A stretch of DNA of 35,999 bases from Nitrospirota bacterium (GTDB lineage: Bacteria; Nitrospirota; Thermodesulfovibrionia; SZUA-242): contig JALUUO010000072.1 of the NCBI GenBank assembly GCA_027021335.1, forward strand, positions 1 to 35,999. The letters are read 5' to 3'. The notes beneath the pieces were generated by a model that saw nothing but the letters and a program-made list of their open reading frames with translations, made no database searches and had not been told where the DNA came from. Below are positions 1 through 35,999 of this stretch, piece after piece (positions within the stretch are counted from its first letter, which is position 1; each line of letters opens with the position of its first letter). The translations under genes were made by a program, and so were the position numbers.

Positions 1-1
1 T

Positions 2-673
2 GATAAGAAGTTGACATACGGTTTTTCAGCAGCTTCTGCCTCTATCGATCCCGACGCCAGTAAACTTGATTTTGACACACCGGTTAATATGAATGATGAT
101 TTCAACCAAGGCTGGATAGTTGGCGGCCGGCTGGACTATCATCCTTTTGGAAATCTTAAGTTTTATCAGGGGGATTTTAAACGAGAAACCAAGGCTACCA
201 TCAGTATCGCAGCCTTCAGGTGGAGCAATGACGATGATAATAACTCATATATAAACACACCTGATTCAGGTGGAAAAAAGTTTGATGTTGATAAAGTGAC
301 AGGTTTTGAAGTAAGCAGCGCTTTTCGGACAGCAGGTTTTTCTGTTGATGCCCAGTACAACTTATTTAAAGCCGATACCGTGGATTCAGGCGTTACTAGT
401 GGTATATATAAAAACGGCAGCACGGACCTTACTAACTACTCTGTTGAGGGAGGATATATGCTGATTCCCAGCAACTTAGAGATAGTTGCAGCTTATCAGG
501 CGCAAGATGCAGACAACTATTCGAACCTATGGACCCGTACATCTGTGGGGGCCAACTGGTTCATACATGAACATGATATCAAGGTGCAGTTTACCTACAG
601 GGTTGGTAACAACCTGAAGGGTGCGGATAAAGATGAGAACGAACTGTTTTTGCAGACACAGTACGTATTTTAA
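2..673 (+). CDS. Phosphate-selective porin (OprP/OprO-like), C-terminal part
   Basis: The reading frame is open from the window edge, so the N-terminus is missing; a TTG at 11 is probably internal. The visible 223 residues alternate polar and hydrophobic positions in beta-barrel style and end in Q-Y-V-F; a terminal Phe is the usual outer-membrane assembly signal. Phrases such as GWIVGGRLDYHPFGN and the aromatic, Asp-rich loops resemble the phosphate-porin family O/P. It should carry anions, probably phosphate, across the outer membrane. The neighbours support this: a Pho-box-like array and pstS lie about 300 bp downstream. Family from sequence style and context; substrate is inference. Confidence 0.72.
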   Translation, partial: DKKLTYGFSAASASIDPDASKLDFDTPVNMNDDFNQGWIVGGRLDYHPFGNLKFYQGDFKRETKATISIAAFRWSNDDDNNSYINTPDSGGKKFDVDKVTGFEVSSAFRTAGFSVDAQYNLFKADTVDSGVTSGIYKNGSTDLTNYSVEGGYMLIPSNLEIVAAYQAQDADNYSNLWTRTSVGANWFIHEHDIKVQFTYRVGNNLKGADKDENELFLQTQYVF

Positions 674-695
674 AAATTACTGAAAGGAGAAAAAA

Positions 696-869
696 ATGTG
701 TCCCAAATTCAATAAAGGTATATGTGAAGTTGCAGGTATTGAGCCGGAATATATTGAGTGTGTGGATTTAGGTTTTTGCTATACAAGCAAGTACGAATAT
801 GAGATTTGCAGGCTTTACATGCTGCAATTCATGGTGGATTCCAGAAACCCGGTCGAGGTGTTTGCATAA
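696..869 (+). CDS. Small Cys-rich protein of unknown function (57 aa)
   Basis: I do not recognise a named family. The frame runs from ATG 696 to TAA 867-869 and has a strong ribosome site (AAGGAG, 684-689) seven bases upstream. It starts 22 bp after the porin stop, so it is probably co-transcribed with the porin. The protein has five cysteines (residues 2, 10, 22, 28, 38), many Tyr/Glu residues, and no signal peptide or membrane segment. The Cys spacing suggests a small metal-binding or redox fold, but no ligand can be assigned. Lack of a signal peptide argues for a cytoplasmic location. Its place between porin and pstS suggests a link to phosphate limitation (inference). Confidence 0.65.
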   Translation: MCPKFNKGICEVAGIEPEYIECVDLGFCYTSKYEYEICRLYMLQFMVDSRNPVEVFA

Positions 870-909
870 ACGGTAAGAAGAGGGGCAATTTTCCGGAAGG
901 TAGACAAGT

Positions 910-953
910 TCTAACGATTTTCTAACACAATACTAACAAAAAACTGTTAAATT
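910..953 (+). promoter_or_regulatory. Pho-box-like direct repeat array upstream of pstS
   Basis: CTAAC occurs at 911-915, 922-926 and 933-937, each exactly 11 bp apart and followed by A/T-rich spacers. A fourth, weaker unit (CTGTT) continues the same period at 944-948. PhoB/PhoP-type regulators bind direct repeats with an 11-bp period, and the array lies 30-70 bp before the pstS start. This is the expected activator site for the pst operon. The regulator itself is not in the window. A -10-like TTAAAT sits at 947-952. Confidence 0.7.
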
Positions 954-980
954 CAACTTCAAAATCAAGGAGTATCCATA

Positions 981-1997
981 ATGAATAAAAGAAAAAGCAT
1001 GTTTTTAGTAAAAATTTCCATTATTACAACCTTTGTACTGCTTCTGCTTTTTGCTGCCGGCCGACCTGTACATGCCGCTGATATTATTGCCATAGACGGC
1101 TCCAGCACGGTTTATCCAATAACTGAAGCTGTAGCCGAGGAGTTCGGGGCTGTGAACCGCTCGGCCCGTATTACTGTGGGTGTTTCAGGCAGCGGCGGCG
1201 GATTTAAAAAATTCTGCCGTGGCGAGACTGATATTTCCGATGCATCCCGGCCTATAAAGAAAAAAGAGATAGACCTCTGTAAGAAAAACAAGGTGGAGTT
1301 TATCGAGCTGCCCATAGCGTACGATGGTCTGGCAGTGGTTGTTAATCCTGCCAATAAATGGGCTGAAACCATGACTGTGGCTGAGCTTAAAGTCTTGTGG
1401 GAACCAAAGGCTCAGGGAAAAATAACTAAATGGAACCAGGTTCGCTCTGGATGGCCAAATAAAAAAATCAAGTTGTTCGGGCCTGGTGTTGACTCAGGAA
1501 CGTTTGACTACTTTACCGAGGCTATAGTCGGGAAAGCCCAGGCAAGCCGTGGGGACTTCACTTCCAGTGAAGATGATAACGTTCTGGTGCTTGGAGTTGC
1601 TGCAGACAAGTATGCCTTGGGTTTTTTCGGGTTGGCTTACTATCAAGAGAATCGCGATAAGCTCAAGGTGGTGGGGATAAATAACGGCTCTGCCACTGTA
1701 AAGCCGTCCCCTAAAACTGTTGAAAACGGCAGTTATACTCCCCTGTCACGTCCATTGTTTATATATGTCAGAAAAGATTCGGTTAAACGTCCGGAAGTTA
1801 ATGAATTTGTTGAGTTTTACCTGAAAGAAGGCCCGGCGCTGGCGCGAGAGGTTGGTTATATTTCACTGCCAAGTGATATTATGTCTGTCGTGACCCAAAA
1901 GTATAGAAAGGGAGTTACAAACTCAATTTACAGCGGTAATCCTAGTGTCGGTAAATCCTTAAAATCCCTGTTAAACAATTCTGTGGCCTTAAAGTAA
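981..1997 (+). CDS. pstS: Phosphate ABC transporter, periplasmic phosphate-binding protein PstS
   Basis: The 338-residue protein begins with a Sec signal peptide (about residues 1-32, cleavage after V-H-A). Phosphate-binding segments of the PstS family follow: GSSTVYPITEA near residue 40, GVSGSGGGFKKFCRGETDIS near residue 68, and GPGVDSGTFDYF near residue 168. It captures phosphate in the periplasm and hands it to PstCA. The start ATG has AAGGAG (967-972) upstream. It is the first gene of pstSCAB-phoU and sits directly behind the Pho-box-like array, so induction by phosphate starvation is likely. Length is normal for the family. Confidence 0.96.
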   Translation: MNKRKSMFLVKISIITTFVLLLLFAAGRPVHAADIIAIDGSSTVYPITEAVAEEFGAVNRSARITVGVSGSGGGFKKFCRGETDISDASRPIKKKEIDLCKKNKVEFIELPIAYDGLAVVVNPANKWAETMTVAELKVLWEPKAQGKITKWNQVRSGWPNKKIKLFGPGVDSGTFDYFTEAIVGKAQASRGDFTSSEDDNVLVLGVAADKYALGFFGLAYYQENRDKLKVVGINNGSATVKPSPKTVENGSYTPLSRPLFIYVRKDSVKRPEVNEFVEFYLKEGPALAREVGYISLPSDIMSVVTQKYRKGVTNSIYSGNPSVGKSLKSLLNNSVALK

Positions 1998-2018
1998 TGT
2001 TGAATGCTGCTATTAAAT

Positions 2019-2055
2019 CTCCTATGTGGAATTTACGTGTAGTTCCACATAGGAG
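2019..2055 (+). other. Perfect 13-bp inverted repeat between pstS and pstC
   Basis: CTCCTATGTGGAA (2019-2031) pairs perfectly with TTCCACATAGGAG (2043-2055) across an 11-nt loop. No T-run follows, so it is not a typical intrinsic terminator. In the pstS-pstC transcript it would form a strong stem-loop 22 nt after the pstS stop. The likely role is 3'-end protection of pstS mRNA or partial attenuation, giving more PstS than channel subunits (inference). Confidence 0.7.
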
Positions 2056-2095
2056 TTTGCGGGAAAAGCTTACAAGAAGAAGTTTTTAGGTTGAG

Positions 2096-3001
2096 ATGAA
2101 AAAAGGCGACTTAACGAAAAGTAAAATCAGACCCTGGGAATCTATCATTCATTCTCTGCTGTTTTTTTGCGGGATAATATCTATTTTTACGACAATAGGT
2201 ATTATAGGGGTACTTCTGTTCGAGTCGGTCTCTTTTTTTAAAGAGGTATCTTTTTCTCAATTCTTCCTGGATACCCAGTGGACTCCTCTTTTCTTGGATA
2301 AACATTTCGGTATCTGGCCCCTTGTTGCCGGCACATTTCTTGTCTCTTTTATTGCTTTGCTGGTTGCTGGTCCGATCGGGTTGTTGAGCGCAGTGCTTCT
2401 GAGCGAATTCGCTTCTGAAAGGTTGCGCAGAACTATCAAACCTATGATTGAGATATTGGCCGGAATTCCCACAGTGGTTTACGGATACTTTGCATTATTA
2501 TTCGTCACCCCATTACTAAAGAGGTTTATTCCGGAATTATCCGGTCTTAATGCGTTAAGCCCTGGTATTGTGATGGGTATTATGATTATTCCGATGATTT
2601 CATCTCTTAGTGAAGACGCTCTGTATGCGGTTCCAAGAAGCCTTCGTGACGGAGCCTTCGCTCTGGGCTCGTCCCGGTTGCAGGTGGCTCTTAAAGTTGT
2701 TTTTCCTGCCGCGTTTTCGGGGATAAGTTCGGCTTTTACCCTTGCAATATCACGTGCCATAGGTGAAACCATGATTGTCACGATCGCTGCCGGCCAGCAA
2801 CCTAATCTCACTCTGAATCCATTGCAATCCATAGAAACCATGACCGCTTATATCGTTCAGGTAAGCCTTGGCGATACACCACACGGAACAATTGAATATA
2901 AGACTATTTTCTCTGTTGGTATATTGCTTTTTCTGTTTACTTTCATACTAAACAGTTTCAGCTACTGGTCTAAGTCCAAGTTTAGAGAGATTTATGAATG
3001 A
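2096..3001 (+). CDS. pstC: Phosphate ABC transporter permease PstC
   Basis: A 301-residue inner-membrane permease with about six hydrophobic segments. The cytoplasmic coupling loop is recognisable: [17 protein letters not shown] near residue 180, followed by ISRAIGETM near residue 220. It forms the phosphate channel with PstA and is powered by PstB. ATG 2096 has only a modest ribosome site (AGGT, 2088-2091). It ends in a 4-bp ATGA overlap with pstA, indicating translational coupling. The 98-bp gap from pstS contains the strong stem-loop described separately. Confidence 0.95.
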
Positions 3002-3873
3002 ATAACCTATTTGGACATAGAAGACGAATCTATCAGCGTTGGGCCGAGAGGACTTTTCTTGTTGCTGCTTATTTTGCCCTGGCAGTATCACTTGTAACCT
3101 TGGCGGTTCTGATAACTGATATATTAATGACGGGTGCCTCGAGACTGAGTTGGGACTTTATTACCAGTTTTCCTTCCCGAAGAGCCGGCCGGGCAGGAGT
3201 TTACTCACCCCTTGTTGGAACATTTTATATGATAGTTTTGACTGCCGTGATCTCCTTTCCCGTAGGGGTCGGAGCAGCTATCTACCTGGAGGAGTACGCC
3301 AAGAAGAATTTTTTTACCAGCTTAATAGAGATAAATATCGCAAACTTGGCCGGTGTGCCTTCCATAATATACGGTTTATTAAGCCTGGAGCTTTTTGTGA
3401 GGTTGTTGAACTTGGGTAGAAGCCTAATTGCCGGTTCTTTAACCATGGTGCTTTTGATCCTGCCTATTATTATTTTAGTATCCCGCGAGGCCCTTAAAAC
3501 TGTGCCACGCTCGGTTCGTGAAGCGTCTTTTGCTTTGGGAGCATCCAGGTGGCAGACTATATGGCATCAGGTGCTGCCTATATCGCTGCCCGGGATTCTT
3601 ACCGGTACCATTTTGGCTCTCTCAAGAGCCATAGGAGAAACAGCTCCCCTGATCATGATAGGAGCTCTGACTTACATAGCTTTTCTGCCGGATGGACTCT
3701 CATCGCCGTTTACCGTGTTGCCTATACAGATATTTAACTGGGTATCACGGCCACAGCATGCTTTTGCCGTAAATGCAGCCGCGGCAATAATAGTATTATT
3801 AGGTGTTCTTCTATCGATGAACGCTTTTGCGGTATGGTTGCGGAATCGTCTTCAAAAAAGAGTTAGCTGGTAA
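2998..3873 (+). CDS. pstA: Phosphate ABC transporter permease PstA
   Basis: A 291-residue membrane protein, the partner of PstC. It has about six hydrophobic segments and the PstA-type coupling loop [17 protein letters not shown] near residue 165, followed by [11 protein letters not shown]. The start overlaps the pstC stop (ATGA) and pstB begins four bases after its stop, so the three genes are tightly coupled. Length and motif order are normal for the family; no anomalies seen. Confidence 0.95.
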
Positions 3874-3877
3874 AAAC

Positions 3878-4645
3878 ATGAATCAACAAAACAACGCTGC
3901 ATTTGAGGTAGAGAGTCTTAACGCCTGGTATGGTGATCATCACGTTTTAAAAGATAACGATTTGCGTATTGATTCCAAATGCATAACTGCATTGATCGGA
4001 CCGTCGGGATGCGGTAAAAGTACTTTTATCAGATGTTTCAACCGTATGAATGATTTTATCCCTAATTTTAAACTATCAGGAAAAGTGATTTTTGAGGGGC
4101 AGGACCTGTATCAACCCCAGGTTGATCCGATAGAGGTCCGTCTCCGGATAGGTCTGGTTTTCCAGAAGCCAAATCCGTTTCCAAAGTCAATATATGACAA
4201 CATTGCTTATGGCCCAAGACTCCAGGGGATAAAAGACAGGACTAAGCTGGATTCAATTGTAGAAAGCAGCTTGAAAAAGGCTGCTATATGGGATGAAGTG
4301 AAAGATAAATTGAAAAAGAGTGCATTGGCTCTATCGGGCGGACAGCAACAGCGGCTTTGCATAGCACGAACCTTGGCTGTGGAGCCGGAGGTTATACTGC
4401 TGGACGAACCTTGCTCAGCGCTCGATCCGGCAGCTACTTCGAAAATCGAAGAGCTCATAATAAATCTTAAAGAGAACTATACGGTAATTATCGTAACCCA
4501 CAATATGCAGCAGGCGGGCCGTGTCTCGGATAATACGGTTTTCTTCTTTAATGGGGTGATTGTAGAGTCGGGTGAGACAAAAAACATTTTCACCAAACCT
4601 CTTAAAAAACAGACAGAGGATTACATAACAGGAAGATTTGGCTAG
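3878..4645 (+). CDS. pstB: Phosphate ABC transporter ATPase PstB
   Basis: A 255-residue ATPase that drives phosphate import. Walker A GPSGCGKS is at residues 41-48, the signature LSGGQ at 152-156, Walker B VILLDEP at 172-178 and the switch His at 208 (VTHNM). The frame is open 51 bp further upstream (ATG 3827), but that start lies inside pstA and would add 17 residues absent from PstB proteins. ATG 3878 follows the pstA stop by four bases and gives the normal family length, so I prefer it. Confidence 0.95.
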
Positions 4646-4702
4646 TTTAGGCTGATTCAGATTAGTTGAGATTAGGAGCTTTTAGCTTAGGAGGACGACT
4701 CT

Positions 4703-5404
4703 ATGGGTAAACACTTTCAAAGAGAGATTGAAAGGTTGAAGAAAAATACACTTGCTCTTAGCACTATGGTTGAGGAAAGTGTTCAGAAGGCCGTTAGAGC
4801 ATTGACTAAGCTGGATTCCGGACTTGCTGCTGAAGTGATAGATAATGATTACAAAGTAAACATGAAAGAGGTGGAGCTGGAAGAGGACTGTTTAAAGATA
4901 CTCGGGTTGCACCAGCCTGTTGCCATTGACCTTAGGTTTATTATTGCGGTTTTAAAAATCAACAATGACCTGGAGAGAATAGGAGACCTTGCCGTAAATA
5001 TTGCCGAGAGAGCGGCATTTCTTTCAAAGCATAAAAAGTTACATGTCCCAATGGATTTTTCCGGTATGACCAGGGAAGTTCAGTCGATGTTGAGAGGAAG
5101 CCTTGATGCCCTGGTCAATATGGATGCAAAATCTGCTTATGAGGTGCTTCTTGCCGATGATAGAGTGGATGCGATGAATCGTGAAATGTTTATTCAGGTG
5201 CAGAACGAGATAAGGAAAAATACATCAGAAGTAGAGAGTTTAATACACCTGCTGTCAGCCTCCCGCCACCTCGAAAGGATTGCGGACCATGCTACAAATA
5301 TAGCTGAAGATGTAATTTATATGATTGAGGGCGAAATTATACGCCATAAAGCTGAAGAATATCAATCGGATATCTCTCCTGATATTTCTTCTGATGAGGC
5401 ATGA
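4703..5404 (+). CDS. phoU: Phosphate signalling/transport accessory protein PhoU
   Basis: A 233-residue, all-helical protein built of two PhoU repeats. Each carries the acidic metal-binding signature: ERIGDLAVNIAE in the first half and ERIADHATNIAED in the second. PhoU restrains PstSCAB activity and mediates repression of the Pho response when phosphate is plentiful. The start has a clear TAGGAGG site (4688-4694). It follows pstB by 57 bp and precedes ettA by 9 bp. No phoR/phoB pair is present here, so the kinase it signals through must be encoded elsewhere. The C-terminus is Asp/Ser/Ile-rich and probably disordered. Confidence 0.95.
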   Translation: MGKHFQREIERLKKNTLALSTMVEESVQKAVRALTKLDSGLAAEVIDNDYKVNMKEVELEEDCLKILGLHQPVAIDLRFIIAVLKINNDLERIGDLAVNIAERAAFLSKHKKLHVPMDFSGMTREVQSMLRGSLDALVNMDAKSAYEVLLADDRVDAMNREMFIQVQNEIRKNTSEVESLIHLLSASRHLERIADHATNIAEDVIYMIEGEIIRHKAEEYQSDISPDISSDEA

Positions 5405-5413
5405 ACAAACACT

Positions 5414-7099
5414 ATGAGCAATGAACCCAATAAAATTATTTACTCCATGGTCGGAGTAAGCAAGTATTACGATAAGAAGCCGGTTTTAAAGGATATTTAT
5501 CTTTCCTATTTTTACGGGGCAAAGATTGGTGTTCTTGGTTTAAACGGTTCCGGAAAAAGCTCTCTTCTCCGTATTCTTGCCGGCAAGGATAAAGAATTCA
5601 CGGGTGAGGCAGTTCTCTCGCCCGGTCATACCGTAGGCCTTCTTGAGCAGGAACCGGAACTGGATGCAGGAAAAACAGTGCGGGAGATTGTTGAAGAAGG
5701 TGTTCGGGAAGTGGTTGATGCGCTTAATGAATACAACCTTATTAATGAAAAGTTCGCTGAGCCCATGTCTGATGATGAGATGAACAGGCTTATCGAACGC
5801 CAGGGGGAGGTCCAGGAAAAACTGGATGCAATGGACGCCTGGGATCTGGATTCACGCCTGGAGATGGCCATGGATGCACTGCGTTGTCCACCTGGAGATA
5901 CGCTTGTTAAGGTTCTATCCGGCGGCGAAAAACGCCGTGTGGCTCTTTGCAGGCTCCTTCTTCAGAAGCCGGATATTCTTCTGCTGGATGAGCCAACGAA
6001 CCATCTTGACGCTGAAACAGTTGCCTGGCTGGAGCGGCACCTTCAAAGCTACCCCGGTACCATCATAGCTGTAACTCACGACCGGTATTTTCTTGATAAT
6101 GTGGCAGGTTGGATTCTCGAGCTGGACAGGGGAGCCGGTATTCCCTGGAAGGGCAACTACTCCTCGTGGCTTGAGCAGAAAAAGAACCGCCTGCAAAAAG
6201 AAGAAAAGTCAGAGAGCGAAAGGCAGAAAACCCTCCAGCGTGAGCTTGAGTGGATACAGATGTCGCCCAAGGGCCGGCATGCAAAATCAAAAGCCCGTAT
6301 TAATTCTTATGAGGAGCTTCTTGCTCAGGACGCTGAAAAGAGTTCAAAAGAACTCGAAATCTATATTCCTCCGGGCCCTCGTTTGGGTGATGTAGTTATA
6401 AATGCCGATAACGTCGGCAAAACATACGGTGACAATATCCTTATGGAGGGGCTGACCTTCTCGCTTCCTCCTGGTGGAATTGTGGGGGTTATCGGTCCAA
6501 ACGGAGCAGGAAAAACCACGCTTTTCCGGATGATTACCGGCTTGGAAAAGCCTGATTCAGGCAGTTTTATTACAGGAGAAACTGTAAGGTTGGCATACGT
6601 TGACCAGAGCCGCGATGACCTTGATCCAGATAAAACTATCTGGGATGTCATATCCGGTGGTGCGGATACCATTGCGCTTGGTAAAAAGGAAGTCAACTCA
6701 CGTGGCTATGTGGCGCGTTTCAACTTTTCCGGGGCTGATCAGCAGAAAAAGGTTTCGATGCTCTCTGGAGGCGAGAGAAACAGGGTTCACCTGGCCCGCA
6801 TCTTGAAGGAAGAGGCTAATCTCCTTTTATTGGATGAACCTACTAATGACCTGGATGTAAACACCATGCGTGCCTTGGAAGAGGCCCTGGAGAATTTTGC
6901 AGGCTGTGCTGTTGTAATCAGTCACGACCGGTGGTTTCTGGATCGTATCGCTACGCATATTCTGGCCTTTGAAGGTGACAGCAAGGTGGTTTGGTTCGAG
7001 GGTAATTATTCGGAATATGAGGAGGATAGAAAAGCCCGCCTGGGCGCTGCCGCAGACCAGCCTCACAGCATAAAATACAGGCATTTGACCAGGATATAA
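5414..7099 (+). CDS. ettA: ABC-F ATPase, energy-dependent translational throttle EttA
   Basis: A 561-residue soluble protein with two ABC cassettes and no membrane segments. Cassette 1: GLNGSGKS near residue 43, LSGGEKRRV near 170, LLLDEPTNHLD near 192. Cassette 2: GPNGAGKTT near residue 360, LSGGERNRV near 454, LLLDEPTNDLD near 476. The N-terminal phrase GAKIGVLGLNGSGKSS and the length match EttA rather than Uup or YheS. EttA binds the ribosomal E site and gates entry into elongation according to the ATP/ADP ratio. It begins 9 bp after phoU, so it probably sits at the tail of the pst transcript, an unusual pairing. Confidence 0.92.
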   Translation: MSNEPNKIIYSMVGVSKYYDKKPVLKDIYLSYFYGAKIGVLGLNGSGKSSLLRILAGKDKEFTGEAVLSPGHTVGLLEQEPELDAGKTVREIVEEGVREVVDALNEYNLINEKFAEPMSDDEMNRLIERQGEVQEKLDAMDAWDLDSRLEMAMDALRCPPGDTLVKVLSGGEKRRVALCRLLLQKPDILLLDEPTNHLDAETVAWLERHLQSYPGTIIAVTHDRYFLDNVAGWILELDRGAGIPWKGNYSSWLEQKKNRLQKEEKSESERQKTLQRELEWIQMSPKGRHAKSKARINSYEELLAQDAEKSSKELEIYIPPGPRLGDVVINADNVGKTYGDNILMEGLTFSLPPGGIVGVIGPNGAGKTTLFRMITGLEKPDSGSFITGETVRLAYVDQSRDDLDPDKTIWDVISGGADTIALGKKEVNSRGYVARFNFSGADQQKKVSMLSGGERNRVHLARILKEEANLLLLDEPTNDLDVNTMRALEEALENFAGCAVVISHDRWFLDRIATHILAFEGDSKVVWFEGNYSEYEEDRKARLGAAADQPHSIKYRHLTRI

Positions 7100-7163
7100 T
7101 AAGGTGATAATTTAGCCTGATAAGTTGAGCGGTGTTTTTTGGTGTATGCCGATTTCAGGAAGG

Positions 7164-8969
7164 TTATCCGATCTGCAGAACTGTCATAAAAGCCTCTTGC
7201 GGAACTTCTACGCGTCCTACTTGTTTCATTCGCTTCTTACCTTCTTTCTGCTTTTCTATAAGCTTTCTCTTTCTGCTTATATCTCCGCCATAGCACTTAG
7301 CCGTTACATTTTTCCGCATTGCGGAAATTGATTCTCTAGCTATGATTTTTCCGCCTATAGCCGCTTGTATCACAACTTCATAAAGTTGCCTGGGTATTAC
7401 TGAACGCAATTTTTCCGTCACCTGTCTGCCGCGTGGATAAGCGGTATCGCGGTGCACTATCATCGAGAGAGCGTCCACCGGCTCTCCGTTTAAAAGAATA
7501 TCCAGTTTAACAAGCTTTGCAACTTTGTAACCAATAGGCTCATAGTCCAAGGATGCGTATCCCCTTGAGGCAGATTTCAAGCGATCGAAAAAATCCCATA
7601 GAATCTCGTTCAGTGGAAAGTCGTAAACAATTTTCATGCGGTCCGGCCCGAGATAACTTAGGTCCACCTGTGTTCCCCGCTTTGCCTGGCAGAGTTCCAG
7701 GATGGGACCAACGTACTGGCTGGGGAGAAATATCGTGGCGCGCACGTAAGGTTCCTCCAGGAAATCTATGTATTGTGCTTGAGGCATCTTAGCCGGGCTG
7801 TCTATAAGAACAACATCGCCGTTGGTCTTGTTAACGCGGTAGATCACTGTCGGTGCGGTACTGATAAGCGAAAGGTTGAATTCCCGTTCGAGTCTCTCTT
7901 TAATGATTTCCAGGTGCAGCAGGCCGAGAAAGCCGCATCTGAATCCAAAACCCAAGGCAGCCGAGGTTTCCGGTTCGTAACTGAAGGAGGAATCGTTCAG
8001 TCTGAGTTTCTCCATTGCCTCGCGTAAGTCTTCGTACTGTTCCGTATCTGTCGGGTAAAGGCCGCAGAAAACCATAGCCTTGACTTCCTTGTATCCGGGG
8101 AGAAGATCCATGGCGGGTTTAGCCGCATGAGTGACCGTATCTCCGATTTTTGTATCCTGAATACGTTTTATCCCCGCAATAATATAGCCCACAGCTCCTG
8201 CGGAAAGGCTCTCTGTTTTTATACGCTTTGGGGTAAATACACCAACTTCGATCGTTTCGTAAACTCCTCCGCCGGCCATGAGTTTTATTTTCTCTCCGGG
8301 CTTGAGTGTGCCGTTAAACAGACGAACAAGAATGATGACGCCCTGGTAACTGTCGAACCATGAGTCGAAAATAAGCGCCTGAAGCGGAGCATCGGCATCT
8401 CCAGCCGGCCCTGGAATCCTCTGCACTATAGCTTCCAGGATTTCCTTCCCTCCAGTGCCGTGTTTGGCGGATGCCAGTATAACGCTGGAAGAGTCGAGAC
8501 CCACGACATCTTCTATTTCTTCTGAAATTCGATCAGGCTCCGCACTAGGCAGGTCGATCTTGTTGATCACCGGAATTATTTCCAGGTCGTTATCAATAGC
8601 AAGGTAGGCGTTGGCAACCGTCTGAGCTTCGACTCCTTGTGTCGCGTCAACTATTAAAAGCGCTCCCTCACAAGCGGCAAGGCTGCGCGATACTTCATAG
8701 TTGAAGTCCACATGCCCTGGTGTGTCTATTAAATTCAGCGTGTAATCAAGACCGTCTGAAGCCCGGTAAGTAAGCCTTACGGCATGAGATTTGATGGTTA
8801 TGCCACGTTCTTTCTCCAGGTCCATAGAGTCAAGCACCTGTTCTGACATCTCACGCTTGGAAAGAGCTCCGGTGAGTTCAAGCAAGCGGTCTGACAGCGT
8901 GGTTTTGCCGTGATCTATATGGGCTATTATAGAAAAATTTCTGATATTGGCAGGCTTTGTTTTTTTCAC
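7164..8969 (-). CDS. lepA: Elongation factor 4 (LepA), ribosomal back-translocase GTPase
   Basis: A 601-residue translational GTPase of normal LepA length. G1 AHIDHGKT is at residues 16-23, DTPGHVDF at 82-89 and NKID at 136-139. The C-terminus [11 protein letters not shown] is the LepA-specific tail. It acts on stalled or mis-translocated ribosomes. The start codon is GTG (8967-8969), two bases after the stop of the ROK kinase gene, so the two are co-transcribed. Its 3' end faces ettA across a 64-bp gap with no clear terminator. Confidence 0.96.
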
Positions 8970-8971
8970 CC

Positions 8972-9922
8972 TTAGTCGTCAGCCTTTAATCTGTCAAATG
9001 CCATGCATGCGGCGCCAAGCACTCCTGCATCACCGGATAGTTCGGATCGCAAAATTTTCAGGTCGGATGAAAGCGGCTCAAAGGCGAGCTTCGAGACCTT
9101 GGAGCTAACCTCAGGGAAAATGAAATTCCATGCACCCAACATGCCGCCGCTGAATATTACAGCCTGGGGACTGAAGATATTTACGAGATTGGCAACTCCT
9201 ACTCCAAGGTTCGCTCCGGCGTCTTTTAGGATTTCCCTGCACATGATATCACCGTCAAGAGCCGTATCGTAAATGATTTTTGAGGTTACCTTGTAATAGT
9301 TTCCGTCGCAGCAATTTCTGACCATACTTTCGCGTTCGTCACCCAGCTCCTGAACCGCGCGATCAACAACAGCGGTCGCGGACGCATATGCCTCAAGGCA
9401 TCCGTGCTTGCCGCAATGGCATAAAGGGCCTTTAGTATTAATACTCATGTGTCCGAATTCTGCTGCGATATCAAGAAGTTTTCCTTGATGTATGACACCG
9501 CCTCCGACACCGGTGCCTAAAGTAATTAGTATAAAGTCGTCAAAAGGCCTGCCTGCCCCCATCCACTTCTCACCAAGTGCCGCTGCTGCCGCATCGTTGA
9601 CAAGGTTGACAGGCAGAGCAGTGGCATCCTCCAGGAAACTTTTAAGCGGCTGTCCTGCCGCGGCTTCCAGGTTGGGAGATGCTGCAACCTCTATGCCTCG
9701 TTTATCCACAATTCCGGCCGATGCCAAAGTAATTGCCGAAGCCTTGTCGCGGGATAGGGAGTTTACTGTTTCAAGGAGCAACTTTTTAAGATCAGGCGCG
9801 GTGCTGGGGGTTGTTTGCTTCAGTTTAGAAACAATACTACCGTCCTGTGTTACAGCTGCCGCCCGCAGGCTGGTTCCACCAAGGTCTATACCAATAACAA
9901 TGTTTTTATTATCACTTTCCAT
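8972..9922 (-). CDS. ROK-family sugar kinase, probable glucokinase
   Basis: A 316-residue soluble kinase. The ATP phosphate-binding motif [10 protein letters not shown] is at residues 11-20, the catalytic base D110 lies in [12 protein letters not shown], and GTGVGGGV at 136-143 is the second phosphate loop. The ROK zinc site is complete: H158, C168, C170 and C175 (CHCGKHGC). These features fit glucokinase of the ROK type, but fructose, mannose or N-acetyl-hexosamine specificity cannot be excluded. It is followed at two bases by lepA; 97 bp separate it from the DUF362 gene upstream. Confidence 0.88.
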
Positions 9923-10019
9923 AACTGTTAAGATAGCACAGGCCTCCGGCTCTTGAAAAGAGAGACAAAACCTTTACCGTCCTGAAATATCATGACAACT
10001 TTTCCTTGGTGGGGCAGCG

Positions 10020-10787
10020 CTACCAGTACCGGCTTATTTTTTTCAGGTATTGAATGTCCTTCCAGTCATGTCCGAGGATTTTTGCCCCATACTTGTCCGC
10101 CTCCAGTGAGTTGCTTGAACCGAATATAATGTTTGCCGGTGGACAGAGGGGGTCGCCGGATATGTGTGAGCCTTTCATGCCTACAGTGCCGTCCACAATG
10201 GTCCAGTGAGGTCTTACAATACGAATTAGGTCGCTTAAGCATCCGTCCGGATTCTTTTTATGAATTTGTGATTTCTTGTATGTCCAGTACCCGCTGTAAT
10301 GGGCTGAGGGCAGTACGCCCACCATATTTTTAAGCCCAAGTGTCACTTTCAGCATAGAGTGGTCTTTTAGCACAGGTATCGATATGATAAAAACGCTTGC
10401 AAGTATATCAGGAAGATAAATGCTATCCCATACCTCGGCATTCGGTACCCTGACAGGAGAGCTGGGCAGCGAGTCAAGATCGATCAGTTTTACTCCAAGA
10501 GAATTATAGCCCAGCTGTTCTAAGTTTTCGAGTGTATTTCCGGTCCCTGAGCCTTCAGCTACCGCTATTTCATAAAACCCGGCATTTTCAAGCGCCATGA
10601 CGATACCCGCCACAACCCTGAAGTCGGTGGTTACCGGCGGCGGAGTTGGTCTTACAATATTGGGTTTCAAAATGATCAGGGTATCGGATGGTGGAGACGA
10701 CTCATCTATCAACCTGGAGGTAACCCTGCTTGCAGCTTTTACCGGGTCTGACGCGATCTCTTTGTGGATGTATTTTGACGAAGTCAA
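10020..10787 (-). CDS. DUF362-family protein
   Basis: A 255-residue protein with the DUF362 hallmarks ILKPNIVRP near residue 40, VAEGSGTG near 98 and PVLKDHSMLKVTLGLKNMVG near 140. The function of the family is not established. There is no ferredoxin-type Cys cluster of the kind found in longer DUF362 proteins. The start is uncertain: an in-frame stop lies only eight codons before the TTG at 10785-10787, and no ATG or GTG is available between them, so TTG is the best choice although no ribosome site is visible. It lies 43 bp after the DtxR-FeoA gene on the same strand. Confidence 0.75.
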   Translation of the reverse strand: MTSSKYIHKEIASDPVKAASRVTSRLIDESSPPSDTLIILKPNIVRPTPPPVTTDFRVVAGIVMALENAGFYEIAVAEGSGTGNTLENLEQLGYNSLGVKLIDLDSLPSSPVRVPNAEVWDSIYLPDILASVFIISIPVLKDHSMLKVTLGLKNMVGVLPSAHYSGYWTYKKSQIHKKNPDGCLSDLIRIVRPHWTIVDGTVGMKGSHISGDPLCPPANIIFGSSNSLEADKYGAKILGHDWKDIQYLKKISRYW

Positions 10788-10830
10788 TTTTGGTTCAGGC
10801 TCTGCCGGCTTTCATCCGGTTTTAATCCTG

Positions 10831-11469
10831 TCAGGAAGTGGTTCTTACAAAAATTCCCTTGACTATTTCGTTATCCAGGGCAAGTGTGGTTTCCTCCACC
10901 TGGATTACCATGGTTGGACGTTTCTGCATAAGACGCACTGTACTTCCTGGAGCAAGTCCCATAGCTGTCAGCTTTTCTATATGCGATGTGTTTAGAAACG
11001 CCACAACGACATCAGTGCCCACTTCCACGTTGCTGAGATTAGTGATAAGTGGCGTGTATTTCTTCGATAAAGCGGAACAGCATGCGCCCTTGGGTATGGG
11101 TTTTCCGTGCGGGCATGCAGGTGGATGCCCAAGGAAGGTGCATAGCGCTTCTTCCACGTTCTTACTGATCACATGCTCGAATGTGCAGGCGTCATCCTCG
11201 TAGTTCGACAGATCCAGGACATCATGAAAAAGCCGCTCTGCAAGACGGTGGCGTCTCACTATATCGTGGGCCCTGTCTTCTGCATCTTCAGTAAGAGCAG
11301 GGATATTGCCGTCAAAGGAAAGCATGCCTTTGGCTTCAAGCATCTCGACCGCTTTCAGCGTGATTTTGTCGGCAAGAGAGGCGCGGTCCAGGGTCCCACG
11401 CTCCCTTAGTTCCCAGAACGTCTCCAGCATTTCATCGATACTATCTGCGTAATCGCATCTGTCGTTCAT
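10831..11469 (-). CDS. DtxR-like metal-sensor protein fused to a FeoA domain, recognition helix shortened
   Basis: A 212-residue protein. Residues 1-80 match the DtxR winged-helix region, including the linker RRHRLAERL. Residues 81-125 match the dimerisation/metal domain with C95-x2-E98-H99, the Cys-Glu-His set of iron-type DtxR/IdeR. Residues 136-211 are a FeoA/SH3 domain (LTAMGLAPGSTVRL). Compared from memory with C. diphtheriae DtxR, about six residues are missing between LADKI and VEMLEAKG, exactly the turn and recognition helix, so DNA binding is doubtful. ATG 11467-11469 has AAGGAG six bases upstream and is preferred over the TTG at 11475. It lies 13 bp after feoB; no stand-alone feoA is present. 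Confidence 0.85.
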   Translation of the reverse strand: MNDRCDYADSIDEMLETFWELRERGTLDRASLADKITLKAVEMLEAKGMLSFDGNIPALTEDAEDRAHDIVRRHRLAERLFHDVLDLSNYEDDACTFEHVISKNVEEALCTFLGHPPACPHGKPIPKGACCSALSKKYTPLITNLSNVEVGTDVVVAFLNTSHIEKLTAMGLAPGSTVRLMQKRPTMVIQVEETTLALDNEIVKGIFVRTTS

Positions 11470-11482
11470 CCGCAACTCCTTT

Positions 11483-13462
11483 TTACAACCTTATTCCCGA
11501 GGCTTTTATTATAAAGTTTAGCGTTCCTCCAATGGCTATGGCAAACGACATGACTATGCCTAGCATGGTCATTGCCGATTTAAACCCTCTTTCCTTAATC
11601 ATCATGAGCAGGCTGGCAAGACAAGGCACAAAAAGTGTGATTGTTACCAGAGCCACTGTAACCTGTGCAGGTGTTAACATTCCCTTTTTAGACATATTGA
11701 AGAATCCGGCGGCTCCGTAATCCCTTCGCAGAAAACCCATTATGAATGCGTCGGTTGCCATCTCCGGAAGTCCGAGCAGGGTCACAACTACTGGAGAAAG
11801 GGCTTCTCTGAGCCAGACCAGCAGGTGAAACCTATCCAGGAAAAAAAGTGTGAGTGTGCCGATTATGAATAGCGGCACGGCTTCCCGCAGATACCACTCG
11901 GTACGCCCCAGTGTCTTCAGTAACACGTTTGACATTCGTGGCATTCTTATGGGAGGAAGATCAAGAAAAAGCGCCGGTTTTTCGCCTTTTACAACCATTG
12001 AGGCGAGCCAACCAAGGAAGATCAGCGTAGTTACTATGCTTAGAATCCAGATTATCGTGACTTTGTAGGATAAAGAACTTAGAAGACCCATGATAACCCC
12101 AAGCTGAGCCGAACACGGCACTGCCAGGGCCAGCAGAAACGTGGCGATTATACGTTCCCTTCTGGTTTCAAGAATTCGGGTGGTCATTGTGGCCATTGTA
12201 ACGCAGCCAAGTCCCAGCACCATGGGTAAGACAGCTTTGCCGTTTAGGCCCATGAAATTAAATATGCGGTTTGTCATAACCGCGAGCCTGGGCAGGTATC
12301 CGGAGTCTTCCAGAATGCCGAATGCGATAAAAAAGGTTCCGGTTATCGGAAGTATTATTGCGATTGCATATGTCAAAGCCATAGTTATTACGCCATAGGG
12401 ACCAACCAGCATATCACGGAGAAATGCTATCGGAATCAAGGAGGCCAGGCGCTCGGCCCATGGGTTTAAGTATTGGCCGAAAATCACGTTTTCAAGGAAA
12501 TCCACGAATACTCCGGCGCCAAGATTTCCAACAAAGAGCCAGATAATATAAAGCACGGCTAATAGGATAGGAATGCCCCAGACCGGATGAGTGCTGTATC
12601 TGCCTATTAACTGCAATGCTTTTCCTCTGCCGGGTTCTGTTTTGGTTAGTACCTCTCCGAATATCTGTTCCACTTTACTTAGACGTGTGCTGCTTAGCAC
12701 TTCGGCAAGGGGTCGCTCGAAGTGTTTTTGGAGGTTTTTAACTATCCTTTCCACCTGCCGTACTTCATCTTCAGCAAGGTTGGATCTGAGCCATTCATTC
12801 ATCCCCGGCGCACCTGAAAGGATCATAAGCGCCAGCGATCGATTGGATACCGAGGCTGCGGGAAGATGTTCTGATATTTTTTCGAGCGCTTTTTCTATGC
12901 GTGCATCGTAATTGAATGTTAGGAAAGGGATTTTGGGCGATTGAAGTGCGGCTTTTATCTGGTTTATACCCTTTTTCTGCGGCGCAATAGCGCTTATCAC
13001 ATGTATTCCCAGCAGGCTGGAGAGTTTTTTTGTATCTATCTGTATTCCACGGTCTGTCGCCTCGTCCCACATATTAAGAACCAGAATCATCGGTCTGCCT
13101 GTTTCGGCCAGCTGGAGGGCCAGCATAAGTGTGCGCTTCATGTTTTTGGCGTCGGCTACCTGTACGACCGAATGAAACGGATGCTTGAGCAGGATATCCC
13201 TTGTCACACGTTCATCTTCACTCATGGGCACAAGACTGCTTGTGCCTGGAGTGTCTATCAGGTGGTACTTCTTTTCGCCGGCAATTAGGTTGCCGTGTGT
13301 TACCTCCACCGTTGTGCCCGGATAGTTTGATACCGTGGCATATTTTCCGGTAAGAAGGCCGAAGATAACGCTTTTACCAACGTTTGCGTTTCCAAGGAGG
13401 ATAACCCTGTCAGAATCTGATTTCTCCTCTACTGCTTTATCTTTGTGGCAATGATCATGCAT
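11483..13462 (-). CDS. feoB: Ferrous iron transporter FeoB
   Basis: A 659-residue inner-membrane protein. The N-terminal G domain shows GNANVGKS (24-31), DTPG (70-73) and NMWD (130-133), followed by a helical GDI-like region. Gate domains with about eight membrane segments occupy roughly residue 290 onward, with the conserved FLRRDYGAAG near residue 570. It imports Fe2+ into the cytoplasm. The first residues are His/Cys-rich (MHDHCH). It lacks about 110 residues relative to E. coli FeoB, as in many anaerobes. GAAGGAG precedes ATG 13462. It is the first gene of the minus-strand cluster and its partner FeoA domain is supplied by the downstream gene. Confidence 0.95.
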   Translation of the reverse strand: MHDHCHKDKAVEEKSDSDRVILLGNANVGKSVIFGLLTGKYATVSNYPGTTVEVTHGNLIAGEKKYHLIDTPGTSSLVPMSEDERVTRDILLKHPFHSVVQVADAKNMKRTLMLALQLAETGRPMILVLNMWDEATDRGIQIDTKKLSSLLGIHVISAIAPQKKGINQIKAALQSPKIPFLTFNYDARIEKALEKISEHLPAASVSNRSLALMILSGAPGMNEWLRSNLAEDEVRQVERIVKNLQKHFERPLAEVLSSTRLSKVEQIFGEVLTKTEPGRGKALQLIGRYSTHPVWGIPILLAVLYIIWLFVGNLGAGVFVDFLENVIFGQYLNPWAERLASLIPIAFLRDMLVGPYGVITMALTYAIAIILPITGTFFIAFGILEDSGYLPRLAVMTNRIFNFMGLNGKAVLPMVLGLGCVTMATMTTRILETRRERIIATFLLALAVPCSAQLGVIMGLLSSLSYKVTIIWILSIVTTLIFLGWLASMVVKGEKPALFLDLPPIRMPRMSNVLLKTLGRTEWYLREAVPLFIIGTLTLFFLDRFHLLVWLREALSPVVVTLLGLPEMATDAFIMGFLRRDYGAAGFFNMSKKGMLTPAQVTVALVTITLFVPCLASLLMMIKERGFKSAMTMLGIVMSFAIAIGGTLNFIIKASGIRL

Positions 13463-13688
13463 ATTGCTCCTTCATACGACCGAATTGAGCAATTTTTTGC
13501 TCGGTTTCAGTGCGCTTTTCTAAACGGCAATCAACCTGAATGTTAATCCAACTTAATATTAAAACAATTAATAATATACCTTTACCAGCCTATTTATAAA
13601 GTTTAACGCAGCTTATTGAGAGTAAAGCGTGTGATTAAGAAATCCATAGACATATCCGATACATAATAGAGACGGGAGGTATTTAAGC
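13463..13688. promoter_or_regulatory. Divergent intergenic region between feoB and the LOG-family gene
   Basis: This 226-bp A/T-rich spacer must hold promoters for both directions. An inverted repeat GAGCAA(TTTT)TTGCTC occupies 13487-13502, 25 bp before the feoB start, and could be a leader hairpin or operator. The palindrome TTAATATTAA lies near 13554-13563. I found no convincing DtxR- or Fur-type operator and no consensus -35/-10 pair. Confidence 0.4.
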
Positions 13689-14381
13689 ATGGAAGATATG
13701 AGAACGTCTGAAACGTGGAGAATTTTCAGAATACAGTCAGAGCTTGTGGATGGATTCGAAACGTTGCACGATCTGGGACCTGCTGTAACTGTATTTGGCA
13801 GTTCACGCCTTGCTGTCGGTTCCGAGTACTACACTGCTGCTGAAACTGTAGCTGCAAAGCTCTCCGCTGCCGGGTTTGCTGTTATTACAGGTGGTGGTCC
13901 AGGCATTATGGAGGGCGCTAATAAGGGCTGTTGCGGCAATGGATCACAATCCGTCGGCCTCAATATTGCTCTTCCTACAGAACAGTTTCCTAACAAATAT
14001 CAAGACATAAGTCTTACCTTCAGGTATTTTTTTGCTCGCAAACTTATGTTTGTAAAGTACGCTATAGCCTATGTGATTTTTCCGGGAGGTTTTGGAACTC
14101 TTGATGAACTGTTCGAGGCGTTGACCTTGGTACAGACAGAAAAAATCAGAAAATTTCCGATCATTTTGTATGGTTCTGAGTATTGGAAGGGTATGATCGA
14201 GTGGATACAGGATAAAATGCTGGGTTATGAATGTATTAACGAGGCTGAACTTGAGCTTTTTTCGGTGGTGGACAAGCCTTATGAGGTGCTGGATATCGTA
14301 GCCAAACACCATAAAAACACTACTAAAGTCGTACGCGGTGAACGCAGGAAGTATAAATCCTGCGGCATGCCGGAACTGTAA
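13689..14381 (+). CDS. LOG-family nucleotide 5'-monophosphate phosphoribohydrolase
   Basis: A 230-residue Rossmann-fold protein of the LOG (lonely guy, TIGR00730-like) family. It contains GGGPGIMEGAN at residues 68-78 and PGGFGTLDE at 132-140, the two signatures of the nucleotide-binding and catalytic site. Members release the base from (cytokinin or purine/pyrimidine) nucleoside monophosphates. The bacterial role in this organism is probably nucleotide salvage (inference). GGGAGG lies upstream of ATG 13689. It is followed by the receiver gene with a 27-bp gap. Confidence 0.88.
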   Translation: MEDMRTSETWRIFRIQSELVDGFETLHDLGPAVTVFGSSRLAVGSEYYTAAETVAAKLSAAGFAVITGGGPGIMEGANKGCCGNGSQSVGLNIALPTEQFPNKYQDISLTFRYFFARKLMFVKYAIAYVIFPGGFGTLDELFEALTLVQTEKIRKFPIILYGSEYWKGMIEWIQDKMLGYECINEAELELFSVVDKPYEVLDIVAKHHKNTTKVVRGERRKYKSCGMPEL

Positions 14382-14408
14382 AAAAGAACTGTGGGAGGAG
14401 ACGATAGA

Positions 14409-14771
14409 ATGAAGAGGGTACTAATTGTGGATGACAGTATATCCGTCGGCCGTCAACTTGGGAAAATAATTGCTGGAGCAGGAGAGGAATTTGAAGTGAT
14501 AGGCCATGCTAAAAACGGAGCAGAGGCCATTCAGGTACACCAGGTGGAACGTCCGGATATCGTTTGTATGGATATGAATATGCCGGTAATGGATGGGTTG
14601 ACCGCTTTACGAACTCTTGTCGCCATTGACCGTGATGTGAAGGTTGTAATGGTTACGTCGCTGGGAGGGGTAGGGGAGAAGTATACAGAGGCTCTGAAGC
14701 TGGGAGCAAAAAACGTTATATCAAAGCCGTTCGAGCCTGATAATGTGTTGAGGATACTTCGGGAACTGTAG
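14409..14771 (+). CDS. Stand-alone receiver (CheY-like response regulator)
   Basis: A 120-residue single receiver domain: acidic pair D8/D9, phospho-acceptor D55 (CMDMNMP), T83 and K106 (SKPFEP) are all present. There is no output domain. The frame is open to a GTG at 14391, but GGGAGGAG (14393-14400) upstream of ATG 14409 shows the latter is the start. The next gene encodes a CheX-type phosphatase, which probably dephosphorylates this protein. It may act on a motor or another partner as CheY does; no kinase is adjacent. Confidence 0.93.
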   Translation: MKRVLIVDDSISVGRQLGKIIAGAGEEFEVIGHAKNGAEAIQVHQVERPDIVCMDMNMPVMDGLTALRTLVAIDRDVKVVMVTSLGGVGEKYTEALKLGAKNVISKPFEPDNVLRILREL

Positions 14772-14782
14772 GGCATAGGGCA

Positions 14783-14810
14783 GGCGAAAGGCGAAAGGTG
14801 AAGGGCGAAA
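14783..14810 (+). repeat. Tandem 7-bp repeat, four copies, in the receiver-CheX spacer
   Basis: Units GGCGAAA, GGCGAAA, GGTGAAG and GGCGAAA follow each other without gaps. They lie in the 52-bp spacer between the receiver stop and the CheX-fusion start, just before the real ribosome site (GGGAGG, 14812-14817). The purine-rich repeats could act as extra weak ribosome landing sites or vary in copy number by slippage. Confidence 0.8.
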
Positions 14811-14823
14811 TGGGAGGAGTGTA

Positions 14824-15693
14824 ATGGCGGTTAAGTTTTTCGGTCAGTTCATGGTGGAAAAAGGGTTGGTCTCGAGAGAGCTTCTTTTAAAAGCGATTGA
14901 ACTGCAGGAGTCTACAAATCTCAAGTTAGGCGAGATGGCGCTTTCAATGGGTCTTATAACCGAGGCGGATATCAAGCGTATACACGAGGGGCAACGCTTT
15001 GAAGACCTACGGTTCGGAGACATGGCTGTGAAACTGGGCATTCTTACTCCGGACGAGCTTGAGCAGGTTCTGACAAAGCAGAAGAACAACCACCTTTATA
15101 TAGGTGAGGCCTTGATAAAAGTGGGAGCTCTGAAGGCTGAAGACTTGCCTCGTTATCTTGATGAGTTTAAAGCGGACCAGGCTCCGTACATGGTAGAGAG
15201 GGTTGCAATTCCGGAGGGAGTGCCGAACCAAGATTTGTGGGAACTCTCGGCCGACCTGACATATAAAATGTTTACACGCATTGTAGGGCTGACCTTTAGA
15301 CCGGGACAGTGTCAGCTTGTTAAGAGTATAGATCGTAATGATCTGATTGTAGCCATAGACCTGACAGGTCATGTGACTGCCCGTTATCTGCTCTCTGTAT
15401 CTTCAGGAGTGAGACAGCTTATTGCGCAGGCGATTCTCCAGGAAAACGATGTAACAAACGAACCCGATGATGTGTTGAACGATACGGTTATGGAGTTTAT
15501 GAATATTGTCTGTGGAAACATTGCGGCAAAGGCTGCGCAACTTGGAAAAATAATAGAGATTGATCCTCCCGAAATAATCGGTGCGGCAGAAGGCAGCGGC
15601 GGCCTGGACCTGCCTTCCGGAGGAACAGGTCTTAAATTTCCTCTTTATGTTGCGGAGGAACAGGTAGAGATAGGAATTTTTATGCTGCCGTAA
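14824..15693 (+). CDS. CheX-type phosphatase with four N-terminal MshEN-like repeats
   Basis: A 289-residue soluble protein. Residues 5-28, 34-57, 63-86 and 92-115 are four 24-residue motifs, each separated by five residues, fitting the MshEN (T2SSE-N) pattern: G at position 3 and 10, hydrophobics at 11-12, 17 and 21, Q at 24 (three of four). Paired motifs of this kind form c-di-GMP receptor domains, but the key first Arg is kept only in motif 3 (Lys in motif 2). Residues about 135-289 are a CheX/CheC phosphatase domain with the catalytic pattern D220-x3-E224-x2-N227. It probably dephosphorylates the neighbouring receiver. ATG 14824 follows GGGAGGAG. Confidence 0.85.
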   Translation: MAVKFFGQFMVEKGLVSRELLLKAIELQESTNLKLGEMALSMGLITEADIKRIHEGQRFEDLRFGDMAVKLGILTPDELEQVLTKQKNNHLYIGEALIKVGALKAEDLPRYLDEFKADQAPYMVERVAIPEGVPNQDLWELSADLTYKMFTRIVGLTFRPGQCQLVKSIDRNDLIVAIDLTGHVTARYLLSVSSGVRQLIAQAILQENDVTNEPDDVLNDTVMEFMNIVCGNIAAKAAQLGKIIEIDPPEIIGAAEGSGGLDLPSGGTGLKFPLYVAEEQVEIGIFMLP

Positions 15694-15781
15694 GGAAGTT
15701 TAAGTCTTGTTTAGGATAGCAAACAAACGAAAATATTTTTAAAATTTATAAAAACATAAAAGAAACATCCCAAAATAAGTA

Positions 15782-15820
15782 GTTCTCTTTCTGAATGAGA
15801 ACATATCTCAATAAGTTCTC
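15782..15820. other. GTTCTC/GAGAAC inverted repeats between convergent genes
   Basis: GTTCTC (15782-15787) pairs with GAGAAC (15797-15802), and a third copy GTTCTC lies at 15815-15820. They sit in the A/T-rich 159-bp gap between the converging CheX-fusion and ppx genes. A role in transcript ending is possible, but there is no T-run directly after the stem. Confidence 0.35.
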
Positions 15821-15852
15821 ACTGCACTGTCAACGCGAACTGTTTGAAAGGC

Positions 15853-16818
15853 TTATCCGGCCTGGGCCGGCATCGCCTGAAGGTTCTTCCTGATAAGCCT
15901 GAGAAGAAGTCCCTCTCTTAAGCCCCTGTCGCATATCACTATGCGTTTTGCCCCAAGGAAGCGTATTATCTCGATAGCCGCAGATGTTCCTGCCGGTACA
16001 ATTTCAGCGCGGTCGTAAGGTATTCCGGCGGTCTTTTTAAGTTCTGCTGTTGTTTTGCCTGAGAGAAACATGGAGGTTTTTTCAAGATCCACGGCTTTCA
16101 TTTCGTATCCGTGCAAATGGTTTTTACGGCTCTGTAGAGCCATATGCACTGCCGCAAGTGTTGTGAATGTTCCTCCTGTGCCCACAAGCAGTGGTGTCTG
16201 GACAGAGCCTTTTTCTAAGTTCTTAGTCAGAGCTGTCCGGACTGTTTTTGCTATTTCATGCCATTCATCTTTACAAACCGGATCGCTTCGGACTATTCTG
16301 TCTGTAAGATAAACAGCTCCTATATCCAGTGAAAATACCTGTACGGCGCCGGCATCTGCAGTGCCCAGCGAAATCTCGACGCTTCCTCCGCCGATATCAG
16401 CCACCGCAAACCGGCCGGCCCCGAGATCAAGGCTGTAAGCGGCGCTTTCAAAAACTATCAGAGCTTCCTCATCGCCGGATATTCTCTTCAGATCAACACC
16501 GAAAACCCGTTGTATTTCGGCTTTTATACTATTGCCGTTTTTTGCAGTCCTAAGCGCGCTTGTGGCGGTCAGCGAAACTGTGGATACATTGAGGCTTTCC
16601 AGAGTGGTTATTATGCGTCTTAGTGCTGTCATCAGCCGCTGCCGGGCTTCCGGTGATATTTTCCTGGAAAGGGCGATATCTTTACCCAGGGCGGTGGAAA
16701 CACGTATGTCATCCAGCAGCTGATAGCTTCCATCCGGCTGCGCCTCTGCGACCATGCATCGTACCGAGTGAGTGCCGATATCGATTGCAGCCAATCGAAG
16801 ACTTGACGTCTGGTTCAT
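15853..16818 (-). CDS. ppx: Exopolyphosphatase / GppA-type phosphatase (short form)
   Basis: A 321-residue Ppx/GppA protein of the actin-like ATPase superfamily. It has the N-terminal phosphate loop AAIDIGTHSVR (residues 10-20), the acidic segment GDEEALIVF, the second loop VADIGGGSVEIS near residue 140, and VGTGGTFTTLAA near 215. Only the two catalytic domains are present; the C-terminal HD-like extension of long enzymes is absent. It cleaves terminal phosphate from polyphosphate or pppGpp; which one cannot be told. The link to phosphate metabolism fits the nearby pst operon. The gene is transcribed toward the CheX fusion and stands alone on its strand. Confidence 0.9.
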   Translation of the reverse strand: MNQTSSLRLAAIDIGTHSVRCMVAEAQPDGSYQLLDDIRVSTALGKDIALSRKISPEARQRLMTALRRIITTLESLNVSTVSLTATSALRTAKNGNSIKAEIQRVFGVDLKRISGDEEALIVFESAAYSLDLGAGRFAVADIGGGSVEISLGTADAGAVQVFSLDIGAVYLTDRIVRSDPVCKDEWHEIAKTVRTALTKNLEKGSVQTPLLVGTGGTFTTLAAVHMALQSRKNHLHGYEMKAVDLEKTSMFLSGKTTAELKKTAGIPYDRAEIVPAGTSAAIEIIRFLGAKRIVICDRGLREGLLLRLIRKNLQAMPAQAG

Positions 16819-16992
16819 ATTCCTTAGATTATGCCGTTGTCAGGAAACATATCCTGAGAGCCTCCAGGTTGAGCGAACCTGCATGAAAGGCTTAAAATTC
16901 TGACAGCTGTTCCCTGCATCCTTAAAACTGTTACAGTAGCAAGGCCTTATTATAAGCCGGCCGGTTTGCGAATATAGGTAAAATAAAAACAC

Positions 16993-17859
16993 ATGAAAAT
17001 CTTCTGGGCGATTCCCCTCATGGCGATTTGGGGTAGCAGTTACGTAATCATCAAGGCTGGCCTTCAGTATACCACTCCGATCTTTTTTGCTGCGATAAGA
17101 GCGTTTCCGGCCGGATTGATTATTCTTTTACTAAGTTCATTAAGGTCTGATTCCACGCCTCTTCTTCGTAAAACAGCCTGGGATTGGTTCATGGTTTCCA
17201 TGCTTGGACTTTTTTGTACGACTGCCTTTTTCTGGGCCATGTTTGTCGGTACCCCCCTGGTCGGCGCCGGCCTTGCGGCTGTGCTTATTAATACGCAACC
17301 TTTTTTCGTTGCTGCAATAGCCTATTTTTTTCTGTCCGAGCGCTTTGGGTGGCGAAAAGCAGTTCATCTTTTGACGGGTTTTTCAGGTGTAATATTGATT
17401 ACTTGGCCAAAGATCGAAGGCGGCTTCTCTGCGGACCTGTTAGGCATAGCTATATTACTTGCAGGATCGTTTGCCTTTTCCGTGGGGATGGTGCTGTCAA
17501 AACCACTGTACCATCGGTTGGACCTGTACTGGCTTACAGGCTGGCAACTGGTGGTGGGAGGAGGGGTTTTACTTGTTGCAGCCTTCCTGCTTGAGGATGT
17601 TTTCTCTACTTTGTGGACTCTGCCTCTGGTGGCGGCTGTTGGATATCTGAGCCTTGTCAGCACGGCTGTGGCCTCTTTGGTATGGTTTCGTCTAATCCGC
17701 TTTTACCCTGTTAGTGTGCTGGCCTCGTACGGCTTTCTTATTCCTCTTTTCGGTATCATATTTGCACGCGTTTTCTACAACGAGGAATTTACACTCTGGT
17801 CTATCTCCGGCATGGCTTTGATACTGGTTGGTATATACGGTATAGAACGAAGCCGGTAG
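16993..17859 (+). CDS. EamA/DMT-family membrane transporter
   Basis: A 288-residue, very hydrophobic protein with about ten membrane segments arranged as two EamA repeats (residues about 1-135 and 145-285). The opening WAIPLMAIWGSSYVIIKAG and the internal PLVGAGLAAVLINTQPFF segment are typical of drug/metabolite transporters. Substrate is unknown; family members export amino acids, nucleosides or other metabolites. The ribosome site is weak (AGGT well upstream). The gene is divergent from ppx and is followed by the histidine kinase after 94 bp with its own promoter. Confidence 0.88.
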   Translation: MKIFWAIPLMAIWGSSYVIIKAGLQYTTPIFFAAIRAFPAGLIILLLSSLRSDSTPLLRKTAWDWFMVSMLGLFCTTAFFWAMFVGTPLVGAGLAAVLINTQPFFVAAIAYFFLSERFGWRKAVHLLTGFSGVILITWPKIEGGFSADLLGIAILLAGSFAFSVGMVLSKPLYHRLDLYWLTGWQLVVGGGVLLVAAFLLEDVFSTLWTLPLVAAVGYLSLVSTAVASLVWFRLIRFYPVSVLASYGFLIPLFGIIFARVFYNEEFTLWSISGMALILVGIYGIERSR

Positions 17860-17881
17860 ATTTTATTACGTTTGCAACCCC

Positions 17882-17910
17882 TTGGAATAAGCAGTTTTTT
17901 CCTGTAAAAT
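17882..17910 (+). promoter_or_regulatory. Sigma70-type promoter before the histidine kinase gene
   Basis: TTGGAA (17882-17887) and TAAAAT (17905-17910) are separated by 17 bp, close to the sigma70 consensus. Transcription would start near 17917, leaving a leader of about 37 nt that contains the small hairpin AATCGT(CGAA)ACGATT at 17924-17939, 14 nt before the start codon. Confidence 0.6.
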
Positions 17911-17953
17911 GAACTCGTAGGTGAATCGTCGAAACGATTGTCTATTCTAATAA

Positions 17954-19771
17954 ATGCAGAAGAGCCTGGTCAGTTTCCTTAAGGAAAATGAGTTGTTCAG
18001 TAGTTGTCGCTTCAGTGACGATGATCTGGAGTTGTTTGCGTATCAGGTGGAGAAGCGTTTTCTCGCAGAGTACCTGGGCGGCATTGTTGTAGAGATAGAA
18101 GATGTAATGAGCATAAGCCCGTCGCTTAGCTGGAGGGAGATACTGGAGACCGGTGCTGAAAAGATTGTCAAACACCTTGGGGCTGATGCTGCCTCAATTC
18201 GTTTACACGATCCTGAAACAGGCGAGATGGTCTCTTTTGGTTCTTTTCGGTTTCATGATTATACACGTATTCCAAGCATTCCCCTGAATGATTCCATTGC
18301 CGGAGAAGTGGTTCAAAGCGGTAAGAGTTACAAGGTTCCGGACATAATGGCAGAGCCTCTCTACCGGGACAAGGATGTTGTGCATAAGCTTGGGCTGAAT
18401 TCTCTGATCGCGGTTCCCATCTACATACCCAGATTTCTTGAGACCGAGCCGGAGATTCGTGGAGCGTTGCAGATTTATTACCGGGAGAAAGACCGACGCT
18501 TTGATCCTCTTGAAGTGACACATGCTGAAGTTTTAGCCCGTAGAATAAGCCATGTTGTGGCGCGAAAGAGAATAATCGATCTTTCACAGCTGAATCTTCA
18601 GAAAGAAAAACTGGTTGAGAAGATTTTCCTTAAACTCAGCAACCGTGAAGGCATAAAGCTGAGGGACCTTTTTAAGCTCATGGTACCTGAGCTGGTCAAT
18701 ATAATTGAGATCCAGAGCTGCGCTTTGTTCTCCCTGTCGCAGGACAGGAAAACCGCGTGGCTCGAGATAAGCTACCCTACAGAGCAGGCCCAGGGTAAAA
18801 TCGGTCATGTTTTCCGGGTGTCTGAACACCCCTACATGACTGCGCTTCTTAAAAACAGTCAAGAAAAGGTTGACACAGAGACCGAACGGATAGGTCCCTC
18901 TTACGTGCTTATAAAAGACCCTGAAAAAAGTGAGCTGTCAAATGAAGCCCTAGTCTCTTATATGCGCAAAAAAAAGCTTAATTCGGTTCTGCTTATTCCC
19001 CTTAAAGGGCGTGCCGAGGTGCGCTATTTCATGGTTTTTTATACAGCCGACATCAGGCAGGAGTTTACAGGGGCCGAGATTGATCTGCTTACGTTCTTTG
19101 CCAAAGAGGTTATGAAAGCCCTTCGTATGGAACGTCTTGACGACATACTTCATGACCTGAAAAATCCGGCGATAGCTATAGGCGGTTTTGCAAGGAGGGC
19201 ACGGAAGCTTCTTGACAAAAATGATCTGGAATCTGTTCGCGATAAGATACGTGAGGCCCTGGACATTGTGGTGGAAGAGACCGACAGAATACAGAACCTA
19301 TCCACAAGCGCGGTGATCGAGGGGCGTGAACGGCCTGTAAATGTGGGTGAGACATTAAAACGGCGTTTCAGGCTTAATGCCGAAGCCGTAAAGCGGCAGG
19401 GAAGAACCGGAATACAAGCCGAATTGCAGGATGTTGAGGAAGGACTGTTTATCTACTGCGTGCCTTTTGAGTTAGAGCGCGTTTTTGATAACCTTCTTAT
19501 GAACGCTGTCCAGGCCGTACCTGGTGAAGGCGGCTTTTTACGTGCTAAATGCTTCAAGCACAACAATAGTTATGTTAATGTCGAGATTATAAATACAGGA
19601 TTTATAGATGAGCAGCAGATTCGTAGAATACGTTCTGGTGAAGTGGCGGGCAGAGGGTTGAACATAGTATTTCGTTTTGTTGAGTCCTTGGCGGGAAATC
19701 TTGATATATCTAACGATGGATCACAAACTACTTTTACCGTCAGCCTGCCTATTTGCGCGGAGTGCAGTTAA
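17954..19771 (+). CDS. Soluble sensor histidine kinase with two GAF domains
   Basis: A 605-residue cytoplasmic kinase with no membrane segment. A helical N-terminus is followed by a GAF domain (about 60-200), a second GAF-like domain (about 225-390), a dimerisation segment with the phospho-accepting H400 (ILHDLKNPAIAIGGF), and an ATPase domain with an N-box near 509-520 (FDNLLMNAVQAV) and a G2-like GRGLNIV near 566. The G1 Asp is replaced by Asn (N547-T-G), a variant also seen in active kinases. No ribosome site is visible before ATG 17954, and a small hairpin lies just upstream. No response regulator is adjacent; the signal is unknown. Confidence 0.88.
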   Translation: MQKSLVSFLKENELFSSCRFSDDDLELFAYQVEKRFLAEYLGGIVVEIEDVMSISPSLSWREILETGAEKIVKHLGADAASIRLHDPETGEMVSFGSFRFHDYTRIPSIPLNDSIAGEVVQSGKSYKVPDIMAEPLYRDKDVVHKLGLNSLIAVPIYIPRFLETEPEIRGALQIYYREKDRRFDPLEVTHAEVLARRISHVVARKRIIDLSQLNLQKEKLVEKIFLKLSNREGIKLRDLFKLMVPELVNIIEIQSCALFSLSQDRKTAWLEISYPTEQAQGKIGHVFRVSEHPYMTALLKNSQEKVDTETERIGPSYVLIKDPEKSELSNEALVSYMRKKKLNSVLLIPLKGRAEVRYFMVFYTADIRQEFTGAEIDLLTFFAKEVMKALRMERLDDILHDLKNPAIAIGGFARRARKLLDKNDLESVRDKIREALDIVVEETDRIQNLSTSAVIEGRERPVNVGETLKRRFRLNAEAVKRQGRTGIQAELQDVEEGLFIYCVPFELERVFDNLLMNAVQAVPGEGGFLRAKCFKHNNSYVNVEIINTGFIDEQQIRRIRSGEVAGRGLNIVFRFVESLAGNLDISNDGSQTTFTVSLPICAECS

Positions 19772-19835
19772 TTCAAGGCCGTATCTTCCTTGTTCGAGGA
19801 AAACTAAATTTTTTATAAAAAACAGAGGAGAAAAC

Positions 19836-20765
19836 ATGTTAAGACCAGAAGAAATACCGGCGCACATCGGATTAAGAAGAACGGTAATGGATGAAACAAC
19901 CCCAACTCCGGCTGATAAAAATCTAAAACATCCGGCAGAAAAGGCCCCCAGGGTTTTTGCAGATACCGGTACTATAGACGAAATCCGGCCTCTGCTTGAT
20001 GCGGGTATTATCGATGGTGTGACAACAAACCCAACTCTTTTAAAAAGGGCCGGAGCTTCCTCTTGGGATATGGCCAAGAAGATGATGAAGGACATCGTGA
20101 AACTTCTGGATCCGTATCCGGTTTCCCTGGAGCTAATAGAGCTGACAAAGGATAAGATGATTATACAGGCAGAGGAACTCGCCTCTTATGGTTCTAATGT
20201 TGTAATAAAAGTGCCTGTCGGAGGCTATCAGGCTGTAGACTCTTCTTTTGACAAACATACCGGGCTGAAGGTGCTTAATGTTCTGTGGAAAAAGAATATC
20301 AAAACAAATGCCACGCTTATATTCAACAGTGCGCAGGCATTGTGGGCGGCTCGTGCCGGCGCCACATATGTTTCGCCTTTTTTAGGAAGATTGGCTGATT
20401 ACCTTTATAAACATGATGAGGTGGAAATGCCTGTTGGCAACTCGCTTTACTATATGGAGGATCACAGGGGAAAAAAAGAAAATACCAAGGTTCATAACAC
20501 CGCATACGTAGCAGCAGGCGGAGCAAGGAAAAATGCAGGAATCAGACTGATTCATGAAATATCCGTGATTTTCAGTAACTATGAAATTAAGACGGAAATT
20601 CTGGCGGCATCTTTCAGGAATGATGTCCAGGTTCAGGAGAGCCTGCTTTGCGGGGCTGATATATTAACTGTACCTGCCCCCATTTTGATGAGAGTGGCGG
20701 ATCATCCCCTGACCGAAGAGGGATTCAAAGCATTCAATGAGGACAGCAAGGCATTCGAAAAATAG
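19836..20765 (+). CDS. Transaldolase-family protein (TalC/F6P-aldolase-like, enlarged)
   Basis: A 309-residue protein whose core matches the small transaldolases: FADTGTIDEIRPLLDAG, GVTTNPTLL (62-69), the Schiff-base lysine K125 in VVIKVPVGG, and TNATLIFNSAQALWAARAGA near 157. It differs from the usual ~215-residue TalC by an N-terminal extension of about 38 residues and an insertion of about 45 residues between LADYL (186-190) and NAGIRLIHEI. The reading frame extends upstream into the kinase gene, but GAGGAG before ATG 19836 marks the start. It acts in pentose-phosphate carbon exchange or fructose-6-phosphate cleavage; the exact reaction is uncertain. It follows the kinase by 64 bp. Confidence 0.85.
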   Translation: MLRPEEIPAHIGLRRTVMDETTPTPADKNLKHPAEKAPRVFADTGTIDEIRPLLDAGIIDGVTTNPTLLKRAGASSWDMAKKMMKDIVKLLDPYPVSLELIELTKDKMIIQAEELASYGSNVVIKVPVGGYQAVDSSFDKHTGLKVLNVLWKKNIKTNATLIFNSAQALWAARAGATYVSPFLGRLADYLYKHDEVEMPVGNSLYYMEDHRGKKENTKVHNTAYVAAGGARKNAGIRLIHEISVIFSNYEIKTEILAASFRNDVQVQESLLCGADILTVPAPILMRVADHPLTEEGFKAFNEDSKAFEK

Positions 20766-20796
20766 ATAAATACAGGTGGCTAAATGCTGTATGCAA

Positions 20797-20831
20797 AGTG
20801 GTGGAATAAGGAATTTGGAACCACTGTTTTT
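20797..20831 (+). terminator. Probable intrinsic terminator after the transaldolase gene
   Basis: AGTGGT (20797-20802) pairs with ACCACT (20820-20825), followed one base later by TTTTT (20827-20831). The stem is short and the loop long (17 nt), so strength is uncertain. A second, longer stem with one mismatch follows at 20832-20860 (ACTGCTTAAA with TTTTAGCAGT). The pair lies between convergent transaldolase and menB genes. Confidence 0.5.
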
Positions 20832-20895
20832 ACTGCTTAAAGCTACCTTGTTTTAGCAGTTGTTGTAAATTTTTCAACTTTTTGTAGGTGGTTTT

Positions 20896-21729
20896 TCAGG
20901 GCCTTTTGGGAAACCGTGAAAAATCCGGTTTCCTTTTTTCCAGGAAGGCATCCCGGCCTTCCCGGCCTTCTTCGCTCATGTAAAAAAGCATAGTAGCGTT
21001 GCCGGCAAGTTCCTGAAGACCGGCCTGTCCATCGCAGTCGGCATTGAATGCCGCTTTAAGACACCGGAGAGCGATAGGTGAGTTCTCTAGAATCTCACGG
21101 CACCATTTAATTGTTTCCTCTTCTAGCTTTTCATAGGGAACCACTTTATTAACAAGGCCCATCTTAAGTGCCTCGTCAGCATTGTATTTGCGGCAGAGAA
21201 ACCAAATTTCCCTTGCCCTTTTCTGTCCGACTATTCGGGCCATGTATGTGGCTCCGTAGCCGGCATCAAAGGACCCGACACGTGGTCCTACTTGGCCGAA
21301 AACGGCATTATCGGCCGCAATGGTAATATCGCATAAAATATGTAGAACATGCCCTCCGCCAAGCGCATATCCGGAGACCATTGCGATGACCGGTTTAGGG
21401 CATGTGCGCAGCTGGCGCTGAAAATCCAGGAAATTAAGACGGTTTTTATCGTTAGCTTTATGGTCTTTGTAGCCTGCATCGCCTCGAACCTTCTGGTCCG
21501 CGCCGGAACAAAAGGCCTTCCCCCCTTCACCGGTTAAAATAATGACCCCAATACTTTCGTCATCTCTCGCATTATCCAGGGCTGTTGACATCTCTTTAAT
21601 TGTCCATGGGCGAAATGCGTTATGAACCTCAGGACGGTTAATGGAAATTTTGGCGATACCCTTGCTTTTTAGGTACTTTATATCCGTAAGTTTATCCGCA
21701 AACTCTTTTTCTTCGGTCCAGTTCACCAT
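20896..21729 (-). CDS. menB: 1,4-dihydroxy-2-naphthoyl-CoA synthase MenB
   Basis: A 277-residue crotonase-fold enzyme that cyclises o-succinylbenzoyl-CoA in menaquinone synthesis. The recognisable pieces are [17 protein letters not shown], the oxyanion-hole segments AFCSGADQK and [11 protein letters not shown], and the MenB-specific [15 protein letters not shown] and [11 protein letters not shown]. The C-terminal [14 protein letters not shown] is also typical. ATG 21727-21729 with AAGGAG six bases upstream is preferred over the adjacent TTG. No other men gene is near, so the pathway must be scattered. Indicates a menaquinone-using respiratory or anaerobic chain. Confidence 0.94.
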
Positions 21730-21783
21730 CAATAACTCCTTGTAGTATATTAATCTTGCTGTGGCTCAAGACCGGTTTTAGTG

Positions 21784-21817
21784 CCAGCTCGCGCTGCCCA
21801 GGGAGGTCAGCAGCTGG
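21784..21817. other. Inverted repeat between menB and the hemerythrin chemoreceptor gene
   Basis: CCAGCT (21784-21789) pairs with AGCTGG (21812-21817), and inside it GCTG (21793-21796) pairs with CAGC (21808-21811), leaving a 3-nt bulge and an 11-nt loop. It begins 11 bp past the chemoreceptor stop on the minus strand. There is no T-run, so it may end or protect that transcript rather than act as an intrinsic terminator. Confidence 0.4.
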
Positions 21818-21827
21818 TCTGGTCTGG

Positions 21828-23441
21828 TTATGACACCGGCAGCATAGCGGCAGGCGGCGCGCTTAGATCCGAAGACTGGTTGCTATTATGAGCTAGTCCA
21901 GCTATTTCGTGTCCATATTTTGTGTCCTGAGCCTTAATGTGACCTATCAGCCAGTCTTTCAGGAAAAGCATTAATTTTGTGGCAACCACCACGCTTTGTG
22001 TTTTATCATACTCGCTTTTCAGGGCGACTGCATCAGCCAGTAATTTTTCATGAATTTTCTTATGTTTGTCAAAATCAGAGAAGTGGTTTTTTTTCAGTAA
22101 TTTTTCCTCTTCAGCCAGGTGGAAGACCGCATACTCCATAATCTCATTAATAACGGCTTTAACCTGTTTTGAAGGTTCTTCATTCTTCATAACCACATAA
22201 AGCTTATTGATTATATCAAACAAACGGCTGTGCTGTTCGTTCATTATGTCTATGCCGACGTCAAAATCCTCGGTAAATTCAAAAATCTTGTTTTCAGGCA
22301 GCTGTTTAATCGAAACGCCCCGCTTGGATTTCACATTTTCCAATACGCTGTTTTTTATTTTCAAGTAGCTGGCCGTATCATTAAGAGCGCTGGCTTTAGA
22401 AGAGAGCTGGAAAGCGGTAGATGATACTTTTTCAGCTACACTTGCGTTGGATTGAGCCGACTTATCAAGGGCTTGCACAGCCTCATTTATCTGGTTGATA
22501 CCGAGCTGCTGTTCCTGGCTGGCTGCTGTAATCTCATTTACCAGCTCTGAAGTCCGGCGAATATTGGGAACCAGGTCTTTTATCAAATCCGCAGCTTTAT
22601 TGGCTATTGTAAGACTTGAACTGGAAAGCTGACCGATTTGCAGTGCAGATGCCTGGCTCTTTTCTGCCAACCTCCTGACCTCAGTGGCGACCACGGCAAA
22701 TCCTTTTCCGGCGTTGCCCGCCCTGGCGGCTTCAATAGCCGCGTTTAACGCCAGCAGGTTGGTTTGCCTTGATATCTCTTCTATAATCGAGATTTTTTGG
22801 GCAATCTGGTTCATGGCTTTAAGGGTTTCAGCTACGGCATCTCCACTGCTGGCCGAGTTTTTAGCCGAGTTATTGGCAATATTTTCCGTCTCCATCAGGT
22901 TGGTTGCATTTTGAGCAATCGTTGCGGAAATCTCTTCCGTTGAGGAAGAGAGTTCCTCTGAAGAAGATGCCTGTAGTGAGGCCTGAGTTGTCATTTTGTT
23001 GGAAGCCTGGCCTAATTCCAGGCTGTTGTTCAGTGTGCTTTCTGCTAGAATTTTTATCTCTGCCGCGATTTCAGAAGTTTTTTCGGCCATAATATTCATA
23101 CTGCCATACAACTCACCTATTTCATCTGTTCTCCCGGTTTCGAACTTGACATTCAGGTCTCCAGAAGCCATTAGGCTGACCTTATTGGTTAAGGTTTTTA
23201 GTGGCCGGGTCATGCTATATACTGTCATCCAGTAGAGCGCGATGCAGAATAAGACTCCGACAACCGCCATACTGAAGATCAGGTTGGCGGTGCTTACAGT
23301 ATAAATATTATCAAACAATACTTCATTTGATTGCTTTATTTTATTTAGTCGTTGCACAGTAATGACGGCCATTGTTAAAATTAAAATTGCCATGCTCAAA
23401 AATCCCATGCCTAGCTTTGTCTTAATTGTTAATGATTTCAT
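21828..23441 (-). CDS. Methyl-accepting chemotaxis protein with C-terminal hemerythrin domain
   Basis: A 537-residue chemoreceptor. Two membrane segments (about 11-30 and 54-75) enclose only some 23 periplasmic residues, so there is no external sensor domain. HAMP follows (76-128), then the signalling hairpin with [18 protein letters not shown] (225-242). Residues about 390-515 are a bacteriohemerythrin with all seven di-iron ligands: H404, H441, E445, H460, H464, H501 and D506. It probably senses oxygen (or NO) in the cytoplasm and drives aerotaxis, like DcrH. A G-rich ribosome site precedes ATG 23441. No CheR-docking pentapeptide is visible at the Ala/Pro/Ser-rich C-terminus. Confidence 0.95.
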
Positions 23442-23838
23442 GGAGATTGCCCCCTCTTGGTAAACATTTTGTTGAAGTTGTTAAGCACCTTAAAACAGTT
23501 AAGTGGAACTCAAAAAAAGACTCATCATATTAAGTTCACTTTGAACGAATTTTTTAAATAATTTTTTAAATAATTTTTTAATACATCGGTACCCTTGACT
23601 CACTTCTTTAACAAATTATACGGCTGTTTTAGAGTGGGTAGCGAACCAGGTTTTTGTAATGACCATACAATACCTCTATTAACCATTCGTCAGTTTTTAC
23701 TCTTTGGTGTCGGTTGACGGAAAAAGACAAAAAATTACAGGATGTTTATACTCAGGTATCTAAAGAAACGGTAAACCTGTTTTACAAAGGGTTTAAACTA
23801 AAGGATGCAGCGTACTTCTATTTAAGTATTTTAAAGAT
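23442..23838. promoter_or_regulatory. 397-bp divergent intergenic region, with 12-bp A/T repeats
   Basis: The region separates the hemerythrin chemoreceptor (minus) from the SulP gene (plus). Its main feature is a 12-bp unit ATTTTTTAAATA repeated at 23549-23560 and 23561-23572, with a partial third copy to 23582. I found no consensus promoter, no sigma28 or sigma54 motif, and no convincing small gene. Confidence 0.5.
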
Positions 23839-25488
23839 ATGAAATCTTTTATCCCTCATGGCCTTCACACAGGTAACATACGCGGCGATATATATGGTGG
23901 TCTTACCGCAGCAGTAGTTGCTCTACCGCTGGCAATGGCCTTTGGTGTGGCTTCAGGAGCCGGTCCTGTAGCCGGTCTTTACGGTGCGATATTTGTGGGC
24001 CTATTTGCTTCGCTGTTTGGTGGTACCCCAAGTCAGATATCCGGACCTACTGGTCCTATGACCGTGGTGATGACAGGTATATTAGTGCAGTTTACTGCTG
24101 CCGACCCTGTAAATGGTGCGGCCATGGCCTTTACTGTTGTGATTATGGGAGGTTTTTTTTTGATAGCTTTTGGGCTTCTTGGACTGGGACGCTATATCAG
24201 CCTTGTTCCGAATCCCGTAATCTCCGGCTTCATGAGCGGTATAGGTGTGATAATAATTCTGCTTCAGATAGGCCCGTTACTTGGTCACAAAGCAACAGGA
24301 AGCCCACTTGAGTCGCTAAGAATGCTGCCTGAAATGATGAGTGATATCAACCCTTATTCAGTCAGCCTTGGACTCTTTACCATTATTATCGTCTATCTGC
24401 TCCCAAATCGGATAAACAGTATAATACCTGCTCCCCTTCTGGCACTTTTTACAGGCACAGCCGCGCTTGTTTTTTTTCTTCCGGAGGGCTCTGTAACCAC
24501 TATAGGAGAAATCCCTTCAAGCGTCCCTATGCCTAAGATGCCTGCTTTCAGTCTCAGCATGTTTCCAAGCATGGTGAAATATGCGTTGATTCTTGCTGTT
24601 CTTGGAAGCATAGATTCCCTCTTGACCTCCCTTGTGGCGGATAATGTTACCAGAACTCGCCATGACTCTAATCTTGAGCTTATCGGACAAGGGATGGGCA
24701 ATATTGTGGCCGGTATATTCGGTGGTCTGCCCGGGGCAGGCGCCACAATGCGCACTGTTGTAAACATTAAGGCCGGCGGAAGCACCCCGATAGCAGGGGC
24801 TCTGCATGCTTTGGTTCTTCTTGCCGTTGTTGTGGGTGCAGGAAAGTACGCAAAGTATATTCCACATGTGGTTCTTACAGGCATATTAATAAAAGTGGGA
24901 ACTGATATTATCGACTGGGGCTTTTTCAGGCGCTTGCACCAGACAACGCGTACCGCGGTTTTATTGATGTTTACCGTTTTGTTTATAACTGTTTTTGTGG
25001 ACCTTATAACTTCGGTTGCAGTCGGGTTGATTGTGGCAAGTCTACTACTTGTGCAGCGCATGGCTAATTTGCAGTTAAAGAGCATACAGATCTTTACAGA
25101 ACCCGACGATGAATCACCGCTTTGCGAAGAAGCCATGGCTATACTAAAGGCTGCGAAAGGCAGAATACTGCTCTATCACCTGAGTGGACCGCTGAGCTTT
25201 GGTGCGGCAAAGGATATGGCGCAACGGGTAACCATGATTGAGGGATACAAGGTAATGATTCTCGATATGTCGGATGTTACAACCATTGATTTTACGACAT
25301 CAGTTTCAATAGAGGAGATGATAATCAGCGCTCATGCCGTTGGGAGGTACGTTTTGCTCTCCGGCACTCAGCCTGCTGTCAGGGAGATGCTTGTCCGCCG
25401 GGGGATCTTAAAACTGCTGGGCGATGGGAATGATTTTCCACGCAGGCTCTATGCTTTTAGAAAGGCGGCAGAGCTTCTGGGTATTTGA
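23839..25488 (+). CDS. SulP-family anion permease with STAS domain
   Basis: A 549-residue inner-membrane transporter. Roughly residues 15-410 contain the multi-span SulP core, with GGLTAAVVALPLAMAFGVASG near the start and the conserved GTPSQISGPTGPMTV near residue 62. Residues about 435-545 form a cytoplasmic STAS domain (ILDMSDVTTIDFTTSVSIEEM). Family members import sulfate, bicarbonate or other anions, often with Na+ or H+; the substrate here is unknown. No ribosome site is visible before ATG 23839, which lies two bases after a T/A-rich stretch. It is transcribed away from the chemoreceptor and stands alone. Confidence 0.92.
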   Translation: MKSFIPHGLHTGNIRGDIYGGLTAAVVALPLAMAFGVASGAGPVAGLYGAIFVGLFASLFGGTPSQISGPTGPMTVVMTGILVQFTAADPVNGAAMAFTVVIMGGFFLIAFGLLGLGRYISLVPNPVISGFMSGIGVIIILLQIGPLLGHKATGSPLESLRMLPEMMSDINPYSVSLGLFTIIIVYLLPNRINSIIPAPLLALFTGTAALVFFLPEGSVTTIGEIPSSVPMPKMPAFSLSMFPSMVKYALILAVLGSIDSLLTSLVADNVTRTRHDSNLELIGQGMGNIVAGIFGGLPGAGATMRTVVNIKAGGSTPIAGALHALVLLAVVVGAGKYAKYIPHVVLTGILIKVGTDIIDWGFFRRLHQTTRTAVLLMFTVLFITVFVDLITSVAVGLIVASLLLVQRMANLQLKSIQIFTEPDDESPLCEEAMAILKAAKGRILLYHLSGPLSFGAAKDMAQRVTMIEGYKVMILDMSDVTTIDFTTSVSIEEMIISAHAVGRYVLLSGTQPAVREMLVRRGILKLLGDGNDFPRRLYAFRKAAELLGI

Positions 25489-25609
25489 ATGTTTTTTTAA
25501 GAACAATACTTTTAAGACAGGAAAATAGATTTGTTTCACAAGTCACAAGTTGAGTGATTTACGTAAATTTACACGAACCTCTAAACACCGTGATGGCTTG
25601 GATTAGAGC

Positions 25610-25639
25610 TTGACAATATTTAATTAAAGACCATATAAT
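25610..25639 (+). promoter_or_regulatory. Consensus sigma70 promoter of trxA
   Basis: TTGACA (25610-25615) and TATAAT (25634-25639), both perfect hexamers, are 18 bp apart. Transcription should start near 25646, followed by GGAGG (25660-25664) and the trxA ATG at 25672. It implies strong constitutive expression. A perfect 12-bp palindrome, ATTTACGTAAAT, lies at 25557-25568, 41 bp before the -35. Confidence 0.85.
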
Positions 25640-25671
25640 TTGGGTCTAAATTACTGACCGGAGGAAGTGTT

Positions 25672-26001
25672 ATGGCAGGGGATGTTAAAAATGTAACTTC
25701 AGCAGAGTGGGATAATGAGGTGTTAAACGCGAAGGGCTTGGTTATGGTTGATTTTTGGGCGACCTGGTGCGGTCCCTGCAGAATGGTGGCTCCGGTTGTC
25801 GAAAAGCTTGCCGGCGAATATGATGGCAGAGTTAAGGTCCTGAAGTTGAACACTGATGAGAACCCTGATATTGCCAGCAAACAAGGAATAATGGGTATTC
25901 CTACTCTTATGTTTTTTAAGGATGGTAATAAAGTTGACCAAGTGGTGGGGGCGGTTCCAGAAGGATCGTTGAGGTCGAAATTGGACGCGCTTCTGGGATA
26001 A
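25672..26001 (+). CDS. trxA: Thioredoxin
   Basis: A 109-residue cytoplasmic thioredoxin of standard length with the active site W-C33-G-P-C36 in FWATWCGPCRM and the cis-proline segment GIPTLMFFKDG. It reduces protein disulfides and is recharged by the thioredoxin reductase encoded 42 bp downstream. It has a near-perfect promoter and a GGAGG ribosome site, so it should be abundant. Confidence 0.97.
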   Translation: MAGDVKNVTSAEWDNEVLNAKGLVMVDFWATWCGPCRMVAPVVEKLAGEYDGRVKVLKLNTDENPDIASKQGIMGIPTLMFFKDGNKVDQVVGAVPEGSLRSKLDALLG

Positions 26002-26043
26002 TTCCTGGACAATCACAGCTATTCGAATTTTGTTTCTGGTTTT

Positions 26044-26979
26044 GTGCAGATATCTTACGATGTAGTTATAATAGGGGGAGGCCCTGCCGGGCTTACGGCA
26101 GGGCTTTATTTGTCTAGAGCTGGAGTAAAGACGCTGCTTGTGGAAAAAGCAATCCCGGGCGGACAGATGAGCCTTACTTACCAGGTCGACAATTATCCAG
26201 GCTTTGATCTTATCTCCGGAGCAGAACTCTCTCGTAAAATGGAAGAGCACGCAAAAAAGTTCGGTCTGGAGATACAGACCGGAAATGTTTTAAGTGTTGA
26301 TTTTTCCTCAGTGATAAAGAAGCTTAACCTGTACGGTGGACAAACGCTCACATCTAAGGCGGTAATTATTTCAACCGGTACATCTCCTAAACTTTTAGGT
26401 GTCGGCGGGGAAAAAGAGTACAGAGGAATGGGTGTTTCGTACTGTGCCACCTGTGACGGCCCTTTTTTCAGGGGCGCTGATGTTGTGGTTGTAGGCGGTG
26501 GAGACGCGGCATTGGAAGAAGGGTTGTTTCTGATGAAGTATGTAAAGTCTGTAACGTTAATACACCGGCGTGATACTTTTAGTGCACAGAAAATAATCGT
26601 TGACAGAGTCGTTTCCAATACGGGTATAAAGATGATGTTGAATACGGTTGTTAGCAATATTGAAGGAGATGGGAACAGGGTTACCGGTGTCGTGGTTCGG
26701 AACGTGGAGACAGGTAAAGAAGAGCATGTTGCGGCAGCAGGTGTTTTCATCTATATAGGCGCCAATCCTGCGACAGGTTTTTTGGAGGGGGCGGTTAAAC
26801 TGGACGAAAGCGGTTATATTATTGCTGACGAGCTTATGCGCACGTCGGTTGAGGGTGTTTTTGCGGTTGGTGATGTAAGAGCAACTTCGTTAAGGCAGAT
26901 TATCACAGCAGCCAGCGATGGCGCGGTTGCTGCTGTTAGCGCGGAGCGATACATACAGATTGGCACAGCGTATGCTTGA
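26044..26979 (+). CDS. trxB: Thioredoxin reductase (NADPH/FAD)
   Basis: A 311-residue flavoprotein. The FAD-binding GGGPAGLTAG is at residues 11-20, the redox pair C134-A-T-C137 in SYCATCDGPFF, the NADPH-binding GGGDAALEEG at 151-160, and the C-terminal FAD segment VFAVGDVRATSLRQI near 277. It transfers electrons from NADPH (or another donor) to thioredoxin. The start is GTG 26044, chosen because it gives the normal N-terminus just before the FAD motif; no clear ribosome site is seen. It forms an operon with trxA. Confidence 0.96.
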   Translation: MQISYDVVIIGGGPAGLTAGLYLSRAGVKTLLVEKAIPGGQMSLTYQVDNYPGFDLISGAELSRKMEEHAKKFGLEIQTGNVLSVDFSSVIKKLNLYGGQTLTSKAVIISTGTSPKLLGVGGEKEYRGMGVSYCATCDGPFFRGADVVVVGGGDAALEEGLFLMKYVKSVTLIHRRDTFSAQKIIVDRVVSNTGIKMMLNTVVSNIEGDGNRVTGVVVRNVETGKEEHVAAAGVFIYIGANPATGFLEGAVKLDESGYIIADELMRTSVEGVFAVGDVRATSLRQIITAASDGAVAAVSAERYIQIGTAYA

Positions 26980-27052
26980 GAGTAATGCAGAGAGCGTATG
27001 GTTCAGATGTGATCGGAGGATTGATTAAGCACTATTGCTTTAAAATTATTTT

Positions 27053-28384
27053 ATGTTTGAATCGTTATCAGAAAAACTAGACGGAGTTTTCAAGAAACTC
27101 AAGGGCAGGGCGCTGCTTAAGGAAGAAGACGTGGCAGCTGCTATGAAGGAAGTGCGAATGGCGCTTCTGGAAGCTGATGTGAATTTCCGTGTAGTAAAAG
27201 ATTTTGTTGAAAAAGTCAGATCCCGTGCTGTAGGCAAGGAGGTAATGGAAAGCATTACGCCTGGTCAGCAGGTTGTAAAGATCGTCAATGACGAGCTGGT
27301 TTCCTTGATGGGAAAAACACATTCCGGCATCAGACTTGCTCCCAATCTTCCCACCATTATAATGATGATAGGCCTTCAGGGGTCGGGTAAAACCACATCG
27401 GTCGCAAAGGTGGCAAAGACTTACAAGAAAGAAGGCCGCAGGCCTCTTCTTGTGGCTGCTGATACGCAGCGCCCTGCTGCAATCACTCAACTTCAAACTC
27501 TTGGTGATCAGGTTGGAGTTCCTGTCTATGCCACCAGGGAAAAGGATGATCCGGTTCGCATCTGCAAAGATGCCTTAAACAAGGCCAGAACCGATGGACA
27601 TGATATTTTAATCCTGGATACCGCAGGTCGGCTTCAGATTGATGATGATCTGATGAAACAGCTTCAAGACATTAAGTCGACTGTCGTACCAAACGAGGTC
27701 CTGCTTGTGGCGGATGCCATGACCGGCCAGGAGGCTGTGAATATTGCGGAGACCTTTGATGAAAAAATAGGTATAGACGGTGTAATTCTGACTAAAATGG
27801 ATGGCGATGCCCGTGGTGGAGCGGCTTTATCCATAATGTGGGTTACCGGCAAGCCGGTGAAGTTCATGGGAGTCGGGGAAAAGCTTGACCCCTTGGAACC
27901 GTTTTATCCGGATCGTATGGCTTCACGGATTCTCGGTATGGGTGATGTCCTAAGCCTGATAGAGAAGGCGCAGGATGTCGTAGAAGAAAAAGAGGCTATT
28001 GAACTTGAGAAAAAGCTAAGAACAAACACATTTACCCTGGAAGACCTGAGAGACCAGATGCGGCAGGTGAGAAAAATGGGTCCTCTTCAAAGTGTTCTTG
28101 GAATGATTCCCGGTCTTGGTCCCAACCTGAAAAATGTTGACGTTGATGAAAGTCGCCTGAATAAGGTAGAAGCCATCATAAACTCAATGACCAAGAAGGA
28201 ACGCCGTAACTATGCTATAATCAAGGGCAGTCGGCGTCGTCGAATTGCAAACGGCAGCGGTACGACTGTTGCGGAAGTAAACCGTGTGCTTAAGCAGTAT
28301 ATACAGATGAAAAAAATGATGAAAAAATTTAAGGGCGGCGGGATAAAAGGTATGAAACTGCCCGGAATGCCGAAGTTCATGTAA
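27053..28384 (+). CDS. ffh: Signal recognition particle protein Ffh
   Basis: A 443-residue SRP54 GTPase. The N domain (about 1-85) is followed by the G domain with GLQGSGKTT near 104, DTAGR near 190 and TKMDGDARGGAAL near 246, and the methionine-rich M domain (about 300-443) that binds 4.5S RNA and signal peptides (MGPLQSVLGMIPG, MKKMMKKFKGG). It targets membrane proteins to the translocon. It opens the conserved ffh-rpsP-KH-rimM-trmD-rplS cluster; rpsP begins 12 bp after its stop. No ribosome site is visible before ATG 27053. Confidence 0.97.
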   Translation: MFESLSEKLDGVFKKLKGRALLKEEDVAAAMKEVRMALLEADVNFRVVKDFVEKVRSRAVGKEVMESITPGQQVVKIVNDELVSLMGKTHSGIRLAPNLPTIIMMIGLQGSGKTTSVAKVAKTYKKEGRRPLLVAADTQRPAAITQLQTLGDQVGVPVYATREKDDPVRICKDALNKARTDGHDILILDTAGRLQIDDDLMKQLQDIKSTVVPNEVLLVADAMTGQEAVNIAETFDEKIGIDGVILTKMDGDARGGAALSIMWVTGKPVKFMGVGEKLDPLEPFYPDRMASRILGMGDVLSLIEKAQDVVEEKEAIELEKKLRTNTFTLEDLRDQMRQVRKMGPLQSVLGMIPGLGPNLKNVDVDESRLNKVEAIINSMTKKERRNYAIIKGSRRRRIANGSGTTVAEVNRVLKQYIQMKKMMKKFKGGGIKGMKLPGMPKFM

Positions 28385-28396
28385 GGAGGTAATAAG

Positions 28397-28633
28397 TTGG
28401 TAAAAATCAGACTGACGCGTTTGGGTTCAAAAAAAAGACCCTTTTATCGTGTGATTGTTGCGGACTCCAGGGTTAGAAGGGACGGCCCTTTCCTGGAAAT
28501 ACTTGGCACGTACAACCCTTTGCCGAACCCATCTGAGATCAAGATAGATACGGACAGGGCTAAGCATTGGCTGGGCCTTGGGGCGCAACCTACTTCTACT
28601 GCAAAGAAGCTGCTAAAGATAGCCGGCGTTTAA
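28397..28633 (+). CDS. rpsP: 30S ribosomal protein S16
   Basis: A 78-residue protein beginning V-K-I-R-L-T-R-L-G and containing [13 protein letters not shown], the S16 signature. The start codon is TTG (28397-28399), supported by a full AAGGAGGT ribosome site at 28383-28390 and by alignment to the usual S16 N-terminus; no ATG is available. It is a structural component of the small subunit, coupled to ffh. Confidence 0.96.
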
Positions 28634-28663
28634 ACATGTTACAGGACCTCTGTTGGTCCGGCT
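28621..28663 (+). other. Overlapping inverted repeats at the rpsP-KH junction
   Basis: AGCCGG (28621-28626, inside the last rpsP codons) can pair with CCGGCT (28658-28663); alternatively GGACC (28644-28648) pairs with GGTCC (28655-28659). The two stems share bases and are mutually exclusive. A short TTTT follows at 28668. Weak attenuation or mRNA processing between rpsP and the KH gene is possible. Confidence 0.35.
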
Positions 28664-28690
28664 ACCCTTTTCCCTTGGAGGAGATACCTG

Positions 28691-28921
28691 ATGAAGGCAT
28701 TGATCGAAATGATTGCGAAGTCACTGGTTGACGTTCCGGATGAAGTCACTGTTAGCGAGGTCGATGGAGACAAAGTTACTGTTTATGGACTTAGAGTCGC
28801 TTCCGGCGACCTGGGAAAGGTTATAGGAAAGCAGGGTAACACCGCCCGTGCGATAAGAACTATTCTGAATGCTGCCGGCAACAAAAGTGGAAGGCGTTGC
28901 GTTCTTGAAATCCTTGAATAA
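28691..28921 (+). CDS. khpA: KH-domain RNA-binding protein KhpA
   Basis: A 76-residue protein consisting of a single KH domain with the loop IGKQGNTA near residue 45. KhpA-type proteins bind RNA broadly, often with KhpB/EloR, and are found between rpsP and rimM in many genomes, as here. TTGGAGGAG precedes ATG 28691. The rimM start codon follows the stop with no gap. Confidence 0.93.
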
Positions 28922-29434
28922 TTGATACAGCAAGCTGTTGTAGGAAAAGTCGTTTCGGCTTGGGGAACAAAGGGAGAGCTTAAGGTTTTTCCTTTAATCA
29001 ACGATCTGAGTTTTTTTTTGGAGTTGAAACACCTTTTCCTTCGTTCATCCAAAGGAAACTTATTAGAAATACGTGTCGGCGGTATCCGTAAACATAATAA
29101 ATTCGTACTTGTTCAGCTGGAAGGAGTAGCCTCTAAGGAAGAGGCGGAGGCTTATAGGGGGTATGAGGTGCTTGTTCCTTCCCCTGAGTTGCCTGCTCTT
29201 GATGAGGGTGAATATTATTACTTTCAGCTTGAGGGGTTGCGGGTACTAACATCTGATGGGCTTGATCTGGGCATTCTTGACCATGTCATGGAGACCGGCG
29301 GTAACGATGTATATGTTGTAGAGTCTTCCGATGGACGTGAAATTCTAATTCCTGCTATACGAGATGTGATATCAAAGGTGGATCTTGAGCGCAGGGAGAT
29401 GATTATTACGCCTATTGAGGGCATGCTTGAGTAG
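28922..29434 (+). CDS. rimM: 16S rRNA processing protein RimM
   Basis: A 170-residue ribosome maturation factor for the 30S head. The N-terminal RimM domain opens with VVGKVVSAWGTKGELKVFPL and the PRC-barrel half follows from about residue 98 (YYYFQLEGLRV, ILIPAIRDVI). The start is TTG 28922, immediately after the khpA stop; no other start codon precedes the conserved VVGKV segment. Zero spacing and no separate ribosome site imply translation by coupling with khpA. Confidence 0.94.
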   Translation: MIQQAVVGKVVSAWGTKGELKVFPLINDLSFFLELKHLFLRSSKGNLLEIRVGGIRKHNKFVLVQLEGVASKEEAEAYRGYEVLVPSPELPALDEGEYYYFQLEGLRVLTSDGLDLGILDHVMETGGNDVYVVESSDGREILIPAIRDVISKVDLERREMIITPIEGMLE

Positions 29435-29458
29435 AACTTAAGTCCGAATTGAGCTGTT

Positions 29459-29548
29459 TTTCCGCCCGGTATGCACCTGTTTTTTGAGCGGAAAGACTTT
29501 TAAATAAATAACATCTTGACAGACCTTTCAGATATGTCTGCGTTTTTT
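29459..29548 (+). other. Two stem-loops in the rimM-trmD gap
   Basis: TTTCCGC (29459-29465) pairs with GCGGAAA (29488-29494) over a 22-nt loop, and CAGAC (29520-29524) pairs with GTCTG (29536-29540) followed by TTTTTT (29543-29548). The second resembles a weak intrinsic terminator. They lie in a 254-bp gap inside an otherwise compact operon; the rest of the gap (to 29688) is A/T-rich with nothing recognisable. Confidence 0.45.
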
Positions 29549-29688
29549 ATTCCGAAATATCCTCGGGATTAATATCAAAATGTTAGCACATCCGTCTTTG
29601 CGACACTTTAGTTTCAAGTAGTTCAACTTGGGTAAAAATACTGTTTTTTCCAAAAACTGCGGGTATAGAGGCTGATTCACACATTAAG

Positions 29689-30447
29689 ATGTGCCACATT
29701 TTCTCCTGCGAAATTCTGACTATTTTCCCTAGGATGGTAGAGCCCTACCTTGAGGAAAGCATCCTGGGTAAAGCACAGAAGAAAGGACTGTTTAACTGCA
29801 GGGTTCTAAATATTCGCGATTATGCCCCTGGAAAACACAGGGTTACAGACGATATTCCATATGGTGGCGGGGCTGGAATGCTGATGAAGCCTGAGCCCTT
29901 ATTCAGAGCTGTTGATGACCTGAGAAAAGATGGCGTTCCACGCCGGATAATTATGCCTACACCTCAGGGCAAACGTTTTGACCAGCATATGGCCGAGGAT
30001 CTCGCGGGTGAAGCAAAAACCCTCACCTTCATATGCGGCCGCTATGAAGGAATAGATGAACGAGTTTCTCTTTCGTTGGTTGATGAAGAAATTTCTATTG
30101 GAGATTATGTCCTTACTGGCGGAGAACTGGCTGCTCTTGTTATAATAGACGCTGCTGTCAGATTGGTTCCCGGCGTTGTCGGTGATGAACGATCGACAGA
30201 ACTAGACTCTTTTTCGTGGGGTGTGCTGGATTATCCGCACTACACTAGGCCGCCGGTTTATCGTGGGCTGGCTGTGCCCGAAGTTCTCATGTCAGGTGAC
30301 CATCGCAGTATCAAGCGGTGGCGACGAAAGGAAGCTCTTAGGCGCACACTTTTACGCCGGCCTGAACTTCTGTTTATTGAGACTGCTGGTTTGAGTACTG
30401 AGGATATAACGATGATAGAGGAAATCAAGAAGGAGGAAAAAATATGA
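29689..30447 (+). CDS. trmD: tRNA (guanine-N1-)-methyltransferase TrmD
   Basis: A 252-residue SPOUT-class enzyme that makes m1G37 in tRNA. Signatures: EILTIFPRM near the N-terminus, [12 protein letters not shown] near 62, [10 protein letters not shown] near 116, and the knot segment [14 protein letters not shown] near 132. The start at ATG 29689 adds about seven residues (MCHIFSC) before the usual N-terminus, but there is no closer ATG/GTG/TTG; the ribosome site is poor. Its stop overlaps the rplS start by ATGA. Confidence 0.95.
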
Positions 30448-30815
30448 ACAGAATTAGCTCTGTTGAGGTGTCTTTTAAAAAAGAACTGCCCCAATTCGGT
30501 CCAGGTGATACTCTTAAGGTTCACTTAAAGGTTAAAGAGGGAGACAAGGAAAGAATCCAGATTTTCCAGGGTGTGGTTATCAGTATGCGTGGAAGTGGTA
30601 CACGTGAAACGTTTACTGTTAGAAAAGTTTCCTACGGGGTTGGCGTAGAGCGTATTATTCCATCGTGTTCACCGCTTATCGAGAAGATAGAGGTGCTTAA
30701 ACGTGGCCGTGTAAGGAGGGCAAAGCTTTACTACTTAAGAGATAAGAAAGGTAAGGACGCCAAGATAAAGGAAAAAGATTTTTTCGGTAAGAAAACAAAA
30801 GCTGTTGCTAATTAA
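30444..30815 (+). CDS. rplS: 50S ribosomal protein L19
   Basis: A 123-residue L19 with the signatures [30 protein letters not shown] and [12 protein letters not shown]. It stabilises the 30S-50S interface. AGGAGG lies in the end of trmD and the start overlaps the trmD stop (ATGA), so translation is coupled. A Lys-rich tail of about 20 residues extends beyond the core. Confidence 0.97.
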
Positions 30816-30826
30816 CCGAAGAAAAA

Positions 30827-30852
30827 GTTCTTACTAAAGGTTCTTATTAAAG
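30827..30852 (+). repeat. Imperfect 13-bp tandem duplication after rplS
   Basis: GTTCTTACTAAAG (30827-30839) is followed directly by GTTCTTATTAAAG (30840-30852); 12 of 13 bases match. It lies 12 bp after the rplS stop in the 122-bp gap before rnhB. Confidence 0.7.
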
Positions 30853-30937
30853 CTGCGTCTATTCAAGTAAATAGGCTGTAGATGGCCTGGGGATAAGCTC
30901 GCAAAAGCCTTGTTCTCCAGGGGGTGAATCAAAGTAG

Positions 30938-31558
30938 ATGGGAAAACAGGATCTTTTTACTTATGACCGGTCTTTCAGGGAGAAAGGTTATGCTCTGATA
31001 GCCGGTCTGGATGAGGTTGGTAGAGGTCCCTTGGCTGGTCCTGTTGTAGCTGCTGCTGTGATCCTGCCCGGGGATTTTTTTCTGAGCGGATTGCGTGATT
31101 CCAAAAAGGTGCCGGCCGGAAAGCGGTCAAAGATGTTTCTTGATATTTTGGCCGGATGCCTGGACCTGGGAGTAGGTATTATAGAGCCTGATGTGATAGA
31201 TAAGGTAAATATCCTTGAAGGCACGAAACTTGCCATGCAAGCGGCTCTTATGAATCTTGAGCAGAAACCTGATCTCCTGTTGATAGATGCGCTTTGGCTC
31301 GAAGGTATTGATACGGATCAAAGGGCTATTGTAAAGGGTGACGATACAAGCGCATCAATAGCCGCAGCCTCTATAGTGGCCAAGGAGGTTCGAGACGGTA
31401 TAATGCTTGACTATCACAAGCAGTATCCCCATTATCACTTCAATAAGCACAAGGGCTATCCGACAAAACTTCATAAAGATTGTCTCCGTAAATATGGTCC
31501 TTGCGTAATTCATAGAAAAACGTTTTCCGGTGTTATGCAGCAGCCGCTTCCATTTTAG
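30938..31558 (+). CDS. rnhB: Ribonuclease HII
   Basis: A 206-residue nuclease that cuts RNA in RNA-DNA hybrids and single ribonucleotides in DNA. Catalytic D25/E26 lie in AGLDEVGRGPLAGPV; DSKK follows near 54, the third acidic residue is in LLIDAL near 116, and AAASIVAKEVRD near 147 matches type HII. A G-rich stretch (GGGGGTG) upstream of ATG 30938 may be the ribosome site. Its position after rplS is conserved in many bacteria. Confidence 0.95.
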   Translation: MGKQDLFTYDRSFREKGYALIAGLDEVGRGPLAGPVVAAAVILPGDFFLSGLRDSKKVPAGKRSKMFLDILAGCLDLGVGIIEPDVIDKVNILEGTKLAMQAALMNLEQKPDLLLIDALWLEGIDTDQRAIVKGDDTSASIAAASIVAKEVRDGIMLDYHKQYPHYHFNKHKGYPTKLHKDCLRKYGPCVIHRKTFSGVMQQPLPF

Positions 31559-31636
31559 ACTGCATGCAAAGGGAAAAGGCCGAGAACAGAGGGAGAAGAA
31601 AAAGATAAACCCTTTAGTCTTTAGCCTGAATTTCAA

Positions 31637-32518
31637 ATGTCTCTTTGGCGCGACTATGAACTTATAGATTCGGGTGGTCTTAGGAAACTGGAAAGATTCG
31701 GCTCTTACCGTCTGGTCCGGCCCGATCCTCAGGCTATCTGGAGGCCATCCCTTCCGGAGTCACGGTGGATGGACGCTGATGCTATATACGTCAGGAGCGG
31801 CACTGGTGAGGGAACCTGGAGTTTCAAGAGAAAACTGCCGAGTAGTTGGACCGTGGCCTTTCAGGAACTTCTTTTTAAGGTTAAACCCACGGCATTCAAG
31901 CATACGGGTTTATTCCCGGAGCAGGCTCTGAACTGGTTGTGGTTGCAACAACTTCTTAGGCTGCAGGGAGAAGCCGGAAATAAGAAAGTTCTTAATCTTT
32001 TTGCCTATACCGGTGGAGCTACGCTTGCGGCTGCGTCTGCTGGAGCCTCTGTCTGCCACGTGGATGCCTCAAAAGGATCGATCAAGTGGGCGAAACAGAA
32101 CCAGGAGATCTCGGGCTTGACAGATAAGCCTGTCAGGTGGATCTGTGACGATGTCCCGGCTTTTGTAAAACGTGAGGTCAGAAGGGGGAAGCGCTACGAC
32201 GCAATAATCATGGATCCTCCACCTTATGGAAGAGGAGTTTCTGGTGAGTTATGGAAGATAGAAAAAGACTTGGCTCCACTGGTTGATTTGTGTATGAAAA
32301 AAATTTTGTCGGACAGACCGGTGTTTTTTCTTATTAACAGCTATGCATCCGGGTACTCGCATATCAGTCTGAAAAATTTTCTTGAAGATTTTACCTCTCG
32401 TTTTGGAGGTTTTGTTGAATCAGGAGATTTATTGATCCCCCACACAAATTCTGCCCGGTTTTTACCTTGCGGTATTTATGCACGTTGGTCCGGTTCCGGG
32501 GTTAAAGCCGAAGCATGA
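31637..32518 (+). CDS. Class I SAM-dependent methyltransferase (RlmI/RlmK-like)
   Basis: A 293-residue enzyme. The leader FKHTGLFPEQALNW near residue 86, motif I LNLFAYTGGATLAAASAGA near 119, the acidic ribose-binding HVDAS near 140, and the catalytic-type IIMDPPPYGRG near 190 match the 23S-rRNA methyltransferase RlmI/RlmK group. The motif IV lacks the Cys expected of an m5C enzyme, so a guanine or other target is more likely. No PUA domain is present. The exact substrate is unknown. It ends with a 4-bp ATGA overlap with the pseudouridine synthase gene, suggesting an RNA-modification pair. Confidence 0.85.
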   Translation: MSLWRDYELIDSGGLRKLERFGSYRLVRPDPQAIWRPSLPESRWMDADAIYVRSGTGEGTWSFKRKLPSSWTVAFQELLFKVKPTAFKHTGLFPEQALNWLWLQQLLRLQGEAGNKKVLNLFAYTGGATLAAASAGASVCHVDASKGSIKWAKQNQEISGLTDKPVRWICDDVPAFVKREVRRGKRYDAIIMDPPPYGRGVSGELWKIEKDLAPLVDLCMKKILSDRPVFFLINSYASGYSHISLKNFLEDFTSRFGGFVESGDLLIPHTNSARFLPCGIYARWSGSGVKAEA

Positions 32519-33234
32519 ATTCCGATTTTTTTTATAAAATTTCTTCCAAAACTCCTTCCAAAATTTCTCCCGAAGTTATTTTTGAAGACAATCATTGCCT
32601 GGCTCTGTTGAAGCCATGGAATATGCTCACACAAGGAGATATTACCGGCGATCCTTGCTTGCTCGACTGGGCTCGTGCCTGGATCAAGGATAAATACGAT
32701 AAACCCGGCAATGTATACCTTGGCCTGCTTCACCGCCTGGATCGGCCTGCATCCGGTATAGTTCTTTTTGCCCGAACATCAAAAGCTGCTGCACGTCTTT
32801 CTGATCGGTTCAGGAAAGGTCTGGTTGATAAGAGGTACCTGGCAGTAGTTCACGGAAACCCGGGTACAGGTAGTGATCTTGTTCACCACCTGCTTAAGGA
32901 TCCGGCGAAAAACAAGGTGCGTTCTGTAGCGGACGGGGTAGAGGGAAGTAAAGAGGCAAAACTTAGATACCGGTTGCTTGACCGTCATGGAGATCTAAGC
33001 CTTCTGGAAATCGAGCTTATGACAGGCAGGCCTCATCAGATTCGAGCCCAGATGGCGGCCATAGAGTGCCCTCTTGCGGGTGACCTTAAATACGGATCTT
33101 TTCAACCGCTTCCGGGCAGAAATATAGCTCTTTTTGCTTACAGACTGGCTTTTGAACATCCCACTTTGAAGAAGCAGGTCCGGTTGAAGGCCCAGCCTCC
33201 TGTTAATGAATACCCGTGGCATGAGTTTCTCTGA
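32515..33234 (+). CDS. RluA-family RNA pseudouridine synthase
   Basis: A 239-residue enzyme with the RluA signature HRLDRPASGIVLFART (catalytic D76) and the family segments DKRYLAVVHG and TGRPHQIRAQMA. It isomerises uridine to pseudouridine in rRNA or tRNA; the site cannot be assigned. No S4 domain is present at the N-terminus. The start overlaps the preceding methyltransferase stop, so the genes are translationally coupled. A short imperfect hairpin (33239-33259) follows the stop. Confidence 0.92.
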   Translation: MNSDFFYKISSKTPSKISPEVIFEDNHCLALLKPWNMLTQGDITGDPCLLDWARAWIKDKYDKPGNVYLGLLHRLDRPASGIVLFARTSKAAARLSDRFRKGLVDKRYLAVVHGNPGTGSDLVHHLLKDPAKNKVRSVADGVEGSKEAKLRYRLLDRHGDLSLLEIELMTGRPHQIRAQMAAIECPLAGDLKYGSFQPLPGRNIALFAYRLAFEHPTLKKQVRLKAQPPVNEYPWHEFL

Positions 33235-33316
33235 CTTTGGGGGCGCTAGAGCGGCTCCCTATCCCGATTATAAGCAGATGCCTTCTTGGTGCCAGATTGT
33301 TGAAAGTTGAAAGGAT

Positions 33317-33403
33317 ATCACAGTTGTGTGATGTTCTTTAGTCTTGCTTGTCAATAGTTTTGCATAGTGTGCAACAACGTCCCCAAAGTTACCTAAGGGA
33401 CGT
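33317..33403. other. Inverted repeats between convergent rluA-like and CBS genes
   Basis: ATCACA(GTTG)TGTGAT at 33317-33332 and ACGTCCC (33377-33383) with GGGACGT (33397-33403) are perfect stems in the 180-bp gap between two converging genes. Neither is followed by a long T-run. They probably help end both transcripts, but this is inference. A short direct repeat (TATTACCC) lies just right of the second stem. Confidence 0.4.
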
Positions 33404-33414
33404 ATTACCCGTTA

Positions 33415-33879
33415 TTACCCTGGGTACCTGTCCGTGATATATTCTTTAAGGTAGTGATTTTCAGATCTGATATTGGTAACCTGTGTTTTGACAACATCTC
33501 TCATGGAGAGTACTCCGACCAAACGGTGGTTATCAACTACTGGAAGATGACGGATTTTATTTTTGATCATGATGTTCATGGCGTAACAGAGATCATCCGA
33601 GGGTTCGACCACAATCAGGTTTTCAGTCATGATTTCGTGAACTTTGATATCTTTGAAAAGGCGTTTTTCTTTCAAAGCTGTTGTTCCATGTCCGATGTGT
33701 ACCCAGCATTTAATGATATCTCTTTCGGATAGTAGACCTACCGGCATACTGGCTTTCGTGACCATCAAGGCGCCTATTTCGTGCTTTACCATCTGTTCAA
33801 TTGAATCAGCTACGCTTGCTTCATAGTCAATTGAGTATATGACATTCGGCTTTTCTGCAATTAAATCTTTTATAATCAT
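33415..33879 (-). CDS. CBS-domain pair protein
   Basis: A 154-residue cytoplasmic protein made of two CBS motifs in tandem: the first around YEASVADSIEQMVKHEIGAL and GLLSERDII, the second around KVHEIMTENLIVVEP and VGVLSMRDVV. Such pairs bind adenine nucleotides and regulate partners; no partner is adjacent. The frame is open to 33966 with an earlier ATG at 33931-33933, but the conserved sequence starts at MIIKDLI, so ATG 33877-33879 is preferred. A perfect hairpin (33892-33909) lies 12 nt upstream of this start. If the upstream start is used, the hairpin would be coding. Confidence 0.85.
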   Translation of the reverse strand: MIIKDLIAEKPNVIYSIDYEASVADSIEQMVKHEIGALMVTKASMPVGLLSERDIIKCWVHIGHGTTALKEKRLFKDIKVHEIMTENLIVVEPSDDLCYAMNIMIKNKIRHLPVVDNHRLVGVLSMRDVVKTQVTNIRSENHYLKEYITDRYPG

Positions 33880-33891
33880 AAAATTTCTTTT

Positions 33892-33909
33892 AGTTGTCTT
33901 GTGACAACT
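33892..33909 (-). promoter_or_regulatory. Hairpin just upstream of the CBS-pair start codon
   Basis: AGTTGTC (33892-33898) and GACAACT (33903-33909) form a perfect 7-bp stem with a 4-nt loop. In the minus-strand transcript it ends 12 nt before the preferred start codon, close enough to affect ribosome loading. Confidence 0.5.
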
Positions 33910-33966
33910 CCCTTGTAGTAATTTATACAACATCTTACTTTTATCAAAATTTATTCGATTTGTCAA

Positions 33967-34386
33967 AAAGTGTGTAAACTTGGATAACTGTCGTATTTTG
34001 GATATAAAAGCAGTTTAATGAAAAATGGGAACCTGAATCCGGAACTCAAAACTCTAAAAACACGGATTCCGTTTCACTAATCGGTGTTGAAAGCCAGGTG
34101 TTTCGTCCAAGCCCTGATGCGTCTGATTCCGAAAGCTTTACACCTGGTATATTGTGTGCCTGAATCTTAACTTTCATATTATTTTCTTGTTGAGAGGGTT
34201 AAGATAGCATATAAGCACTGCATTTAAATTTAAGCGACTTGTTATTGTGAAATGTGCTAAGATTTTAATGAACAAATTTTCTAAAAAAAATCAAGAATAA
34301 AATAGTTGACTTTGTAAGACTTACCTTTTGCTTTTTGGGATCCGGCTATAAGCCGGTTAATTACTTTTTCAGGAGGTAATTGTCAG
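33967..34386. promoter_or_regulatory. 420-bp gene-free region with several inverted repeats
   Basis: No plausible gene is present; a 20-codon ATG frame at 34018 lacks a ribosome site. Inverted repeats: GAATCCG (34035-34041) with CGGATTC (34063-34069); CCAGGTGT (34094-34101) with ACACCTGG (34140-34147), which enclose a further TTCG/CGAA pairing; the 11-bp palindrome GTAAGACTTAC (34314-34324); and the GC-rich hairpin CCGGCT(ATA)AGCCGG (34342-34356), 15 nt before the AGGAGG ribosome site of the secreted protein. TTGACT at 34306 lacks a matching -10. No known riboswitch class was recognised. Confidence 0.55.
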
Positions 34387-35999
34387 ATGGAAACAGTACG
34401 AAAGAAGTCATCAGTATTTATGGCAATGTTTTTGATGGTGGCAGCTTTGCTGCTATCGGTTGTGCAACAGGTGCGTGCTGATGCGCCTGTTCCTGCCCGA
34501 AATGCGGCAGAAACTCTTGACGCACTTCAAGCTCCCGGCTCTACAGCCGTGATGTTCGATGTGCGTGCAGTAGATGAGCATAACGGTCTTTGTCTTCCAT
34601 GGGCTGCTTGCGCGGGCTCTCTTGATACGACTCCGCCGGCCGGAACACCGGCATGGACAGTGGATGGTGTGATCAAGTTACCGATCAGCATACCATTCTG
34701 GATAGATACCAACTGGCCGAACGGAAAAACGCCTTCTGTTAATAGAAGGAAACCTCAAGATCCGGCTGAAGTTAAGACTATTATAGAAACCCTTCTTGCA
34801 GCCGGTGTGATAGATTTTAATACTCAGATACATGTGTTGTGCCGTACCGCAGTCCGGAGTCATCTTATGGTGCATTGGATACTGGACCAGGGGCCGACCG
34901 GTTTCTATAACGCAAAGACCGACACGTATGGAAATTTTAACAGTATTTTTGATATCGACAGCGATGGTATAGAGGGTAGTACAAATAATGTGCCTGAAAC
35001 ATATGGTGGTATGAAGCTTTGGAATTATGTAGGCAACCCGATATACACTACTTTAGCAGGTGGAACATATCCTGTTCCTCCCCAGGTATTTTCGATAGCA
35101 CCTGCAGACGGTGATACAACGACCAATGCTGATGTAACTTTTACGGTCGGTATTCTCGAGGCAACTCCAAGCCCCTCCTTTAGCTATTCTGCGGTAACCG
35201 ATGTTTCGTTGCTCATAGATGGAAGCATTGCAGATTCCAGCGCTGTTGATACTACCGGAGACATCTGGAGTATATACTCATTTCAACAAACTCTTGATAG
35301 CGGCAGTTATGTATGGGATTCCAGCGCGGCAAACAGTTCTGGAACAAGCTGGAACCCACATGCTCTTGCCTCAGGCCTTGGAGGAAGAACCCTTAACGTT
35401 GATTTGCCGGTGGACTGCATAGATAATGACGGTGACGGCTATGGCAGCCCTGGAGATCCTGCCTGTCCTAATGGCGCCGAACTGGATTGCGATGATACCG
35501 ATTCATCCGTTAATCCAGGCGCTAGTGACTTTATTTGTGATGGAGTGGACAACAATTGTAACGGAATTTCTGATGATGAATATCTGCCTACAGATACAGT
35601 ATGTGGTCTGGGTGCTTGTGCGTCTACCGGTCTGCTTGAGTGTATAAACGGTTCTGAAGTTGACTCGTGTACTGCCGGTACACCTGGTGACGACTCCAAC
35701 TGTGACGGAATAGACGACGATTGTGACGGCGTAGCGGATAACAATTATGTGCCTATAGACACGACTTGCGGTGTTGGCGCCTGCGCGTCTACCGGTCAGA
35801 AAATCTGTGATAATGGTCAGACAACCGATACTTGTGTTGAAGGCACACCCGGCACAGAAGGTCCTGCCGGTGATGCAACATGCAGTGATTCGGTGGACAA
35901 TGACTGTGACGGCTCAACGGACGCTGATGATACCGACTGTGTAGCAGGATGTATTCCCACCGGTGACGACTCCAACTGTGACGGAATAGACGACGATTG
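34387..35999 (+). CDS. Secreted protein: rhodanese-like domain plus MopE-type metal-binding repeats (3'-truncated)
   Basis: 537 residues are visible; the gene runs off the window. A signal peptide (about 1-31, cleavage after V-R-A) is followed by a rhodanese-like domain: VMFDVRAVDEH near 55, VIKLPISIPFW near 95, the active-site loop C152-RTAV-R157 and GGMKLWNYVGNP near 207, with an insertion between the last two. Residues about 231-340 look like an Ig-type beta domain. From about 342 the chain is Cys/Asp-rich, with Asn/Asp-Gly repeats such as DCDDTDSSVNPGA and CDGVDNNCNG, as in MopE-like putative metal-binding motifs. AGGAGG (34371-34376) precedes the ATG. Likely surface or periplasmic; function unknown. 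Confidence 0.82.
   Translation, partial: METVRKKSSVFMAMFLMVAALLLSVVQQVRADAPVPARNAAETLDALQAPGSTAVMFDVRAVDEHNGLCLPWAACAGSLDTTPPAGTPAWTVDGVIKLPISIPFWIDTNWPNGKTPSVNRRKPQDPAEVKTIIETLLAAGVIDFNTQIHVLCRTAVRSHLMVHWILDQGPTGFYNAKTDTYGNFNSIFDIDSDGIEGSTNNVPETYGGMKLWNYVGNPIYTTLAGGTYPVPPQVFSIAPADGDTTTNADVTFTVGILEATPSPSFSYSAVTDVSLLIDGSIADSSAVDTTGDIWSIYSFQQTLDSGSYVWDSSAANSSGTSWNPHALASGLGGRTLNVDLPVDCIDNDGDGYGSPGDPACPNGAELDCDDTDSSVNPGASDFICDGVDNNCNGISDDEYLPTDTVCGLGACASTGLLECINGSEVDSCTAGTPGDDSNCDGIDDDCDGVADNNYVPIDTTCGVGACASTGQKICDNGQTTDTCVEGTPGTEGPAGDATCSDSVDNDCDGSTDADDTDCVAGCIPTGDDSNCDGIDDD
35686..35723 (+). repeat. 38-bp perfect direct repeat, copy 1, within the Cys/Asp-rich region
   Basis: These 38 bases, encoding G-D-D-S-N-C-D-G-I-D-D-D, recur without a mismatch at 35962-35999, where the window ends, so the repeat may be longer. 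Identity at silent sites suggests recent duplication or gene conversion. Confidence 0.9.
35962..35999 (+). repeat. 38-bp perfect direct repeat, copy 2, cut by the window edge
   Basis: Identical to 35686-35723, offset by 276 bp (92 codons), so in frame. More copies may follow beyond the window. Confidence 0.9.

Follow-up and report, generated by a model that had tools for sequence, protein, structure and literature searches.

A stand-alone receiver gene and, directly downstream of it, a gene fusing four MshEN motifs to a CheX phosphatase domain form a two-gene unit that, judged from the sequences compared, is kept nearly intact in about 100 related bacteria. The receiver is very likely the substrate of the adjoining CheX phosphatase, because both homologues that have no receiver beside them have also lost catalysis, and the MshEN part is very probably a detachable input of this receiver/phosphatase unit. 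For the complete chain of events, in which c-di-GMP would alter the action of the phosphatase on the receiver, we regard the prospects as evenly balanced.

The pair lies in the window, the whole stretch of 35,999 nucleotides of Nitrospirota DNA that was analysed here. An earlier note, made from the letters of this DNA, had proposed that c-di-GMP controls dephosphorylation of the receiver, as an input to a chemotaxis-like switch.

Domain organization of the receiver and the fusion protein

The features of the two genes are as follows.

14409..14771, + strand: stand-alone receiver (P0002), 120 residues; PF00072 at 4.1e-24, above cut-off; no output domain
14772..14823, + strand: gap between receiver and fusion gene, 52 bases, both genes on the same strand
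14824..15693, + strand: tetra-MshEN-CheX fusion (P0001), open reading frame of 289 residues
14836..14907, + strand: MshEN motif 1, residues 5-28; motif positions 1, 3 and 24 read F, G and Q
14923..14994, + strand: MshEN motif 2, residues 34-57; motif positions 1, 21 and 24 read K, H and Q
15010..15081, + strand: MshEN motif 3, residues 63-86; fits the relaxed 2016 pattern in full
15097..15168, + strand: MshEN motif 4, residues 92-115; motif positions 1 and 24 read Y and F
15229..15684, + strand: CheX phosphatase domain, about residues 136-287; PF13690 and Foldseek match to 1squ
15481..15504, + strand: CheX catalytic site D220-x3-E224-x2-N227; D220, E224 and N227 all present

Residues 1-115 of the fusion protein hold four motifs of 24 residues in a strict 29-residue period, with the 5-residue spacers that the earlier note had described. 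The NCBIfam profile NF053729 for the MshE-related c-di-GMP motif (cut-off 38 bits) matched this region in two stretches with an E-value of 2.3e-24 and 84.9 bits, in strong agreement with the note's MshEN reading. Its account of the motif residues as mostly kept stands in general, the exceptions being His54 at position 21 of motif 2 and Phe115 at position 24 of motif 4, and it was correct that the first Arg occurs only in motif 3, as position 1 reads F, K, R and Y. When fragments were searched separately, motifs 1+2 scored 51 bits, motifs 2+3 43.1 bits (as two split stretches only) and motifs 3+4 43.5 bits. Selection of a binding motif pair by profile score was ruled out, since all three overlapping pairs pass the cut-off. 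A Pfam search of the N-terminal half gave weak matches only, none above cut-off, and annotation with Pfam only would therefore return a plain CheX protein and miss the MshEN part.

The C-terminal half matched PF13690 (CheX) at 4.4e-13, with 49.5 bits against a cut-off of 27, and together with the three catalytic residues this confirmed the CheX domain and site named earlier. The Thermotogales CheX equivalog NF041094 was not passed (41.3 bits against a cut-off of 280); by these scores, the protein has a domain in common with that equivalog but is a different protein.

An AlphaFold2 model of the fusion protein, built with an alignment of 13 homologues, had a mean pLDDT of 86.9 and a pTM of 0.57, a value at which the relative placement of the domains is not reliably predicted. 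The model shows eight helices that recur every 29 residues in step with the motifs and, after them, a CheX fold; pLDDT falls below 50 at residues 120-125. Foldseek searches paired the C-terminal part with Thermotoga maritima CheX (1squ, TM 0.84 by target length) and also with the CheX of the Borrelia CheX-CheY complex (3hzh), and the repeats with c-di-GMP-bound MshE (5htl) over 56 columns at 1.0 A. The E-value of the latter match was weak (0.04), presumably because the matched stretch is short. The predicted structure thus agrees with the earlier assignment of both halves.

The upstream gene, read previously as a receiver without output, proved to be one by its PF00072 match. Its receiver residues D8, D9, D55, T83 and K106 are all intact, and an extended SLGGVGEK loop follows beta4. 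No Rfam families, such as a c-di-GMP riboswitch, were found in the window, the gap at 14772..14823 included.

Conservation of the gene pair and its natural variants

Of 107 homologous loci, 105 have a receiver directly upstream of the MshEN-CheX gene and on its strand: 25/26 in a first set and 80/81 in a second, where one of the 80 (L175) was assigned by reading the sequence. The two sets share a few genomes, and distinct proteins make up 102 of the 107. The motif pattern and the receiver neighbour seen in the window are thus both conserved among homologues, as the earlier interpretation implied. The gap between the genes ranges from 20 to 141 bases in 79 homologous loci and is usually 20-100 bases. 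Partner receivers keep D8, D9, D55, T/S83 and K106 and share a Gly-rich loop after beta4. This loop is absent from the three other receivers, picked up by the same script, that belong to the window's own che clusters. Beyond the receiver, no conserved neighbours of the MshEN-CheX gene were found among the loci read, and the LOG-type gene upstream in the window recurs only in L003. Elsewhere in the window (10831-13462, - strand), FeoB adjoins a protein in which an iron-dependent repressor domain is fused to FeoA.

The two loci without a receiver, L028 and L174, are both without CheX catalytic residues. The L028 protein carries E224Q and N227A, and a methyltransferase-like gene occupies the upstream slot. 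L174 is a second copy within its genome, with D, E and N lost and no receiver upstream. The E224/N227 pair (E-x2-N) is kept in 101 of 103 readable homologues; L028 and L174, which fall in separate parts of the protein tree, are the exceptions. The association of receiver absence with loss of catalytic residues gave a Fisher p of 1.9e-4, uncorrected for kinship, which serves as a guide and not as a strict probability because the loci share ancestry and one of the two exceptions, L174, is a spare copy. This joint loss upholds the phosphatase-receiver link of the earlier note; the term 'chemotaxis-like switch' goes further than the loci show, as no che genes adjoin the receiver.

Both L028 and L174 keep their MshEN motifs though the catalytic residues are lost. 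In genome G337 (L175:1-2670), a receiver ends at base 1950 and a 182-residue CheX with an intact site starts at base 1986, with no trace of MshEN between the two. The persistence of this pair indicates that the coupling of receiver and phosphatase does not strictly depend on MshEN. Altogether, such natural variants, with catalysis lost or MshEN missing, show which parts of the system depend on each other.

A pattern search recovered twelve homologues, mainly in Desulfuromonadales-type genomes. Of 231 genomes in the class to which the window belongs, 69 match the profile, only about 15 of them with a CheX fusion and the remainder with the four-motif part only. In the order of Geobacter argillaceus, a match was found in 83 of 141 genomes, and it was the single match in 82 of these 83. 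A tree of 96 proteins placed the window's protein and its relative L003 among those of Desulfuromonadales type, at a distance from most of the genes in its class, a placement that suggests acquisition of the gene by horizontal transfer.

The MshEN array as a candidate c-di-GMP receptor

On sequence grounds, the N-terminal array is an MshEN-type domain and not a canonical or proven c-di-GMP receptor, because position 1 reads F/K/R/Y, motif 2 has His at position 21, and motif 3 is the only one that fits the relaxed 2016 pattern. Residue conservation, predicted fold and precedent nevertheless make it fairly probable that the array binds c-di-GMP. Amongst the motifs of 101 distinct proteins, Gly occupies position 3 in 401/404 (mean 1.0) and Gln occupies position 24 in 299/303 of motifs 1-3 (0.99), these being the most conserved positions of the repeat; the turn Gly at position 10 is found in 341/404 (0.85). 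According to Wang et al. 2016, Gly3 of MshE gives a backbone amide to the guanine and Gln24 touches ribose and phosphate, and several of the contact positions are changed in the non-binder XpsE (G11V, G40L and Q61V; PMC5013675).

The two GSPII domains of Thermus PilF provide further precedent. GSPII-B has Lys and Leu at position 1 and binds c-di-GMP at 6 nM, and Arg put into this position weakens binding (PMC11731258). GSPII-A is a non-binder that misses Gln24 in both motifs, and measurable binding required Gln24 in both motifs together with Arg in motif II (PMC12002112). Since GSPII-B binds with Lys and Leu, the missing Arg at position 1 of the present array is not decisive. The earlier caution that binding may be weakened or lost for want of this Arg loses force on that point; the other deviations, His54, Phe115 and Tyr92, bear on which motif pair, if any, could bind.

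With Gly3 in all four motifs and Gln24 in motifs 1-3, motif pairs 1-2 and 2-3 of the window's protein carry both contact residues in each motif and pair 3-4 does not. No pair combines Arg, Lys or Leu at position 1 with hydrophobic positions 17 and 21 in each of its motifs. Across the family, motifs 2 and 3 mostly have Lys or Arg at position 1, and in almost all homologues motif 4 is aromatic at positions 1 and 24 (Phe at 24) and position 21 of motif 2 is polar (His, Asn or Gln).

Small stand-alone four-motif MshEN proteins (122-153 residues) also occur widely in the window's class, and their gene neighbours vary:

L074:6587-6964: stand-alone four-motif MshEN protein; similar proteins in L075-L079, L087 and L088

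In 17 aligned proteins of this kind, positions 1 and 24 of motif 4 are F or Y and position 21 of motif 1 is R; the central motifs 2 and 3 are near canonical. Because these proteins have the motif 4 aromatics in common with the fusion protein and their central motifs are near canonical, our guess is that a putative c-di-GMP site lies between motifs 2 and 3. Motif 4 of the fusion protein is probably a capping repeat.

A different reading is that the array has lost nucleotide binding and is a pure protein-contact module that docks the receiver, holds the dimer or binds another protein. The preservation through the family of the non-canonical F5, the polar residue at 54, Y92 and F115 would fit such a role, as would the retention of MshEN in L028 and L174 despite lost catalysis, and non-binding relatives are described in the papers on XpsE (PMC5013675) and PilF GSPII-A (PMC12002112). 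However, the direct-contact positions 3 and 24 are precisely those most conserved, several such positions are changed in the non-binders, and the receiver/CheX pair of G337 persists without MshEN. We therefore consider a pure contact module rather unlikely and retain binding of c-di-GMP as the preferred reading.

Proposed mechanism, genome setting and known systems

In the mechanism that we propose, the receiver and the fusion protein would act as one unit. The orphan receiver would be phosphorylated at D55 by a histidine kinase and dephosphorylated by the neighbouring CheX domain through E224 and N227. The four-motif array would take up one c-di-GMP (possibly two) and, once bound, would alter phosphatase activity, dimer arrangement or location via a short flexible link at about residues 120-130, so that the lifetime of the phosphorylated receiver would depend on cellular c-di-GMP. 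A more specific form of this proposal, in which the pair would be a core signalling unit in the Geobacter order and in some Nitrospirota, is that c-di-GMP directly gates a CheX dedicated to the orphan receiver, with one c-di-GMP bound between the central motifs and motifs 1 and 4 serving as caps; this form is tentative, and its chances are somewhat short of even. For the two-motif domain, the papers cited here describe no such binding mode.

The control could instead be spatial, with c-di-GMP bound by MshEN, catalysis unchanged and the phosphatase carried at high c-di-GMP to a place or partner such as the pole, a pilus or secretion machine, or the chemoreceptor array. The occurrence of MshEN in many proteins of the genome and in the stand-alone 122-153 residue forms suggests an adaptor-like module, and the low pLDDT (<50) at residues 120-125 fits a flexible link. 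The loci read contain no conserved partner gene beyond the receiver, which argues against this reading, and we judge purely spatial control to be unlikely. The preferred mechanism remains the one in which bound c-di-GMP affects what the phosphatase does to its receiver.

The genome of the window contains 12 GGDEF matches and MshEN motifs in about 10 other proteins, canonical R-type MshEN domains included. It also encodes flagellar FliG, several CheA/CheW genes, several che clusters and CheY-like proteins. The CheA of the flagellar cluster (G000:C88, L069:7186-9030, - strand) has an MshEN match above cut-off at residues 146-197, between the Hpt and dimerisation domains and thus in the usual place of P2. 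Altogether, the presence of this CheA, of GGDEF and MshEN proteins and of che genes indicates that c-di-GMP input to che-type signalling fits the organism. Further proteins observed in the genome were a 420-residue protein with CheW (4-140) and CheZ (221-420) domains, both far above cut-off (G000:C98, L072:3506-4768, - strand), a 295-residue protein with a DnaJ domain (47-91) and MshEN motifs (G000:C99, L002:1459-2346, - strand), and a DUF4388 protein that matches MshEN at residues 77-129 and is encoded upstream of a che cluster (G000:C76, L071:2055-3200, + strand).

The fusion protein is the sole CheC/CheX protein of this genome. The presence of CheZ rules out that it is the cell's sole CheY phosphatase and would leave this CheX free for its own receiver. 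That the receiver is not the substrate and the pair is kept for some other reason, with CheX acting on CheY proteins of the flagellar che clusters, would suit a genome with several che clusters, CheY-like proteins and this single CheX, but is very improbable given that CheZ is available for CheY, that the receiver is conserved as a neighbour while others are not, and that both receiver-less homologues lost their catalytic residues.

Allosteric control of a CheC-type phosphatase is known from CheC with CheD in Bacillus and Thermotoga, which resembles the present proposal; there, control is exerted by the separate protein CheD, unlike the fused second-messenger domain considered here. In fold, E-x2-N site and presumed CheY-like substrate, the fusion protein resembles CheX of T. 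maritima and Borrelia burgdorferi, and it differs from them in its N-terminal sensory array and in the orphan receiver, with no che cluster, beside it. With Vibrio cholerae MshE and Thermus PilF GSPII-B it shares 24-residue motifs joined by 5-residue linkers, the helix-turn-helix form of the repeat, and Gly and Gln at positions 3 and 24; it differs in having four motifs where those proteins have two, F/K/R/Y at position 1, His at position 21 in motif 2 and Phe at position 24 in motif 4, and it lacks a C-terminal MshEN subdomain and an ATPase.

The MshEN-CheX architecture itself is already known: one sentence in the main text of Wang et al. 2016 names CheX among the MshEN-fused domains, the same pairing as here, with no function given and no receiver partner in that main text (PMC5013675). 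No study of an MshEN-CheX protein was found in a literature search whose reach mostly excluded subscription journals, and as far as the literature was searched the gene pair, the four-motif form, the joint-loss pattern and the spread are not described. In other systems c-di-GMP likewise enters phospho-signalling or chemotaxis, acting on a CheY-like receiver in Caulobacter Cle (PMC5677366), on a bifunctional kinase in Caulobacter CckA (PMC12564702) and through an adaptor on CheR1 in Pseudomonas MapZ (PMC6370697); in none of these three is the target a dedicated CheX-type phosphatase.

The order of Geobacter argillaceus, in which the unit is widespread and present as a single copy, has members in culture, so the proposal can be tested in the laboratory. 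If it is true, c-di-GMP would set the lifetime of a phosphorylated receiver through its phosphatase, and not through the kinase or the output.
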